Notes under the pieces: model-generated
Seen by the model: only the letters and a program-made list of their open reading frames with translations
Told to the model about the DNA's origin: nothing
Databases searched by the model: none
Shown: positions 1 through 64,000 of the stretch, piece by piece
How the letters are laid out: the number at the start of each line of letters is the position of its first letter
How positions within the stretch are numbered: position 1 is the stretch's first letter
Made by a program: the position numbers and the translations under genes
Source: Spirochaetota bacterium
Lineage (GTDB): Bacteria > Spirochaetota > UBA4802 > JAFGJZ01
DNA length: 64,000 nucleotides
Direction of reading: 5' to 3'
Assembly: GCA_027858855.1 (NCBI GenBank)
Contig: JAQIBV010000021.1
Span: 66,816 to 130,815 of the forward strand

Positions 1-250
1 TTCGAGAGGTGGCAAAATTCAATGAACGCGCAATCAACTCTTTTAACTTGAGAACAGTATAACGCGCGCCCGAAGTCTGTGACTCCCGTAAATAGCTTAT
101 ATCTTTTCGCACTGTGTGAGCACTGATATCTAGCCGATCACCAATCTCGCGCGACGAAATAGCATTTACTTCTGATACTTCAAGCCTGCATAAGAGTTGA
201 TAGAGAGCACTCAACCGCTTTATAGCCGGTTCCGGTATTGAGTTAATCAT
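1..250 (-). CDS. rex: Rex-like redox-sensing transcriptional repressor (N-terminal part, cut by window edge)
   Basis: Only the first 83 or so residues lie in the window; the gene runs off the left edge. The protein begins MINSIPEPAIKRLSALYQLL, which matches the start of Rex family repressors (winged-helix 'Put_DNA-bind_N' domain), and continues with a helix-turn-helix segment containing ISSREIGDRL and HTVRKDISYL, typical of Rex DNA recognition. Known Rex proteins sense the NADH/NAD+ ratio through a C-terminal Rossmann domain, which is outside the window. The start is supported by an AGGAG ribosome site about six bases upstream. The D-lactate dehydrogenase gene at 8.7 kb is a plausible Rex target, but no clear Rex operator was seen there. 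The usual family glycines in the GVGY region are replaced (TSGARYTV), so this could be a divergent Rex. Confidence 0.78.
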   Translation of the reverse strand, partial: MINSIPEPAIKRLSALYQLLCRLEVSEVNAISSREIGDRLDISAHTVRKDISYLRESQTSGARYTVLKLKELIARSLNFATSR

Positions 251-641
251 GACTACTCCTGAAATTATTATAGAGCAATAGTCGCCAGATCCTGAGAAAT
301 TGTCAACAAAATCTTTGATTATTTTCCAATATCTGTTATTTTTTTCACAACTATCTGGTTTTACAGTTTTTCATCATTTTCAATCTGATTATTTCCATAT
401 AACAGAGTTAAAGCAAATTTAAAGAGAACATGGATATAGCCCAACTCTGGAATTTTTTTACTGTACCTTTTAGATATTCTGTAGTTTCCTTGGAAAATAT
501 TTTTTTTCATTTATTAGTTAGTTTATGAAGCAAAAGTTAACCGCCATTTCCCAAAATTGAAATAGAAAAATTACGCATTTATATAACCAAAAATATTATC
601 AGTATTCTGGTTCAAAATTTTTCGAGTAAAGAAATGCCATT
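251..641. other. 391-bp intergenic region between rex and the zinc-ribbon gene
   Basis: This AT-rich stretch holds no open frame with a credible ribosome site. It should contain the rex promoter on the minus strand: a TATAAT sits about 19 bases upstream of the rex start codon, and a TTGACA lies further upstream, but their spacing (28 bases) does not make one standard promoter. No terminator or RNA gene was recognised. Confidence 0.5.
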
Positions 642-1408
642 ATGTCAGTAGAGATATTTGCCTGTAAAAACTGCAGCGCCTCATTAACCTTTAACATCCA
701 GGTACAGAAATGGAAGTGCGAGTTTTGTTCAGCTGAATTCGAGAAAAATGAGATAAAATAGCAAAAGAAATCCACAACATTCGGGGCTTATACGCACCCT
801 ACTGGCTCTTTGACTGCCGCACCTCAGGCAATATTGTCGGTGAGGGAAGAACAACAAGCAGCTGGACCAGCGGAGACTATCGCATAACTGAAACCAAACA
901 CTATGATGTCAAAAGATCCGGCTATGCCGACTATAGAAAAATTCCAGTTGATGGATCAGAATATCTTGAAGATGATTTAATGGAAGGAATTGAACCCTAT
1001 GATTTCTCTGAAATTAAAGACTTTGCGCTCGAATACATGTCTGGTTTTCTGGCCGAAAAATGGGATGTAGACGAAATAAAAGCGTTGCCCTATATGAAGA
1101 CACGTGCCGAAAACTTTCTTGAAAACAGCCTGCGCCAATCTGGACAGAAATACGCCTCTTTCACAATGAAGTCCAAGAACATAGCGGTCAACGATGTCAG
1201 TGCAGCCTATAGCATGCTTCCAGTTTACATTCTTACAAATCTTTACAAGGGCAAACCCCACACCTTTATACTGAATGGTCAGACCGGCAAAATTTACGGA
1301 GAAACGCCATATGACTATCTCAAAATGGTTCTCTTTTTCATTTTCCTGTTCATTTCAACCCTGATTGTTTCTATAATCACCGGAGGATTAATAAATGTGC
1401 TTTCATAA
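642..1408 (+). pseudogene. TFIIB-type zinc-ribbon membrane protein, internally deleted and frameshifted
   Basis: A 39-codon frame (642-761) encodes a first zinc ribbon with two CxxC knuckles (CKNC and CEFC) and ends in TAG. Directly after it, shifted by -1, a second frame runs to 1408 and reads IRGLYAPYWLFDC, then KIPVDGS, then MEGIEPYDFSEI, then a C-terminal membrane segment. In full-length members of this family (zinc ribbon followed by a second ribbon and an 'IKGVYVPFWLFD' domain) these parts belong to one protein, with roughly 80-100 residues between them. Those residues are missing here. The simplest reading is an internal deletion that also broke the frame. The second frame has no ATG before 980. 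Partner context fits: a TPM-domain gene follows with a 14-base overlap. Alternatively, a short frameshifted product is still made. Confidence 0.6.
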
Positions 1409-2147
1409 AAGTTATAGACAATTGCTAATACTGTTTTTTTTCCTTTTACTACTGATACCCACATCTGGATATGCTGCTAAAACAAGAATATATGATGCTG
1501 GATCCCTGTTGTCCGATGACGAAAAGGCTGAAATCGAAAAAACTCTTGAACGTGTTTCAACCGATTATGACACGGATCTCTTCATTCTTACTTCTCAGTC
1601 TCTTGGAGGCATTACTCCAAAGAGACACGCAGAAGACTTTTTCTGGGGAAATGGGCACGGAACACGTGATGACTCGGGAGTCGTACTTGTAATCGACATG
1701 GGCGAACGCGATGTTTGGATAGCAACTTTCGGGCGCGCCATACAGACCTTCGAAAATGATATACAGAAAATTATTTCAGACATTACTCCCGATCTTACCA
1801 ATGCAAATTATGCTGAATCATTCAGAAAATTCTCACAACAGATGGAAAAGCCACTTCAGGAAATTACAGTTCCCACCTTCAAAGATGAAATCATTAAAAT
1901 GTCGAAACAATGGCCGCCCTACGCAATTGCACTTGCCCTCTCTTTAATTATAACAATCGGTCTTTCTCTTAATTTTCGTGGCAAGAAGCTGGTTACTAAC
2001 AAAACCTATGAGGTCAAGGACAGTTTTGTTCTTTCAGAATCTCTTGACACCTATCTGCGAACGACAACAACCCGGTCAAAAATCAGCAGCTCTTCAGGTA
2101 GCTCATCCGGTGGGCGGTCAAGCGGTGGTGGCGGAGGCAAATTTTGA
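1395..2147 (+). CDS. TPM-domain (YgcG-like) membrane-anchored protein
   Basis: A 250-residue protein with an N-terminal signal segment (about residues 9-27), followed by a TPM domain with the typical opening IYDAGSLLSDDEKAEIEKTL and a DDSGVVLVIDMGERDVWI core. A transmembrane segment lies near residues 175-193, and the tail is Ser/Gly-rich ending SSGGRSSGGGGGKF, as in many YgcG-type proteins. TPM domains are extracytoplasmic; they were proposed as phosphatases and, in the plant homologue, act in photosystem repair. The bacterial role is poorly defined. It overlaps the preceding zinc-ribbon gene by 14 bases, and the two families commonly occur as neighbours, so they were probably one operon. 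A factor-independent terminator candidate follows at 2292-2323. Confidence 0.8.
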   Translation: MCFHKSYRQLLILFFFLLLLIPTSGYAAKTRIYDAGSLLSDDEKAEIEKTLERVSTDYDTDLFILTSQSLGGITPKRHAEDFFWGNGHGTRDDSGVVLVIDMGERDVWIATFGRAIQTFENDIQKIISDITPDLTNANYAESFRKFSQQMEKPLQEITVPTFKDEIIKMSKQWPPYAIALALSLIITIGLSLNFRGKKLVTNKTYEVKDSFVLSESLDTYLRTTTTRSKISSSSGSSSGGRSSGGGGGKF

Positions 2148-2291
2148 CATAAAGCCTGGATCAACGCCTAAGCCCCACCTTTTTGAAGACATACCGAAAA
2201 AGGCTTTCAATAAAGATCTGATAATTCTTCCATATTTTCGTAACATTGGACTCTAACAAAACCCGTACTAGATAGAAGTAAAAAATTATTG

Positions 2292-2323
2292 AGAACCTGT
2301 TATTTATTGTAGGGTTCTTTTTT
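2292..2323 (+). terminator. Rho-independent terminator candidate after the TPM gene
   Basis: The arms AGAACC (2292-2297) and GGTTCT (2313-2318) can pair around a 15-base loop and are followed directly by a run of T. It lies about 145 bases past the stop of the TPM-domain gene. The stem is short. Confidence 0.5.
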
Positions 2324-2402
2324 ATTTGTTAGAAGGCTTCTGTTTTTCGTTTTTTCAGATTCATTAAAAAATTGATAATATGACAACCAGTGGAGAGTGG
2401 CG

Positions 2403-2936
2403 ATGAACAAAATTACTAATTTTTTCAAGGAATTTGTTTTTACTGTATTTATTATTACTGCAGGTTCGTTATTTATTCATTTTCTTGTCAGCTTAATTAC
2501 ATTTTATATTCAGTTCGGGATTTATATGATTTCAGCGAATCAGCTAATGTCAATAATCTCGGCATCAAAAATTGCTATATTAATTTCTTATGGAATTCTT
2601 ACTCTTATTCTATACTCTTTTTCGAAGAAACTTAAAGAAACCCGTGATGAATTAAAAAGAGAAAAAGAGAAAAACGAATACAACCAGCAAAAACTTGACC
2701 AATTCAAAGAAATCGCAGCCTATATTTTACAAAACATAAGCGAACCAAATAACAGTCTGAGGGCATGGGTTGAAAGACGAAAATCTTCCGGCTCCGTTTC
2801 CGAATGCGTACAGGAAGCCGTTAATAGAATAAGTAACTCCCTTGACCTTTTATCACGAACCTTTTTCCTGGCCGCCTATTTGCCTGAGCCGGTCACCATT
2901 CCGGTTAAGGATGAAATTCGGCGCCTTTCGAAATAA
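2403..2936 (+). CDS. Small membrane protein with cytoplasmic coiled coil, function unknown
   Basis: Not recognised. The 177-residue product has two or three hydrophobic segments in its first 80 residues, then a charged stretch rich in Lys/Glu (KKLKETRDELKREKEKNEYN) that should form a coiled coil, and a helical C-terminal region containing NRISNSLDLLSRTFFLAAYL. I chose ATG 2403 because GGAG at 2392-2395 is well spaced for it; a GTG at 2397 is in frame but too close to that site. The gene converges on the dihydrouridine synthase and their 3' ends overlap by 32 bases. It could be a membrane anchor or a signalling accessory, but nothing in the sequence shows this. Confidence 0.6.
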   Translation: MNKITNFFKEFVFTVFIITAGSLFIHFLVSLITFYIQFGIYMISANQLMSIISASKIAILISYGILTLILYSFSKKLKETRDELKREKEKNEYNQQKLDQFKEIAAYILQNISEPNNSLRAWVERRKSSGSVSECVQEAVNRISNSLDLLSRTFFLAAYLPEPVTIPVKDEIRRLSK

Positions 2937-3870
2937 AAAACTCCATAACCATAGCATTAAAATGTTGAACATTCGTACATTTTATGATTTTCTTAAAGGT
3001 TCTTTTTTCAGGATTGAACGGTTCAACCATATGACGCACAATGTTTTTCATTTTTTGCAGATAATGAACGTCTCCCGAAAGTAGTTTTTCAAAGTTCTCC
3101 TGTAGCAAAGAGATAACCTGATAGCTTATATTAGCCCTCTGCTTCTGCGAGAGGGCTTTTTTTTCGCGAATCTCCTGTATTATAAATGGCGCTCTAACTA
3201 TTCCTCGGCCAATCATTACCGAATTTTCCTGTTTGGCGGTCTTTACTGATAATTGCTCAAAATCTTCAACTGAATTAATATCACCGTTATATACTACTTT
3301 ATGATCACAGGCCTCTCTGAATTTTAAAAACCTTTCAACATCCGGGACTCCAGCATACATCTGTTTTGCATGTCGAGAGTGCATAATAACTTCATGAAGA
3401 GGATACCTGTTTAAGACAGAAACCAAATCAATCCAGTCGTCGGAATCATTAAACCCAAGCCTCATCTTAACTGAAAGAGGAGTTTTTTGTAACGAAAAAT
3501 AGTCTTCGAATATTTTATCGATCCTCGCCGGATATGGCAACAACGCCGAGCCCCTGCCCTTTCCCGTTACGGTTGGAAACGGACAACCAAGATTCAGATT
3601 AACTTCATTAAAGCCAAGACTGTTTAAAAGATCTGTGATTACTGCCAGACGCTCACCATCTTTTGAGAGCAGTTGTGGAACAACCAATACATCCTTTTGA
3701 GAGTCCGGAATCTTTTTTGCCAAAGATTTAGGCCCTAAACGGGCGTGTGTGTCAGTTTGCAAAAACGGGGTGAACATTTTTTTAAGTTCCGGAAAAAAAT
3801 ATGCGATAACTGATCGATACACGGGGTCTGTAATTCCCTGTAATGGAGCTAAATAAATATCCGGAGCCAT
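2905..3870 (-). CDS. dus: tRNA-dihydrouridine synthase
   Basis: A 321-residue flavoprotein of the Dus family, which reduces specific uridines in tRNA to dihydrouridine using FMN and NADPH. The TIM-barrel signatures are clear: YLAPLQGITDPVYRSVI at the start, the substrate-site motif VNLNLGCPFPTVTGKGRGSA containing the catalytic Cys, then LSVKMRLG, a residue run around MHSRHAKQMYAG, and the FMN phosphate segment VVYNGDINS followed by VMIGRGIVRAPF. The C-terminal helical domain ends near residue 320. The length is normal for the family. The subclass (A, B or C) cannot be set with certainty. The gene is single on the minus strand and divergent from the ABC ATPase gene. Confidence 0.92.
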   Translation of the reverse strand: MAPDIYLAPLQGITDPVYRSVIAYFFPELKKMFTPFLQTDTHARLGPKSLAKKIPDSQKDVLVVPQLLSKDGERLAVITDLLNSLGFNEVNLNLGCPFPTVTGKGRGSALLPYPARIDKIFEDYFSLQKTPLSVKMRLGFNDSDDWIDLVSVLNRYPLHEVIMHSRHAKQMYAGVPDVERFLKFREACDHKVVYNGDINSVEDFEQLSVKTAKQENSVMIGRGIVRAPFIIQEIREKKALSQKQRANISYQVISLLQENFEKLLSGDVHYLQKMKNIVRHMVEPFNPEKRTFKKIIKCTNVQHFNAMVMEFFISKGAEFHP

Positions 3871-3983
3871 ACAATAATCCTATAAATATAGATTTGACAA
3901 TAAACAAAAATTATAATTGATTTAACTTCTCTGTTGACAAGCCATTTATATTAAGCATTTTAATTCCATGGAGGAAACTTTCT

Positions 3984-5135
3984 ATGGCCGAAATTATCCT
4001 TAAAAATATCTCAAAAAAATTCAAAAAAAATGACAACGACTCAATACGCAAATTTTCTTTTCTTTTTTTCGGAGCTGCAGCCTTAGAGACTCACAGAGCA
4101 ACTAAAGAGCTTGGATCAGGGGGGAAAAATTATGAATTCTCCATAGATGATCTATCATTAACTATCCCTGACGGCAAGGTCATGGTTATTCTAGGGCCCA
4201 GCGGTTGCGGCAAAAGCACTCTACTTCGGCTTCTCGCTGGTTTTACAGCGCCTGATTCTGGAGATATTTTATTTAACAACGAAAGCATTCTACATTCACA
4301 ACCGAAAGAACGTCAAATTGGTATGGTTTTTCAGGATTTTGCCCTCTATCCTCACTTTTCGGTAAAACAGAACATAGTCTCATATTTCTTTTTCAAAAAT
4401 GCAAAAACTAATATCGAAGAAGTGGCTCGTGAACGTTTAGAAAAAACCAGTGAACTGATGGGTGTCGACATTGAATATCTGTTAAACCGAAAACCCAGAC
4501 ACCTTTCAGGCGGAGAAAAACAGAGAGTTGCCCTGGGACGTTGTATAACACGAAACCCCAAACTCTTTTTGCTGGACGAACCCTTCTCTAATCTGGATCA
4601 AAAACTGAAAGAAAAATATAGAGTCAAATTAAAGAGTTTACTGAACCATTTTAACATAACTACCGTTTATGTAACCCATGATCAGCAGGAAGCCCTTATC
4701 TTGGCTGACTATGTTGCTGTGATGAATGACGGAAAAATTGAACAAAGCGGTTCCATTGAAGAACTCTATAATAATCCTAGAAACTGCTTTGTGGCCGAAT
4801 TTATAAACATTCGGACCGATGTACCATCCATAAACTTTATTACTGCTGATAAAATTAATCCTGACTGGCAAGGCTTTATCGCTGGCATTCGTCCTGAAGA
4901 TCATCTTTTACAAGCCGATTCATCTGCTTGTAAAATCAAAGTCTCAATTATTAGTGTAAGGCCTGTTCCATTAAAGCAAAAAAGTATTGTAACGGCTCGT
5001 TTTGAAGACAATGAGCTATACTTTGAAATTGAACTCAACAACGAATGTACTGCCAACAAAGAAATGACTGTTTATTTTAAAAAAGTTTTTCTCTTTGACA
5101 ATAAAACTAAAGAACTGCACAAGATTGTCCAGTAA
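3984..5135 (+). CDS. ABC transporter ATP-binding protein, sugar/MalK-UgpC-like, orphan
   Basis: A 383-residue ATPase of the MalK/UgpC-type family. It carries Walker A GPSGCGKST, Q-loop region GMVFQDFALYPHFSV, signature LSGGEKQRVALGR, Walker B LFLLDEP, D-loop SNLD and the H-loop in YVTHDQQEA. The C-terminal third resembles a TOBE/OB regulatory domain (AGIRPEDHLL). Two things are odd. A block of about 30 residues (RKFSFLFFGAAALETHRA and onward) sits between the first beta strand and Walker A, where relatives have almost none. No permease or binding-protein gene is nearby, so it may serve a transporter encoded elsewhere, as shared sugar-importer ATPases do. A GGAGG ribosome site precedes the ATG. 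Confidence 0.85.
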   Translation: MAEIILKNISKKFKKNDNDSIRKFSFLFFGAAALETHRATKELGSGGKNYEFSIDDLSLTIPDGKVMVILGPSGCGKSTLLRLLAGFTAPDSGDILFNNESILHSQPKERQIGMVFQDFALYPHFSVKQNIVSYFFFKNAKTNIEEVARERLEKTSELMGVDIEYLLNRKPRHLSGGEKQRVALGRCITRNPKLFLLDEPFSNLDQKLKEKYRVKLKSLLNHFNITTVYVTHDQQEALILADYVAVMNDGKIEQSGSIEELYNNPRNCFVAEFINIRTDVPSINFITADKINPDWQGFIAGIRPEDHLLQADSSACKIKVSIISVRPVPLKQKSIVTARFEDNELYFEIELNNECTANKEMTVYFKKVFLFDNKTKELHKIVQ

Positions 5136-5173
5136 CTGATCTCAAATTAAATAATCGGACAAAAGAGAAATCA

Positions 5174-5557
5174 ATGAAATCACCAAGTGGCTCTACATTC
5201 CCCTACTATTACAAAAACGGAGTAATTCACGCTGTTAAGCTGTCCGGTTGTAAACGAAAGAGAGAAAAGGTTAAAGAACTCTTAGAACAGGAGAAAGAGT
5301 TCACTCTTTTGCAGAACCAGACAAAAACTATCTGGATCGATCTCTACTCTACCGTTGTGACAGGTGATTTAGCTAATGATCTGATCAGTTTTATACGTGA
5401 TCTCTCCATCAAAATAAATAAGATTGCCTTTGTCGGTTGTGGCCTCTTTGCAAGACAAAAAATCAAGAAGCGAATGCGCGCTCAATATATCAATTATATC
5501 ACAATTCAGTTCTTCAGCAATCCCGAAGAGGCAAAAAACTGGCTTGTTGGCCGATAA
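5174..5557 (+). CDS. SpoIIAA-like (STAS/SEC14-type) small protein
   Basis: A 127-residue soluble protein. The central segment TIWIDLYSTVVTGDLANDLI and the C-terminal segment KIAFVGCGLFARQKIKKRMR followed by FFSNPEEAKNWLVG resemble the strand-helix pattern and the terminal 'vFp..eeA..WL' motif of SpoIIAA-like proteins. These proteins share a fold with anti-sigma antagonists but usually lack the phosphorylated serine. The role is unknown. It lies 38 bases after the ABC ATPase gene on the same strand and may be co-transcribed. Family assignment rests on pattern only. Confidence 0.5.
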   Translation: MKSPSGSTFPYYYKNGVIHAVKLSGCKRKREKVKELLEQEKEFTLLQNQTKTIWIDLYSTVVTGDLANDLISFIRDLSIKINKIAFVGCGLFARQKIKKRMRAQYINYITIQFFSNPEEAKNWLVGR

Positions 5558-5712
5558 GTTACTTCGTTTATGAGCCATCTCAATATTCCCGTTTAAAAAC
5601 CTGAAAAACTCTCGTTAAATACTTCCATAAATTCATTTAGACAATCATTTATGATAGCCCGCATCAATCTTCTTAAAATATCTGATAATAATTCTCTTTA
5701 ATCAAAAAAAAT

Positions 5713-5740
5713 TTGACGAAACAGTTGCTTTTATTACATA
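5713..5740 (+). promoter_or_regulatory. Promoter candidate for feoA
   Basis: TTGACG (5713-5718) and TACATA (5735-5740) are separated by 16 bases, a good match to a sigma-70-type promoter. It lies 44 bases upstream of the feoA start and directly before the dyad at 5753-5770. Confidence 0.5.
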
Positions 5741-5752
5741 TGGTTAATAAAG

Positions 5753-5770
5753 TTAGTTAAGATTAACTTA
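5753..5770. promoter_or_regulatory. DtxR/IdeR/MntR-like operator candidate upstream of feoA
   Basis: The 18-mer TTAGTTAAGATTAACTTA is an inverted repeat with AGTTAA and TTAACT arms around a 2-base centre and one mismatch pair near the ends. Its shape resembles the known DtxR/IdeR iron box (TTAGGTTAG-CTAACCTAA type). It would cover roughly +6 to +23 of a transcript from the promoter at 5713-5740, so a bound repressor could block feo transcription when iron is plentiful. No DtxR or Fur gene is in the window. Confidence 0.45.
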
Positions 5771-5783
5771 TTGGCGGTCATTT

Positions 5784-6032
5784 ATGGAAAAAACAGTTCG
5801 GCAGAATCTACCACTCTCAATGGCAAAGCCAGGATCTTCGTACAAAATCTTAAAGATCGAGGGCGGAGAAAAGTTTAAATCAAAAATGATATCAATGGGG
5901 ATTTTCCCAGAAAAAACAGTAGAAATAATGAATTGTGACGGATGTGTAGGGCCAATAGCCATAAAAATAGGGTTTTCTAAAGTAGTTCTTGGACGCGGAA
6001 TGGCACAGAAAATAACTGTTTCTACTATGTAG
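5784..6032 (+). CDS. feoA: Ferrous iron transport protein A
   Basis: An 82-residue SH3-like FeoA domain protein, the small cytosolic partner of the FeoB ferrous iron permease. The family pattern is visible: PLSMAKPGSSYKILKIEGGE, then KSKMISMGIFPEKTVEIM (the 'L..MGi.pG..v.v' motif), then GPIAIKIGFSKVVLGRGMAQKI, the last part matching the 'v.v.g..iaLr..eA..I' end of FeoA. It is the first gene of the feoABC locus, with 127 bases to feoB. Its upstream region carries a promoter and an iron-box-like dyad. Confidence 0.9.
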   Translation: MEKTVRQNLPLSMAKPGSSYKILKIEGGEKFKSKMISMGIFPEKTVEIMNCDGCVGPIAIKIGFSKVVLGRGMAQKITVSTM

Positions 6033-6119
6033 CGGAAATCACCAAAATATAGAATTTTTACAGCGATGATCAAATACATATTTCAAAAACTTTAAGAGAC
6101 AACCTGAAGTTATACAATA

Positions 6120-6137
6120 TGGGTTTTAATTAACCCA
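6120..6137 (+). promoter_or_regulatory. Small dyad in the feoA-feoB spacer
   Basis: TGGGTT and AACCCA pair around a 6-base TTAATT centre, 22 bases upstream of the feoB start. It could be a weak hairpin in the feoAB leader that tunes feoB translation, or an operator half. No poly-T tract follows, so it is not a terminator. Confidence 0.3.
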
Positions 6138-6159
6138 GTCATGAGAATAGAGGGTCTTT

Positions 6160-8445
6160 ATGAAGAAAATTGCAATCGCCGGAAATCCAAACTGTGGAAA
6201 ATCCACCCTCTTTAACAGCCTTACAGGCGGTCGACAAAAAATTGGTAACTGGCCGGGAGTAACAGTAGAACAAGTCAAAGGTCGAGCTGTTTACAACGAT
6301 ATCAGCTACGAAATTATTGATCTTCCTGGAATATACTCTCTATCAGCTCACTCGGATGATGAACGTGTTTCCCGGGACTTTTTACTTTCGGCAGAAGCCG
6401 ATCTTATAGTTAACATTGTCGATGCTGCAAATCTTGAACAAAACCTCTATTTAACAACCCAGCTTCTTGAACTCAAAATCCCTATGATTCTTCTGATCAA
6501 CCGAATTGACATTGCCAACAAAAAAAAGATGACAATTGATACCGTTGCATTGCAAAAAAAGATCGGATGCCCAGTTCTTCCTATTAGTGCGATTAGCCAT
6601 AAAGACATAAAGCATATCAGAGAAATGATTTTCTCTTCAGAAAAAACAGTCACCCCTACAGCTACCGTCGAGTATCCGAATGAAGTGGAAGATATTCTGC
6701 AGGATTGGAGCAAAGCTCTTAAAAAAATTGCACTAACATTGAACGCCCCTCCAAGATGGGTCGCTCTTAAACTTCTAGAAAACGATACGTCAATATTTGA
6801 AAACCCTGAAGACATTCCAATTTCTCAAAACCAGATTCTTTCTGCTCGGAAAAAAATAGAATCCCTGCATAAAGATGATATAGATATTATCATTGCTGAT
6901 TACAGATACGGATTCATTCATGGAATATGTCGTGACATCATTCACCGTGCAGTAGACAAAAAAGAGATTACTGACCGCATAGACAATGTCGTATTGCATA
7001 ATATTTTCGGTATTCCTATTTTTATGGCTGTCATGTACCTTACTTTTCAAATTGCTATTAATGTAAGCGCTCTTTTTATCGATTTCTTTGATATTCTGTT
7101 CGGAGGGATATTTGTAGACGGGCTGGCTCACCTGTTGCATGCAGTCGGGTCTCCACAAATTCTTATTACAATTCTTTCCGGTGGCGCAGGAGCAGGAATC
7201 CAGACCGTCGCTACATTCATCCCGATTCTCTTTTTCATGTTTTTGATGCTGGCAATACTGGAAGACTCAGGCTACATGGCACGTGCGGCCTTTGTAATGG
7301 ACCGTTTTATGCGAATTGTAGGCCTGCCTGGAAAATCATTTGTACCAATGATTGTAGGCTTCGGCTGCACCGTTCCGGCCATTATGGGAGCTCGTATACT
7401 TGAAAACCGACGTGACAAACTTTTCACCATTTTCTTATCACCCTTTATGTCTTGCGGAGCAAGACTACCGGTTTACGTTCTCTTCTGCACAGCCTTTTTT
7501 CCAAACAATACCGGCTTTATAGTTTTTACGCTATACATAAGTGGTATTGCAGCCGCAATATTAACAGGTCTGCTTCTTAAAAGAACCATCTTTAAAGGGA
7601 ACGCCTCCAACTTTATCATGGAGCTGCCAACGTACAACCTCCCCCGAGCACGCCACATCCTTATTCACACCTGGATTCGCCTGAAGGAATTTTTGACTAA
7701 GGCAGGTGTACTGATAATTGGTGCAGTTATGCTGCTCTCTCTGTTAAACACAATTGGTACAGATGGCACAATAGGAAACGAAAACAGCAACCGATCTGTA
7801 CTGTCTACAACGGCACGCGCCATAACTCCCATTCTTGAGCCAATGGGAGTTGAAGAGAGCAACTGGCCTGCTGCGGTAGCCCTGATTACCGGCATCTTTG
7901 CCAAAGAGTCAATAATTGGCACGCTAAACTCCCTGTATAACCAAGACGAAAACAAGGAACTGGGTGAACCCTACTCTCTTTCAGCAGTCTTTATACAGGC
8001 TTTTTCGAGCATTAAAGAGCAGGGTATGCAATTCACAGACAAACTGACTGATCCGTTTGGCTTTTCCGCTTTTTCAGGCATAGATTCAGAAGAAGCTAAG
8101 GCCGAAAGCCTGGAAGCTTCCGGTTCAATATTTGCAGCAATGAGAAAAAATTTCAGACATGGTCCATTGCAGGCTTTTGCCTACCTCCTCTTTATTCTTC
8201 TATATATACCTTGTGTAGGAGCAATCGGGGCACTAATGAAAGAGGCTGGAAAACTTCTGGGATCTGTTATCATCATCTATTTAACACTGTTTGCCTGGAT
8301 AGTCTCTACCCTGTTTTATCAGATTACTGTTGCACGTTCAATTACTTCAATCGCAATTGCTCTTGGCTTAGCAGCTCTCATCGCTCTATTCTTTTACATG
8401 TTTGATAAATTTTATTATAAAAGTAGTTTTTCGGAAGAAGAATGA
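6160..8445 (+). CDS. feoB: Ferrous iron transport protein B (GTP-dependent Fe2+ permease)
   Basis: A 761-residue inner-membrane Fe2+ transporter. The N-terminal G domain has G1 GNPNCGKST, G3 DLPGIYSLS and G4 NRID, followed by a helical guanine-dissociation-inhibitor-like region. From about residue 285 come the membrane core segments, including the gate motifs FVPMIVGFGCTVPAIMGAR and LSPFMSCGARLPVYVLF, which hold the conserved Cys residues of the permease core, and a late IPCVGAIGALMKEAG segment. Length is normal. GAGGG precedes the ATG. It overlaps feoC by four bases (ATGA). Iron control is expected through the dyad upstream of feoA. Confidence 0.97.
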   Translation: MKKIAIAGNPNCGKSTLFNSLTGGRQKIGNWPGVTVEQVKGRAVYNDISYEIIDLPGIYSLSAHSDDERVSRDFLLSAEADLIVNIVDAANLEQNLYLTTQLLELKIPMILLINRIDIANKKKMTIDTVALQKKIGCPVLPISAISHKDIKHIREMIFSSEKTVTPTATVEYPNEVEDILQDWSKALKKIALTLNAPPRWVALKLLENDTSIFENPEDIPISQNQILSARKKIESLHKDDIDIIIADYRYGFIHGICRDIIHRAVDKKEITDRIDNVVLHNIFGIPIFMAVMYLTFQIAINVSALFIDFFDILFGGIFVDGLAHLLHAVGSPQILITILSGGAGAGIQTVATFIPILFFMFLMLAILEDSGYMARAAFVMDRFMRIVGLPGKSFVPMIVGFGCTVPAIMGARILENRRDKLFTIFLSPFMSCGARLPVYVLFCTAFFPNNTGFIVFTLYISGIAAAILTGLLLKRTIFKGNASNFIMELPTYNLPRARHILIHTWIRLKEFLTKAGVLIIGAVMLLSLLNTIGTDGTIGNENSNRSVLSTTARAITPILEPMGVEESNWPAAVALITGIFAKESIIGTLNSLYNQDENKELGEPYSLSAVFIQAFSSIKEQGMQFTDKLTDPFGFSAFSGIDSEEAKAESLEASGSIFAAMRKNFRHGPLQAFAYLLFILLYIPCVGAIGALMKEAGKLLGSVIIIYLTLFAWIVSTLFYQITVARSITSIAIALGLAALIALFFYMFDKFYYKSSFSEEE

Positions 8446-8672
8446 TACTCAAAGAGATTAAAAGCTATCTAAAAACACATCATCATGCAACAATTTCAGA
8501 AATTGCCCGTCATTGCGACTATGAACCGTCAATTGTAAAAAATGCCCTTGATATATGGATAAATAAGGGGTATATTATTGAAGAGAATACTGACTCGGCT
8601 TGTAAGGCGTGTAATTCCCGTTGCTATAAAAGCTCCATTAAAGAAGAGCCCCTCTACAGCTGGAAAGAATAG
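8442..8672 (+). CDS. feoC: FeoC-like winged-helix protein with Cys cluster
   Basis: A 76-residue protein beginning with a winged-helix pattern (ILKEIKSYLKTHHHATISEI, then HCDYEPSIVKNALDIWINKG) and ending with three closely spaced Cys residues in CKACNSRC. FeoC proteins have this arrangement: a small wHTH followed by a Cys-rich wing that can bind an Fe-S cluster, and they modulate FeoB or feo transcription. The start overlaps the feoB stop by four bases, which implies translational coupling. The identification comes from position and layout, as FeoC sequences vary widely. Confidence 0.75.
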   Translation: MILKEIKSYLKTHHHATISEIARHCDYEPSIVKNALDIWINKGYIIEENTDSACKACNSRCYKSSIKEEPLYSWKE

Positions 8673-8717
8673 CTTGCTTCACCGGGTCGCAACTCAAAAT
8701 GATTGCCCGGAGGCAGT

Positions 8718-9764
8718 ATGAAAATCGCTTTTTTTGACACAAAACCCTATGACAGACAATACTTTTCAGACATTAACCGTGATTTTTCCTACGATATTCA
8801 CTACTTCGAACCGCATCTGACTCCCGAAAACCTTCCCCTAACCAAGGGATTTGATGCTGTGATAATTTTTGTTAACGATACAGTCACAGCACCCATGATA
8901 GACTACATGTATGAAAACGGCATAAAACTAATTGCTTTGCGTTGTGCGGGATATAATAATGTCGACTTTAAACATTCGTTCGAAAAAATCCATATAGTTC
9001 GGGTTCCAGCCTACTCACCCCATGCTATTGCAGAACACGCTTTGGCATTAATGATGGGGCTCAACAGACACATTCACCGCGCGTACCAACGAAGCCGTGA
9101 GCTGAATTTTACACTGACCGGATTAAATGGTTTCGACATGTTCGGGAAAACAGCCGGTGTTATCGGTACCGGTAAAATTGGAAAGGTTCTTTGCACCATA
9201 CTCAAGGGAATGGGAATGAATGTTTTAAGCTATGACCTCTTCCCTGATGAAGACTTTGCAGAAAAAAGCGGAATACAATACGTATCACTGGATGATTTAA
9301 TTTCGAAATCAGATATCATTTCGTTAAATTGTCCACTTACTCCAGAAACAGAATATCTTATTAACAAAGACCGCATCTCTAAAATGAAAGACGGTGTGAT
9401 GATCATTAATACCGGTCGTGGAAAACTTATTAAAACAGCTGACCTTGTTGACGCGCTTAAGAGTGGTAAAATTGGTTCTGCCGGCCTTGATGTTTATGAA
9501 GAAGAGAGCAACTACTTCTTTGAAGACTATTCCGACAAAATAATGACTGATGATATTCTTGCACGCCTATTAACCTTCAACAATGTCATAATCACATCTC
9601 ACCAGGCTTTTTTCACTAACGAGGCGATGAATGAAATAGCTCAAGTAACATTGGAGAACATAAAGCGCTTTGAAGAGGGTGGCATGCTTGAAAACGAAGT
9701 TTGCTACAGATGCATTAAATATAAAAAGCAGTGTAACGGAAATAATAAAAACCGCTGTTTTTGA
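8718..9764 (+). CDS. ldhA: D-lactate dehydrogenase (fermentative, NAD-dependent 2-hydroxyacid dehydrogenase)
   Basis: A 348-residue D-2-hydroxyacid dehydrogenase closely resembling fermentative LdhA, which reduces pyruvate to D-lactate with NADH. Supporting segments are FFDTKPYDRQYFSDIN, the active-site region ALRCAGYNNVD, VPAYSPHAIAEHAL, the NAD-binding loop GVIGTGKIG, INTGRGKL, GSAGLDVYEEE and the catalytic-His segment TSHQAFFTNEA. The ATG at 8718 has CGGAGG just upstream; an in-frame TTG at 8703 lacks such a site. After the usual LdhA end, the protein carries an extra tail with four Cys spaced CxxC-x6-C-x7-C, which is unusual. It follows feoC by 45 bases and may share its transcript. Confidence 0.9.
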   Translation: MKIAFFDTKPYDRQYFSDINRDFSYDIHYFEPHLTPENLPLTKGFDAVIIFVNDTVTAPMIDYMYENGIKLIALRCAGYNNVDFKHSFEKIHIVRVPAYSPHAIAEHALALMMGLNRHIHRAYQRSRELNFTLTGLNGFDMFGKTAGVIGTGKIGKVLCTILKGMGMNVLSYDLFPDEDFAEKSGIQYVSLDDLISKSDIISLNCPLTPETEYLINKDRISKMKDGVMIINTGRGKLIKTADLVDALKSGKIGSAGLDVYEEESNYFFEDYSDKIMTDDILARLLTFNNVIITSHQAFFTNEAMNEIAQVTLENIKRFEEGGMLENEVCYRCIKYKKQCNGNNKNRCF

Positions 9765-9852
9765 GAAAAACATTACTGTTTTTTACTTGCACCTAAACAG
9801 AGAACAACTCAATTATACAGTGATTTTAAATACTTTATTAAGGGTACTAGTA

Positions 9853-10407
9853 ATGAAAAAACTTTCACTGCTTTGCATTCCGGTGTTGTCGTTTATTCTA
9901 ATCGCCGGCGGATGTTCACGAAACAAAGAACTCTATATCTATACTATTCCGGGCGAGGGGCTGCCGGTAATTAAAACACTTGTTGATGGAGAAATAACTG
10001 TTCTTACCAATATTAAAGACCGCACTTCAGAAAAGAAGATTACAGTTTCAAAAGATACAACAATCAACTGGAGTGACTCATGCGTTATTGTCGAAAAAAT
10101 CGGTTCCGCTGAAGTCACTCAGGAAATGAAAGAGCCAGTATGGCTTTATGATATCAGCAGTGGTGTAGTAACCGGAGACAAAGAAGGAAAAGTCTCTATC
10201 TCTGTTGGAGATACTATTGATGTGCTTAATTATCAGGCAGAAGATTATTACACAATAAAAACCGGTAATAAGATTTTTGATCTTCATGCTTCATATTTTG
10301 AATTGACTGAAGAGCCAATTGTTAGCTGGTATATGCAGGAGACATCTACTGAATACTGGTATCTAATAGATGGCATAAATGTCGATATAGCAGAGCGGAC
10401 TTTCTAA
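9853..10407 (+). CDS. Small lipoprotein, function unknown
   Basis: A 184-residue product with a lipoprotein signal: MKKLSLLCIPVLSFILIAGG followed by Cys, so the mature protein would be lipid-anchored in the envelope. The rest is beta-rich with no recognised motif. It includes two small repeated-looking strand segments (TVSKDTTINWSD, ISVGDTIDVLNY) that suggest an SH3-like or beta-barrel domain. I chose ATG 9853 because it gives a clean signal peptide; the in-frame codons upstream overlap the end of ldhA and encode no signal. The amidohydrolase gene follows after seven bases. Confidence 0.7.
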   Translation: MKKLSLLCIPVLSFILIAGGCSRNKELYIYTIPGEGLPVIKTLVDGEITVLTNIKDRTSEKKITVSKDTTINWSDSCVIVEKIGSAEVTQEMKEPVWLYDISSGVVTGDKEGKVSISVGDTIDVLNYQAEDYYTIKTGNKIFDLHASYFELTEEPIVSWYMQETSTEYWYLIDGINVDIAERTF

Positions 10408-10414
10408 TATCTGT

Positions 10415-11254
10415 ATGATTATTGATGCTCACTGTCATCTCTTTCCAAAAGCTGTCGCTCATGACCGCGACAGCTTTCTGGATGATTCTTCCTTCAAACT
10501 GTTATACCAAAACCCAAAAACTGTTATCGCTGATATTATAATATTAAAGGACTACCTGGAAAACGCTAAAACAGACAAGGCCATTGTATACGGGTTTTCC
10601 TGGAACAGTAGCAAGCGCTGTCTGCTTCACAATGAATATCTCTTACAGAATAAAACAGCTTCTATAATTCCATTCGCGTCAATCCCCTCCACCCCCTGCG
10701 CTAATATAAAAAACATCATTCGCGAAATTGCGATCAATGGATTTGATGGGGTAGGGGAGCTATCCTTTTATACTGAAACTTTTACCGATAATCTTTGGAA
10801 ATATATCGAAACTGTTTTTTCAACCTGTGAACAGGAAAACCTGATACTTACAATGCATCTTAATGACCCCGTAGGTCACGATTATCATGGCAAATACAAC
10901 ACACCTTTTAGCAGACTATATCAACTTATTTCAAAACATCCGAAACTACGAATTATACTGTCGCATTTTGGAGGAGGGATACTTTTTTACGAGATGATGC
11001 CGGAAGTAAAAGAGGCTTTCAGAAACGTATGGTACGATAGCGCAGCACAACCCTATCTTTACATGCCACAAATTTATAAAAATACTCTATCTATAATCGG
11101 CACCGAAAAATTACTTTTTGGTACCGACTATCCGCTGCTGAAAGAGAAGAGTTACCTGACTGCTATAAGAGAGCAATTTAAAGATAATATTGCGATATTT
11201 GATCAAATAACAGGTACAAACATCATTAGCCTACTTCAAAAAGGGAAAGGGTAA
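10415..11254 (+). CDS. Amidohydrolase-family (TIM-like metal hydrolase) protein
   Basis: A 279-residue member of the amidohydrolase_2 family. It begins with the metal-binding motif IIDAHCHLFPK, contains a second His-bearing segment LTMHLNDPVGHDYHG, the strand end IILSHFGGG, and the closing Asp motif LLFGTDYPLL. Relatives include decarboxylases and lactonases acting on carboxylated rings or sugar acids; the substrate cannot be inferred here. It starts seven bases after the lipoprotein gene, so the two are likely co-transcribed. Its 3' end overlaps the convergent membrane protein gene by 24 bases. Confidence 0.82.
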   Translation: MIIDAHCHLFPKAVAHDRDSFLDDSSFKLLYQNPKTVIADIIILKDYLENAKTDKAIVYGFSWNSSKRCLLHNEYLLQNKTASIIPFASIPSTPCANIKNIIREIAINGFDGVGELSFYTETFTDNLWKYIETVFSTCEQENLILTMHLNDPVGHDYHGKYNTPFSRLYQLISKHPKLRIILSHFGGGILFYEMMPEVKEAFRNVWYDSAAQPYLYMPQIYKNTLSIIGTEKLLFGTDYPLLKEKSYLTAIREQFKDNIAIFDQITGTNIISLLQKGKG

Positions 11255-12382
11255 AGTCGAAAAAACGGTCGCTGCAGCAATAATGCCCATGATAATAAAG
11301 ACAGAAATCAGAACCATAATAACCAGCATTACAGGCCGGCTGAAAGATTCTTCCGGATTAAGACGCATTATCTGAACAGCCCTGACATACAACGCCTGAA
11401 TAAAATTATCACAGAAACTGACAAACAGAATTACAATCAAGGCAACAACAGCAAACAAAATAACCAGCCCCAAGCCTACGTGATCGGGTAGGGCAGCCGC
11501 CTGACTACTTCCAGCAGATAAAAGGAAACCTTTAACTTCAGGTGAAATGAAAACTACAGGAAGAATCACTGAAACCGACAGCACAGCAAGAAATATTGAT
11601 GTAAACAGAAAAATGAAGAATTTAGATATAGCAGTAATTATTATAACGTAAAACGGAATTTCTACATACTCTTTTTTTGCAAATCGTAGCAACTCGGCAA
11701 GACCATCCCGAACAAAAAAAGACCCGGTTCCGATGATTGCTGTCCACAACCTGTTAGAAAACAGTAAAGGAATAGTGATAAGCGAAAGTATAAAAATAAT
11801 CGGAAATAGCAGTCCGGTGTAAAGTACCCCGTAAAAATTAAAGAGGGATACCGGAACAACAGCTATCGCAAGTAACAGAACCGGAACAATTGAACAGATA
11901 AACAAAGTCAGCCAGTCTTCTCCGAAATCAAAATTAATCTCTTTCCAGTTTAAACCAATTTTATGTGGATGAGCATTACGATATGCGGAAATTTTCGTTG
12001 TAAAATAGAGATTAAGGTTTCTCAGAAAAAAGAGAAGCATAAAAAAGAATATGCCCAGAACAGTCGCAAGACCTGGATTTGTCATAAAGGTAGTACTGTT
12101 ACGCGATACAATTATACCAGCAATAACTGCTAAAATAAGCGAACCCGTCATAAACAGGGCTGTAAGTAGAAGAGATGGCCAGTTAAAAAATGTAAAAAGA
12201 CCGTTAAAGAGGGCAGTATAATCGACTGTACTGTAATATTTCAACTGTTCAGTTGAACCACTTCTTGTATCCACAATAATTTTATGAGAGCACTTAGAGC
12301 AAAAAAAGTATATCTTATTATTACTGGCAGCCTTATCTGGCAAAGAGTGCATTTTACCGCATTTATTACAGGTAACATTCAT
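11231..12382 (-). CDS. Zinc-ribbon multi-pass membrane protein, function unknown
   Basis: A 383-residue protein that opens with a zinc-ribbon-like domain (MNVTCNKCGKMHSLPDKAAS, then FFCSKCSHKIIVD; two CxxC pairs, similar to the MJ0042/zinc-ribbon type). It continues with about six or seven transmembrane segments between residues 60 and 380. The ribbon plus polytopic layout is common in envelope proteins of uncertain role. No catalytic motif was seen. The ATG has a modest AGAGAG upstream. It is transcribed alone on the minus strand and diverges from hisD across a 288-base gap. Confidence 0.65.
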   Translation of the reverse strand: MNVTCNKCGKMHSLPDKAASNNKIYFFCSKCSHKIIVDTRSGSTEQLKYYSTVDYTALFNGLFTFFNWPSLLLTALFMTGSLILAVIAGIIVSRNSTTFMTNPGLATVLGIFFFMLLFFLRNLNLYFTTKISAYRNAHPHKIGLNWKEINFDFGEDWLTLFICSIVPVLLLAIAVVPVSLFNFYGVLYTGLLFPIIFILSLITIPLLFSNRLWTAIIGTGSFFVRDGLAELLRFAKKEYVEIPFYVIIITAISKFFIFLFTSIFLAVLSVSVILPVVFISPEVKGFLLSAGSSQAAALPDHVGLGLVILFAVVALIVILFVSFCDNFIQALYVRAVQIMRLNPEESFSRPVMLVIMVLISVFIIMGIIAAATVFSTLPFPFLK

Positions 12383-12403
12383 TTTATTCTCTCTTTAGGG
12401 CGC

Positions 12404-12463
12404 TTCTAAAAACCTTTTGAAGGCAATTAATAATTGACTCTGATTTTATACCGGTTTTTAGAA
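12404..12463. repeat. 11-bp perfect inverted repeat in the hisD upstream region
   Basis: TTCTAAAAACC (12404-12414) and GGTTTTTAGAA (12453-12463) are exact complements with 38 bases between them. It lies just upstream of the membrane protein start on one side and about 200 bases upstream of hisD on the other. It could be a pair of protein-binding half sites or a long stem-loop; no T-run follows. Confidence 0.45.
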
Positions 12464-12670
12464 ATTCCCTCTAATAAATTATATATAAGGTCTTTCAAAC
12501 ATCTCTTTCCTTAAAATCCTTTAATCGTCGGGAAATGTCAACTTTTTTACGCAACAGACTCAGAGATAACAATTAGCTGTGATAGGATTAGCCTAATAAA
12601 TTTCTATTTACCCCTTTTTTAATTGAGCATTTTTACCATACACCGCATTATGGAACAAAGGAGATACTTT

Positions 12671-13975
12671 ATGATAACAATAAAAAACCTTTCAGATCTT
12701 GATCAAAACAACCTTGATTCTCTTTTTAACCGATTCGGAGATGACTTTCACGACATATTAGTTAATACCGTCATTCCTATCGTTTCTGATGTTAAAAATG
12801 ATGGTGATAGTGCCATAAAGAAATATACAAAAAAATTCGACCATGTCGACCTTTCTTCTGTTATGGCAGAAGAAGAGGAATTTGACTCCGGTTTTTCAGC
12901 ACTAGATAAATCGGTTATTAAAGCATTTAAAACAGCCAAAAATAATATTGAAGAATTTCACAGCAAACAGATTCATCCGGATATTGCATATACACGTGAA
13001 GATGGTTCCAAGCTGGGCATGATGTACCGTCCAATTGAAAATGCCGCCATCTATGTCCCGGGAGGAAAAGCCGCGTACCCATCCTCGATTCTGATGGGAG
13101 TAATTCCGGCCCAGCTTGCTGGAGTAAAAAATATTACTGTTATAACACCACCGGGAGCAGACGGAAAGCTATCTCCGATAATCGGAGGTATTTGCAAGCT
13201 TCTGAATGTTTCTCAGGTAATTAAGGCAGGCGGAGCTCAGGGAATTGCGGCAGCTGCATTCGGTACCGAAACTGTTAAAAAGTCAAACCTGGTTATCGGC
13301 CCCGGTAACATCTTTGTTACAGCAGCCAAAACTTACCTGTTCAGCCTTGGAGCAATTCAGATCGACTCGATGGCGGGACCAAGCGAAGTTCTTATTATAG
13401 CAGATGAAACAGCTGAACCTAAATGGGTTGCGTATGACCTGCTCTCTCAGGCTGAACACGAAGAGCGGGCAATTGCCATTCTTCTGACCACAAACAGCGA
13501 TTTTGCAAACAAAGTAAATGAAGAGATTACAAAAGATATAGCAAAGGGACAGGGGCGCTCAGAAATTAAGAAGCGAGCTTTAAAGAACTGTCTTATTGTC
13601 ATCTGTGAGACTATAGATGAAGCTATTGCTTTTTCAAACAACTATGCACCAGAACATATGGAGCTTGTCGTTGATAACCCGATGTCATACCTTGACTCTG
13701 TAAAAAATGTCGGATCCCTATTTCTGGGAACACACTCTCCCGTAGCTGTAGGAGACTATATTTCAGGAACGAACCATATCTTACCAACAGGTGGAGCTGC
13801 TCGATTCTCTTCAGGAGTCTCTGTAGAAACCTTTCAACACCGAATGACCTGGCAGAATATCTCACAGAAAGCTCTGCTCTCGTTTGCTGATGAGCTGTCA
13901 CTCATGGCCAAACAAGAGGGTTTTGATGATAAACATGGTGGTTCGGTACGGGCTCGTTTTGAAGAAAAAGAATAA
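12671..13975 (+). CDS. hisD: Histidinol dehydrogenase
   Basis: A 434-residue enzyme that catalyses the last two oxidations of histidine synthesis (L-histidinol to L-histidine, 2 NAD+, zinc). Conserved segments include ENAAIYVPGGKAAYPSSILM, the pyrophosphate-binding region QVIKAGGAQGIAAAAFGT, GPGNIFVTAAK, SMAGPSEVLIIAD, SQAEHEERAIAILLT, and the active-site segment YAPEHMELVV, ending with GGAARFSSGVSVETFQ. Length is normal. The ATG at 12671 has AAAGGAGAT at good distance; an in-frame codon at 12623 lacks one. No other his gene is nearby, so hisD stands alone here. Confidence 0.97.
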   Translation: MITIKNLSDLDQNNLDSLFNRFGDDFHDILVNTVIPIVSDVKNDGDSAIKKYTKKFDHVDLSSVMAEEEEFDSGFSALDKSVIKAFKTAKNNIEEFHSKQIHPDIAYTREDGSKLGMMYRPIENAAIYVPGGKAAYPSSILMGVIPAQLAGVKNITVITPPGADGKLSPIIGGICKLLNVSQVIKAGGAQGIAAAAFGTETVKKSNLVIGPGNIFVTAAKTYLFSLGAIQIDSMAGPSEVLIIADETAEPKWVAYDLLSQAEHEERAIAILLTTNSDFANKVNEEITKDIAKGQGRSEIKKRALKNCLIVICETIDEAIAFSNNYAPEHMELVVDNPMSYLDSVKNVGSLFLGTHSPVAVGDYISGTNHILPTGGAARFSSGVSVETFQHRMTWQNISQKALLSFADELSLMAKQEGFDDKHGGSVRARFEEKE

Positions 13976-14107
13976 CAGAAAACTGCTAATGTTTATTATT
14001 TAATGATTTACTAAACGCGGTATTTACCATTATATGAGCGTACTGTGAGTGGAATTGTAAAATCCCAGCTTCCATAGTCTGTATTATTATTCTCGTGAGG
14101 TTATCAG

Positions 14108-15385
14108 GTGAAATTTGTAGTAGATATTGAAATATCAATTCAGTCGGGATTTGTTCAGGATTTAACAACTTACCTGTTTAATGATAATTTTTCTGTAAAC
14201 ACTTTTCAGCTGACCTCCCGTGATCTTTATAATGAATCGTATCATATTAACGTTGTCTATTCTAACCAGAAGTATTTTGATAAAATCATTAACAAAATTA
14301 AACTTGATCCTCGCTGTCTTGAAATTGATATCACAAACCGGTTAGAACAGAAAATAGTCCAGGGGCTTCTGCATACAGGAACAACCCTTGATTTTTCGTC
14401 AGATGAAGAGTATGAAACGAATTTAATGGGAGCGTATCTGTTACTTGACACCCTGATTAATTCGGCTCAAGAGTACAGTAAGATCTATTTTCACACTTCT
14501 GTCTGCTCAGTATCAGGTATAAAGCGGAAAGAGGGTGTCATAAACCAACGCGATCATGAACTGGCATATATCGCTAATGAAAAGGCCTCCTCAATAATTT
14601 CGAAATTTGCGGAGATCAACTCATCTCCGCTGGTTGTTGCCTACACCCAGGTCGAAGATTTTACAAAAACATTAATTGCCATTCAGGACAGTTACTCACT
14701 GTTTCATGTTCACAGCATACCTGACGAAGACGATCCAGACGTATATCGGGATCTTTTCGACCACATAACAATACCCCATTTCTGCTACATGACAAATGAA
14801 AAACCAGCGTTAATTTTAAGTGGTATATACTACTGCATGAAAAAATACAAGCTTAACATGGACAATACCAACATTGGAATTATTGGTCTGGATTCGGCAG
14901 CCATTAGTTTAACGGCCATTCTAAAAGAAGAGCAATGTTTGAGGGTTTTAGGATACGATGATAATGAAAAGAGTATGATGATGTTCGAATCAAAGCACGG
15001 ACTGGCAACAACCAAAAAGAACATTCTTGAGAACTGCGACATTGTTATCATCATTCGTGACCAGATTGAGCCGGAAGATATTGAAAAGATACGCCCGGGG
15101 CTTATCTGTATCCCTTTTATTGACACAAAGTATTCAGAGCAGTTACGCACCAATAAATCAGTTAAGTATATTCTGGATCATTTTCACTTCGACTCTTCGC
15201 GTATTAAACCCGGAATAGTAAAGGGTCTGCTTGAATCAGGATTAAACTTTTTAACTAATCAGATAATTCGGGAAATTGCAAAAACACTGGTCTTAAGTGG
15301 TGATGATATAAGAATTTTTCCGCCAATTTTTTCCGATATCCACAAAAGAATTGAAGACTTAATTAAAAACAGTTCTGACAAATAG
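14108..15385 (+). CDS. ACT-domain protein related to malic enzyme but lacking its catalytic motifs
   Basis: A 425-residue protein. The first 75 residues look like an ACT-type ligand domain (two beta-alpha-beta turns). The rest follows the order of bacterial malic enzyme: ANEKASSIISKFAEINSSPL aligns with the 'GKA.LFK.FaGIDa.Pi' segment, IPHFCYMTNEKPALILSGIY with the 'IPvfHDDQHGTAiv' region, and NIGIIGLDSAAISLTAIL with the Rossmann loop. The malic-enzyme catalytic tyrosine segment (YTPGVA), the metal-binding EDI and the HDDQHGT motif are absent. It is probably a regulatory or sensing protein rather than an enzyme. The start is GTG with GTGAGG upstream. It converges on the next gene with a five-base gap. 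Confidence 0.55.
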   Translation: MKFVVDIEISIQSGFVQDLTTYLFNDNFSVNTFQLTSRDLYNESYHINVVYSNQKYFDKIINKIKLDPRCLEIDITNRLEQKIVQGLLHTGTTLDFSSDEEYETNLMGAYLLLDTLINSAQEYSKIYFHTSVCSVSGIKRKEGVINQRDHELAYIANEKASSIISKFAEINSSPLVVAYTQVEDFTKTLIAIQDSYSLFHVHSIPDEDDPDVYRDLFDHITIPHFCYMTNEKPALILSGIYYCMKKYKLNMDNTNIGIIGLDSAAISLTAILKEEQCLRVLGYDDNEKSMMMFESKHGLATTKKNILENCDIVIIIRDQIEPEDIEKIRPGLICIPFIDTKYSEQLRTNKSVKYILDHFHFDSSRIKPGIVKGLLESGLNFLTNQIIREIAKTLVLSGDDIRIFPPIFSDIHKRIEDLIKNSSDK

Positions 15386-15390
15386 CGACT

Positions 15391-16197
15391 TTACTTTAAT
15401 ACAAGGGGGCTGCTTTCCCTAATTGCTACAATCCACTCAATATTTTTATATTTTACAGGTTGATATACATAAATTCCATCAATTTCACGGACACGATGAA
15501 ACTCTGTTCCACTATACAATTGTACCAATCGTTCGGAAAGATCATCCCGACCTAAAATCAGTGACTCATGCGAATGATAACTGTATCTTCCATGACTATT
15601 AATTATTTTTGAAGAGTCAGGTAACTTTTTAGCCAGTTGACCTATAGCCACGGCCGAAACGACTACGCCCTGAAAAGCGCCTGAATCATCCACTACGGGA
15701 TGTGAAAAAAACATATTATAACTACGGACAAGTTGCGGTGCAAAAACAACGTCAGTAATTACAGACTCTCCTTTAACTGCTTTATAGAAAATATCATAGA
15801 GTGGGGTCTCTCTGTAATAACTAATCTTTTTCCCAAGCGGTTCACCCTGATTCATGGTATAGACTATTTTTCCATTCCTGTCAATAAGCAAACACTCAGA
15901 GTAGGGGTGTGACGCCAATCGGCGCATCATTGTTGTAATATTCTCTTTTTCCAGAAGATAGTAGCGACGACCACCCTTATCCATAAAATTTAGATGGCTC
16001 AATGAAGAGATCAACCGATCTTGCCCGATAACCTGTGATGACTTCAAAAGATCAGTTTCACATTCATTTATAAAATTACGGGTCAACGATACAAACTCAG
16101 CAACAACCGGATCTTGTGTTTTAACCGGTTTAGTAATCTGTTTCGGTTGCGCGCAGGAAACAATCATAAAAAACAATAGAAAATAAATCAAACGCAT
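15391..16197 (-). CDS. Cache-domain sensor-like lipoprotein
   Basis: A 268-residue lipoprotein: MRLIYFLLFFMIVSC gives a signal with lipobox IVSC. The mature part carries a long N-terminal helix (AEFVSLTRNFINECETDLLK) and then a Cache-type extracellular sensor fold with CLLIDRNGKIVYTMNQGEPL, DVVFAPQLVRSYNMFFSHPV and GVVVSAVAIGQLAKKL, the pattern seen in chemoreceptor and kinase ligand domains. Unlike those, it has no transmembrane or signalling domain, so it may act as a free ligand-binding lipoprotein. I chose ATG 16197 because AGGTG is six bases upstream; the in-frame GTG at 16206 is part of that site. Confidence 0.72.
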   Translation of the reverse strand: MRLIYFLLFFMIVSCAQPKQITKPVKTQDPVVAEFVSLTRNFINECETDLLKSSQVIGQDRLISSLSHLNFMDKGGRRYYLLEKENITTMMRRLASHPYSECLLIDRNGKIVYTMNQGEPLGKKISYYRETPLYDIFYKAVKGESVITDVVFAPQLVRSYNMFFSHPVVDDSGAFQGVVVSAVAIGQLAKKLPDSSKIINSHGRYSYHSHESLILGRDDLSERLVQLYSGTEFHRVREIDGIYVYQPVKYKNIEWIVAIRESSPLVLK

Positions 16198-16285
16198 ACT
16201 TTTCACCTGATAGTAAAATAACTCATCCCTTCACTATCGGTTATTTTATACCTGTAATTGAGCCTGATCGAGATTTAACTATCGA

Positions 16286-18841
16286 TTAAACTTTAGCAAC
16301 CAGATATTTCTGATTTATCGAATCAGCCTTAACAACAAGCTGTCCGAATTCGGGCTTTATCACTCGGATAATATCCTGATAAGAATCATTATCCTGAATA
16401 TAGTCTTTAAATACATTTGGACTTTCTGTGAAAAAACTCTTGTCGATACTATTACCATCTTTATGAGGGTAAAAGGCCAGATAAAGAATATCAAATTCAA
16501 CCAGATCATTAAAAAAATGAGTTCCCAATGAAACATCGGGAATTAATCCTTCACGCATCTCTACTACTTCACAGACACAGGCTGCACGGCATATCTCGGA
16601 AAAGGTTACAGGAATTCCTAATGACACAGTCGTTGTTCCCCACCGCCCGGGACCGATAAGTACAACTTTCTGTTCTGGCCTTGTCTGACGCATTATCTTT
16701 CCGATAGTGCGGGCTACTGTATGCTTCCCAGATGGGTTCAGAACATCATAGCTTTCTGAAGATACATAGATGATTAGGTCGGCACTGAATTCACGGTTGC
16801 GTCCAATTACAGGGCCACTTTGTGATGCCAGCACAAGATCTTTCTCGTCAACGGTATCGGTATCAAACTCAATTTTACTGTTTTCACGGGCTTCAAACGG
16901 ACGGCATTGAACAATATTTATACGATACTCACTTTCTTCTGTAAAGTTTACAGTAAACTCGATGTCAACAGGATAGGAATATGCCTTTTCAAGGATTTTT
17001 AAAATGGCAGAGATGTCTGAAACGAATGCGGTATCTTCGAAAAGGCCGTTAAAGGTGATAAACCAGCTATTAGTTTCGCGATCACGCGATGCAATAAGAT
17101 TCAGCTCGGTTTGAGATGCAACGAGAGACACCTCGGAAAAATCTGCAGCAACTAACTGGTTCGCCTCCAGATCGATAACGTCTACATTTTTTTGAGAAAA
17201 TCTGCGAAGTTCATCAATTCCGCTTTCGGGACGTCGCATAACAGCATTTAAAGCTGCAATACGTGTGTAATCGTCATCAGAGCGATCAACGGCACGGGTT
17301 CCCATGCCATAAACAATGCGAATAACACCCGATGCCGGATCAATTTCACTGTCCCACACATAGGGGTTGTAAGAATAACCAACACCTCCAACTGCCGGAA
17401 AAAAGTAGCGGCCATGTAAATCACCGGAAACCCTCTGTATCAACAGTGGCATCTGCTCATCCTTATCAAGAATTCCAAGATGCGCTCGATAATGCAGGGC
17501 TTTTTCACTCAAGGTACTCGCATAGATAGTCTTAATCGCTGTCAGAAGATTTTCCAGCCGACGTTCGCGTGAACCCTGATTAGGGCAGAATATGCTCTCA
17601 TATTTACCGGAAAAGGCATTTCCAAAGTTATCCTCAAGCAGACTGGATGATCGCACAATTATCGGTGACTGCCCGAAATAGTCCAGCATGTCAGAAAGCT
17701 TGGCAACTATCTCATCCGGAAATGAACCAGTTAAAATTACCCGTCGAGCATATTCAGCTACTGTTAGAAAGACATCAATGTCTTTCTGCTGATGACGAAT
17801 CCACCAGCATCCATTTATAACCATATAAGTATAAAAAACATCAGCGCCAACGAAGAATGAATCATGTACCTCTATAATATCCTTAACCGCAGATTCACTT
17901 TTTTTGAGCATTGCCCTTGATAGCAACATTCCAGTTGTTTTTCCACCGACAAGGCCGGTACCGATCATACGACGACCAGTTTCAATAAGATCCTCAATTG
18001 TGAAAAACTTTGATGCTAATGACAAAATCTTTTCGTCCCGTGAAATTGTCATCTTCAATAGCTTCTGAAGATACTGCTGTTTGCCCTTTTCCTCTTCAGA
18101 CTCAATGCTGATACGAAGTGCTTCTGAAAAATTTCTGTTCCAGATATCCTTTTCTTCAAAAGAGCCCGAACTTGTCTGAAAGGGAGAGAAAGAGAGTATT
18201 TCAGAATTAAGAGCGCTGTTTGTTACAGGGAAATATCCATCCTCTTCCTCTATGTGCAGCATGTGCATAGTTCGAGAATAACGCTGCTGAACCTTTAAGG
18301 GATGAACGTAGGTTCTAGTTTCACTGGTGTAGACATCCAGAATAACCTGTGCTGTTATATGAATAGGAGAAAGAGCATTATTCGAATGTTCGCGGCGCAA
18401 TATGGCAAAATAGGCGAGGGCTTCCATATCAAGAAGATAGGGACAGGTGAGCATAAAAAAGTTGCCCAGCATTCTGTCAGAAAACCAGACATTGGACAGA
18501 TCACTAAGGGAATCAAAAATATAGTAACCACCTCTTCCATTCTGTTTTATTATTCCATGAATAGCGGTTATAAATTGCTCAAAACCATCATTAGGATCAA
18601 GATCATAAATTTGAGCCGTGGGGAATTCTTTCGAAGAAATAAGAGGGTCATGTGAAGCGAATCTGAAGTAGACCAAATTCTGACCATACAGTTCTGCAGC
18701 CCGTGCGTAGTGCAGAGTAAAATGGCTATACTCATCTATGGTATTTACCTGCCAGACTATGTTATCGCCGGGAAGCAATCCTTTGAGAATGCTATCAAGA
18801 TTTTTTATCCCTGTTGAAAGATCGCAATGATTACATGACAT
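16286..18841 (-). CDS. KaiC-like domain fused to a pyruvate-phosphate-dikinase-type ATP-binding domain
   Basis: An 851-residue protein. Residues 1-200 resemble a KaiC/RecA-like domain: GIKNLDSILKGLLPGDNIVW at the position of the nucleotide loop and YYIFDSLSDLSN as a Walker-B-like strand. The loop lacks the GxxGxGKT residues, so ATP binding there is doubtful. From about residue 285 it resembles the PPDK/PEP-synthase N-terminal ATP-grasp domain, with GTGLVGGKTTGMLLSRAM, IIVRSSSLLEDNFGNAFSGK and VDIEFTVNF. The swivelling phosphohistidine domain and the C-terminal PEP-binding barrel of true PEP synthase are absent. It may phosphorylate or pyrophosphorylate a partner. GGGAGGA precedes the ATG. The gene stands alone on the minus strand. 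Confidence 0.72.
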   Translation of the reverse strand: MSCNHCDLSTGIKNLDSILKGLLPGDNIVWQVNTIDEYSHFTLHYARAAELYGQNLVYFRFASHDPLISSKEFPTAQIYDLDPNDGFEQFITAIHGIIKQNGRGGYYIFDSLSDLSNVWFSDRMLGNFFMLTCPYLLDMEALAYFAILRREHSNNALSPIHITAQVILDVYTSETRTYVHPLKVQQRYSRTMHMLHIEEEDGYFPVTNSALNSEILSFSPFQTSSGSFEEKDIWNRNFSEALRISIESEEEKGKQQYLQKLLKMTISRDEKILSLASKFFTIEDLIETGRRMIGTGLVGGKTTGMLLSRAMLKKSESAVKDIIEVHDSFFVGADVFYTYMVINGCWWIRHQQKDIDVFLTVAEYARRVILTGSFPDEIVAKLSDMLDYFGQSPIIVRSSSLLEDNFGNAFSGKYESIFCPNQGSRERRLENLLTAIKTIYASTLSEKALHYRAHLGILDKDEQMPLLIQRVSGDLHGRYFFPAVGGVGYSYNPYVWDSEIDPASGVIRIVYGMGTRAVDRSDDDYTRIAALNAVMRRPESGIDELRRFSQKNVDVIDLEANQLVAADFSEVSLVASQTELNLIASRDRETNSWFITFNGLFEDTAFVSDISAILKILEKAYSYPVDIEFTVNFTEESEYRINIVQCRPFEARENSKIEFDTDTVDEKDLVLASQSGPVIGRNREFSADLIIYVSSESYDVLNPSGKHTVARTIGKIMRQTRPEQKVVLIGPGRWGTTTVSLGIPVTFSEICRAACVCEVVEMREGLIPDVSLGTHFFNDLVEFDILYLAFYPHKDGNSIDKSFFTESPNVFKDYIQDNDSYQDIIRVIKPEFGQLVVKADSINQKYLVAKV

Positions 18842-18906
18842 ATAATCCTCCCGTTTCGTATATCTCGTCTATAAACCTTAACTGGTTATGAGTCGCCATG
18901 AACGAC

Positions 18907-19875
18907 TCATAAATCGGCACCGCAGAAAAACTGAAAGATCATATCATCAAAGCAGGGTAGTTGTTCATGGGCATAATCGGGAAATACAATATCACGTTTT
19001 GCAGACCTGATTTTATTGAAAGTCGCATATTGTGATGAAGGTGGGCAGATCTTATCCATTAAACCGATTGCCATCAAGGTTTCTGCTTCAATTCGAGGAG
19101 CTAAATTCTGAATATCTATGTAACCCAGTTTCGTAAAAACCTGCTCTTCATGCTGGTGCATCGGGTCAAACCTGCGAAAATGCTCTTTGATGTCTTCATA
19201 GGCGTCCAATGCAAGATCAAGATCCCAGACACGTCGATAATCGGAAAGATAGGGGTAAAGCGGAGCAATACGCTTTATTTGAGGCACAAGAGCCCCACAG
19301 GCTAGCGTAAGGCCACCTCCCTGAGAACCTCCTGTAGCACAGACCAAATCCCTGTCTACCCAGTCAAAGTTCATAGCTATGCGCGCGAGTTGAGCCGTAT
19401 CAAGAAAGATATGTCTGTACAGAAGATCATGCGGATCATTTGACTGAAGACCACGAGTAATATGCCCATGGAGGGTGTTTCCAGGTACTCCTCCAATATC
19501 ATCTGAAGAACCTCCTTGACCACGCACATCCATAGCAACTACCGTAAAGCCAGCAGCGACCCATCCGAGCTTTGACTGCCAGTCTCCACAATTAGCACTT
19601 AGACCATGAAACAGAAGAACAGCTGGAGTTTTTCGTTCGGCTTTTATTGGGCGTAGAATTTTGGCATGAATACGGGCTTTACGTACTCCAGTAAAGTAAA
19701 GGTCAGAGCATTCTGCAAATGAAACCTTGAAGTCTGCCGGAACCAGCAGTACATCATCATCCGTTTCAGAAAGTTCGTTAAGAGCCTCGCTCCAATAATC
19801 ATCAAAATCATCCGGACACGGGTTTGTTCCCTTATAACGACGCAGCTCTGACAACGGCAGATCAAAAACAGACAT
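18907..19875 (-). CDS. axeA: Acetylxylan esterase / cephalosporin-C deacetylase family (AXE1)
   Basis: A 322-residue alpha/beta hydrolase of the AXE1 family, which removes acetyl groups from acetylated xylo-oligosaccharides and related sugars. It has the oxyanion-side motif VLLFHGLSANCGDW, the RGQGGSSDD segment specific to this family, the nucleophile elbow TGGSQGGGL (Ser), the acid segment IGLMDKICPPSSQYATFN (Asp) and the C-terminal His in DYAHEQLPCFDD. It has no signal peptide, so it should act in the cytoplasm on imported sugars. Length is typical. GAGAGGAAAA precedes the ATG. Confidence 0.9.
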   Translation of the reverse strand: MSVFDLPLSELRRYKGTNPCPDDFDDYWSEALNELSETDDDVLLVPADFKVSFAECSDLYFTGVRKARIHAKILRPIKAERKTPAVLLFHGLSANCGDWQSKLGWVAAGFTVVAMDVRGQGGSSDDIGGVPGNTLHGHITRGLQSNDPHDLLYRHIFLDTAQLARIAMNFDWVDRDLVCATGGSQGGGLTLACGALVPQIKRIAPLYPYLSDYRRVWDLDLALDAYEDIKEHFRRFDPMHQHEEQVFTKLGYIDIQNLAPRIEAETLMAIGLMDKICPPSSQYATFNKIRSAKRDIVFPDYAHEQLPCFDDMIFQFFCGADL

Positions 19876-19983
19876 AATTTTCCTCTCAATCAGTTAAAGT
19901 CTGTTCACTATATCAATCAGAACTGTTTCATCAACTGATATTAGGATTAATAAGAAATTTTTCTTCAAGTAAACTTCGAAAAA

Positions 19984-20457
19984 TTATACGAGAGATGCGA
20001 TTCTGTTTGTTGCTGAAGTTATTCGTTCTTCGCGATCTTTTCGTGACCAGTTAATCACTTCCTTTGCACAGATAACGGCCTTCTTAAAAGTACACATTTT
20101 TTCCATTCGTCGCAGTGCGCGGTTACCACCCATCCACGCAAAAGGCAAATGCTGTGTAACCAGGAGTGCAATCTTTTTGTCTTCTATTGCTTTAACAGTT
20201 TTACAATAACGTTTCATAACCGGAGACAAAGAAAACGCAATGACAGAACCTGCAAGAACAAGAAAGTCATATTTTGTCGGATCGGGGGATTCCAAAATGG
20301 TAAATTTTCCCATGTCATTATTTGGATCATAATCTTCGTTAACTGCGATCTTCTCTATTGTGCAGTCATGACCCTTTTTTTCAATAGCCTCTTTCAATTT
20401 CTCTGCTACCGATAGGGTGTTCCCCGTGTATGAATATACAATAATTCCAGTTTTCAT
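19984..20457 (-). CDS. Flavodoxin-family protein
   Basis: A 157-residue FMN-binding fold protein. The phosphate-binding loop VYSYTGNTLSVAEKL at residues 7-21 is the classic flavodoxin signature, and YDFLVLAGSVIAFSLSPVMK corresponds to the second FMN loop. The stretch QHLPFAWMGGNRALRRMEKM and the remaining C-terminal part differ from short-chain flavodoxins and are closer to stand-alone flavodoxin-like electron-transfer or NADPH:FMN-reductase relatives. TGAGGAG precedes the ATG. It lies about 110 bases upstream of the esterase gene on the same strand. Confidence 0.85.
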   Translation of the reverse strand: MKTGIIVYSYTGNTLSVAEKLKEAIEKKGHDCTIEKIAVNEDYDPNNDMGKFTILESPDPTKYDFLVLAGSVIAFSLSPVMKRYCKTVKAIEDKKIALLVTQHLPFAWMGGNRALRRMEKMCTFKKAVICAKEVINWSRKDREERITSATNRIASLV

Positions 20458-20664
20458 AAACTCCTCATAATTTTGATAATGATCTTAAATTAGCAACTGC
20501 ATCAAGTCAACATGTCTTGAGATTCAAACTGTATCAATGGCATTCAATAGTATATCTAAATGACCTTAAATATATCAGAAGTCTCTAACATTATTTCAAA
20601 AAAATGACTCTCATTATTAAACAGCAACTCATGGTTATAGCGCCCTAAAAAACGAGCCGTCATT

Positions 20665-21753
20665 CTAGCGTCGGGGAATAGTCTTAATTGTCGACGGGTT
20701 ACTAATTCCGGTGTACAAATCAACACGTGTTAACTGGCCATCACTACCCACGCGCCATAACACAAGACTGTTCTCCTCTGGACACGATGCCAGAAGAAAA
20801 TGGGTTTCTCCCGAAAAATAATGCAGACTATTGACAGACTCTAAAGTATTCACCGTTTGTATCGGTTCAGATGCAACTGTTCCGTCTGCAGATATTGCAT
20901 ACACACGAACAGTTCCATTAGATACTGACACATAGAGATAGGAACCGGAGGAGTGTATCGCTAAATCCAGAGGTAAGCCCTCGTCAAAGTTTATTGGGTC
21001 ATCAACAGCAACTGATTCCGAAATAATTACTCCATTACTGTTTAACCTGTATGATCTGATATCTCCTTGGGATGATCCAGGAGTAAGCAAATACATCGTC
21101 AACTGGTTCGGGTGAATAATCATCTGTGCTGTGGCTTCCACTACATAATTTGATTCTTCACCTCCAAGAGCCCCAGAACTATCAATAGCAAAAGATCTTA
21201 TTCTTTCCCGATCATTAACATACAGATGTGATCTATCAGGATGCACAAACGGAAAAAGATCATTATTTTCGGTTATATCTTCTATCGTATTTCGAATTTC
21301 AATTTCAGTTCCCGAAAGTAAAAAGGAATAAACATCAGGCGCATTTGCAACAAATAAAGAAGAGCCATTTGACGAAATATCTAACCTGACCGGCCAGGCT
21401 GAATCTAATGCAATAGACAAGCTGTTTCCGTTTTCTAACAAGCCTTCTTCGTTAATCTCATAAGCATAAAGCATGGTAGGGCTTACAGAATAAAGATTAT
21501 TATTCCCGGCGTGAACAGCAATATCCCTGACTCCACCCGGAACTTCTGTTGAATTCTGATAAACCAGCTGCTCTTCAACAATATTAAACATCTCTACCGA
21601 GACCTTATTACTAACAACATACACTATATCATATAACTCGTCTTCATTACCGATTTCCTCTGCATTATCAAGCATCTTGTGAAAGGTAAAATCACATGAA
21701 ACCAATAGCAGAAGAGCTAAAAATAGAAGAACAAACCACCCGTATAATCTCAT
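20665..21753 (-). CDS. Beta-propeller lipoprotein (lactonase/YVTN-like)
   Basis: A 362-residue lipoprotein (signal ending LLLLVSC, lipobox LVSC). The mature part shows repeated blades with motifs such as VRDIAVHAGNNNLYSV, VRLDISSNGSSLFVA, LFPFVHPDRSHLYV and LDLAIHSSGSYLYVSVSNG, the pattern of six- or seven-bladed propellers of the 6-phosphogluconolactonase/YVTN class. These domains bind proteins or small ligands; an enzyme role is not indicated, and the lipid anchor argues for an envelope role. It is the last gene of a minus-strand cluster with the beta-barrel-like protein, the FecR protein and the cyclase. Confidence 0.72.
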   Translation of the reverse strand: MRLYGWFVLLFLALLLLVSCDFTFHKMLDNAEEIGNEDELYDIVYVVSNKVSVEMFNIVEEQLVYQNSTEVPGGVRDIAVHAGNNNLYSVSPTMLYAYEINEEGLLENGNSLSIALDSAWPVRLDISSNGSSLFVANAPDVYSFLLSGTEIEIRNTIEDITENNDLFPFVHPDRSHLYVNDRERIRSFAIDSSGALGGEESNYVVEATAQMIIHPNQLTMYLLTPGSSQGDIRSYRLNSNGVIISESVAVDDPINFDEGLPLDLAIHSSGSYLYVSVSNGTVRVYAISADGTVASEPIQTVNTLESVNSLHYFSGETHFLLASCPEENSLVLWRVGSDGQLTRVDLYTGISNPSTIKTIPRR

Positions 21754-21780
21754 TGCACCCTCTGAATTATTAAAATCATT

Positions 21781-21803
21781 CTGCGGATCATTTAAAACCG
21801 CAG
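21781..21803 (-). terminator. GC-rich hairpin after the beta-barrel-like gene
   Basis: CTGCGG (21781-21786) and CCGCAG (21798-21803) pair around an 11-base loop, just downstream of the minus-strand gene ending at 21850. On the minus strand it is followed by AATGATTTT, a poor T-run. It may be a weak terminator or processing site before the propeller lipoprotein gene. Confidence 0.4.
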
Positions 21804-21849
21804 GTAACTTTCGAAATCTTTGTTTTCAGTAACCATGATTATTTTACTT

Positions 21850-22704
21850 CTAAAATATAAAACCAATACCCATAAATAATTCGGCGTAGGGAACTATTCC
21901 CTCCTCTTCATACAGCAGGGTTCCACTTATGCCTGTTGAAAAACTGTACCCGGCATAATCAAAAAGACCGGCAACACCCAGCGTCATTAACGGATCCAGA
22001 ACTACATCTGATTCAAAGGCATTGTTTTGCAGATAACTCATGTTAGTATATGATCCTCCCAGACGAAGGAAAGGAAACAGATCTATCTTTTCTGTTATTT
22101 CATAATTATAACCGCTGTACAACCCAAACGGAACACTAAGTCCATAATCTATTTCGAGCTTTTCATTCCCAGGAATATAAAACAGACCTGAAAAAATCCC
22201 GACTTCAAACTTTGGAATAAAGAGATTCTGAATGCCGCCCGTTACAGTTAACCCATAACCAGTATCAAAGAGCGACCCCATTACTCCGGACGGGATCAGA
22301 ACTCCAGGCATAAAACGCACACACCATTGCAAAGGCTCTTTCGAATCTTCTTCTTTTCGAATACTCTCTGCCCTTTTTTCTTCAAATAAAACGGAATAGG
22401 GCTCATGAGCCTTTCGAGGAGCTGAAACTATTCTTATTTCAAAATCCGACCATTCTGAAGAAGTATTCGGTTGTCCGGCTACGTTTAAGGCTGTAACTCT
22501 ATATTGATAACGTCCAGAGGGCAGACTGATACGATAATTCGGCTCTTTTCTCTCTTCACTTATAAGAATTTTTCCCTCTGCATCTTTGATCTGTACCAGA
22601 TAACCACGGGCTCCAGGTACAGCATCCCATGTCATAAGGCGATTGTCCGCATGCAAAGCGGTAATTGAGGTGAAAAAAAACAGTAATACTATAATTCTCT
22701 TCAT
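21850..22704 (-). CDS. Secreted protein with fibronectin-like N-terminus and beta-barrel-like C-terminus
   Basis: A 284-residue exported protein with a signal peptide (MKRIIVLLFFFTSITALHA). Residues 22-95 read like a fibronectin type III module (WDAVPGARGYLVQIKDAEGK, then YQYRVTALNVAGQ). The C-terminal 160 residues alternate aromatic and polar residues in strands and end in GIGFIF with a terminal Phe, which is typical of outer-membrane beta-barrels. It lies five bases after the FecR gene, so translation is probably coupled. Its Fn3 module resembles those in the FecR protein. Confidence 0.65.
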   Translation of the reverse strand: MKRIIVLLFFFTSITALHADNRLMTWDAVPGARGYLVQIKDAEGKILISEERKEPNYRISLPSGRYQYRVTALNVAGQPNTSSEWSDFEIRIVSAPRKAHEPYSVLFEEKRAESIRKEEDSKEPLQWCVRFMPGVLIPSGVMGSLFDTGYGLTVTGGIQNLFIPKFEVGIFSGLFYIPGNEKLEIDYGLSVPFGLYSGYNYEITEKIDLFPFLRLGGSYTNMSYLQNNAFESDVVLDPLMTLGVAGLFDYAGYSFSTGISGTLLYEEEGIVPYAELFMGIGFIF

Positions 22705-22709
22705 GGTTT

Positions 22710-24845
22710 CTATTCCGTATCAATAATTATGCTGGGAAGTTTTACCCGCGGGACTGCTAGTTTTTTAAGAGTAATAACACTGAATGCTCCGCGAGTAGTT
22801 TTTGAAACTACGGTGTTTCGTGACGAGTCGCCATGCAAAGCAGTAATTTCAAACTCATACTCTCCCTTTTTCAATGACTCAACAGTATCATAGGTATACC
22901 CAGTTTCAGAAACAGTCTTTTCATGAACGGTGATTCGTTTCGGGAAAGCCTTTTTGTATAGAACTACCTTATAGTGCGTAGCACTATCAACAGTCTCCCA
23001 GGTAAAATCGATAGACTTTTCTTCTACAGTATTAACCACAAGGCCTGGCTTTGGAGAAAGCAGAGTCGGTGAGGGCGAAATTGTCAGGATGCGAAAAGAT
23101 GCTGTTTCACTGACCACCAGGTCCTTATCATCATCGCTTTTAAGAATAACCCGCCAATAGTATTCAGAAGGAGAGACACCATTAACAACAACATTCCCGG
23201 TTCTACTTTTCCCCGTTAACAAAGGTGCAGTGAAGTCATCCGACTTAGACAGCTGAACAAGATAATTATTACCGCGATTATAATCGCGCCACCTGAAAAA
23301 TACATCTACAGACCGACCTGTTAAAACGGTGTCGGTTGCTGGTGCCAGCAACTCAATAGGAACAGCATCTACAATAATAAATCTTCGCTCTTCAGAGAAT
23401 TCCGAAGAAATTTTTTTCGAATGGGCCTTAACTCTCCAGAAATAATCACCATTTATCAGCTCTTGTGAGGGTCTGTAAAAATTATAATTAACCCGTTCGT
23501 TTGCAACAACATCAGTGAAATTTTCGTCTGTTGAAATTTCAACTGTATAGTAATCAACACCTGATTTTGAATGCCAATAAAGAGCCTGCTTCTTTTCTTT
23601 CAATGCGAGTCGTGATATACGTTCAACCTCGTCACGTCGAGAAACAGGGTCGGGCTTGCTTAAACCTGACTCCTGAACAATTGTAAACTGAGAAGTTTTA
23701 CCTGTTAAATTTTCACCACCGTACAAATGGCCATAATCATTTTTAACACGCCAATAATAGGTTCCGCCTCCCAGCTTGTCGGTAGAAATCGCTGTACCGC
23801 GTGACGGGAGGGTTAAAACTCTATTCTTAAGGTCTGCATCAGAGAAAATTTCTATCTGATAATTTGTAGCGTAGTCTGACTTGGTCCAATTAAATGAAAC
23901 CAAAGGTTTTTCTGATACAGCATTTATCTTCTTCTTTTTTGGTGGCATGAGCGGAAGCGAAGCTTTATCTTTGAGAACGGTAAACCTTGAAACCCGACTT
24001 TCTTTACCTGAACCGACAATTTTCCAGAAATATGAACCGGGCTCCACTGATATTTCGGTACTAGTTTCAGAAGTAACATCTCTTGTGACAGATATCTTCT
24101 TGAATAATGGATCTCGGGCGATGATAAGATTTTTAGACAGGTCATCTTCAGGCTTCCAGCTAAAAACGACCGGCAATACAGACTCCGCTGTGATAAAAAC
24201 AGCGGAAGCTTTGGGTGTACTGAGAGTATATGCAATTTGAATGGCTCGAGTCTCGCCATCTCCGTCTGCACGAAAGGCTCGATCATTAGCAAGCACAATG
24301 GTTTTTCCATCCACTACAATTTCAGCCTCTCCTGATGCAACATCAATACCAGTAAAGCCTGTGCCACTGCCATCACCACTAAAAAGTAAGCTTCCTTCGC
24401 GCATGGAAACAGTTGTGTCGCCCGATATGACAGTTACAGAGGAGGTGAGGGCGCCCTTACTTCCAGAAAGATCCCGAATAAGATTCAGAGACGAGCCCTC
24501 CATATTAATACTCAGTTCGTTGTTTCTCATGCTAAGAACGACCAGAGTGTTCTCGCCCAATTCAATTGCTGTTCCATCATCCAGATTAACGGTTGCAATC
24601 GAATCAAAATCAGTGCGGATACTGTCGTAATTATACACTGGTGAATGATTTTCAACCGACCCCCATAATACCTGAGAGGTGAATTTTCTTTCGGCAATTC
24701 TCTTCTTAAAGGTTATGGTTCCGATTTGCTCGGTTGTATCGCGCACATAGGTTTGTCTGATGTCCTGACAAAGGCGTAACGAGGCTATTACCAGAATCAA
24801 AATACAAACAGTAAAAAAGAGGCTGTCATTTTTTCTTAATTTCAT
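22710..24845 (-). CDS. FecR-domain protein with repeated fibronectin-like modules
   Basis: A 711-residue protein with one N-terminal membrane segment (FFTVCILILVIASLRLC) and an extracytoplasmic FecR-type domain around residues 60-200 (SIATVNLDDGTAIELGENTL, then SVTVISGDTTVSMREGSLLF). At least four Fn3-like repeats follow, each ending in a related motif: SYFWKI, TYYWRV, DYFWRV, YYWRV. FecR domains sense envelope signals, and in spirochaetes they often sit beside adenylate cyclases, as here. I chose ATG 24845 because AGAAGAG lies just upstream; an in-frame ATG at 24869 lacks a ribosome site. The start lies inside the cyclase gene end (20-base overlap), indicating coupling. Confidence 0.75.
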   Translation of the reverse strand: MKLRKNDSLFFTVCILILVIASLRLCQDIRQTYVRDTTEQIGTITFKKRIAERKFTSQVLWGSVENHSPVYNYDSIRTDFDSIATVNLDDGTAIELGENTLVVLSMRNNELSINMEGSSLNLIRDLSGSKGALTSSVTVISGDTTVSMREGSLLFSGDGSGTGFTGIDVASGEAEIVVDGKTIVLANDRAFRADGDGETRAIQIAYTLSTPKASAVFITAESVLPVVFSWKPEDDLSKNLIIARDPLFKKISVTRDVTSETSTEISVEPGSYFWKIVGSGKESRVSRFTVLKDKASLPLMPPKKKKINAVSEKPLVSFNWTKSDYATNYQIEIFSDADLKNRVLTLPSRGTAISTDKLGGGTYYWRVKNDYGHLYGGENLTGKTSQFTIVQESGLSKPDPVSRRDEVERISRLALKEKKQALYWHSKSGVDYYTVEISTDENFTDVVANERVNYNFYRPSQELINGDYFWRVKAHSKKISSEFSEERRFIIVDAVPIELLAPATDTVLTGRSVDVFFRWRDYNRGNNYLVQLSKSDDFTAPLLTGKSRTGNVVVNGVSPSEYYWRVILKSDDDKDLVVSETASFRILTISPSPTLLSPKPGLVVNTVEEKSIDFTWETVDSATHYKVVLYKKAFPKRITVHEKTVSETGYTYDTVESLKKGEYEFEITALHGDSSRNTVVSKTTRGAFSVITLKKLAVPRVKLPSIIIDTE

Positions 24846-26727
24846 ATTTCTCTTCTTTTTTATTAACATCTACTTTTGAAATATCAACACGTTTAATTCC
24901 CAGTGTTTTTTGCAAAGCCTTTACGGTTTTCGGGGTCTTCGGGTCATCCTTTCGTCCAAGAACAGCATAAATCTGTTGAGGTTTCCGTTTGCCCTTTACT
25001 GTAATTTTTCTCATTGCTTCAACTTTAAAGATATCCTTAACCAGTTGGTATGAGTTATCAGAGATTAGTATATCAGTACCGAAAGCCTTGTTCAGTCCCT
25101 CGACTCTTGATGCAAGGTTTACAGCATCACCAATAACGGTATACTCCATCCGGTCATGAGAACCAATTTGCCCAGCAATTACCGGTCCAGTATTTATTCC
25201 GCATCCGATCCTGATGATCGGTTTTTTAGGACCACCACGTTTTTTGTTAAACTTTATCAAAGCTTGACGCATCATCAGCGCCCCGTCTATTGCATTTTCT
25301 GTATCATTTCCATGTGAAACCGGGGTTCCCCATACCGCCATGACGGCATCACCAATGAACTTATCCACAACACCATGTGTTTTACTAACACAGTTGACCA
25401 TCTCTGTCATGTACTCATTCAGAAATTCGACAACCTCTTCCGGTTCAAGCTCTTCAGAAATTGCTGTAAAAGATCGGATATCAGAAAAGAAGATAGCGGC
25501 AGATTTACGCTCTCCCCCCAGCTTCAGCTCTCCCTTCATAGCCAGTTCAGCTATCTCTTTGTTAACAAATTTACCGAAAGCCTCTTTCATCTTTTCTCGC
25601 TCTTCAAGTCCTTTTCCCATTTCGACGAACGATTCAGTAAGATCCCCTATTTCGTCATTAGAAGCCGGTTTTATCTTCAACCGATATATTCCTGAACTGA
25701 TTTTTCTTGAAGATTCTACAAGCCGCTTAATAGGGTTAGTCAAAGTTTTAGAAAAGATGTAGACCACCATCATTGTAATCATCAAAAGAATTATAGTTAT
25801 ATAAATATTTCTTTTTTTCAGAATCCTAACAGCTTCAAGAGCAGTCTCGCGATCAACAGTGCTGATTATACCAACGCCGGCAAAATCGGTACGATAAAAA
25901 GAACCTATCTGATCAACTCCCTTCTCATCATTATATGTAATCTGCCCATTATTCAATGATCCAGTCAAAAGCTCTTTTACAATTTCATTTGAGGAGTAGT
26001 CAATACTGCTGACAAGCAGTGAGTTATCAGGATGGGCGATCAACTCTCCGTTTCCATTAACAATGTAGGTCATGTATTCGTTATAAGACTGAACAGCCTC
26101 CAGAAAGACGTTCATGGAAAAATATACAACGAGGATTTGAGAGGAGGAATCTTCTTTTTCAAAAACCACGGGAAAGCTTAGTGCGAGTACCGGGTACTCA
26201 AAAGGCAGTGACGAGTTATAAATTGAAGCAACGCCATTAAATGCCGGTTCAAACCTTTTGTTTTCAGAAAGAACAATATCACGAAAATTAAAAACACCAA
26301 GCTCTATGCGTTCAATTAACGCATCATTACGGTAATCCTTAATTACTGATACACCTGCATCCCTCTTTTTCACTAGTGCAATATAGAAAATACTCTCTTC
26401 ATTATCAAGAAGATGGCGCCGGTAAAGACCCATAGACCCTGCAGGAGAGAGAGTTTCCTCATCAGAGCCTCCCGGCAAATGGCTACCGAAAGAACTTAAC
26501 GCAATATAGTTAGCACGGTTTATTAAACTATTCAAATCAGTTTTGACTTTCATCCCAACAACCTGCGATTTATCGCTGGTCACCTCTTGAATTCGCACAA
26601 CAGAGTCACCTTCAAAGAAATAAGTTGTGATATAGGTTAAACCAGTAAGCGAGAGAGCCAGTATCAGCGAAATCATCAAAATCATTTTAAAACCGATTGT
26701 AAAACGTCTGCCTTTCTGTTTTTTCAT
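24826..26727 (-). CDS. Cache-HAMP adenylate/guanylate cyclase (class III)
   Basis: A 633-residue membrane signalling enzyme. Order: transmembrane segment, double-Cache-like periplasmic domain (residues about 40-310), second transmembrane segment (ITIILLMITMMVVYIF), HAMP (TNPIKRLVESSRKISSGIYR) and a class III cyclase domain. Catalytic features are FFSDIRSFT (metal Asp), the second metal Asp in DKFIGDAVMAVWG, and YTVIGDAVNLASRVE. The Lys before FIGDAV and the Asp in IGDAVN are the residues usual for ATP, so it should make cAMP. I chose ATG 26727 with AGGG upstream; two earlier in-frame ATGs lack ribosome sites. It is first in the cyclase-FecR-barrel-propeller cluster. Confidence 0.88.
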   Translation of the reverse strand: MKKQKGRRFTIGFKMILMISLILALSLTGLTYITTYFFEGDSVVRIQEVTSDKSQVVGMKVKTDLNSLINRANYIALSSFGSHLPGGSDEETLSPAGSMGLYRRHLLDNEESIFYIALVKKRDAGVSVIKDYRNDALIERIELGVFNFRDIVLSENKRFEPAFNGVASIYNSSLPFEYPVLALSFPVVFEKEDSSSQILVVYFSMNVFLEAVQSYNEYMTYIVNGNGELIAHPDNSLLVSSIDYSSNEIVKELLTGSLNNGQITYNDEKGVDQIGSFYRTDFAGVGIISTVDRETALEAVRILKKRNIYITIILLMITMMVVYIFSKTLTNPIKRLVESSRKISSGIYRLKIKPASNDEIGDLTESFVEMGKGLEEREKMKEAFGKFVNKEIAELAMKGELKLGGERKSAAIFFSDIRSFTAISEELEPEEVVEFLNEYMTEMVNCVSKTHGVVDKFIGDAVMAVWGTPVSHGNDTENAIDGALMMRQALIKFNKKRGGPKKPIIRIGCGINTGPVIAGQIGSHDRMEYTVIGDAVNLASRVEGLNKAFGTDILISDNSYQLVKDIFKVEAMRKITVKGKRKPQQIYAVLGRKDDPKTPKTVKALQKTLGIKRVDISKVDVNKKEEKYEIKKK

Positions 26728-26915
26728 AATTACCCTATTTTTAAGTCTTTTCATTAAAATACGAAATAACCATAAGAACAACTAAACATATTTAATATAG
26801 TTTAAGAACCACTCTGCTTATATAAATATCTTGTTACGTATCACAAATTTAAAAACAGTAAACTCTTTTTTTTATGAACCACCATTTATTCCGATTTTTG
26901 TTGACAAAACACAAA

Positions 26916-26959
26916 TCAGCACACCATCCTTTACTGACCACTAAAGGATGGTGTGCTGA
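26916..26959 (+). repeat. Perfect 18-bp hairpin covering the ribosome site of the MORN lipoprotein
   Basis: Arms 26916-26933 and 26942-26959 are exact complements of 18 bases around an 8-base loop (CTGACCAC). The right arm contains AAAGGATGG, the only Shine-Dalgarno-like stretch before the ATG at 26961, which begins one base after the hairpin. No T-run follows. A transcript starting upstream would have its ribosome site locked in the stem. Confidence 0.75.
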
Positions 26960-26960
26960 A

Positions 26961-27587
26961 ATGAAACGAACTGTTTGTAAAAACCTCTTAGCATTTATGC
27001 TTATACTATTTTCCAGCTGCTCTTCAACTCCCGAAAGAAAAATAACAGAAAAAAGAACTGATTCTGAAACAGGTAGCACTACACTTGCTGACGGTGCTGT
27101 CTACGAAGGTTCTCTTTCTGAAGGAAAACTATCAGGGCATGCACGAATATCCTGGAGTGACGGCGCTATTTTTGAAGGTGAATTTTTAGATAACCAGAGA
27201 AACGGATCCGGAACAATGAACTACCCAGATGGGTCAGCTTATACAGGCGACTACGTTAATGACCTTCGCGAAGGCGATGGAACCTATATCTGGTTTAATG
27301 GCGATAAATACAGTGGAGAATGGAGAGCAGGCTCTATTGAAGGTGTCGGCACATATCACTGGACAAATGGAGACAGCTACACCGGTTCATGGAGAGACAG
27401 TAATTTTCACGGGGAGGGCGAATATCACTGGAAAGATGGAACAACATTAACCGGCACTTTTAATAATGGCTTTTTTTCAAGTTCAATCGAAGGTTCAATG
27501 TCCAGAAATTTTTCACAACCCGATTTGCTGGAGAACAGAGAAGAACTTCATAAAATTGCCAGCATTGAAAGTGTTATCTTAAAATAG
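26961..27587 (+). CDS. MORN-repeat lipoprotein
   Basis: A 208-residue lipoprotein (MKRTVCKNLLAFMLILFSSC; lipobox FSSC). After a short linker there are about six MORN repeats of roughly 23 residues, each with the pattern Y-x-G-x-(W/Y)-x-x-G-x-x-x-G-x-G: examples are YEGSLSEGKLSGHARISW, FEGEFLDNQRNGSGTM, YTGDYVNDLREGDGTYIW, YSGEWRAGSIEGVGTYHW and YTGSWRDSNFHGEGEYHW. MORN repeats form beta sheets used for scaffolding or membrane contact. I chose ATG 26961 for the clean signal peptide; a longer in-frame start at 26874 would place charged, hairpin-encoded residues in front. Expression may be limited by the hairpin over its ribosome site. Confidence 0.82.
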   Translation: MKRTVCKNLLAFMLILFSSCSSTPERKITEKRTDSETGSTTLADGAVYEGSLSEGKLSGHARISWSDGAIFEGEFLDNQRNGSGTMNYPDGSAYTGDYVNDLREGDGTYIWFNGDKYSGEWRAGSIEGVGTYHWTNGDSYTGSWRDSNFHGEGEYHWKDGTTLTGTFNNGFFSSSIEGSMSRNFSQPDLLENREELHKIASIESVILK

Positions 27588-27888
27588 AAGCATTTATAAA
27601 GTATTGTTTTAACATTGTAAAGCTTTGTGAAAACATTAGTATATTATAGAATTACAACATTAATGTCACAAACAATGAGGCTTCTGCTGCTGATAAGTAT
27701 TAGAACCTTTAATACTATCTATTATCAGCCTTAACAAAATCTGTTTCATAAATTAAAAATTAGTAGATATATAACAAAGATTTTGATAAAAGTCACAACG
27801 ATATGGATCGTTGGCCTAATTAAGATCATCACCGATTTTATTCTTTTATTGCAGAGAATTAATCAAATATGATCTGGGAGTATTTTCA
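27588..27888. other. 301-bp AT-rich intergenic region with two small dyads
   Basis: No credible gene. It holds a bulged hairpin at 27689-27729: GCTGATAA plus GTATTA pair with TAATAC plus TTATCAGC, leaving a six-base bulge. An inverted repeat CAACGAT-ATGG-ATCGTTG (about 27797-27814) lies about 75 bases upstream of the acetyltransferase gene. The first could be a structured RNA end of the MORN transcript, the second an operator. Confidence 0.4.
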
Positions 27889-28347
27889 ATGAACACTATA
27901 GCCATACGGAAAGCAGAAGCTAAAGATAGTGCGGCTTTATGCAGGCTTTTGCAACAGCTGTTTGCTCTTGAAAGAGATTTCACCTACAACTCTTCTATTC
28001 AGGAGAAGGGAATAGCAATGCTGTTACAATCTGAAAATGCAATTGCCCTGGTCGCAGAAGAGAGCGAAACCAGAAAGCTGGTCGCCATGTGTACAATTCA
28101 AGAGTATGTTTCTACCGCACAGGGAAGCAAGGCTGGTATCATTGAAGATGTAGTTGTTTCATCTGAATACCGAGGGCACGGTATTGGCTCAGAACTGATG
28201 AAAGAGCTGGTAAAAATAGCTAAAGAAAAAAACTACTCTCGCTTACAACTTGCCGTAGATAATAACAACACAAAGGCTCAACATTTTTATAAAAAGCATG
28301 GCTGGAACCAAACCAACCTCTCGGCATGGTTTTTAACCTCTCCCTGA
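27889..28347 (+). CDS. GNAT-family N-acetyltransferase
   Basis: A 152-residue GCN5-related acetyltransferase. It shows the opening IRKAEAKDSAALCRLLQQLF, the central strand SKAGIIEDVVVSSEYRGHGIG with the acetyl-CoA loop (RGHGIGSELM), and the C-terminal LQLAVDNNNTKAQHFYKKHG. These give motifs A and B of the fold. The acceptor substrate cannot be deduced; relatives modify amines of small molecules, peptides or proteins. GGGAG is well placed before the ATG. It is a single-gene unit. Confidence 0.9.
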   Translation: MNTIAIRKAEAKDSAALCRLLQQLFALERDFTYNSSIQEKGIAMLLQSENAIALVAEESETRKLVAMCTIQEYVSTAQGSKAGIIEDVVVSSEYRGHGIGSELMKELVKIAKEKNYSRLQLAVDNNNTKAQHFYKKHGWNQTNLSAWFLTSP

Positions 28348-28459
28348 TTCATGGACCGGTTAACTGAATTATTATAACCCGTAAAAGACTCATTAAAGTC
28401 ACTAGACGTTTAACAGAGTTTTTTACACAATTATTACAGGAAATATTAATCATCTTCCT

Positions 28460-28594
28460 CTATTTACCGTCAACAGCCTCGTGACATACATCATCTTCGT
28501 CGTTGGGACGTTGCGCTTCCGGGTTGTTCGGCTTACGACATTCGTCCATATCCATCTCTTTTTTTTCTGTGTCTTTTTTTAACTTATCACTCAT
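28460..28594 (-). CDS. 44-residue acidic small protein with strong ribosome site and promoter
   Basis: A short frame reading MSDKLKKDTEKKEMDMDECR and then KPNNPEAQRPNDEDDVCH to a TAG stop. It is hydrophilic and has two Cys residues. Support comes from signals rather than homology: AAGGAG lies seven bases upstream of the ATG, and a near-consensus promoter (TTGACA, 16-base spacer, TATATT; minus strand 28647-28620) sits just before it. No family was recognised. It follows the decayed dehydrogenase but has its own promoter. Confidence 0.6.
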   Translation of the reverse strand: MSDKLKKDTEKKEMDMDECRKPNNPEAQRPNDEDDVCHEAVDGK

Positions 28595-28619
28595 AGTATA
28601 CTCCTTTTATTCTGCATGA

Positions 28620-28647
28620 AATATAACGGTTTTTTTTGCTTTGTCAA
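28620..28647 (-). promoter_or_regulatory. Sigma-70-type promoter for the 44-residue protein
   Basis: On the minus strand TTGACA (28647-28642) and TATATT (28625-28620) are 16 bases apart, followed by the ATG about 25 bases downstream. This is one of the best promoter matches in the window. Confidence 0.6.
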
Positions 28648-28668
28648 CATAAATTAGGATCGTTTCGT

Positions 28669-29117
28669 TTATACGCATAGAACCACATTCCCTTTTTTAT
28701 GTCCTGTCTCCACATAGTTATGTGCTTCTACTATATCATCCATTGAATACCTTTTATCAATAACCGTTTTTAATTTGTTATTCATTATCATTTCTGAAAG
28801 GAATTGCAAATTTGCTATTTTGTCTTTTGCTAGTTTTATTCCAGCTGCAACAAAAAAGGCTCTTTTGCCTTTTTCTTTCGACTGAAATAAACTTTTGACT
28901 AATATAGTAAAACACCTCCTGGAATTGGGTGTTTTAGCTTCATTAGACCAGTAAATAGCCTCGAAATGAAGGGCTCACCTTTTCTAAAAACCGGGTCGGG
29001 ATTATTAACAGCTGTAGCGTGAATTTTAATCAGAACTTCATTTTCCTTAGGTGTTGGTACCTCTTTGACCTGAAGAACCCCCGAACCTCCATATTTTGTT
29101 ACGACAACCGCTTTCAT
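28669..29117 (-). pseudogene. Zinc-type alcohol dehydrogenase/quinone oxidoreductase, internally deleted remnant
   Basis: The upstream part (29117 to about 28915) encodes the N-terminus of an MDR-family NAD(P)-dependent dehydrogenase: MKAVVVTKYGGSGVLQVKEV, then IHATAVNNPDPVFRKGEP. It runs into a stop at 28899. Directly downstream, in another frame, is the matching C-terminus: FFVAAGIKLAKDKIANLQFL, then RYSMDDIVEAHNYVETGHKK, then GNVVLCV and TAA. Relatives are about 310-340 residues, so roughly 180-200 central residues, including the NADPH-binding Rossmann part, are missing. This is a deletion remnant and cannot encode a working enzyme. Confidence 0.8.
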
Positions 29118-29275
29118 ATTTTTCTCGTTCCACTGATATCGGCCTGTTTAAAACTTAATTTGTAAGTAATGGATTTTCAGCAATAACTATCGTAATCCCA
29201 GATGTTATGATAACCAGCATCATCTATTACTCAACCCTTTGGAATTTTTCTGAAAATTATGGTCTTCGGTACTAA

Positions 29276-29734
29276 CTAAAAATAATTTTCCATTAGATGA
29301 TTAACCCAATCAGGAATTATTGAATTTTTTATCATATCATATTGCGGATAATATGGTTTTATATCAAGGATAGGAGTTCCGTTTATTGCATCCAAGCCCT
29401 TAACCTCAAGAAAGTCTTCACCAGCGCTAACTATTTTAACAGCAGTAATTCCAATAGGATTAGGTCTGTTTTTTCCTCGTTGCGAAAATATGCCAAGAAG
29501 AGGCATAGAATCCAAATTTCGAGGCCTACGCTGTAAATGTTTGTTTCTATCATATTTTGCTTCATGCAGATAAGTAACAATTATTGCGTGCGAAAAGTCT
29601 TCAATACCTAAAAGCGAATATTTATACTCTTCAATTAAAACTATTTTCGAAATAACCTCTCCCCAATTTTCATCTCTGCGAGTTATTATAGGTGAAGAGA
29701 CTTCACCTATTGCATGCAGTTTGATTTCTTTCAT
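29276..29734 (-). CDS. trmO: tRNA m6t6A37 methyltransferase TrmO-like (YaeB/TsaA family)
   Basis: A 152-residue member of the YaeB/TrmO family, which methylates N6-threonylcarbamoyladenosine 37 in certain tRNAs using SAM. The family beta-barrel motifs are present: AIGEVSSPI near the start, IEDFSHAIIVTYLHEA, the SAM-site segment LLGIFSQRGKNRPNPIGITA, VKGLDAINGTPILDIKPYYP at the core. It is close to the minimal single-domain form and lacks the C-terminal extension of E. coli TrmO. I chose ATG 29734 because AAGGAG is well spaced; a GTG at 29752 is in frame but upstream of that site. Confidence 0.85.
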   Translation of the reverse strand: MKEIKLHAIGEVSSPIITRRDENWGEVISKIVLIEEYKYSLLGIEDFSHAIIVTYLHEAKYDRNKHLQRRPRNLDSMPLLGIFSQRGKNRPNPIGITAVKIVSAGEDFLEVKGLDAINGTPILDIKPYYPQYDMIKNSIIPDWVNHLMENYF

Positions 29735-29944
29735 TTTTCTCTCCTTATTCACTTATCTTTCGATTCCAATTTTTTTCTATGATTAGGCAAATATTGCGAA
29801 AACGTAAATATGTTCTTCTACGCTTGTATTACTAACTCAATATTCTGGATTTTTTTGCAAAGGGAGGGTTCAGACAGCTTCTGGATAAATCATTTCAATA
29901 AGCAAATACCTGTCGAAGTCAAGTATGTCTGAGCAACAATTTAA

Positions 29945-32701
29945 TCAATTACCACTAACCGACTTATTCAAATAAAATTTTAGAGAGGTGAGAAGTTCAC
30001 GGCTGTTAATTGGTTTGGTAATATAATCATCAAAATGAGATTGTAGGGCCTGAGTCCTTTCATCCTGCATTGCGTAAGCGCTTTGTGCAATAATTGGCAG
30101 GTTTTTTCTAAACTGTTTTATTCTGCTACTGGCGGTAAAGCCATCAATATCGGGTAGTTTTATGTCCATTAAAACCAGATCTATCTCTTCATCTTCTTTA
30201 CATATTTGCACCGCTTCATTTCCCGATGCTGTTCTGATATGCAATAACTCTTCTCTGTCCAAAATCATCTTTAAATATAAGTAGTTGATCTCCTCATCTT
30301 CAACTATTAGAATTTTGGTGCTTTCGGGAAAAACATAGGTAACTCCTTCCTCTGTTTTTTTCACTAGCTCTGTTTCTGATATTTCACCTTTTTTGAATGG
30401 AATTGTACATGTAAACGAAGTTCCCTTATCAACAGTAGATTCAAAAACAAGATTACCACCCATCAGTTCAGCATATGCTTTCGATATAGAAAGCCCAAGA
30501 CCCGTTCCTCCGATATTGGTATGCTGCTGATTATCCGCCTGTATAAAACGGTTAAAAATTGTAGATTTATCAGAATCCGGAATACCAACTCCGGTATCTG
30601 TAACAGAAAAACTGATTATCTGATCTTTAATAAAGTATGAGATTTTTATTAATCCTTCAGATGTATATTTAATCGAGTTGGTAATCAGGTTATCAAGAAT
30701 TTGATGAAGTTTCGTACGATCAGCAATGATCGTTATGGTCTCTTTAGGACCTTCTACCTGCAAATGAATTCCCTTGTTTTTACAGAGTGGTTCATAAAAG
30801 GCATAGAGTTCATCAACCACATCGTTTACATTAAAAGTCGAGTTCGAAAGAGCTGTCTGGTTTGTCTCAATTTTTGAGATATCAATTATATCATTAACAA
30901 TACGAAGCAGGTGTTGTGAACTCCTGTTTATAATATCTACAATATTATTACGACGCTTTGGCGACAATTTCTCATCTTTCAGAATTTGTGAAAAGCCAAC
31001 AATACCATTCATTGGTGTACGTATTTCATGGGACATGTTAGCCAGAAAAGCCGACTTTAGTCGATCACTCTGTTCTGCGCGATTTTTAGCTTCTATTAGT
31101 TCTTTCTCGTAATTTTTCTGCTGAGTGAGATCGCGGCAGAGAGTTAAAGAGGCGACCTTGCCTTTGTAGACATACATTTTAATCTGAAAAAGAGCCAGAA
31201 AGGTTGTTCCATTTTTTTTTCGGGCAACTATTTCAAAGCTCTGCTCTTTTTCAGAAACAAAACACTCCCCGACACTGTCTCTCCACTCCGGGGCAACCAA
31301 ATGTCCTATAAAAGTACCTATAAACTCATCGTATGTATAATCAAAAAGTTCAGAAGCTCGATCATTAGCATCAAGACAGACTCCCTGCTCAGTTATAAAT
31401 ATCGCCTCTTCAGATGCGTTCGCGAGTAATCGATATCGATACTCGCTCTCTCGCAACATCGTTTCACTCTGTTTTTTCCCGGTTATATCCAGAACCTGAG
31501 CTACAGCATACAAAGGTTTTTTTCTGGTATCAAAGATCATCGCCATATTCAGTGTAATCCAGATTGGTTTTTTTCCTGCTTGAAAAAATTTGGTTTCAAG
31601 CTGATATCCAGATACATCACCGGAAGAAAGCTTGATAAAATTATCCTGAATATCCTTTCGCTCATTAATATGAATGTAACTATGAAAATCTGTATTTATT
31701 AGTTCAAATTTCGTATATCCTAATAACTGACAAAACGCCAGATTTACATCAAGCAATAATCCGTCGATGCTTAATATAGCAATTCCAACATTCGAGTTTA
31801 AAAAGGCTCCCTTAAAACGGGCTTCGCTTTCTATAAGCATCTCTTCAGTTTTCTTGCGAGAGGTGACGTTACGGCCATTGATAATAAGACCCCTACGTGA
31901 CCCATCACTGTTAAAAAGCGGCGTTTTAATAATTTCAAAAACCAGCATCTTTTCCGGATCATCGGGATCAGCTAACACCTCTTCCGATATTGTTGGAACG
32001 CCCTCATTCCATGTCTGCGAGTCAGACAGAGAATTTTGAAAATAGAAATTACAGAAAAATGGAGAGATCTGAGCAATCTGCTGATCGGTTTTCATTACAT
32101 AATCTACATCGCTTAATTGTAAATATTTTTCAGCAGCATCGTTTGTTAATCCCCATCGTCCTTCACTATCCTTGAAAGAAATTATATCAGGAGATGAGTT
32201 AAGAAGTGTTAACAGCTGCTCTTCCATGTCACGCAACTCTTTTTCGACAAAAACCTGTGCGGAGACATCTTCGACAGTAATAATTGCTCCTTCAATTATG
32301 TCATTCATATCAATAAGGGGCGTCACTTTACCACGGTAATGATTTTCTGTATTGTAAAGGGTAATGTCTATATCAAATGATTGAAGTGTTCCGGCTTCAA
32401 GAACTATACTTATTTTATTTTCTACGTCTTCTTTATAACGAGTGCTTACAAAGTCTGCAAACTTCTTACCAATAATGTCTTCAAGTTCATACTGGAAAAG
32501 TTTTTTGTTAGCGTAGGTAATAGCACCATCGATGTCTAAAAAGGCAATATTCAAAGAGGTATTTTGAGCCATCAATAACCAGCTTTTATGGTTAAACGAA
32601 GGCAAAGAAACTTCCGCGCCACTATGAACTGTTAGATTCAATTCACCTTTAAGACGGTTCACTTCATTCTGAAGTTCATCGTATGTAGGTTTTTTTATCA
32701 T
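29945..32701 (-). CDS. Multi-PAS hybrid sensor histidine kinase with C-terminal receiver
   Basis: A 918-residue cytoplasmic kinase without membrane segments. It has a short N-terminal coiled coil, four PAS domains (residues about 40-530; for example NSSPDIISFKDSEGRWGLTN and LSIDGLLLDVNLAFCQLLGY), HisKA with the phosphorylatable His558 in NMSHEIRTPMNGIVGF, HATPase_c with N box KLHQILDNLITNSIKY, G1 VTDTGVGIP and G2 GGTGLGLSISKAY, and a receiver with phospho-acceptor Asp846 in LVLMDIKLPDIDGF. A separate Hpt protein and output regulator would be needed. A tandem 8-bp repeat lies just upstream of its ribosome site, so expression may vary between cells. Confidence 0.93.
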   Translation of the reverse strand: MIKKPTYDELQNEVNRLKGELNLTVHSGAEVSLPSFNHKSWLLMAQNTSLNIAFLDIDGAITYANKKLFQYELEDIIGKKFADFVSTRYKEDVENKISIVLEAGTLQSFDIDITLYNTENHYRGKVTPLIDMNDIIEGAIITVEDVSAQVFVEKELRDMEEQLLTLLNSSPDIISFKDSEGRWGLTNDAAEKYLQLSDVDYVMKTDQQIAQISPFFCNFYFQNSLSDSQTWNEGVPTISEEVLADPDDPEKMLVFEIIKTPLFNSDGSRRGLIINGRNVTSRKKTEEMLIESEARFKGAFLNSNVGIAILSIDGLLLDVNLAFCQLLGYTKFELINTDFHSYIHINERKDIQDNFIKLSSGDVSGYQLETKFFQAGKKPIWITLNMAMIFDTRKKPLYAVAQVLDITGKKQSETMLRESEYRYRLLANASEEAIFITEQGVCLDANDRASELFDYTYDEFIGTFIGHLVAPEWRDSVGECFVSEKEQSFEIVARKKNGTTFLALFQIKMYVYKGKVASLTLCRDLTQQKNYEKELIEAKNRAEQSDRLKSAFLANMSHEIRTPMNGIVGFSQILKDEKLSPKRRNNIVDIINRSSQHLLRIVNDIIDISKIETNQTALSNSTFNVNDVVDELYAFYEPLCKNKGIHLQVEGPKETITIIADRTKLHQILDNLITNSIKYTSEGLIKISYFIKDQIISFSVTDTGVGIPDSDKSTIFNRFIQADNQQHTNIGGTGLGLSISKAYAELMGGNLVFESTVDKGTSFTCTIPFKKGEISETELVKKTEEGVTYVFPESTKILIVEDEEINYLYLKMILDREELLHIRTASGNEAVQICKEDEEIDLVLMDIKLPDIDGFTASSRIKQFRKNLPIIAQSAYAMQDERTQALQSHFDDYITKPINSRELLTSLKFYLNKSVSGN

Positions 32702-32715
32702 TATATTCCCTATAA

Positions 32716-32750
32716 CCTATTATCCTATTATCCTATTATCCTATTATCCT
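32716..32750. repeat. Tandem 8-bp simple sequence repeat upstream of the hybrid kinase
   Basis: Four exact copies of CCTATTAT (32716-32747) plus CCT. On the coding strand this reads AGG followed by four ATAATAGG units, ending 15 bases before the kinase ATG; the presumed ribosome site AGGG sits between repeat and ATG. Each unit offers an AGG and a TAATAG -10-like stretch, so a change of copy number would alter spacing of promoter or ribosome elements. Confidence 0.8.
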
Positions 32751-32798
32751 TTTCGATAAGTTAATGCTTATGATTTGATTATCAAAAGCTACCGATAA

Positions 32799-33491
32799 TT
32801 AGATCTTTAGCAATTCATGCAAGTGTGCCTGTATCTCTTCTGATCCGGGCATTAGTGACAATGCCTTTTTCAGATACTTAGAAGATAGACCGGTTTCTCC
32901 AATTTTTGCGTATATATATCCTGCAGTATCACAATAGGCCGGATTTTCAGGATTTTTCGTAATACAATAGCGGGCGGAGGTAAGTGCACGATTAAGATCC
33001 TGACCTGCTAAAGCAGAAAGATAGGCGAATGAATTATGAGCATTAAGATTTTGTTTATCTATAGTTAAAATAGTCCTGTAAGTTTTTATAGCCTTTTCAG
33101 TCTTCCCGATTTTTTCATAATAGTACCCCAGAAGTGAAAGAGCAGTTACATTATTCGGCGCAAGTTCAATTAATGAAATAAGGTGTTCTCCACACTGTTT
33201 ATATTTTCCTGAATTAAGATACGAATAACAGAGCATTATCTTAACATGTAAAATGTCTACAGTAGAGAAGGGCAGGCTTAAAATAGTAATCAGATTATTT
33301 TCGGCTTCGGTATTTTTTTTCTGTTTTAATAGAACAACCGCCAAATTATAAAGCAATTCCGGATTATGTTTATCAAGAACAATACCTTCCCTGAGGATCT
33401 CTTCTGCATTCCGGTAATCCCTACGAGATATCCTATTCAATGCATTCTGAAGAATATCGTTCAGTTGTTGATTTATACTCATATCTTTCAT
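32799..33491 (-). CDS. TPR-repeat protein
   Basis: A 230-residue helical protein with about five tetratricopeptide repeats: ISRRDYRNAEEILREGIVLD, NPELLYNLAVVLLKQKKNTE, VTALSLLGYYYEKIGKTEKA, NAHNSFAYLSALAGQDLNRA and PAYCDTAGYIYAKIGETGLS. It lacks a signal peptide or enzyme domain, so it is likely a cytoplasmic scaffold. Its start overlaps the surE stop by four bases (ATGA), indicating translational coupling with SurE. The hybrid kinase follows 97 bases downstream. Confidence 0.85.
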   Translation of the reverse strand: MKDMSINQQLNDILQNALNRISRRDYRNAEEILREGIVLDKHNPELLYNLAVVLLKQKKNTEAENNLITILSLPFSTVDILHVKIMLCYSYLNSGKYKQCGEHLISLIELAPNNVTALSLLGYYYEKIGKTEKAIKTYRTILTIDKQNLNAHNSFAYLSALAGQDLNRALTSARYCITKNPENPAYCDTAGYIYAKIGETGLSSKYLKKALSLMPGSEEIQAHLHELLKI

Positions 33492-34219
33492 GTAGTTTTA
33501 ACCATCACTTTACGGTAGTCAGTTGCATCAAGAATTAGAGGTGTTATTGTTATATATCCATTCATTATTTCAGAAGCATCGGTCTCCTTATCTTTTGTTG
33601 GCTCAACAGAGCCCTGAAGTGAAAAAAGAACGTGATTGTCAGACCGCTCCTCCTCCTGATACGAGTTAATATAGTTACGGTTTCCAAGAGGTACTACTTT
33701 AGCCCCTTTAATATCATCGGGTAACAAATCGGGATAATTTACATTAAGAAAATAGGGGTCTACAGTGTTACAAAGAGGGTTTGTTTCTATAAAATCAAGA
33801 ATATAATCTGCACAATTATGAAACATGCTCTCATGTCGACTGCTGTTCATTGATACTGCAATTGAACTTATTCCGGCAATAAGCGCTGTACGAGCTCCTC
33901 CAACTGTTCCTGAATAATGAACATCGTTTCCAAGATTAGGCCCATGATTAATTCCTGAAATCACAAGATCAACAGGTTCAACCATCCCGCTTAACAGACC
34001 AATATAGACACAGTCGGCCGGAAAACCATGAACAGCATAACGATTTTTATCCCTGATGTCGACTCGTACCGAAGAGTGAACAGTAATTGCGTTAGAACAA
34101 GCGCTTTTCTGATCAAGTGGTGCAAACATAAAAACGGTGTGCCTTTCAGACAATTTATCATAAAGGCTATTTATTCCGTTTGCATCAATTCCATCATCGT
34201 TAGTAAGCAATATATTCAT
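33488..34219 (-). CDS. surE: 5'/3'-nucleotidase SurE
   Basis: A 243-residue metal-dependent nucleotidase that dephosphorylates nucleoside monophosphates and is linked to stationary-phase survival. Signature segments are MNILLTNDDGIDANGI (metal Asp pair), APLDQKSACSNAITVH, the substrate loop PADCVYIGL, DLVISGINHGPNLGNDVHYSGTVGGA spread over the active site, GISSIAVS and FLNVNYPD. Length is normal. GGAGAG precedes the ATG. The TPR gene overlaps its end by four bases, and the upstream DUF2161 gene ends 21 bases before it, giving a probable three-gene operon. Confidence 0.96.
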   Translation of the reverse strand: MNILLTNDDGIDANGINSLYDKLSERHTVFMFAPLDQKSACSNAITVHSSVRVDIRDKNRYAVHGFPADCVYIGLLSGMVEPVDLVISGINHGPNLGNDVHYSGTVGGARTALIAGISSIAVSMNSSRHESMFHNCADYILDFIETNPLCNTVDPYFLNVNYPDLLPDDIKGAKVVPLGNRNYINSYQEEERSDNHVLFSLQGSVEPTKDKETDASEIMNGYITITPLILDATDYRKVMVKTT

Positions 34220-34240
34220 TATTCTCTCCGTTTATGTGTA

Positions 34241-35083
34241 CTACTTCTTAACTTTTTCAGTTATCTTTGCTGCCTTCTTCACCGTTTTTTTTGCAGTCTT
34301 TTTAACAGGCTTTTTTACAGACTTCTTCGCAACCTTCCTTTTTAACTCTTGCTGTTTCGCCTTAACTTCTTTATATACTTCTTTAAACTCATTAGTGTAA
34401 TATAAATTCAATTGCTGGTAATTCTTTAAACATTTTCTTCCTTCCGGATGCAGAGTGTAAACTCCACGCTCCTGACGCTCAAACCAGCCATAAAAATTTC
34501 TGGTTAAAATAGAGTTTGATTTTTTTGAACACCCCAGAACAATCAACTGAGATGGTGAAGCCTTTTTCAAGAATCTTAGGTAGACCGCAATCTGAATAGC
34601 CTGTTGTCTGTAAAGAGTCATCTTTGAATCAACAGATCTGCTGCCACCTCTATTTTCATCAAAAACCCTTCCAGAAGCCTCCCTGATTACAGCATCTCTC
34701 TTTTTTTTATTCTTCTGCCTCTCATATGGGGCAGGATGAAATACAATTTCAACACGTGTTTTATGTTTTAAAAGATGAACTACAATCAGACCAACCTCCA
34801 GGCGACGCAAAAGCAACATAATTTTTTTTATATTTTTCGGATAATCACGATCCAAAGGTGCGGCAAAAGCAACATAAACGGCATCAGCAACTTTTTGTCG
34901 TTCAACAGCTTGAAAAACAAGAGCCAATGAAAAGCTCTTCTTGAGTTCAATAACAACAACCTCGTCATTTTTCTGTGCGACCAGATCGCATTCGTGAACT
35001 TCACCATTTACAATATAACCGTTTTTTTCAAGATAATGTTTAACTGGTTGAAATAGATCAGCCTCTGAAAAATCAATATTCAT
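34241..35083 (-). CDS. DUF2161 PD-(D/E)XK nuclease-like protein with Lys-rich tail
   Basis: A 280-residue protein of the DUF2161 family. The N-terminus holds a nuclease-like core: FQPVKHYLEKNGYIVNGEVH, CDLVAQKNDEVVVIELKKSF (Asp, then ELK, the PD-(D/E)XK pattern), and AVERQKVADAVYVAFAAP. A middle region (QAIQIAVYLRFLKKASPSQL to YTLHPEGRKCLKNY) looks like a winged helix. The last 45 residues are almost all Lys, Ala, Val and Thr in repeated KKxVKK units, like histone H1 tails, suggesting DNA or RNA contact. Catalysis has not been shown for this family. It is probably co-transcribed with surE. Confidence 0.72.
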   Translation of the reverse strand: MNIDFSEADLFQPVKHYLEKNGYIVNGEVHECDLVAQKNDEVVVIELKKSFSLALVFQAVERQKVADAVYVAFAAPLDRDYPKNIKKIMLLLRRLEVGLIVVHLLKHKTRVEIVFHPAPYERQKNKKKRDAVIREASGRVFDENRGGSRSVDSKMTLYRQQAIQIAVYLRFLKKASPSQLIVLGCSKKSNSILTRNFYGWFERQERGVYTLHPEGRKCLKNYQQLNLYYTNEFKEVYKEVKAKQQELKRKVAKKSVKKPVKKTAKKTVKKAAKITEKVKK

Positions 35084-35287
35084 TTTAATCCTTTCAAATT
35101 AATAATTTGGCAAATTCCCTCATCTGTTACTTTTACTCAAAATTTGTAAAATAAAAAATTAGTTGTATAATATAACAGATTTTAACATTTTAACAACAAT
35201 TACATGTAACCACATCACAGGTTAACTGTCGAATCAACTTAATTGGTAATTTAAATGGTTACCTGTACTTATTAAGGGAGAACAGTA

Positions 35288-35806
35288 TTGAAAAAAAATA
35301 TATTGATCATAATTTTAATTTTCTTAGCCGGCTTGATACTTACACTATCAATTACAACAATATCCGCCTCTAAAGACCCTGCCTGGCTGACATTCGAAAC
35401 AGCAATTGAAAAGGGTAAAAAAGAACAGAAACCTGTTATTGTAGACTTCTATGCAGACTGGTGCAGCTGGTGTAAAAAGATGGATGCAGAAACATTTTCC
35501 AATAAAGAGATTTCTAAAATTTTAAATGAAGACTTTATACTTGCACGTATTGATGTCGAGAAGAAACAGAAGATAACCTATAAAGGTAAAAGTTATTCAG
35601 AAATAGAATTCCAGCGCCTTTTTAATGTCAGCGGATTGCCAACTATGGCTTTTTTTGATAAAAACGGAGATTTTATCACAATAATCCCAGGATTCGTAAC
35701 TCACACTCAGCTTAAACCGATTCTTGCCTATCTGAGTAGCGAATGTTATTTAAAAAAGATATCTTTTGATCAATTTACTAAATCCCCTGACGCCTGCAAC
35801 AAATAG
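35288..35806 (+). CDS. Periplasmic thioredoxin-fold protein (DsbD-gamma/SoxW-like)
   Basis: A 172-residue exported or membrane-anchored thioredoxin-like protein. An N-terminal hydrophobic segment (residues 4-26) is followed by a thioredoxin fold with active site DFYADWCSWCKKMDAETF, the cis-Pro loop VSGLPTMAFFDKNGDFI and a C-terminal Cys pair outside the active site (SSECY and DACNK). It resembles the gamma domain of DsbD and thioredoxin_7 proteins that keep periplasmic thiols reduced. The start is TTG, with GGGAG well placed upstream; no ATG is available. A GC-rich hairpin follows. Confidence 0.85.
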   Translation: MKKNILIIILIFLAGLILTLSITTISASKDPAWLTFETAIEKGKKEQKPVIVDFYADWCSWCKKMDAETFSNKEISKILNEDFILARIDVEKKQKITYKGKSYSEIEFQRLFNVSGLPTMAFFDKNGDFITIIPGFVTHTQLKPILAYLSSECYLKKISFDQFTKSPDACNK

Positions 35807-35819
35807 AAAATGACCATAC

Positions 35820-35846
35820 TTCATCCCCGCCGCAAGCGGGGGTGAA
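35820..35846. repeat. GC-rich hairpin (REP-like) after the thioredoxin gene
   Basis: An 11-bp stem (TTCATCCCCGC against GCGGGGGTGAA, one G-T pair) closes a 5-base CGCAA loop. It is far more GC-rich than the surrounding AT-rich DNA and has no T-run, so it resembles a dispersed palindromic element or a transcript-end stabiliser more than a Rho-independent terminator. Confidence 0.55.
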
Positions 35847-35983
35847 AACTCCATTAATAAAAACTATTTTCAAAGAAGCGAAGATATTTTAACACAGGTT
35901 TAGAGTAAATTAAGAATAGCTTTACTTAAAACTATACAAATGATATAATTGTGGAATTCTTAATAATAGGGGCTATTTCTAAA

Positions 35984-37126
35984 ATGAGTCTACATAGTCA
36001 AGCCGCTTTACTTTTCGGATTCACTCAAATAAAAGAGCGGCTCTATCTTGTAAAACTTTTACTTCCTCTTTTTGTTTCTCTCTACTTTTCTTACTCCTCT
36101 GTAACCCTATTATTCGTACATAGAGTAGAATACTCTTCACTAATCGACATAAAAAAAATTTTCCTTATTGTAATGCTCTATTTTACTCCCTATGCCATTA
36201 TATCTCTTCTTCTTTTTCTTTATGAAAGCTTTTATGTTAATTCGACGTTAGAAAATTATCATCTCAAATTGCGGGAATTTTTTACTCTTTTTTTTCAAGG
36301 CTTATCTATTTTTGTTATTCTTTTAATTGCGGTACTTCTTTTTCTGCACTGGCCTTTCTCCGGTAAAGCAAGCCATGAATTAAGCACAGCTGTTCCAAAC
36401 TCAAATAGATGGTCGGTTTTTGGAACACGCCTGTTTCTTCTTCTTTTAAGCTACTTGATTCTGTCAAATTTATTCAAAAGAGTATTCACTATAAAACGTT
36501 GTGTCTCTTATGAATTATTCAAAATATTACCGGAATCTGATGGAGTCGACTCAGACCGTGTCAAAATATTTCTGGGTAGAAACTTTCTATATATTAAGGG
36601 AGAAAGAGTTGCACGCTTTTTATTACCTTTTAAAAGGCACTTTATTATTGATAAAGCAATTACCAGAAATATTGAACTTTCTGAGCTTAAAGCTCTTGTT
36701 TATATTGAATTAAGTAACTATATGAAAAACTTATATATAGCCCGCTATGTATCACACATTGTTTCCACTATTTTTGCGCTTGCTTTATCCATTCATATCT
36801 TTAATAATGTTTATAATGAATTTGGTTTCATCAAACCGTTCGATCCAGCTTCATTTCCGCTGTTTTTTTTCTGGCTTTATCTATTACTAATAATTTTTTT
36901 CTTCTTTACTGATTACTTTTTTATTGAACTGGAGAAAGATTATTTACGTAAAGAGGTGGAGAAGGGGACAATGCACATTAATGTTTACAGAAAACTTCTT
37001 AAGAAACTACTGGATTATTTTCCTCAACTGGATAGAAATACCAAATCAATTCTACCTTTTTTCAGAATGAATTTCGGCCTTAGTGAACGGCATGCGTATA
37101 TAAACAAAATAAGGAATGATTTATGA
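35984..37126 (+). CDS. Polytopic membrane protein, possible inactive M48-peptidase relative
   Basis: A roughly 380-residue protein with about six hydrophobic segments: four in the first 170 residues and two after residue 260. The central soluble part reads [39 protein letters not shown] and [20 protein letters not shown]. The last piece sits where M48/STE24 zinc proteases have 'eLeAVlaHELgH', but the zinc motif HExxH is replaced by IELSN, so it cannot be a normal metallopeptidase. This relation is a weak pattern inference. The start is uncertain: ATG 35984 is chosen, with AGGGG rather far upstream; GTG 35951 is in frame. It overlaps ruvB by four bases. Confidence 0.5.
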
Positions 37127-38175
37127 GTGATATCAACAGCTCTCGATTAACCGATCCGGCAATTCAGTCCTGCGACAATCAGGAAAAATCGCTCCGACCT
37201 GAAAACCTGTCTCAGTTTATTGGACAAACCAAAAACACTGAGAATCTTAAAGTATTTATCGAATCAGCAAAAATTAGAAAACAGACGCTGGACCATGTTC
37301 TACTAGCTGGCCCCCCAGGATTGGGTAAAACAACTCTGGCTTTCATTATTGCTAACGAAATGGGTGTTAACATTAAGGCCACATCAGCACCCATCATCGA
37401 TAAGGCAGGAGATCTTGCCTCAATCCTGACCGGGTTAGAGGAAAATGATGTTCTTTTTATTGACGAGATCCATCGCCTCTCTCCTGCAATTGAAGAAATT
37501 CTATACCCAGCAATGGAAGACCGTCACATTGACATTCTGATAGGACAGGGGGTAGGTACCAAGACCATTAAAATCAACCTGTCTCCTTTTACGCTTATTG
37601 GCGCTACAACCCGCACTGGTCTTTTAACCTCGGCTTTACGCGACCGTTTTGGCATCCCGTGTAAACTGAACTATTACGAACCACATGAACTCGAGCTAAT
37701 AGTGGAACGTTCAGCTGAAATTCTTGGTTACAATATCGAGCACAAAGCGGCTCTTGAAATTGCACGCCGCTCAAGACGCACACCCCGAATTGTTAACCGT
37801 CTTTTACGACGAGTAGCAGATTTTGCAGTTGTAAAGGGCAAAGACTGTATTGACAATGAAATTACAATTCACGCATTAACTCAGCTTGAAGTTGATGAGC
37901 TGGGTCTGGATGACATGGATCGACGTATTTTGCGTACTATTATCGAAAACTATGATGGCGGCCCTGTTGGTATAAAAACAATAGTAATTTCAATTGGAGA
38001 AGAACTGGATACCATCGAGGACTATTATGAACCGTTTCTTGTTCAATCAGGACTGCTAAAACGGACTCCACGGGGCAGGGTGGTAACAAAAAAAGCTTAC
38101 AAACACCTGGGGCTTGATGAATACATGAAAGAATCGGTCAATAATCTTCTTGATAAAGATAGTACTTTGTTTTAG
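37123..38175 (+). CDS. ruvB: Holliday junction branch migration ATPase RuvB
   Basis: A 350-residue AAA+ motor that drives branch migration with RuvA. Motifs: [11 protein letters not shown], Walker [14 protein letters not shown], Walker [13 protein letters not shown], sensor 1 [20 protein letters not shown], arginine finger region, sensor 2 [20 protein letters not shown], and the C-terminal winged helix ending [20 protein letters not shown]. Length is normal. AAGGAA lies before the ATG, and the start overlaps the preceding membrane protein by four bases (ATGA). RuvA and RuvC are not nearby. Confidence 0.98.
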
Positions 38176-38233
38176 TATATATAAAGATGTTTTTAACATT
38201 ACTTAAATCTCTGACCCCTTACTCGGAGGAACC

Positions 38234-39397
38234 ATGAGTACAAGTTACGGCAGTATAACAAGCGGATTTTCTCTTACACAGGCGGGAGCCATTACGACTC
38301 TTTTAGATCCTTTGACGGTCTTTATGTCTCTTGATATTTTAAAAACTACTTTTGATGAAGATGAAAACCTAACAAGTTATCCAATAGAAAAAAACGGTGG
38401 AGTAATCGGCTTATTACCAAGAGATACCGTCAATGAAAAGAGTAAATCCGTTTGGGAGAAAATGAAGCATAAAGAACTAGATGTATATATCAACCATGCC
38501 CCAGTAATTGCAGACGCTCGGGATAATGTAGAGGTTATTTTTAATAGAATTATCTCTCTTAATCATCCCTTTGATGACATTATCATCTATTATCAAGGTA
38601 GATACTTTGGTGTTTTATTTATTAAAGACCTTCTTAAACAGATATCAACCCTTCGCTCAAACGAACTATTAAAGGCCCGGACGCTTCAGCAGTTTTTTGT
38701 TCAACGCAATCGGGTAACCGCCCCCGATTTTGAATATGATGTCTTTCTTGACATGGCCCACGACCTTGGTGGAGACTTTTATCAAAACATACAAATAGAT
38801 AAACATAGTTATCTTCTGTCGCTTTTTGATGTATGTGGAAAGAACATTACTGCGGCACTAACAACCTCTTTTCTGGCTGCCTTTTTCGCAACTTCACAAC
38901 AGAATGATTTCTTCAAAACAATATCTGAACGTCAACTGGTAGAAAATCTTAACACTCTTCTCTTTGAAATAACACCTAATGACCATTTTGTCGCAGGTGT
39001 CTTCTTTTTTATAAATACCGCAAACAGTGAACTTACAATTTTCAACATGGGTTTTTCACCTGTTTATCTGTTCTCTCCTAAAGGTGGAACAGTTCGGCTA
39101 AAAATTTTACCACCTGAATTTCCGCCCCTCGGCATAGGCACAACAATTGAAGGAGAACCGACAAAAGTAAAAATTGAGCCCGGAATGAAGGTCATCTCTT
39201 ATTCTGATGGACTGACTGATGTTAAGGATCCTTTCGGGGTTACCTTCGGAGAAAAACGGTTAAAAACTCTTTTTACTGACAATTTCAGGAAGACTATTCC
39301 TCAGTTCACAGAGATCCTGAGGAAAACAATTGCAGACTTTAAAAAAAATGCTCCCCAAGCCGATGACATGTCTGTTCTTCATATCAAATTCCGATAG
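38234..39397 (+). CDS. CBS-like domain fused to a SpoIIE-type protein phosphatase
   Basis: A 387-residue cytoplasmic protein. The first 150 residues resemble a CBS-pair module (GVIGLLPRDTVNEKSKSVWE, and FDDIIIYYQGRYFGVLFIKD). A short linker helix (LLKARTLQQFFVQRN) leads to a SpoIIE/PP2C phosphatase with metal-binding residues in MAHDLGGDFYQNI, LFDVCGKNITAALTTSFL, VISYSDGLTDVKD and ADDMSVLHIKF. Such enzymes dephosphorylate anti-anti-sigma-type proteins in partner-switching signalling; the N-terminal module could sense a nucleotide. GGAGG precedes the ATG. Confidence 0.85.
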   Translation: MSTSYGSITSGFSLTQAGAITTLLDPLTVFMSLDILKTTFDEDENLTSYPIEKNGGVIGLLPRDTVNEKSKSVWEKMKHKELDVYINHAPVIADARDNVEVIFNRIISLNHPFDDIIIYYQGRYFGVLFIKDLLKQISTLRSNELLKARTLQQFFVQRNRVTAPDFEYDVFLDMAHDLGGDFYQNIQIDKHSYLLSLFDVCGKNITAALTTSFLAAFFATSQQNDFFKTISERQLVENLNTLLFEITPNDHFVAGVFFFINTANSELTIFNMGFSPVYLFSPKGGTVRLKILPPEFPPLGIGTTIEGEPTKVKIEPGMKVISYSDGLTDVKDPFGVTFGEKRLKTLFTDNFRKTIPQFTEILRKTIADFKKNAPQADDMSVLHIKFR

Positions 39398-39519
39398 AGC
39401 TATAGTTACCAACACTTATTCACAATCATTACTGTATTATGTCACGCATTAATTTTGCTTATATCACTTTCCAACTTTTCAAATCAATCCTTTTTTTTAT
39501 TAATTCAGCTTTTCCTGCT

Positions 39520-39549
39520 TTTTCCCAGATTTTTTAAAATCTGGGAAAA
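39520..39549. repeat. 30-bp palindrome with 14-bp arms
   Basis: TTTTCCCAGATTTT (39520-39533) and AAAATCTGGGAAAA (39536-39549) are exact complements around a TT centre. It lies 122 bases after the CBS-SpoIIE gene and could be a protein-binding site or a weak bidirectional terminator. A second dyad, CTTGAGTA/TACTCAAG at 39551-39585, adjoins it. Confidence 0.75.
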
Positions 39550-39699
39550 TCTTGAGTAAATCTTTCTTTTTCATGTATACTCAAGTTCAATTTTTTATGA
39601 ACATTCCATATTATTTTTTGAAAATTATCTACTGTAAATTAGAGTCTTATTTCCTAAAAAAACAGCTGAATATGTCACATATAGCCCTGAATTAGCTAC

Positions 39700-39708
39700 T
39701 TATCCACA
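39700..39708 (+). promoter_or_regulatory. DnaA box (perfect TTATCCACA)
   Basis: An exact match to the consensus DnaA-binding 9-mer, followed four bases later by the variant TTATTAACA (39712-39720), the same motif type found upstream of dnaA. Confidence 0.6.
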
Positions 39709-39744
39709 GACTTATTAACATTGTTAACAATAATTGTGATTTAC

Positions 39745-39769
39745 GAAATTAATTGAGTCAATTAATTTC
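39745..39769. repeat. 25-bp perfect palindrome
   Basis: GAAATTAATTGA and TCAATTAATTTC are exact complements around a single central G. A related 14-bp palindrome GGAAATTAATTTCC lies at 39809-39822, so the GAAATTAATT half-site recurs within 80 bases. Confidence 0.75.
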
Positions 39770-39949
39770 ATCGCATATACTTATTAATACAGCCATTAAT
39801 TACTGTTTGGAAATTAATTTCCCGATTTTTGTTTGACAGCTTAAACGCCCGAAATAACTGCATTAAAAGCTGAACAAACAGTACTTTTTATACAGTTAGT
39901 TGATTCTGATATTGTTTTTGTTTAAAACTTATGAACTCATTTTGAAGAG

Positions 39950-39972
39950 TTATCCACAATTAATGTGGATAA
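39950..39972. promoter_or_regulatory. Inverted pair of perfect DnaA boxes
   Basis: TTATCCACA (39950-39958) and its reverse complement TGTGGATAA (39964-39972) are separated by five bases, forming a symmetric 23-bp site. Paired inverted boxes are typical of origin or DnaA-regulated regions. Confidence 0.65.
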
Positions 39973-39998
39973 AAAAGAGAACATTATGTCTCTTTTTT
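39971..39998 (+). terminator. A/T-rich hairpin with T-run
   Basis: AAAAAAGAGA (39971-39980) pairs with TCTCTTTTTT (39989-39998) around ACATTATG. The T-run sits on the plus strand, but the stem has only two G-C pairs, so terminator strength is doubtful. It lies 85 bases upstream of the CheX-like gene. Confidence 0.3.
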
Positions 39999-40082
39999 TC
40001 TTGAAAAATAATACGGCTCAAATAGTCTCTATCACAATTCTTCAATAATATTTCTTCATTCAATTTAACAATATCCCCGAAA

Positions 40083-40571
40083 ATGGAGCACAAAGTGAGC
40101 AATTACGCACGAAAATACGCGAAAGGTGTTGAAAACTCTGTAAAACACATTTTTTCGAATTTTCTTAATGATCAATCAGTCTCTGAAGTTTATAATTCTC
40201 AAACCCATAAAGACGATTCCAAACGTCAGACTGTCTGGATTGAAATTGACGGCTCTTTCGAAGGCGAAATAGTTATTCTTTTTCCGGAAGAGACGCTAAA
40301 AAATCTGACAAAGCATTTTAGCCCTAAGGTTCGGGTAAACGCACTTAAAGCGGCAATGCGGGATGTTTCAGGGGAACTTGCCAACCAGATAACCGGCACA
40401 TTGGCAAATCAACTTCAATATATTGATCACAAAGTTCGTCTAGCTCCTCCCGAATTTGATGAAGACCCAATCCAGGTTAAAGCATTTTACGATAATATCA
40501 GCATCTCTTTTGCAACATCATACGGTGGGTTTGACATTGAACTCTACTATAAAGACGGACTCTATACCTAA
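40083..40571 (+). CDS. CheX/CheC-like chemotaxis phosphatase-fold protein
   Basis: A 162-residue protein. Its core, NALKAAMRDVSGELANQITG followed by TLANQL, matches the CheX/CheC active-site helix (E...N motif). The preceding strand FEGEIVILFPEETLKNLTKH and the closing KAFYDNISISFATSYGGFDI also fit the fold. CheX-type proteins dephosphorylate CheY-P. Here the helix reads ELANQ, keeping Glu and Asn, so activity is plausible. No chemotaxis genes adjoin it. The ribosome site is weak. The next gene starts immediately after its stop codon. Confidence 0.7.
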   Translation: MEHKVSNYARKYAKGVENSVKHIFSNFLNDQSVSEVYNSQTHKDDSKRQTVWIEIDGSFEGEIVILFPEETLKNLTKHFSPKVRVNALKAAMRDVSGELANQITGTLANQLQYIDHKVRLAPPEFDEDPIQVKAFYDNISISFATSYGGFDIELYYKDGLYT

Positions 40572-43500
40572 ATGCCGAAATATCCCTTTTTCAAAAATGT
40601 TATTATCCTTATACTTTTTACTTCTTTCTCTATCTATGCAACCGAAACACACGAAGAGCTGTTTTATAAAGAGCTTATTAACGGAAACCGATACCAAGCT
40701 CGTGAAATAGCCTTTAACCAGCTTTCCGAGGCCACCTCCCTTGTTCAATTTGATGCAGCACTTTTTCGTATTACCGACACCTCTCTTTTTCCTGAAGAAA
40801 ATTCTGAAATTGCCGCTGCTTTGAAAAAATCAGTCGATAACAAATTCTCTTCTCTTCTATATAAAGAACTTGTGAATGACTCTTTTGAAGCTACAGGATA
40901 CCCCTTAACCCTCACTGCAAGCGGGCCCTTTTTTTACACATCTTCAGATGATTTTTTTTCATCATCCCGTGATCAAAGAAATAATCAATCCCGTTCTGTT
41001 AACACTGCACCAATTTCTATTAAACCAAATAACAATGGAATAGTAGACCTTTCTCATCTGTATCCGGTTTCCGAACAGAGTTATTTCAAAATTTCTATTT
41101 TATTCAATGCCGAATCAGCCGGTTATGCCAGCATCATACTTGGTAAAACAGGTTTTACTCGACTTAATAGTAGTAATGATAAACCGGAAATACAAATTAA
41201 GACTTCTCACCATTTCAGCAAAGACCAATATCGAATTCCGATAAATATAACAAAAGGTTTAAACACGCTTACAATTCTTTGTGCCAGTAACAGTGACTAT
41301 GATAAAAAACTTTCTATCCGTATTGTCCCTGAAACAACACCCCTAACATTCAAGAACAGGTGGAGCTACTACTATAGTTCTGATAGCAAGCTCCCGACCG
41401 ACCAGCTGAATCTAGTCTATCTCTATTACAAACAGGGACTTTATGGAAACAATAACATAGCCAACACATTACTCTCTTCCGTAAATAGCCCCTCGTTGAG
41501 TTCTATTTCTTCATATCTTAACTTTCTTCTGGCAGATAACCCAGGAGCTAAAATACACTACAGTAATATCCTGAACTCTTCACAACAAAGCCATACTCTT
41601 TTATATCAGGAAGCACTAATTTTTATGGAAGCCAACAATACAGAGCGAGCCCTTCAAAAAATTAATCGATTAAAAGAAATTGCCCCACACTCTGAATATA
41701 CACTCCTTGCAGAACTAAACCTTTTTCTTCAAAAGAATTGGCTTTTCAAAGCTGAACCACTTATTGATAAACTCTTCACATTTTCTCCTGCACTTTCAAC
41801 ACAACAACAGGCGGATATTTTTTACAGAAAGCAGAACTTTTCTAAAGCAGCCGACAGATATGAATCTCTTGCGAAACAGTTTCCAGACAACTTCACCTAT
41901 GTGCAAAATCATCTTGAGTCTTTAAAACGCTCCGTTAATAGCAAACTATATACTGCTGCGCTTTATCGATACTCATTTCTATTTCCCGAAAGAGACTCCC
42001 TTAAACTGACTCTTGCTAATCAACTTTTATCAAATTCTCATTTTCACGACTCGCTTCTGATACTTTCTTCACTGAAAAACAGCATGCCAAATAATCCAGA
42101 CATGCACTATCTATTAGCAAAGAACTATCAGATCCTTAACAAAAAAGAGCTAAGTAAACACCACGCATTCAAAGCCCAATCGCTAAATCCATCTCAGACA
42201 ACCTATCGAAATTTTTATTTCTATAACTATCAGAATAATGAGTATCTGCAGGCATATACTAAAGGTTTTGATACAGACAAATTAAATGAACATGCTTCAA
42301 AGCTGGATGCTCCGGTAGTTATTCTTTTTCAGGAACGCGTAGAAAAATTTAACACAAACGGCACATCTCTTGAGCGTGTACGTACTACCTACCGTATCAA
42401 TAGTGCTAAACAGAACGACTCGCTGAAAACAATTTCCTTTACTCTTAACAGCACACACGACACTATAAAGGCTTTCAACTGTTCTCTGGAAACAGAGACA
42501 GGTTCTCACTCTTTAACAGGATTATCACGAAGAAATCTCTCTGATCCGGAAAGCCGTCTCTATTATGACATAGACCGCTGGACTCTCTCTCTTCCGCAAC
42601 TACCCGACGACTCTCTTCTGATCGTAGACTATACCATAGAAAAAAAATCAGGACGTGACTACTCCGGCTACATTGGTAAACGCTACTATTTTTCAGAACA
42701 TTATCCTGTTCTAAAAAGACGCATCTACGTGATTACTCCAGAAAAGACACCTCTTTTCTGGAATAAAAACAGTACTCAAGGTTCTCTAATCTTTTCTAAA
42801 GAGAAAGGATCTAATCGCTATTTGTATACACAGGAATACACAGACGCAAAAATTTACGAATCCAATCAGCTTCCAGCATTCAACCGGACTCCTTCAATTA
42901 CGGCCTGCTCATTTGAAAGCTGGGAGAGTTTATTCAACTGGTATGCACCCCTAGTGCATGAGCGTGAAACTTTTTCTTCAGAAATGGAAAAAGATTTTAG
43001 CAGTCTTATCAACGATTCAATGACTGACGAAGAGAAAATAAGAGCGATCTATTCATTTATAACAGGCCGAACTCGATACCTTGGTTTTGAAATTGGTATC
43101 GGTGGAATTCAACCACGACATGCTCATATAACCTATCAAAGCCGGCTTGGTGACTGTAAAGACATCGCTCTTCTTCTTGCAGCCTTTTACAAGCGGGCTG
43201 GCTTCCAGGCTTGGATGGCTCTTATTCGCACAACCTCCGGTGGATATCCTGATCTGGAAAGTCCCTACATCGGAAATTTCAATCACGCTATCTGCTATGT
43301 CGATTTCAAAGGTGGCCTTTTTCTTGATGGTACAGTTAATCACGCCGACATTTATGACCTTCCTGAAAGTGACCGCGGTACAACGACTACGGTTGTAAAA
43401 GATAACAGTTTTGAATTCATATCAACCGACTCTCCCCTCTATTCAGCAAACAGAGATTCAATAACAACTGACGTCGTTTTAAATAGCGATGGATCTGTTA

Positions 43501-44081
43501 CACTTTTTCGTTCTTTAAAGAAGGAGGGATACTCAGCAACAATTTTCAGAAACCGTTATAAAAGTGACGATGTCCAACTCAGTCAACTTACAAGGTACTG
43601 GAACCGTCTTTATCCCGGAGCTTCAGTTTCTAACTATATTGCATTAAACCGAACCGGACGTGGTCCTCTGCAATACAGTTACACTATATCCATTCCCAAC
43701 TTTTATAACCCTGAATCACAGTTTTTAAAGATTCCTTTAGACCCGGTTCCATTCAGCTATCTCGAGAATCATGCAGCTACATCCATGCGCTTCTCGCCAC
43801 TCTATTTTAGTAGCTCTGAAGATATCAGAACAACAACCACATACACAATTCCGGAAAACTTTTCGATTGTCTCTTTTCCCTCTGCCTTTGAAAGCACCTT
43901 CTTTAATATCTCTTTTTCTCTTCAAACCTCTGAAACAGAAGCCAATACTGTAACAATTAATAAAAACTTTTCGATAAAAAAAGAGATTATCAGCGAAAAG
44001 AATTATGACCAGTTTCGTAATAAGATCATCGAAATAGAAAAAATCAGTAAGCAACCGCTTTTACTGAAACAAAGGAACTAA
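40572..44081 (+). CDS. Giant TPR/DUF3857/transglutaminase-like exported protein (catalytic triad intact)
   Basis: A 1169-residue protein with a signal segment (MPKYPFFKNVIILILFTSFS). The N-terminal half contains a jelly-roll-like region and a long TPR-type helical repeat zone (residues about 330-550). The C-terminal half follows the DUF3857 plus transglutaminase-core order: RVRTTYRINSAKQNDSLKTI, then the transglutaminase core SFITGRTRYLGFEIGIGGIQ, RLGDCKDIALLLAAFYKRAG with Cys862, NFNHAICYVDF with His905 and FLDGTVNH with Asp919, a complete Cys-His-Asp triad. It likely acts in the periplasm on peptides or proteins. It starts directly after the CheX-like stop and is followed after two bases by a paralogue. 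Confidence 0.82.
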   Translation: MPKYPFFKNVIILILFTSFSIYATETHEELFYKELINGNRYQAREIAFNQLSEATSLVQFDAALFRITDTSLFPEENSEIAAALKKSVDNKFSSLLYKELVNDSFEATGYPLTLTASGPFFYTSSDDFFSSSRDQRNNQSRSVNTAPISIKPNNNGIVDLSHLYPVSEQSYFKISILFNAESAGYASIILGKTGFTRLNSSNDKPEIQIKTSHHFSKDQYRIPINITKGLNTLTILCASNSDYDKKLSIRIVPETTPLTFKNRWSYYYSSDSKLPTDQLNLVYLYYKQGLYGNNNIANTLLSSVNSPSLSSISSYLNFLLADNPGAKIHYSNILNSSQQSHTLLYQEALIFMEANNTERALQKINRLKEIAPHSEYTLLAELNLFLQKNWLFKAEPLIDKLFTFSPALSTQQQADIFYRKQNFSKAADRYESLAKQFPDNFTYVQNHLESLKRSVNSKLYTAALYRYSFLFPERDSLKLTLANQLLSNSHFHDSLLILSSLKNSMPNNPDMHYLLAKNYQILNKKELSKHHAFKAQSLNPSQTTYRNFYFYNYQNNEYLQAYTKGFDTDKLNEHASKLDAPVVILFQERVEKFNTNGTSLERVRTTYRINSAKQNDSLKTISFTLNSTHDTIKAFNCSLETETGSHSLTGLSRRNLSDPESRLYYDIDRWTLSLPQLPDDSLLIVDYTIEKKSGRDYSGYIGKRYYFSEHYPVLKRRIYVITPEKTPLFWNKNSTQGSLIFSKEKGSNRYLYTQEYTDAKIYESNQLPAFNRTPSITACSFESWESLFNWYAPLVHERETFSSEMEKDFSSLINDSMTDEEKIRAIYSFITGRTRYLGFEIGIGGIQPRHAHITYQSRLGDCKDIALLLAAFYKRAGFQAWMALIRTTSGGYPDLESPYIGNFNHAICYVDFKGGLFLDGTVNHADIYDLPESDRGTTTTVVKDNSFEFISTDSPLYSANRDSITTDVVLNSDGSVTLFRSLKKEGYSATIFRNRYKSDDVQLSQLTRYWNRLYPGASVSNYIALNRTGRGPLQYSYTISIPNFYNPESQFLKIPLDPVPFSYLENHAATSMRFSPLYFSSSEDIRTTTTYTIPENFSIVSFPSAFESTFFNISFSLQTSETEANTVTINKNFSIKKEIISEKNYDQFRNKIIEIEKISKQPLLLKQRN

Positions 44082-44083
44082 TA

Positions 44084-47000
44084 ATGAAATGTTTCTTTAG
44101 CATTATCACTGTTTTACTTTTTATTTACACGCAATCCCTATTTAGCATGAGTGAAGAACAGTTATCTCCATTTGTCCTAAATGGTTCTGAAACTGAGCTC
44201 TTTAACGCCCTCTCTCTTTCAATAAAAAAGAATCCTCTTTCTCCGGATTCTCTGATCCATCTTTATGACGTGTACTCACTTTCAGACACTATTAACCCCC
44301 GTTCCATATTAACTTTAACCGATCGTTTCATAGAAAACATATCAAGAAGCCATTTAACTGAAAAAAATTCCATTCTTCTTCAAGCCAATTTGCTTAAAGA
44401 AGAACTTTGTTATAATAATAGAATTTCAATTGATCGTGCAATTCCACCAGATAGTTTTTTAACAGACTGGAGAGTCTCTGATGTATACAAAACATACGGC
44501 CCCTATGACTTTTCACTTTCTTTTCCACCGGAAAATGATAACAAAGCCTTTCATAAAGTATTCAAGGGTTCGTCATTTCACGGAAAAACTGAACTATCAT
44601 CATTCTCATATCCGTCTGATGGTATTATTTACACAAAAACAACAGTGTCCTCATCTTCATCTGTTTCATTTCGTATAACTTCAAATGCCGAATATCTTCT
44701 TTTTATTAATGGTCAATTACTTATTGAAAACGTTCACGATAAAGATTATTCCGAAAAAAGAATTATTGAAACTCTTAAGCCCGGTACCTACTCGCTTACA
44801 TTTAAATTCCGCCTGAAACCAACTGCCTATTTTTCAGTACAAACCACAACAAGCAACAATATTCCGATCACACTATCTTATAGTTCCGGGACTCCTTCAC
44901 TTGCTACAGAATTTAAAGAAGTATACGATTACCCCTATAACAGATATTTAACAGATGGTTCACCTGCATCACTGGCAAAAGCAGGATGGCTTTTAGCTGA
45001 TATGAAAGACAAAAGAGGATTAATCTATTTAAAGCAGTCACTCAATTCTAAATATACTCTTCTTAACGATATCATCGTAGCAACAACACTCATTAATCAG
45101 TTTGAACGTCAGGATTGGAGACACAAAGAGGGTTACAGCCGCATTAAAAAATTATGGGACAAACATCCAGATCTTCCCGTTTTACAGCTATGGAAATCAT
45201 CATATCTTTACTCACAACGTAACTACTCTGAGGCTCTCACACTACTTAACAGCAAGCAGCCAGACTCCTACTTTGCAGCTTCACTTCTAAAACTACAGCT
45301 TTACCGTAAAACTGCAGACCACTTTAAGTTCAGGGGATTGGCAGAAGATCTTCTAGATAAGGCTCCACACTCAAAAAAACTTCACAGTATTTATCTGGAT
45401 TATCTTTATACTGAACAGAAAGATCTCTTTATAACCGAAGCAGAAAAATACCTAGAAATAAGACGCGATGAGGATATTCAACAGAAACTTATTTCTATTT
45501 ATAAAGGTTCAGATTCTGAAAAGGCTGCAGATTTGTTAAGGGAAGATCTCTTACAAAAAAAACACAATGCGCTTGTACAGAGCGCCTCTATCATGATAAA
45601 TAATGAAAACTATTCAGAGGCTTCCACCTTGTTACTTTCTTTTGCTCCATTTAACAACTCGCCCTCTGTTTTTTATCTTTTAGGTCTAGCCGCCTTAAAA
45701 CAGGGAGGTACCCCCGATCCCTACTTTAATATGATTGAGTATAATTATCCTGAAGACCCTTTTATCAGAGAATTCTATTCTTTTCATCAAAGGGCTACAT
45801 TATCTGATCTTTCATATCTTCGTAATACAAAAAAAAGCGAAGCTATTCTTAAGCAGTTCTTTAATAATGAGGGACCATGTTCTGTTTACCCCCGAAAAGA
45901 GCACATTATAAAAATTTATGGAAATGGTTCAGCTACACTGCTTTCTGACGAACTGATTTATATCACATCAAATAACCAGATACGAACATATGGCGAATAT
46001 AAGATTCCTTTTAATAAAGGCGCATCAATAATTACCGCACGTGTTTACAATCGGAATGGAAGCTATACCGATTCCGTACAACTTCACTCTATAGGCAATG
46101 CTCAGTATATAACCATAAACAATCTGAAAAAAGACACGCTGCTGCATATTGTTTATCAAAATGACCTGCCTACTGATTTATACAAATCATCTCTTTTTGA
46201 GTACACGTCAGACTCTCTTATGACTTACGACCACTCTCTTGATGAATTTGAAATTACAATACTCTATCCCCAAACCGATTCTCTTAATTTTTATGCAAAC
46301 TATCCGGGTGCCATACAAAAAGAGTTATCTGGCAAATATAAATCACTAAATTATATTTCTACAAACATAGAGAAAATAAGCTACGAACCCTACTCCGGCT
46401 ACCATACCGGTACTCCATTAAGATATGCTGTTTCGACGTTGAAAGATGATGACGACCTTTTTTCGTGGTATCGCGGATTTTTTCCGGAACCGTCCACCTT
46501 TCACCGAAATTTAGGTTATGATCATTCATCCAGGGAAAATCTTGTCACAAGCATCTACAATGATATAATTGCAAATTTTACTATTGAAGGTTCATTACGC
46601 TTTTACCCTCAAAATCCGGCAGATACATTCTATAACAAAAAAGGTACTTCCGAAGACCTCGTATTTCTCTGTCGAGCACTTCTGTTTCACTACGGTATTC
46701 ACTCATACCCTGTTCTAATTGAAAAACAGACAAACAAACTGAAACCTCTGCAAAAAAGTTCTTTCAGTGATGTTGTTCTTTATATTCCAAATTTAGAATC
46801 ACCTAAATGGCTAGATTTTTCTGCAAACTTTCTAAAACCGGGCAGCCTGACAGCTACTAACTATCTTTCAACCGGCTACATTCTAAAAGAGCAATCAGTT
46901 GAAAAAACTTTTATTAGTACTAATAAAATGTCATATATAGCTCCAAAACAGGTTAATAAGTGGAAAATTGATTTATCATCAGAGGGAGATAACTTCTCCG

Positions 47001-47575
47001 TTACATCTACTTATCACGGCGAGGAAGAGACTATTCGAAAATATTTTAAGGATTCCCGCTATACAGAATATTACATTACTCAAATATATGATTCTTTACA
47101 AAATCACCTGATAATAAACTCTTTCTCTATCGATGATCCATTAAATTTAATGGATCCCTTCTCTATAAAAAGCAAGGGGCTTATTTTGGGCTACTCAACT
47201 ATTTTCAAAGACGCACTTATTATAGAACCCTATATTTCTCAAAACAGGGCTATCTCATTTATCAATTCGGCGGAAAGAAAATCTGATTTACATATTCCCT
47301 ATTCAATAAATCAGAAGGATATTTATATCATAACACTGCCTGACGACTTCAAACAGAGTAAAATATCTTTCAGCAATAAAACAACTTTTAAAAATAGCTC
47401 TTTCCGCTTTTCAGCTGAAAAAATGGACGGGTCTTTAAAATTATTGTGTACAGAAGAGGTTCTAATCCCGAAGCAAGTAGTTTCTAAAGATGATTACAAT
47501 CAGTTCAAAGAGTTTGTATCAAGAAGTAATACTATTAAGAACAGATCATTTATTTTTACCAGGGATAAACCGTAA
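44084..47575 (+). CDS. Paralogue of the preceding DUF3857/transglutaminase-like protein, triad lost
   Basis: A 1163-residue exported protein (signal MKCFFSIITVLLFIYTQSLF) with the same layout and nearly the same length as its upstream neighbour: jelly-roll-like region, TPR-like helices, DUF3857-like region (YGNGSATLLSDELIYITSNN), then a transglutaminase-like core. In that core the Cys position reads GTSEDLVFL (Ser856 at the Cys position), the His position reads FSDVVLYI (Asp896), and only the Asp is kept (WLDFSAN, Asp911). It should therefore be catalytically dead and may bind substrate or pair with the active paralogue. AAAGGA precedes the ATG. The HD-domain gene starts on its stop codon. 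Confidence 0.78.
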   Translation: MKCFFSIITVLLFIYTQSLFSMSEEQLSPFVLNGSETELFNALSLSIKKNPLSPDSLIHLYDVYSLSDTINPRSILTLTDRFIENISRSHLTEKNSILLQANLLKEELCYNNRISIDRAIPPDSFLTDWRVSDVYKTYGPYDFSLSFPPENDNKAFHKVFKGSSFHGKTELSSFSYPSDGIIYTKTTVSSSSSVSFRITSNAEYLLFINGQLLIENVHDKDYSEKRIIETLKPGTYSLTFKFRLKPTAYFSVQTTTSNNIPITLSYSSGTPSLATEFKEVYDYPYNRYLTDGSPASLAKAGWLLADMKDKRGLIYLKQSLNSKYTLLNDIIVATTLINQFERQDWRHKEGYSRIKKLWDKHPDLPVLQLWKSSYLYSQRNYSEALTLLNSKQPDSYFAASLLKLQLYRKTADHFKFRGLAEDLLDKAPHSKKLHSIYLDYLYTEQKDLFITEAEKYLEIRRDEDIQQKLISIYKGSDSEKAADLLREDLLQKKHNALVQSASIMINNENYSEASTLLLSFAPFNNSPSVFYLLGLAALKQGGTPDPYFNMIEYNYPEDPFIREFYSFHQRATLSDLSYLRNTKKSEAILKQFFNNEGPCSVYPRKEHIIKIYGNGSATLLSDELIYITSNNQIRTYGEYKIPFNKGASIITARVYNRNGSYTDSVQLHSIGNAQYITINNLKKDTLLHIVYQNDLPTDLYKSSLFEYTSDSLMTYDHSLDEFEITILYPQTDSLNFYANYPGAIQKELSGKYKSLNYISTNIEKISYEPYSGYHTGTPLRYAVSTLKDDDDLFSWYRGFFPEPSTFHRNLGYDHSSRENLVTSIYNDIIANFTIEGSLRFYPQNPADTFYNKKGTSEDLVFLCRALLFHYGIHSYPVLIEKQTNKLKPLQKSSFSDVVLYIPNLESPKWLDFSANFLKPGSLTATNYLSTGYILKEQSVEKTFISTNKMSYIAPKQVNKWKIDLSSEGDNFSVTSTYHGEEETIRKYFKDSRYTEYYITQIYDSLQNHLIINSFSIDDPLNLMDPFSIKSKGLILGYSTIFKDALIIEPYISQNRAISFINSAERKSDLHIPYSINQKDIYIITLPDDFKQSKISFSNKTTFKNSSFRFSAEKMDGSLKLLCTEEVLIPKQVVSKDDYNQFKEFVSRSNTIKNRSFIFTRDKP

Positions 47576-48363
47576 TGAATAATAAAGATTTTGAAAATCT
47601 TACTAACAAGTTTAATAACTATATCAGTTCTTATTTTGGCAGGGATGCTGACACGGACTATTACCTCAATTTAAAAAAAGAGCACACCTTCAATGTTTTA
47701 CTTCATGCTAAAAGAATTTCAGAGGCTTTTGAGTCATCGTCTTCTCTACACGAATTGGTTCCTTATGCAGCTCTTTTACACGATATAGGCCGCTTTCCTC
47801 AATATTTTAACTACAAGACTTTCTGTGATGCCGATTCTGAAGACCACGGATTACTATCCTGCAAAATCGTCGAAAATGAAAAGCTGCTCACTTTTAGCAA
47901 TGAAGACCATCAAAAAGCTGTTTTACACGCAATTCTATACCATAATAAAATGGAGTATCCCGTTTCAAACTATCTAGAAAATACACTTCTGAACGCTGTA
48001 CGTGATGCTGACAAACTTGATATTTTCCGAGTAGCCTGTGAACATCTGGATCCAGATAAAACCCGTTCTCTTAATACGCATCTTCCTGATACAGGAATAG
48101 TGGACCCAGAACTAGTTAAATTGCTTCTTCAAGGCAAACAGATCTGTTACACAAAAAGAAAAAGCTACGACGACATGAAAATTACCATGCTTAACTGGAT
48201 TCAGGATCTGAATTTTCCTTATTCATTCGAACATGTAAAGACAATGAATTATATAAATATAATCAGCAAGTCTATAAAAGGGAAATTTAAATATAGTGAA
48301 GTTTCTGACTATCTGAATGGCTTAGTTGAGCGAGGTTCAAAAGGTGTAGTCAGCGTGTTGTAA
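47575..48363 (+). CDS. HD-domain phosphohydrolase
   Basis: A 262-residue protein with an HD metal-binding core: EHTFNVLLHAKRI (first His), YAALLHDIGRFPQYFNY (His-Asp doublet), EDHGLLSCKIVENEKLL, HAILYHNKMEYPVS, and VRDADKLDIFRVACEH (final Asp). This order is that of HD hydrolases acting on nucleotides or other phosphates; the substrate is not evident. The start shares one base with the preceding stop (TAATG), so it belongs to the same operon as the two giant proteins. Its 3' end overlaps the convergent acylphosphatase gene by 27 bases. Confidence 0.85.
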   Translation: MNNKDFENLTNKFNNYISSYFGRDADTDYYLNLKKEHTFNVLLHAKRISEAFESSSSLHELVPYAALLHDIGRFPQYFNYKTFCDADSEDHGLLSCKIVENEKLLTFSNEDHQKAVLHAILYHNKMEYPVSNYLENTLLNAVRDADKLDIFRVACEHLDPDKTRSLNTHLPDTGIVDPELVKLLLQGKQICYTKRKSYDDMKITMLNWIQDLNFPYSFEHVKTMNYINIISKSIKGKFKYSEVSDYLNGLVERGSKGVVSVL

Positions 48364-48624
48364 ACGCAAAGATTGGGAAGAAGTTTTTTCTAATCTGATA
48401 CCAGTTATTGTACCAAAAAAATTAAACCCAAAACGATTATTTTTCAGGTTATTTTTAAATGTCAGAGCTTCTGATTCATCATTACACTCTATTATTACCT
48501 GAACCGTGCCATCCGATAAATTAGAGACTGTTCCTTTCAGTTTCATTTTACGTGCTACCTGTGAACAATAATACCGACACCCTACTCGCTGCACACGCCC
48601 CTGCAGTATTAAACAGACTAACAC
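48337..48624 (-). CDS. acyP: Acylphosphatase
   Basis: A 95-residue acylphosphatase-fold protein; family members hydrolyse acyl phosphates such as carbamoyl or acetyl phosphate. The active-site loop ILQGRVQRVGCRYYCSQVAR keeps the phosphate-binding Arg, and VSNLSDGTVQVIIECND keeps the catalytic Asn. Odd points: the usual Gly of GxVQGVGFR is Arg (VQRVG) and the usual Phe is Cys. The start is GTG with a purine-rich AAAGGGG-TAGAG upstream. It is two bases after the RsbW-like gene and likely co-transcribed with it. Confidence 0.85.
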   Translation of the reverse strand: MLVCLILQGRVQRVGCRYYCSQVARKMKLKGTVSNLSDGTVQVIIECNDESEALTFKNNLKNNRFGFNFFGTITGIRLEKTSSQSLRLQHADYTF

Positions 48625-48626
48625 CT

Positions 48627-49271
48627 CTACCCCTTTGTATTGTTCAAATAGTTATTTACTATTTTTTCATGAAGAGGAATATAAAGATGAGCATTGGTTA
48701 TTCCATTTGCAGAAGTTATTTTTAAATGATTTTCATCAAGACCGAAACTTTTAAGCACTAACAAAATAAAAAGAATACCAAGACCACCACCCTCTTTATT
48801 CGGATCACTTTCAACTTCACAAAAATATTCCGTCAGATTATTATATGTATTAGCAAACTCTCTTTTTTTTCTGATGTTCTCTTTTTCGACTTCCGTTATT
48901 TCGGCAGGATTAATCACATTAACATTTAAACAATCGTCATTTAACTGTAATTCAATTTTAGCTGTAACCCCGTTTTCCTGAGCCAAGGCTACCAGATAAT
49001 CTATGCGATTTGTGGCCATTTCAAGTTTAAAAAGCTGCAGTGCCTTATGATAAGGAATTACCTCTAAGGCATTATTAACTGGTGCATACTTTTCAAAATA
49101 GAGATTCTTGAAATTTGCTTTTAACGCATTTACCAGAAGCTCATTTATGCAGGTAAAAACGGGCATAATTATATCAGTACAGTTTTTCTGCTTCAAAATC
49201 AGAGAGAGTTTTTCCAGAATCTCCTCTTTTGTTGTTTCACTATTTTCATAAGTTTCGAAGCAGTATTTCAT
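48627..49271 (-). CDS. HATPase-domain protein (RsbW/anti-sigma-kinase-like)
   Basis: A 214-residue GHKL-type ATPase. The N box reads VFTCINELLVNALKANFKNL, and the later glycine-rich lid reads KEGGGLGILFILLVLKSFGL. It lacks a His phosphoacceptor domain, so it resembles stand-alone anti-sigma-factor kinases more than sensor kinases. An inserted helical region (residues about 60-100) separates N box and G1. Such proteins pair with SpoIIE phosphatases and STAS proteins, examples of which occur at 38.2 and 63.4 kb and 5.2 kb. ATG 49271 is chosen for the AGAGG site upstream; a TTG at 49289 is in frame. Confidence 0.7.
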   Translation of the reverse strand: MKYCFETYENSETTKEEILEKLSLILKQKNCTDIIMPVFTCINELLVNALKANFKNLYFEKYAPVNNALEVIPYHKALQLFKLEMATNRIDYLVALAQENGVTAKIELQLNDDCLNVNVINPAEITEVEKENIRKKREFANTYNNLTEYFCEVESDPNKEGGGLGILFILLVLKSFGLDENHLKITSANGITNAHLYIPLHEKIVNNYLNNTKG

Positions 49272-49307
49272 TTTCCTCTTCTTTTCCAATAATTTATGCT
49301 GAATACA

Positions 49308-49339
49308 GACACTAGTGTCACAGACAATGTGTCACAGAC
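49308..49339. repeat. 12-bp palindrome plus direct repeats between nadB and the HATPase gene
   Basis: GACACTAGTGTC (49308-49319) is a perfect palindrome. It merges with two direct copies of TGTCACAGAC (49316-49325 and 49330-49339) at a 14-base period. They lie 45-70 bases upstream of the HATPase-like gene and could form an operator. Confidence 0.45.
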
Positions 49340-49346
49340 TATAATA

Positions 49347-51026
49347 TCATTTTAAGTCTTGCTCAAAGTCTACATTTTCCACTTTTTTAAGCTCTATTTT
49401 TCCAAGATTATTCTGAAATATCGCCTTAGCGTAGTTATCATCTAATTCTGGGTAATCAGTATTATAATGTAAACCCCTGCTCTCTTTCCGTGTCGTTGCA
49501 CCATTTATAATTAATCGAGCTATAGTAACAAGATTTCTCAGTTCTACCAAACGGCGCCATACTCGCCGTCTTTTATAATAATCAATAATTTCTTCTTCTA
49601 AAAAATTAATGCGGCGAAGTGCTCGTTCCAGACGTAAGTTTGAGCGTACTATACCCACGTAATCCCACATTGTTCTCTGAATCTCTTCAACATTATGCTG
49701 AATCAATACCCACTCTTCAAGGTCAAAAGTTCCCTCTTTATTCCAGCGGGGAAACTCCGGTAACTCATTTTTACGATCACTTTTAGCTGTTTTTGAATGC
49801 TCTGCTGCCCGGTAGGAAAAAACTAAAGCTTCTAACAGAGAATTACTGGCTAAACGATTCGCTCCATGTACTCCAGTACATGCCGATTCTCCTGAAGCAT
49901 ACAGATTTTTGATTGAAGTCCTTCCATACAAATCAGTTACTACCCCACCGCACAAATAGTGAGCCGCCGGTACTACAGGAATAGGCTCTTTAGTTATATC
50001 GATCCCTCTCTCAAGACATCCCTTAAAAATATTTGGAAACCGCTCTTTAATAAAGGAACTTTCCTTAAATGATATATCCAGAAAAACACACTCTTTTCCA
50101 CTTTTCTTTAGCTCTTTATCAATTGCGCGGGCAACAATATCCCTAGGTGCAAGCTCCTCAAGTTCGTGCACGCCTTTCATGAACCGTTCTCCTTGATGGT
50201 TAATCAAAACTGCACCTTCTCCACGTACGGCTTCACTTACCAGAAGTGCAATTCCAGTACGGTCATTTCGATCATAAAAAGAGGTCGGATGAAACTGCAT
50301 AAACTCCATATCAGCAATTTCAGCACCAGCTCGAAATGCCATAGCAATACCATCACCGGTGGCGATGTACGGGTTGGTTGTATGTAAATAGACACTACCA
50401 ACACCTCCCGATGCTATTAGAGTATTATGGGAAAGAAAAGTATGAACATCACCGGTTTCATTTTCAAGCACATAGGCCCCATAGCAGGTTCGTATCCCAG
50501 AGTCTTTATCTTGTCCAAGTTGATGTTCTGTTAATAAATCAATAGCTGTATAGTCTTCAAAAAATGTAATTGCGTCTATTGATGATATTTTATCAATAAG
50601 TGCTCGTTCAACTTCCTGGCCAGTATAATCCTTAGCATGAACTATTCTATTTTTAGAGTGACCACCCTCTCGTCCTAACTCAAGCTGTCTATTACCCTTC
50701 TCATCTTCTTCAAACGAAAAGTTAACACCCCACGAGATCAGTTCATTAATCCTCTCAGGACCATTTTTAACAAGAATATTCACAGCCTCAGGATTACAAT
50801 GAGTTACTCCCGCTTTAAATGTGTCTTCAATATGAAGTTCAACAGAGTCATTGCTTGAAAGCACAGAAGCAATACCACCCTGAGCATAATTGGTATTTGA
50901 AACATAATTTTTTTTCTTCGTAACAATAGTCACAGTACCATAAGCCGCAGCATGAATTGCAAAAGATAGTCCGGCTATACCTGTTCCAACAACAAGATAA
51001 TCTGATTTATGTTCGTAACTTTTCAT
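49347..51026 (-). CDS. nadB: L-aspartate oxidase
   Basis: A 559-residue flavoenzyme that oxidises L-aspartate to iminoaspartate in NAD synthesis, using oxygen or, in anaerobes, fumarate. It has FAD loop VVGTGIAGLSFAIHAAAYG, the NadB-type NYAQGGIASVLSSND, the active-site segments LGREGGHSKNRIVHAKDYTG and EFMQFHPTSFY, HYLCGGVVTDLYGRTSIKNL, SGESACTGVHGANRLASNSL and a C-terminal helical domain with RRVWRRLVELRNLV. Other nad genes are absent from the window. It overlaps the tatD gene by 20 bases and is probably co-transcribed with it. Confidence 0.94.
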   Translation of the reverse strand: MKSYEHKSDYLVVGTGIAGLSFAIHAAAYGTVTIVTKKKNYVSNTNYAQGGIASVLSSNDSVELHIEDTFKAGVTHCNPEAVNILVKNGPERINELISWGVNFSFEEDEKGNRQLELGREGGHSKNRIVHAKDYTGQEVERALIDKISSIDAITFFEDYTAIDLLTEHQLGQDKDSGIRTCYGAYVLENETGDVHTFLSHNTLIASGGVGSVYLHTTNPYIATGDGIAMAFRAGAEIADMEFMQFHPTSFYDRNDRTGIALLVSEAVRGEGAVLINHQGERFMKGVHELEELAPRDIVARAIDKELKKSGKECVFLDISFKESSFIKERFPNIFKGCLERGIDITKEPIPVVPAAHYLCGGVVTDLYGRTSIKNLYASGESACTGVHGANRLASNSLLEALVFSYRAAEHSKTAKSDRKNELPEFPRWNKEGTFDLEEWVLIQHNVEEIQRTMWDYVGIVRSNLRLERALRRINFLEEEIIDYYKRRRVWRRLVELRNLVTIARLIINGATTRKESRGLHYNTDYPELDDNYAKAIFQNNLGKIELKKVENVDFEQDLK

Positions 51027-51801
51027 TGTTAACCTTCACTGGAGAAACCGCTTCAAAATTGTTAATTATTATTTTTTGCAATTGTGTAATTTCTATATCC
51101 TTATGTAATGAAACAAATTCATAAACATGTCTAACGTAATCTGGACGATTTGTAGTACCTCGAAATGGAACCGGAGTCAAATAAGGACAGTCAGTCTCCA
51201 GCAGTAACCTCTCAAAAGGCACATATAAAAGTGATTCCTGCAGCATTGTAGCTTTCTTAAAAGTTACATTTCCTGCAAACGAAATTAGTGCACCAAAATC
51301 AAGAAATGCAGCAGCTGTATCTTTATCTCCGGAAAAACAGTGGATTATTACATTAGTATAACCACAGTTTCTTAATATTGCAAGAGTATCCTCGTGTGCA
51401 TCCCGATTATGAATTATTACAGGTAAATTATATTGCCGCGCTAAATCAAGCTGATACTCAAAAAGTATTCTTTGTGATTCTTTGCTATGCTCCATCCAGT
51501 GATAATCAAGACCAGTCTCTCCGATACCGAAAAGTTTCTCCTTTTTTTGGATACAATCAGCAACAAATTGTGTTAAATAATTAAGATCCTGATCTGAAAA
51601 AGGGGACGAGGGGTGTATTCCGGCAGAAAAAAGAATATTGTCATATTTGTAACTAAATTCACGGGCCCACTCAAATGTATCTGCCTCTGTTGCAACATGA
51701 ACGGAACAATAGAGACTTTCTGCCACACTATTCATTAACTCATTTTCTGAAATTCCTTTTTCAAAACAACTATCATAATGTGCGTGTGAATCAATATACA
51801 C
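51007..51801 (-). CDS. tatD: TatD-family metal-dependent deoxyribonuclease
   Basis: A 264-residue TIM-barrel hydrolase. Motifs: YIDSHAHYDSCFEKG (metal His pair), FGIGETGLDYHWMEHSKESQ, LPVIIHNRDAHEDTLAIL, VIIHCFSGDKDTAAAFLDFG and LLETDCPYLTPVPFRGTTNRP. TatD enzymes degrade DNA with 3'-5' exonuclease activity. Length is typical. The start is a GTG preceded by AAAGGAG; the overlapping ATG two codons upstream leads to an early stop in its frame. It diverges from coaE across 190 bases. Confidence 0.92.
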   Translation of the reverse strand: MYIDSHAHYDSCFEKGISENELMNSVAESLYCSVHVATEADTFEWAREFSYKYDNILFSAGIHPSSPFSDQDLNYLTQFVADCIQKKEKLFGIGETGLDYHWMEHSKESQRILFEYQLDLARQYNLPVIIHNRDAHEDTLAILRNCGYTNVIIHCFSGDKDTAAAFLDFGALISFAGNVTFKKATMLQESLLYVPFERLLLETDCPYLTPVPFRGTTNRPDYVRHVYEFVSLHKDIEITQLQKIIINNFEAVSPVKVNNEKLRT

Positions 51802-51991
51802 TCATCTCTCCTTTCTTAACTTTTTTATAACTTGAAACTTAGAAATATAGTTATCAGAGATTACCAATCATGTTTACACTAACTATTTTAGAAAGCATGA
51901 TTCAATAACAATAGCAGAAAATGAGAAAAAAATCACTCAGATTTTTAAAATCTACCGATTTACTAATATAGATGAGCAAAGAGGAGACATT

Positions 51992-52579
51992 ATGAGAGTC
52001 GCAATTACAGGAAACTACGCCTCTGGAAAGAGTACAGTCAGTATTTTCTTTGAAGAACTTGGAGCTGTAATTTTAGACACTGATAAGATAGCCCGTGAAG
52101 TTGTCTTACCCGGACAGAGGGCGTTCAATAAAATAATTGATCATTTTGGAAAAAAAGTTTTGTCTGAAGATATGACTATCAACCGTGCAAAACTGGCATC
52201 TATTGTTTTTTCAGATAAAAATGAACTTCAGGTCCTCAATTCTATTACCCATCCGGAAATACACAAACTTACAATGAAACGTTCTTTAAACAAAAAAAAT
52301 ATCTATTTAATAAACGTTCCACTTCTTTTTGAAACCAATTTTAAGGATATGATGGACAAAGTCATTATCGTTACCGCACCGGTTGAGGCTCTTATAGAAA
52401 GGGGAAAATTGAGAGACAAAATTTCTAAAGAAGAGATTGATATGCGCCTAAAAAGCCAAATTTCTTTTAATAAATATCTGAAACAGGCCGATTATATTAT
52501 TGATAACAGTAATTCGATAAATAATACAAAGGAACAGGTATTAAATATATGGAACAATATGGTCACGGACATGAAGTAA
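51992..52579 (+). CDS. coaE: Dephospho-CoA kinase
   Basis: A 195-residue P-loop kinase catalysing the last step of coenzyme A synthesis (phosphorylation of the 3'-OH of dephospho-CoA). Motifs: AITGNYASGKSTVSIFFEEL (P-loop GNYASGKS), VILDTDKIAREVV, LNSITHPEIHKL, LINVPLLFETNFKDMMDKVI and RLKSQISFNKYLKQADYIID. Length is normal. GAGGAG precedes the ATG. Its end overlaps the SPOR protein gene by 31 bases. Confidence 0.95.
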   Translation: MRVAITGNYASGKSTVSIFFEELGAVILDTDKIAREVVLPGQRAFNKIIDHFGKKVLSEDMTINRAKLASIVFSDKNELQVLNSITHPEIHKLTMKRSLNKKNIYLINVPLLFETNFKDMMDKVIIVTAPVEALIERGKLRDKISKEEIDMRLKSQISFNKYLKQADYIIDNSNSINNTKEQVLNIWNNMVTDMK

Positions 52580-53295
52580 AAGAAAAAAGCGTTTACCTGG
52601 TACATCTGGATAACACAAGAATAGTAATTCTAGCCTCTGTTTTGGTGGGAATTGTTGCTTTATCTTTTATGATTGGCATGAGAATGCAGGAAAATCAGAC
52701 AGATGATTTTTTTGTTGAACAACCACGAACAAGTTCGTTTTCTTCAGATTTAGCTCCGTCAGAAAACGATGAAATTGACAAACTTATAAATGAAGGCTCT
52801 TCGCTTGATGAGTTAACAGGTCTGGATAATAGTATTACTCCATCAGAAGCGACTAGCGAATTAACTGCAGACGATTTAACTAAAACTCCGGAAAAGAGCG
52901 TAGAGCCAATAGCAAAAAAGAAACCGGAAGTTAAGCCTGCTCCTAAACCCAAAAGCAGCCCTAAACCTGTTGCGAAGAAAGCAGAACCAAAAAAACCAGT
53001 TGTTGCAGTATCAGCTCCGGCACCGAAGCCTGCTGTCGATAAATACACCGCAACTCCCAAAGGTTTTTCAATTCAGGTTGCTTCATTTGATTCAGAATCC
53101 AAGGCTGTTTCAGAATCTTCTGTTATTCGTAGCATGAGGTACTCTACTTTCATAGATAAAGCGATGGTAAACGGAAAGCAGTTCTACCGCGTAAAGGTCG
53201 GTCCTTTTCCCGACAAACATAATGCATTTGCAACACTGAACAAACTACATTCTATTACAAAATATGCTGACAGCTTTGTAGTTCATGAAAAATAG
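52549..53295 (+). CDS. SPOR-domain inner-membrane protein
   Basis: A 248-residue bitopic protein. A short cytoplasmic N-terminus precedes one transmembrane segment (RIVILASVLVGIVALSFMIG), then an acidic Ser/Asp-rich stretch, a Pro/Lys/Ala-rich linker (KKPEVKPAPKPKSSPKP) and a C-terminal SPOR domain (FSIQVASFDSESKAVSESS, then FYRVKVGPFPDKHNAFATLN). SPOR domains bind denuded septal peptidoglycan, so a division-site role is likely. It overlaps coaE by 31 bases. A bidirectional terminator lies 45 bases past the stop. Confidence 0.88.
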   Translation: MEQYGHGHEVKEKSVYLVHLDNTRIVILASVLVGIVALSFMIGMRMQENQTDDFFVEQPRTSSFSSDLAPSENDEIDKLINEGSSLDELTGLDNSITPSEATSELTADDLTKTPEKSVEPIAKKKPEVKPAPKPKSSPKPVAKKAEPKKPVVAVSAPAPKPAVDKYTATPKGFSIQVASFDSESKAVSESSVIRSMRYSTFIDKAMVNGKQFYRVKVGPFPDKHNAFATLNKLHSITKYADSFVVHEK

Positions 53296-53334
53296 CATTC
53301 GCAAGTAAACAAACATATGTTTAAAGGCATAACC

Positions 53335-53366
53335 AAAAAAACTTCGTCTCATAGACGAAGTTTTTT
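53335..53366. terminator. Bidirectional Rho-independent terminator between SPOR and TRL-like genes
   Basis: A-rich tract, then ACTTCGTCT (53341-53349), loop CAT, AGACGAAGT (53353-53361) and a T-run. It reads as a terminator on both strands and separates two convergent genes; the T-run overlaps the last codons of the TRL-like gene by two bases. Confidence 0.85.
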
Positions 53367-53649
53367 AATTCCCATACACGATTGTGGTGTATTCTTCATA
53401 AATTGTTATTCCTTCTAGAAAAAACAGAGCTTTTACTTTAATATACTCTTTATCAATATGTGAAACATCATAAATGTTACCATTTTTCATTGCTGATGCA
53501 ATACTCGAATCACCTGTTGCTACAATCATAAAATAACTATAGGATGATGAAACTCCTTTTTTGGTAAACGGCTTATGATCTGTAATATCAAATGTAGATC
53601 TATAATGTGTATCTCTACTTTTAATAAAGTTATTAATAGTTACTAACAA
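53365..53649 (-). CDS. TRL-like family protein, N-terminally truncated
   Basis: A 94-residue frame whose C-terminal half matches the TRL-like family: YFMIVATGDSSIASAMKNGN, IYDVSHIDKEYIKVKA and YTTIVYGN, equivalent to the family's 'atGDaSi..A...g.I..i..VD' and 'ttVyGe'. Family members are small exported lipoproteins, but here the signal peptide is missing. The frame opens with a TTG that lies in the centre of a 52-bp palindrome and has no ribosome site. It may be a remnant cut by the event that placed the palindrome, or it may not be translated. The function of the family is poorly known. Confidence 0.5.
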   Translation of the reverse strand: MLVTINNFIKSRDTHYRSTFDITDHKPFTKKGVSSSYSYFMIVATGDSSIASAMKNGNIYDVSHIDKEYIKVKALFFLEGITIYEEYTTIVYGN

Positions 53650-53675
53650 TTGTTAGCAACTATTAATAACTTTAT
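53624..53675. repeat. 52-bp near-perfect palindrome (one mismatch pair)
   Basis: Each base from 53624 to 53649 pairs with its partner from 53675 back to 53650; the only mismatch is 53642 (A) against 53657 (C). There is no loop, so as DNA it could extrude a cruciform. It covers the first codons of the TRL-like frame and abuts a second hairpin at 53677-53717. Confidence 0.85.
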
Positions 53676-53676
53676 A

Positions 53677-53717
53677 AGCTACCCGTTACCAGATATAATA
53701 CCTGATAACGGGTAGCT
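53677..53717. repeat. 41-bp hairpin immediately downstream of gyrA
   Basis: AGCTACCCGTTA (53677-53688) pairs with TAACGGGTAGCT (53706-53717), then a mismatch, then CAG/CTG, closing an eight-base AT loop. It sits 15 bases past the gyrA stop and could end or stabilise the gyrA transcript, but no T-run follows on the minus strand. Confidence 0.75.
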
Positions 53718-53732
53718 CAATTTTACTTTTCT

Positions 53733-56198
53733 CTAAGCTTTAATTATATCAAGATTATCTGTATCGCGAATAACGGCAAAATCACAGATGTAATCCTGAT
53801 CTTTCATATTAACAAGATGAACACCAACAGTTGCTCTACCCTGAACCGAAACTTCTTTAGAGACAAGGCGTATAACCATACCCTCTTTAGAAGAAAAGAT
53901 AATTTCGTCATCTTCCAATACTGACAATACTCCAATTGCAGGTCCATTTTTTTCATTAACCTTCAGATATGCCATTCCTTTTCCGCCACGACCCTTAACA
54001 GCAAAGTTTTTGTACTCCATTCTTTTGCCATATCCATTTTCTGTAACAACAAACAGTGTTGATTTTTTCATGACCTTATCAGAACCGATGATAATATCAT
54101 CTCCAACAAGACGCATTCCGATTATCCCTGCTGCAGTTCTTCCCATAGCTCTCATCTTTGAAAGATTTGTTCTCAATAGATTACCATTTTTAGAAGCCAG
54201 TACTATATCATCATCTACACCAACTTCGACAGCATTAACCAGTTCATCATCTTTTTTAAGGCTTACAGCAATAATTCCATTCTTTTTTGTGTTTCTAAAT
54301 TCGGCTACAGAAATCTTTTTCAAAATTCCATGTCGTGTACACATGCAGATATATTTCTCTGAGTCAAAGTCGGCAACTGAAGCCATCGCTGTAATCTCTT
54401 CACCTGAAGCTAAGTTAATTATAGCTTTTAATGATCGACCCTTTGCTACTTTACTAGCCATTGGAAATTCGTGAGTCTTAATTCCAAAAACTTTTCCTTT
54501 ATTCGAAAACAACAGCACGGTATCATGTGTTGATGACACAATCATAAGCTTAATATAGTCTTCTTTTCTGGTAGCTACACCGGAAACACCTCTTCCTCCG
54601 CGACGTTGTTTCTTAAATGTATCAAGAGGTAATCTTTTAATAAGGCCATCATTGGAAAGAGTGATAACCATTTCTTCATCAGCGATTAAATCAGTAACAT
54701 CAAAGTTTGTTGTATCATCTGAACCTAAAACAATCTCCGTTCGACGCTCATCTCCAAACTTTTCTTTAACTTCTACTAATTCATTTTTAATTATTGATAA
54801 TATTTTCTTATCACTTGCTAAAATTGCTTTTAATTCACCAATCAGTTTTAATAGAGCTTTTAATTCATCTTCTATTTTCTTAACTTCCAGACTTGTTAAT
54901 TTCTGAAGACGCATGTCCAGAATTGCTTTTGATTGTCGTTCTGAAAGAGAAAATGTTTTCTGTAAGCGCTTATCTGCTTCATCCACACTCTTTGATGAAC
55001 GAATAATCTTAATTACTTCATCAATATTATCCAGAGCAATCTTTAATCCTTCCAGAATATGAGCTCTCTCTTCAGCTTTTCGCAATTCATACTGAGTACG
55101 TCTTGTAACGACCTCTTTTCTGTGAAGAACATAATTTGACAGAATTGATTTAAGATCAAGAACCTTGGGTTCTTTATTAACAATTGCTAAAAAGATAATT
55201 CCAAAAGATTTCTGCAGTTCTGTATGCTTGTAAAGCAAGTTAAGAATGATATTAGAACTGGCATCTTTTTTCAGTCCTATTACAATACGAAGTCCATTAC
55301 GATCTGATTCATCACGAAGTTCAGTAATACCTTCGATTATTTTTTCATTTACCAAATCTGCAATTTTTGTTATTAAATTAGCTTTGTTAACCTGATATGG
55401 AATTTCTGTTACTATAATTCGTTCCCGACCCTTCTTACTCTCTTCAAACTCAACACGAGCACGAATTTTGATTGATCCACGACCTGTTTTATAAGCCTTA
55501 CGAATACCATCATACCCCATAATAATTCCTTTAGTAGGAAAATCAGGGCCTTTAATATGTTTCATTAACTCTTCAGTTTTTATTTCAGGCTTTTCAATAA
55601 AAGCGATAGTTCCGTTAATTATTTCAGTTAAATTATGGGGAGGAATGTTAGTTGCCATACCTACAGCAATACCGGAAGACCCATTAACCAGTAAATTTGG
55701 AAAAGCAGCTGGTAAAACATCAGGTTCCTTACGGGTTCCATCAAAGTTTTCCAGCATGTTTACTGTTTCTTTGTCAATATCCTTAAGCATTACTTCAGCA
55801 ACTTTATCAAGCCGCGCCTCTGTATATCTATAGGCAGCAGCAGGGTCACCATCAATAGATCCAAAGTTACCCTGTCCGTCTATGAGAGGAATTCTCATAG
55901 AGAACAGTTGAGCCATACGAACCATTGTGTCATAAACGGCAGAATCTCCGTGCGGGTGAAAGTTACCAATTACCTCACCAACAATCTTTGCAGATTTAAC
56001 ATATGGTCTGTCATAGCGCCAAGCACGTTCATTCATTGCATGCAAAATTCGTCTATGAACTGGTTTCAATCCATCGCGAACATCCGGTAATGCACGCCCT
56101 ACAATAACGCTCATCGCATAAGCCATATACGATTCACGCATTTCATCTTCAATTTCTGTATCTTTTATTTTTTCTCCAAGACTTAACTGACCGTCCAT
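53733..56198 (-). CDS. gyrA: DNA gyrase subunit A
   Basis: An 821-residue type II topoisomerase subunit that cleaves and rejoins DNA; with GyrB it introduces negative supercoils. Motifs: MAYAMSVIVGRALPDVRDGL, KPVHRRILHAM, the catalytic Tyr in AAYRYTEARLDKVAE, and the C-terminal GyrA box region QRRGGRGVSG, which marks it as gyrase rather than topoisomerase IV. C-terminal blades repeat to the end. I chose ATG 56198 with AAAGG upstream; a TTG at 56222 is in frame. It follows gyrB by 34 bases and ends the replication operon. Confidence 0.97.
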   Translation of the reverse strand: MDGQLSLGEKIKDTEIEDEMRESYMAYAMSVIVGRALPDVRDGLKPVHRRILHAMNERAWRYDRPYVKSAKIVGEVIGNFHPHGDSAVYDTMVRMAQLFSMRIPLIDGQGNFGSIDGDPAAAYRYTEARLDKVAEVMLKDIDKETVNMLENFDGTRKEPDVLPAAFPNLLVNGSSGIAVGMATNIPPHNLTEIINGTIAFIEKPEIKTEELMKHIKGPDFPTKGIIMGYDGIRKAYKTGRGSIKIRARVEFEESKKGRERIIVTEIPYQVNKANLITKIADLVNEKIIEGITELRDESDRNGLRIVIGLKKDASSNIILNLLYKHTELQKSFGIIFLAIVNKEPKVLDLKSILSNYVLHRKEVVTRRTQYELRKAEERAHILEGLKIALDNIDEVIKIIRSSKSVDEADKRLQKTFSLSERQSKAILDMRLQKLTSLEVKKIEDELKALLKLIGELKAILASDKKILSIIKNELVEVKEKFGDERRTEIVLGSDDTTNFDVTDLIADEEMVITLSNDGLIKRLPLDTFKKQRRGGRGVSGVATRKEDYIKLMIVSSTHDTVLLFSNKGKVFGIKTHEFPMASKVAKGRSLKAIINLASGEEITAMASVADFDSEKYICMCTRHGILKKISVAEFRNTKKNGIIAVSLKKDDELVNAVEVGVDDDIVLASKNGNLLRTNLSKMRAMGRTAAGIIGMRLVGDDIIIGSDKVMKKSTLFVVTENGYGKRMEYKNFAVKGRGGKGMAYLKVNEKNGPAIGVLSVLEDDEIIFSSKEGMVIRLVSKEVSVQGRATVGVHLVNMKDQDYICDFAVIRDTDNLDIIKA

Positions 56199-56232
56199 GG
56201 AACCTTTTCCTTTCTTACTCAACTATCTACCT

Positions 56233-58131
56233 CTATAAATCCAGATTTTCTACTAAAGCTGCATTATCTTCAATGAATTTTCTTCGTGGTTCAACAGCAT
56301 CACCCATTAATACAGAAAAAACCTGTTCAGCAATTACCTCATCATCCATATTAACTTTTAAAAGAATTCTGTTTTCAGGATTCAACGTTGTTTCCCATAA
56401 CTGCTCGGGATTCATCTCACCAAGACCCTTATACCGTTGAAGGTGAATTTTTACTCCATCTAACGTACCAAGATATTTATCTTTTTGTTCTTCTGTATAA
56501 ACATAAACCATTTTTTTGTCATGCTTAATACTATACAATGGCGGTTGTGCAATATAAAGATAACCGTCCCTAATAATATTTGGCATATATCTGAAAAAGA
56601 ATGTTAACAATAATGTACGAATATGAGACCCGTCAACATCCGCATCAGTCATGATTATAATTTTATGATAACGTAATTTCTCAGGATCAAACTGTTCCCC
56701 AATACCGGCTCCAAAAGCCGTAATCATAGTTCTTATCTCTTCATTAGAAAGAATTTTTTCAAGCCGTGCCTTCTCTACATTCAGTATTTTTCCCTTAAGA
56801 GGTAAAATAGCCTGAAACTGGCGATCACGTCCCTGTTTTGCCGAGCCACCGGCAGAGTCACCCTCTACTATGAATATTTCACATTTATCAGCAGCTCTTT
56901 CTGAACAGTCAGAAAGCTTGCCAGGTAATGAGTTTCCTTCCAGAGCATTTTTACGACGGGTTAAATCTCTAGCCTTTTTTGCCGCCATACGAGCCCGAGC
57001 ACTTTGAATACATTTTTCAAGAATTTTTCGTACAGCCTGTGGGTCATCTTCAAAATACCTGGTCAAATTCTCAATAGTTGCAGACTCTACCATTCCCTTA
57101 ACTTCACTGTTACCAAGTTTCATCTTAGTCTGACCTTCAAACTGAGGATCAGATATTTTCACACTAATAATTCCAACAAGACCTTCACGAACATCATCAC
57201 CTGAAAGAACAGGAATTTTTTTATCGTACTTTTCTCTTTTTAGAAAATCATTAATTACCCGTGTCAAAGCTGATTTAAAACCGGCAAGGTGTGTTCCACC
57301 TTCCCGCGTATTAATATTATTAGCATACGTGTACATCGTTTCATTATAGGTTTCTATATACTCAATAGCCACCTCTATTTCTATATCATCATTTTGGGAT
57401 TTGAAATATATAGGTTTTTTCATAATAGTCTTTTTCGATTCACATAAATATTGAACAAAAGAGACTATACCGCCTTTAAAAAAGAATTCTGATGCTTTAC
57501 CATTTTTAGTACGATGATCTTCAAAAATTATTTTTACACCTGCATTCAAGAATGCCAGTTCTCTGAATCGTTTAGCGAGAGTATCAAAATTAAATTCTGC
57601 AACTTCAAAAATTTCATCATCAGGCAAAAATTCAATACGGGTTCCTGTCTTTGAACTTTTACCAAACTCTTTCATATCTGCATCTGGTACACCGCGCTGA
57701 TACGATTGACTGTACTGTTTTCCGTTTTTCTTTACTTCTACTTTTAACCATTTTGATAAAGCATTAACGCACGACATACCAACACCGTGCAAGCCACCCG
57801 ACACTTTATAGCTTTCGTTATCAAACTTTCCTCCAGCATGAAGTTTAGTTAATACTATTTCAAGTGCAGGCCTGTTATATGTTGGATGTATATCAACCGG
57901 AATTCCTCTTCCATTATCTTCTACAACAATACTGTTATCTTCTTGCATAATTACTGTAATTGTATCACAATTACCCGCTAACGCTTCATCAATTGAGTTA
58001 TCGATTATTTCATATACTAGATGATGAAGACCATTTATATCGGTTGACCCTATATACATAGCCGGTCTTTTTCTAACTGCTTCAAGTCCCTCAAGAACCT
58101 GTATGTTTCCAGCACTATAATTACCCGACAT
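56233..58131 (-). CDS. gyrB: DNA gyrase subunit B
   Basis: A 632-residue ATPase subunit of gyrase. Motifs: [33 protein letters not shown] (ATP site), [49 protein letters not shown] in the Toprim domain, [16 protein letters not shown], and [20 protein letters not shown] with the metal Asp residues. The length is that of the short GyrB form without the proteobacterial insertion. Its start overlaps the end of the RemB-like gene by 11 bases. Confidence 0.98.
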
Positions 58132-58372
58132 ATTTACCCCTTTTCCATAGCAGTTCAGTGCTATTTATTATTTCCCTTTCCATTAAAGTATATGAAGATA
58201 TTTCACTTGAAATAATTTCATCATCACAATCAACAATAATTGAACGGGTGCTACTATTCATTTCTTCTTTGTAGTAATTATTATATTCTGATATTTCTAT
58301 AGACTCAGAATTAAAAATTCCTATAATTGAATCAAAAGATATAACTTCCCTTTTTCCTATATGAAATATCAT
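58121..58372 (-). CDS. remB: RemB/YaaB-like DUF370 protein
   Basis: An 83-residue protein resembling the DUF370 family: [20 protein letters not shown], then [20 protein letters not shown], an [19 protein letters not shown] end that matches the 'sFIvtd..iylSpISs.TLk' close of RemB. In Bacillus the equivalent yaaB/remB lies between recF and gyrB, just as here, and encodes a regulator of matrix and osmoprotection genes. The C-terminal extension is a little longer than in RemB. ATG 58372 has AGAGG six bases upstream. It overlaps gyrB by 11 bases. Confidence 0.68.
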
Positions 58373-58385
58373 CAAAGGCCTCTAG

Positions 58386-58718
58386 TTAAATTAGCTTCTT
58401 TTTTTGTTGAGCACTAATACGAACATTTGAAATTGAAGACGAAAACATATTATTTACTTTTTTAATGATGTCTCCCTTTATCATTATAAGATCATTCGAA
58501 AAAACAGGATGATCTGCTTTAATAAAAAGTATATCTTCATTTAAAGAAACAGGTGCACTATGAGAAGCAAGAAGAGGACCTACAATTGAAATCCAGTTAG
58601 TTTTTAGATTTTCTACAGATATTTCATTCTTAATTTTAAATTCTTCCAGAAACAAGGAAAATATGGAATCGAAATCTTTAGTCTCTTTTGTTCTTGTTTC
58701 CTTAATTCTAAACTTCAT
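58386..58718 (-). CDS. DUF721 protein (DciA-like)
   Basis: A 110-residue protein of the DUF721 family. The middle segment ENLKTNWISIVGPLLASHSA PVSL (in two parts: W..IVGP..A.HS.P) and LFIKADHPVFSNDLIMIKGD, IIKKVNNMF match the 'W..vvG..la.ht.p......L.v.v.s..w..eL' pattern. DUF721 includes DciA, which helps load the replicative helicase in bacteria without DnaC. Its place between recF and gyrB in a replication operon fits such a role. It has no zinc or membrane features. Confidence 0.75.
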   Translation of the reverse strand: MKFRIKETRTKETKDFDSIFSLFLEEFKIKNEISVENLKTNWISIVGPLLASHSAPVSLNEDILFIKADHPVFSNDLIMIKGDIIKKVNNMFSSSISNVRISAQQKKKLI

Positions 58719-58756
58719 TTTTAGACTAACCTTTATAATTTATGCTGTTTCTAATC

Positions 58757-59830
58757 TTATTTGTCAAGATTAAGTATTGTACTATCTGCTAAATCGGATA
58801 TTGATAAATCTTCAACGGTTGGTACTGTAAACAAAACCTGATTCTGATTCTTCATCAACCTTATTAGATTATGTCGTCTTAATCTGTCAAGCTCGGAAAA
58901 TATATCATCTATAAGAATAACCGCTTTTTTGTTCAAATTCTCTTCAACAATATTTTTTTCAGCCAATTTCAAGGCTATTGATAGACTACGTAATTGTCCA
59001 TTGGATGCATATAATGAACAATCAACTCCTCTGTACTTAATTGAATAAGAATCTCTGTGAGGACCTAATGTGGTTGTTTTATATCTTTTATCACGCTGTT
59101 GATTGTTTTCAATCTGATTTAAAATGTCAGCTGTTGTTTCTCCGGTAACTGAAGGCCTATATTTTATAGAAACAGAATCATTTTCATTACTTATTTTCTG
59201 ATAATTATTTGCAAATAGATCTAAAATATCATTTAAAAACTTTTCTCTTTTTTTTATTATATAGCTGCTTTTTTCTGCTAAAAGTTCGTTCCATACCTGA
59301 ATGTTTTTTAAATGCACAATTCCGGATTTTAAAATGGTATTTCTATTATTCAAAATTCGTTTGTATTCGCATATCTTTTTGAAATATTCTTTATCAATTT
59401 TTGAAATTACAGAATCTATATATCGCCGTTTTTTTTCAGGTTCTCCTATTATCAGATCAGTATCAGTTGGTGATAAATTAACAGTAATAAATTTGCCATA
59501 GTAATCTATAAGTCTATCTACTTTTGAATTATTTATTTTATATTTTTTCTTAATTTTATCTTTATTTTGAAAAGCCGCTTCAAAAACATTTTCAAAAGTA
59601 TCTTCTGCTACAACCCCGTTTATATAATAATAACTTTCATACTGTTTTATCATTGCTCTATCAGATGCATTTCTGAAAGACTTAATATTCGATAAAACAG
59701 AAACTGCCTCTAGTATATTACTCTTTCCAGTCCCGTTTGCTCCAGTAATAAAATTGTATGAGTTACAAAATTCAAAAGTGTTGTTATAATAATTTCTGAA
59801 ATTCTTAACAGTTAATTTTTTTAAATGCAT
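58757..59830 (-). CDS. recF: DNA replication and repair protein RecF
   Basis: A 357-residue SMC-like ATPase that helps load RecA at gaps. Motifs: LKKLTVKNFRNYYNNTFEF, Walker A ITGANGTGKSNILEAVSVLS, NLSPTDTDLIIGEPEKKRRY, signature ASNGQLRSLSIALKLAEKNI and Walker B AVILIDDIFSELDRLRRHNL. The GPHRDSYSI motif is present. Length is typical. It lies between dnaN (three-base gap) and the DUF721 gene. Confidence 0.96.
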   Translation of the reverse strand: MHLKKLTVKNFRNYYNNTFEFCNSYNFITGANGTGKSNILEAVSVLSNIKSFRNASDRAMIKQYESYYYINGVVAEDTFENVFEAAFQNKDKIKKKYKINNSKVDRLIDYYGKFITVNLSPTDTDLIIGEPEKKRRYIDSVISKIDKEYFKKICEYKRILNNRNTILKSGIVHLKNIQVWNELLAEKSSYIIKKREKFLNDILDLFANNYQKISNENDSVSIKYRPSVTGETTADILNQIENNQQRDKRYKTTTLGPHRDSYSIKYRGVDCSLYASNGQLRSLSIALKLAEKNIVEENLNKKAVILIDDIFSELDRLRRHNLIRLMKNQNQVLFTVPTVEDLSISDLADSTILNLDK

Positions 59831-59833
59831 TTC

Positions 59834-60946
59834 CTATTCTGCAGATCTTATCTGAATAGGCATTATAACAGCAATACTATCTTCTGTGTCATCAGGCATC
59901 ATTGTTACAGGACTCATAGCACCGGTTATATTCATTCGGAAAGAAATAGTATCAATCTCTTTTGCGGAATCCATAAGATATTGTCCGTTAATACCAATCA
60001 TAATTTCTTGAGAAGAAGAACTCTCAATAGCTATCTCCTCACTTGCTTCACCATATTCTGGAGTCCGTGCTTCAATTTTTAAAACATCATTTTTAAATGT
60101 CATTATGATTTTATAAGTTGGTTCTTTTGTAAAAATCATTACACGTCTAAGAGAATTAATAAATTTCTTTGTATCAATAATAATTGTATCAATAAAATCT
60201 TTTGGAATGACCTTTTCAAAATCAGGAAAATTTCCATCAATTAATCGTGAGATAATTGTTGTATTACCAATTTTAAAACAACACTGCTTTTCATTCAGTG
60301 CAAAATTGAAAACCCCTGCATCCAGGAGTTTATATACCTCATTAATTGTTTTTAGTGGAATTACAGCATTGTTAACAATCTGTTCCACCATATCAATATG
60401 CTCTGAAGTGAAAGACAGTCTTCTTGAATCAGAAGCGACCATATTTAATGTAGAGTTTTTACCAGCTTGAATATAGACTCCGTTAAATACAGGTTTAACA
60501 GAATCGTGAGCTGCTGCATATAAAACTTTCTTAATCATTTTCTTAAACTGACTCTGATTGATCTGAATTAAATCAAAATTCCCAAATTCAATTTCAGGAA
60601 AATCTTCACCATCAGTTGTAATCAGTTTATAATCACCTTTTACTGTTGAAGATTTTAAAACCATTAAGTTATTATCAGTTTTAATTGTTATTATTCCATC
60701 CGGTAACTCTTTTAATATCTGTGCTAGTTTTTTTCCATCACATGTTATTATTCCCTCAGAATCACTTTCACTGGGAATATTAGTTTTAATTGATATGTCT
60801 TTATCAGTAGATATTATTTCTAAACAATCAGAAAATACTTTTATTAAACAGTTATCAATAATTGAATTTACAGCTTTTCCCTGAATAACTGAATCAGCAA
60901 TTAATACAGCTCTTAGCAGGGAACTCTTTTCCAGCTTTATTAACAT
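59834..60946 (-). CDS. dnaN: DNA polymerase III beta subunit (sliding clamp)
   Basis: A 370-residue clamp that tethers replicative polymerase to DNA. Three repeated domains are evident; typical segments are the opening KLEKSSLLRAVLIADSVIQG, ISTDKDISIKTNIPSESDSE, YKLITTDGEDFPEIEFGNFD, VFNGVYIQAGKNSTLNMVAS DSRRLSF in the middle domain, and the C-terminal GINGQYLMDSAKEID with an ending close to VMPIQIR. Length is normal. GAGAGG precedes the ATG. It is the second gene of the dnaA operon, 280 bases after dnaA. Confidence 0.97.
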   Translation of the reverse strand: MLIKLEKSSLLRAVLIADSVIQGKAVNSIIDNCLIKVFSDCLEIISTDKDISIKTNIPSESDSEGIITCDGKKLAQILKELPDGIITIKTDNNLMVLKSSTVKGDYKLITTDGEDFPEIEFGNFDLIQINQSQFKKMIKKVLYAAAHDSVKPVFNGVYIQAGKNSTLNMVASDSRRLSFTSEHIDMVEQIVNNAVIPLKTINEVYKLLDAGVFNFALNEKQCCFKIGNTTIISRLIDGNFPDFEKVIPKDFIDTIIIDTKKFINSLRRVMIFTKEPTYKIIMTFKNDVLKIEARTPEYGEASEEIAIESSSSQEIMIGINGQYLMDSAKEIDTISFRMNITGAMSPVTMMPDDTEDSIAVIMPIQIRSAE

Positions 60947-61226
60947 TTATGTTACCTCTCTATTATTAATAATTAATTAATTATGTGTTTTATATATATA
61001 GTAATAGTAATAGTAGTCTCTGTTAATATGTTTATATCGTTCATAACTGCTGAAATTACCAGTACTTAGCTGCTTTAATAAAATGTTAACAAGCTTATTG
61101 ATAGCTGTATATAAGTCCTTGTTATTAACATTCATTTTTGGAAAAGCTCAATTCTATATCTTTATGTTAACAACTGTTGATTTAATAAGACTTGTTAACA
61201 CTTTACTAATAACTTATAAACAACAA
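60947..61226. other. 280-bp AT-rich dnaA-dnaN spacer
   Basis: Very AT-rich, with several TGTTAACA and TTGTTAACA-type stretches and one TTATTAACA (61122-61130), the same 9-mer type found upstream of dnaA. No gene is evident. It may hold a dnaN promoter and additional DnaA sites; origins in some bacteria extend into this spacer. Confidence 0.45.
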
Positions 61227-62591
61227 TTAACTCTTCAAATCAGAGATTATATCATCTATTTTTTCTTTCAGACCTTCATCATTTTCAAGTGCTTTTTCAA
61301 TATTATTGCGTGCATTAATAACTGTTGAGTGATCTCTTTTACCAATTAGTTTTCCAATCTCTGTTGTTGTTAACTGAGTTAACCTTGTTGCAAGAAACAT
61401 TGTTATAAAACGTGGCTGAATTATGCTACTGTGACGACTTTTAGATCTAATACTATCTTCAGAAATACCAAAATGCTTTGCAACTTTTACTATAATATCA
61501 TCGATTGTTATTTCTTTGTTTGGTTGTTCTTCAAAAAGAGGACGTAAATACTGTTTTACTACATCTATTGTAATATCCATTTTTTTTATTGTATATATTG
61601 CATGAAGTTTATTCAGGGCGGATTCAAGTAAGCGGATATTAGACTTAATTCTTTTTGCAAGATAGGATATTATTTCGTCACTCAGTTCAAGGTTAATCAG
61701 GTTTGCCTTTTTTCTTAAAATTGCTTCTCTCGTTTCCAGGTTTGGTGCTTTTATATCTGCGAGCAGACCACCTTCAAATCTGGTTCTTAGTCTGTCTGTT
61801 AATAAAGAGAGTTCTCGAGGTGGACGGTCGCTTGTTAATACAATCTGCTTTTTATTCACATGTAAATCATTAAAAGTGTGAAAAAACTCAGTTTGAGTCT
61901 GTTCCTTATTTGCCAAAAATTGTATATCATCAATCATTAATACATCTACATTACGATATTTGATTTTTAAGCTTTGAGTTGCATTTGTTTGGATAGCCTG
62001 TATGAATTCGCTTATAAATTGTTCACTGGTTACATATAGAACTTTTAAATAAGGTTTTTCCTGTAAAATTGCATTTCCTATTGCCTGTAGGAGGTGTGTT
62101 TTACCAAGACCTGAATCTCCGTAAATAAAAAGAGGATTATATTGCCCGGCAGGATTTTTTGATATTGATTCAGCTGCTGCATGAGCAAGTTCATTGTTTG
62201 GCCCGATAATAAAAGTATCAAAAGTATAGGTTGGGTTAAATTCTATGTGCTGAGACAAAGGCTTTTCTGGAGCTTGCCTATTATTTCTAATTTCTGTAGG
62301 CTCTTCAGTTATAGTCGCACTATTCTCAGGGCTTTCGTTATCCATTTCTGTCATGTAATTACAGATAACCTTGTTTCCACAAACAGAATAGACTGTTTCA
62401 TTGATTACATCACTGTAAATTTTTAGAATATGTTCTTTTGCTGTTTCATCCGGAACAATTATTGTAAGTTCATTGTTATCCATTTGTAATGCTTTTGTAT
62501 TTAGAAGCCAGCTGTTAAATGACTGACGGTTCATTTTAGACTGTAATTGTTCTAATACCTGATTCCAGACAGAGTCGTGTGTCTTAAGCAT
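61227..62591 (-). CDS. dnaA: Chromosomal replication initiator DnaA
   Basis: A 454-residue AAA+ initiator. Domain I (residues 1-85) begins DSVWNQVLEQLQSKMNRQSF; a short variable linker follows; domain III has Walker A LFIYGDSGLGKTHLLQAIGN, Walker B VDVLMIDDIQFLANKEQTQT and sensor segments PPRELSLLTDRLRTRFEGGL; domain IV carries the DnaA-box-binding helix GKRDHSTVINARNNIEKAL. I chose ATG 62591 with GGGGAA upstream; a TTG at 62612 is in frame but inside the adjacent DnaA-box-like repeats. It is the first gene of the replication operon. Confidence 0.98.
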   Translation of the reverse strand: MLKTHDSVWNQVLEQLQSKMNRQSFNSWLLNTKALQMDNNELTIIVPDETAKEHILKIYSDVINETVYSVCGNKVICNYMTEMDNESPENSATITEEPTEIRNNRQAPEKPLSQHIEFNPTYTFDTFIIGPNNELAHAAAESISKNPAGQYNPLFIYGDSGLGKTHLLQAIGNAILQEKPYLKVLYVTSEQFISEFIQAIQTNATQSLKIKYRNVDVLMIDDIQFLANKEQTQTEFFHTFNDLHVNKKQIVLTSDRPPRELSLLTDRLRTRFEGGLLADIKAPNLETREAILRKKANLINLELSDEIISYLAKRIKSNIRLLESALNKLHAIYTIKKMDITIDVVKQYLRPLFEEQPNKEITIDDIIVKVAKHFGISEDSIRSKSRHSSIIQPRFITMFLATRLTQLTTTEIGKLIGKRDHSTVINARNNIEKALENDEGLKEKIDDIISDLKS

Positions 62592-63183
62592 AAATTCCCC
62601 AATTATCAACAATTGTTAATAAGTATGTTATTAAATATTATATTATAGAGATATTGTAAAAAAAAGTTAAGATGGAAAAAACCTCGGTAATAACTATTAA
62701 CGTTAATTAATGGTCATATTATTTGGCAACTAATTAATCTTACCCATTCTCATTAATTAGTTTTATCCTCAAAATGTTATTAAGTTGTTGATGGGTTGTT
62801 AATAGAGTAGCCTTTATCTGTTAGTTTTTGATGATAAGCAGTGATTATATTGTTTATAATGTGTTTATAAGTTGTGATAAAATGTTAATAATAATTGGTT
62901 TTATCAATAGCCATGCAGTTATAAATAATATATAAAAATATGATAAAAATTTAAGTTTTTGTTGTTTTTGAAAAATGTTAGTAAAAGTGTTGATAATTGT
63001 TAACTACTTGTGATTTTGTCTTAATAATTCTTATGACCATTTTCAAAGCAATTATTTTCTGAAATTATTCTTCAACAATATTTATATCATAGTTGTGATT
63101 TTAAATTTTTCAAATATTTAGTCTGGGAAGAAAAACAGAGTTTTTGCTTTTAAAATAAATACTTATAAAACATGGAGACTTAT
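62592..63183. other. oriC: Origin-like region upstream of dnaA with repeated TTATNAACA motifs
   Basis: This 592-bp, very AT-rich region between divergent dnaA and the PC4-like gene contains no gene. Six 9-mers fit TTATNAACA or its reverse complement: 62603-62611 (TTATCAACA), 62614-62622, 62851-62859, 62862-62870, 62883-62891 and 62988-62996 (TGTTGATAA). They differ from the classic TTATCCACA at one or two positions. The cluster upstream of dnaA and the strand switch of the flanking genes support an origin. A consensus TTATCCACA box is absent here but occurs at 39.7-40.0 kb. Confidence 0.6.
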
Positions 63184-63423
63184 ATGATTATTGCAGATAT
63201 TGAAAGAAATCAAAAAGAGATAATTCGGGTAGAGGTATCAGAATTTAATGGAAAAGAGCTTATAAATTTACGAATATGGTATCATCATGTTGATGGAGAC
63301 TATCGTCCTACTCAAAAGGGTGTAGCTCTTGATATAAGTAAATTTAAGGATTTAAAAGAAGCTATTGATAAAATATCTAACTATATAGAAGATAAAGAAA
63401 AAGGTACTCAGAATTCTATATAA
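63184..63423 (+). CDS. PC4/p15-type transcriptional coactivator-like protein
   Basis: A 79-residue protein of the bacterial PC4-like family, which folds as a single-stranded DNA-binding dimer. The pattern is evident: IERNQKEIIRVEVSEFNGKE, then LINLRIWYHHVDGDYRPTQKG and VALDISKFKDLKEAIDKI. In bacteria these are small nucleic-acid-binding proteins of unclear role. I chose ATG 63184 because GGAG lies six bases upstream; ATG 63172 is in frame and possible. Its 3' end overlaps the convergent SpoIIE gene by 16 bases. It diverges from dnaA across the origin-like region. Confidence 0.85.
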   Translation: MIIADIERNQKEIIRVEVSEFNGKELINLRIWYHHVDGDYRPTQKGVALDISKFKDLKEAIDKISNYIEDKEKGTQNSI

Positions 63424-64000
63424 AGAAAGGCTATGTCGTCGTTTCTGATTTTTTTATGTGAATGACTCATTGCATCATTATAAAGTTTTTTGCAAAAGTT
63501 ATCGCCTGAAACGGTGGCATTCTTTTTTATAAATTTCATTAAACGCTCTATTCCATATTCTTCTTTTTCACTATTTTTAAGCTCTGTTAACCCATCAGTA
63601 TATAGAAATAGTCGGTCCCCTTCTTCTATTTTCACAGCTTTTTGATCATATTCACAATCTTTCATAATACCTATAAAAAAGCCTTTATCTGTATCAATTT
63701 CAAAAATTTTCCCGCTCTTTTTTTTATACAATAAAGGCAAAACGTGCCCCGCATTAGAAAAACGTAGAATTTTTTTATTATCATCGTATATTGCATAAAA
63801 AGAAGTTAGATATTGACCAGTCAATAGAAGGTCGTGAACCTCGTTGTTTACAAGAGTAAAAAGCTCCTTTGTTGATAAGAATTGAGAAGCATAGATATTA
63901 AATATCATCTTCGCCATTGTTACAACTAATGCTGCAGGGATTCCGTGGCCGGTTACGTCTGCAATAAGAAATCCCTTTTTTCCTCTGGGAAGGTTATAGC
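63408..64000 (-). CDS. SpoIIE-type protein phosphatase (C-terminal part, cut by window edge)
   Basis: The frame is open to the right edge, so only the C-terminal 197 or so residues are seen. They contain the PP2C/SpoIIE core: GFLIADVTGHGIPAALVVTM with metal Asp and the GHG motif, LRFSNAGHVLPLLYKKKSG, DRLFLYTDGLTELKNSEKEE and the closing IRNDDIAFLYIEF. The enzyme dephosphorylates Ser or Thr, usually of STAS-domain proteins. Any sensor domain lies outside the window. It is the second SpoIIE-type phosphatase in this window. Confidence 0.88.
   Translation of the reverse strand, partial: YNLPRGKKGFLIADVTGHGIPAALVVTMAKMIFNIYASQFLSTKELFTLVNNEVHDLLLTGQYLTSFYAIYDDNKKILRFSNAGHVLPLLYKKKSGKIFEIDTDKGFFIGIMKDCEYDQKAVKIEEGDRLFLYTDGLTELKNSEKEEYGIERLMKFIKKNATVSGDNFCKKLYNDAMSHSHKKIRNDDIAFLYIEF

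Follow-up and report, generated by a model that had tools for sequence, protein, structure and literature searches.

What is a cluster of consensus DnaA boxes doing in a gap without genes, 21 kb away from dnaA, in the genome of a Spirochaetota bacterium? The window, which is the whole stretch of 64,000 nucleotides that was analysed, belongs to a 207-kb contig of a genome of 3.35 Mb (63 contigs). A preliminary description of the locus had proposed that it could be the true or a second replication origin, a DnaA-titration site like datA or a centromere-like site. The gap and the sites in and around it are the following (window positions):

38234-39397, gene for a SpoIIE-type phosphatase, flanking the element
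39398-40082, gap of 685 bp with no gene inside
39416-39424, TTATTCACA, a variant listed beside the boxes
39520-39549, 30-bp palindrome TTTTCCCAGATTTT-tt-AAAATCTGGGAAAA with perfect 14-bp arms, outside the conserved module
39671-39681, palindrome TATGTCACATA, next to the left array on its upstream side
39700-39729, plus strand, left array of three head-to-tail DnaA boxes (start spacing 12 and 9 bp)
39700-39708, plus strand, left-array box 1, exact TTATCCACA
39712-39720, plus strand, left-array box 2, TTATTAACA
39721-39729, plus strand, left-array box 3, TTGTTAACA
39745-39769, palindrome GAAATTAATTGAGTCAATTAATTTC of 25 bp, which contains the conserved ATTAATTnACTnAATTAAT site and keeps a fixed distance from the boxes
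39809-39822, 14-bp palindrome GGAAATTAATTTCC
39842-39866, position of the midway palindrome TAAn3CTGRn5YCAGn3TTA, degraded here to TAAACGCCCGAAATAACTGCATTAA (score 0.9)
39950-39958 (plus strand) and 39964-39972 (minus strand), right DnaA boxes, an inverted pair of exact TTATCCACA
40083-40571, cheX, flanking the element downstream

The three exact boxes (at 39700, 39950 and 39964, the last two as an inverted pair), the palindromes of 30, 25 and 14 bp and the lack of a gene were all found as the preliminary description had reported them, and the variant boxes TTATTAACA and TTATTCACA are present as well; the third box of the left array, which it had missed, was revealed by aligning relatives. Exact TTATCCACA occurs three times in these 273 bp and only once more in the 64 kb, at 25361. 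With 40 exact boxes in the whole genome, the chance that any 3 of 40 random positions fall within 273 bp is 0.00026. The TATGTCACATA palindrome is the sole copy in the 207-kb contig, and similar motifs are present in the elements and dnaA-dnaN gaps of some relatives; a palindrome GAAATTAAT, similar to GGAAATTAATTTCC, is found at about the same place in some of them. An intrinsic terminator was looked for in the gap and none was found; the 30-bp palindrome sits after the phosphatase gene and, without a T-run behind it, is not a canonical terminator.

A main origin at 39.7 kb is ruled out by the GC skew, here and in relatives, and by the missing DnaA-trio. The cumulative GC skew of the 207-kb contig was lowest at window position 61502, which lies within dnaA; through 39.7 kb the skew was steadily negative. 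In two relatives, G004 (family f2) and G013 (family f7), the skew also turned at dnaA; the distance from the element to dnaA is 21, 320 and 357 kb in the three genomes where it was measurable. No skew turn was found at the element in the element-bearing contigs of G006, G011, G015, G012 and G035 either, and it is thus absent from the element in eight genomes, the window's own and seven relatives. The DnaA-trio typical of oriC was detected in the dnaA-dnaN gap of 19 of 22 genomes and in none of 35 elements. This intergenic gap, which is probably the oriC of the window's genome, contains the following sites:

60947-61226, minus strand, probable true oriC core in the dnaA-dnaN gap, with trio, variant DnaA boxes and CTG palindrome
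60999-61016, DnaA-trio TAGTAATAGTAATAGTAG
61044-61068, strong CTG palindrome (score 25.7)

The dnaA-dnaN gap is conserved among relatives, and its boxes are of a different type: only 2 of 47 are exact TTATCCACA and the rest are mainly TTAT[CT]AACA, whereas the boxes of the element are mostly exact. This difference may correspond to that between strong and weak sites in E. coli. The earlier remark that the dnaA region lacks the consensus box is right, yet variant boxes of the type TTAT[CT]AACA flank dnaA on both sides. The element has the DnaA-box cluster of an origin and neither its skew turn nor its trio or unwinding motif. No dnaA was found in any of the four genomes of family f3 (G005, G014, G019 and G023; 69-93% complete), three of which carry the element, and this may be a binning gap or a real loss.

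The core of the element is a gapless module of 80 bp, in which ATTAATTnACTnAATTAAT follows, at a fixed distance, a head-to-tail series of three DnaA boxes spaced at 12 and 9 bp. Thirteen sequences were aligned without gaps over the 80 bp, reading TTATCCACAaacTTATCCACAttATCCACAa, a variable stretch of constant length and ATTAATTtACTaAATTAAT. A search carried out with a sequence-only model in 46 genomes of the order and a sample of 347 other Spirochaetota has revealed the module in 38 of the 46, nearly always as one strong match at one place per genome, and in a single genome outside the order. It was not found in two f5 genomes that are 90-91% complete. All named relatives are uncultured metagenome-assembled genomes (MAGs). 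The same array was present upstream of cheX in relatives with a CheX identity of only about 50%; a single-sequence CheX search of genome contigs gave no match, and a search with an alignment gave 33 loci, nearly all labelled Spirochaetes MAGs.

The three clustered boxes were head-to-tail in every copy, and each genome of the order had between 0 and 3 occurrences of ATTAATTnnCnnAATTAAT, most of them within the element. In the f3 copies and part of the f7 copies the ATTAATTnACTnAATTAAT palindrome was lost and the DnaA boxes were kept. An inverted DnaA box, in the window the one at 39964-39972, was detected about 250-283 bp downstream of the module start in 27 of 35 copies, when 0.16 were expected, including 12 of the 19 copies from families absent from model building; this box and the midway palindrome lie outside the search model. 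Between the conserved blocks, which resemble protein sites, the sequence does not align. Judged by this distribution, the element is ancient and single-copy and has long been kept in an uncultured spirochaete order. The copy in the window is not a typical one, with weaker or degraded boxes 2 and 3, a degraded midway palindrome and an extra right-hand TTATCCACA. Given this departure from the consensus, the locus may work without a bend site in this species, or may be changing.

The palindrome TAAn3CTGRn5YCAGn3TTA lies roughly midway between the array and the inverted box, and in 31 of 35 copies its score exceeds 10. Its centre deviated from the midpoint by a mean of 2 bp (sd 5), and the mean arms were 120 and 116 bp. 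The correlation of 0.69 between centre and midpoint is to some extent inherent in the measure, and only the similar mean arm lengths were used. The two arm lengths did not covary (r = 0.02), and a loop, if formed, may therefore not be strictly symmetric.

A weight matrix of this palindrome, built from the elements alone, was applied to other regions and compared with 60 shuffles. In 18 of 22 genomes the dnaA-dnaN gap outscored every one of the shuffles and in one more genome it outscored 59, whereas nothing clear was found upstream of dnaA. Along 400 kb of G013, a score of 16 was reached at three places only: oriC, one other and the element. The palindrome is not restricted to oriC and the element, as a few further copies exist in most genomes and many in four (G005, G015, G029 and G033, with about 14-41 scattered copies by per-strand count, intergenic in the few places looked at); in a few genomes it occurs 20-40 times. 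Tracing the extra copies led to CRISPR leaders: in eight arrays from seven genomes the palindrome is located 10-12 bp from the leader-proximal (first) repeat, and in 4 of the eight a second copy lies at 103-104 bp. The positions are:

L256:1390-1507, CRISPR-leader palindromes
L257:3002-3120, CRISPR-leader palindromes
L259:3040-3064, CRISPR-leader palindrome
L262:221-245, CRISPR-leader palindrome
L270:136-252, CRISPR-leader palindromes
L274:1558-1675, CRISPR-leader palindromes
L278:1512-1536, CRISPR-leader palindrome
L290:1439-1463, CRISPR-leader palindrome

This position resembles that of the IHF sites in proteobacterial CRISPR leaders; the leader of type I-E/I-F systems is a target of IHF, which attaches close to the first repeat and bends the DNA there (PMC9456107, PMC9602844, PMC12259127), and oriC, datA and DARS2 are also served by IHF (PMC10380432). 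The genomes of the order usually encode 1-3 HU-family proteins each. TG/CA steps 9 bp apart fit the kink spacing of IHF and HU, and the TG and CA steps of the palindrome, which have this separation, would suit an HU-family homodimer. We tentatively propose that the order could have its own IHF network, in which one bending protein, perhaps a homodimeric HU-family member, would bind the palindrome at oriC, at the element and at CRISPR leaders.

The element is probably a chromosomal control locus that binds DnaA outside the origin and works like E. coli datA, and among the readings of the preliminary description, whose observations were sound and whose interpretation was partly borne out, titration of the datA type has the best support. 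That DnaA binds here, that the DNA is bent and forms a loop, and that the effect is one of restraint, we infer from the architecture. DnaA would load onto the three tightly packed boxes of high-affinity type, an IHF-like protein would bend the DNA at the midway palindrome, and the array and the inverted box, about 230 bp apart, would thereby come to lie side by side. The closed complex would hold DnaA or inactivate it (titration or ATP hydrolysis), so that re-initiation at the oriC in the dnaA-dnaN gap would be restrained and replication probably restrained or timed.

Like datA, in which an IHF site accompanies the DnaA boxes and their spacing is important (PMC4585315), the element is non-coding, away from oriC and endowed with several DnaA boxes, a putative bend site of a type also present at oriC, and conserved spacing. 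Where datA has its IHF site between the boxes, the element has about midway a different palindrome, the one that takes IHF-like positions in CRISPR leaders and is degraded in the window copy, and it differs from datA in its head-to-tail triple array, distant inverted box, additional palindrome and gene context, the likeness being drawn from architecture. The DnaA-box clusters of B. subtilis also lie outside oriC and may lower free DnaA; however, there are six of them, and a strong phenotype appears only after the loss of the whole set (PMC5295017), and the element is one elaborate copy per genome. With bacterial oriC of the dnaA-dnaN type, the element has in common DnaA boxes and the CTG palindrome, but not the box type, the trio or the position at the skew turn.

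The opposite sign of effect, a DARS-like locus at which the DnaA complex recharges ADP-DnaA to ATP-DnaA and promotes initiation, seems unlikely. DARS1 and DARS2 of proteobacteria are, like the element, single loci with a three-box core and accessory sites, the core of DARS2 being accompanied by IHF and Fis sites (PMC4585315), and once the DNA was bent the array would lie opposite the inverted box. But a DARS depends on a head-to-head orientation of boxes I and II (PMC10380432), and the invariably head-to-tail array argues against such a core.

It is quite unlikely that the element is a promoter region through which DnaA controls the downstream gene, cheX in the window. The element is upstream of cheX in f1, f2, f4, f6 and one f5 genome, with the order coaX-element-cheX in f4 and f6. 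However, the element and cheX are separated by anything between about 60 and 400 bp, the two f5 genomes without the element still have cheX, and in f7 and f3 the module adjoins other genes (coaX, rpiB and an enoyl-CoA hydratase gene; neighbours were named from sequence inspection, without a family search), on which ground the cheX promoter was rejected as the main role. As the neighbours change between families, the element appears to be kept for itself and not as the promoter of one gene.

A role in segregation (like that of a centromere) or in anchoring the nucleoid, with DnaA used in addition, is distinctly improbable. Its single copy, its specific palindrome ATTAATTnACTnAATTAAT and its distances from dnaA would agree with this role; nevertheless, the palindrome was lost in some copies (f3, part of f7) that kept the boxes, and the element is not parS-like, parS being ruled out by the lack of any TGTTTCACGTGAAACA-like match with up to 3 mismatches near it. 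The centromere proposal of the preliminary description thus gained no positive support. Three parS-like sites with 2 mismatches were found on other contigs (G000:C2:44246, C4:5771 and C53:26487) and none on the contig of the window.

A second or conditional origin, rarely used, is very improbable: the DnaA boxes, an AT-rich stretch and the palindrome common to oriC would suit it, but the skew and trio results given above assign the marks of oriC to the dnaA-dnaN gap. A structured non-coding RNA is hardly credible: the gap has no Rfam match, and its conserved blocks have the appearance of protein sites. Compared with shuffles, the folding of the region is somewhat better (z = -2.57), an effect due mainly to the self-complementarity of the boxes and palindromes.

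A literature search, with few subscription papers within reach, has turned up no account of a locus like this one from Spirochaetota. In the literature surveyed, loci that alter the nucleotide state of DnaA are described from E. coli and other proteobacteria, and the Bacillus clusters act more simply. The element would be a variant form of the known DnaA control loci and, if Spirochaetota indeed have such a locus, present once per genome throughout an order, dedicated DnaA-control sites would have arisen or persisted much more widely. If the reading of one bending protein is also true, the order would serve the same three kinds of site as proteobacterial IHF through a different DNA sequence. 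The palindrome common to oriC and CRISPR leaders could be used as bait DNA for the protein that does the work of IHF in bacteria lacking it.
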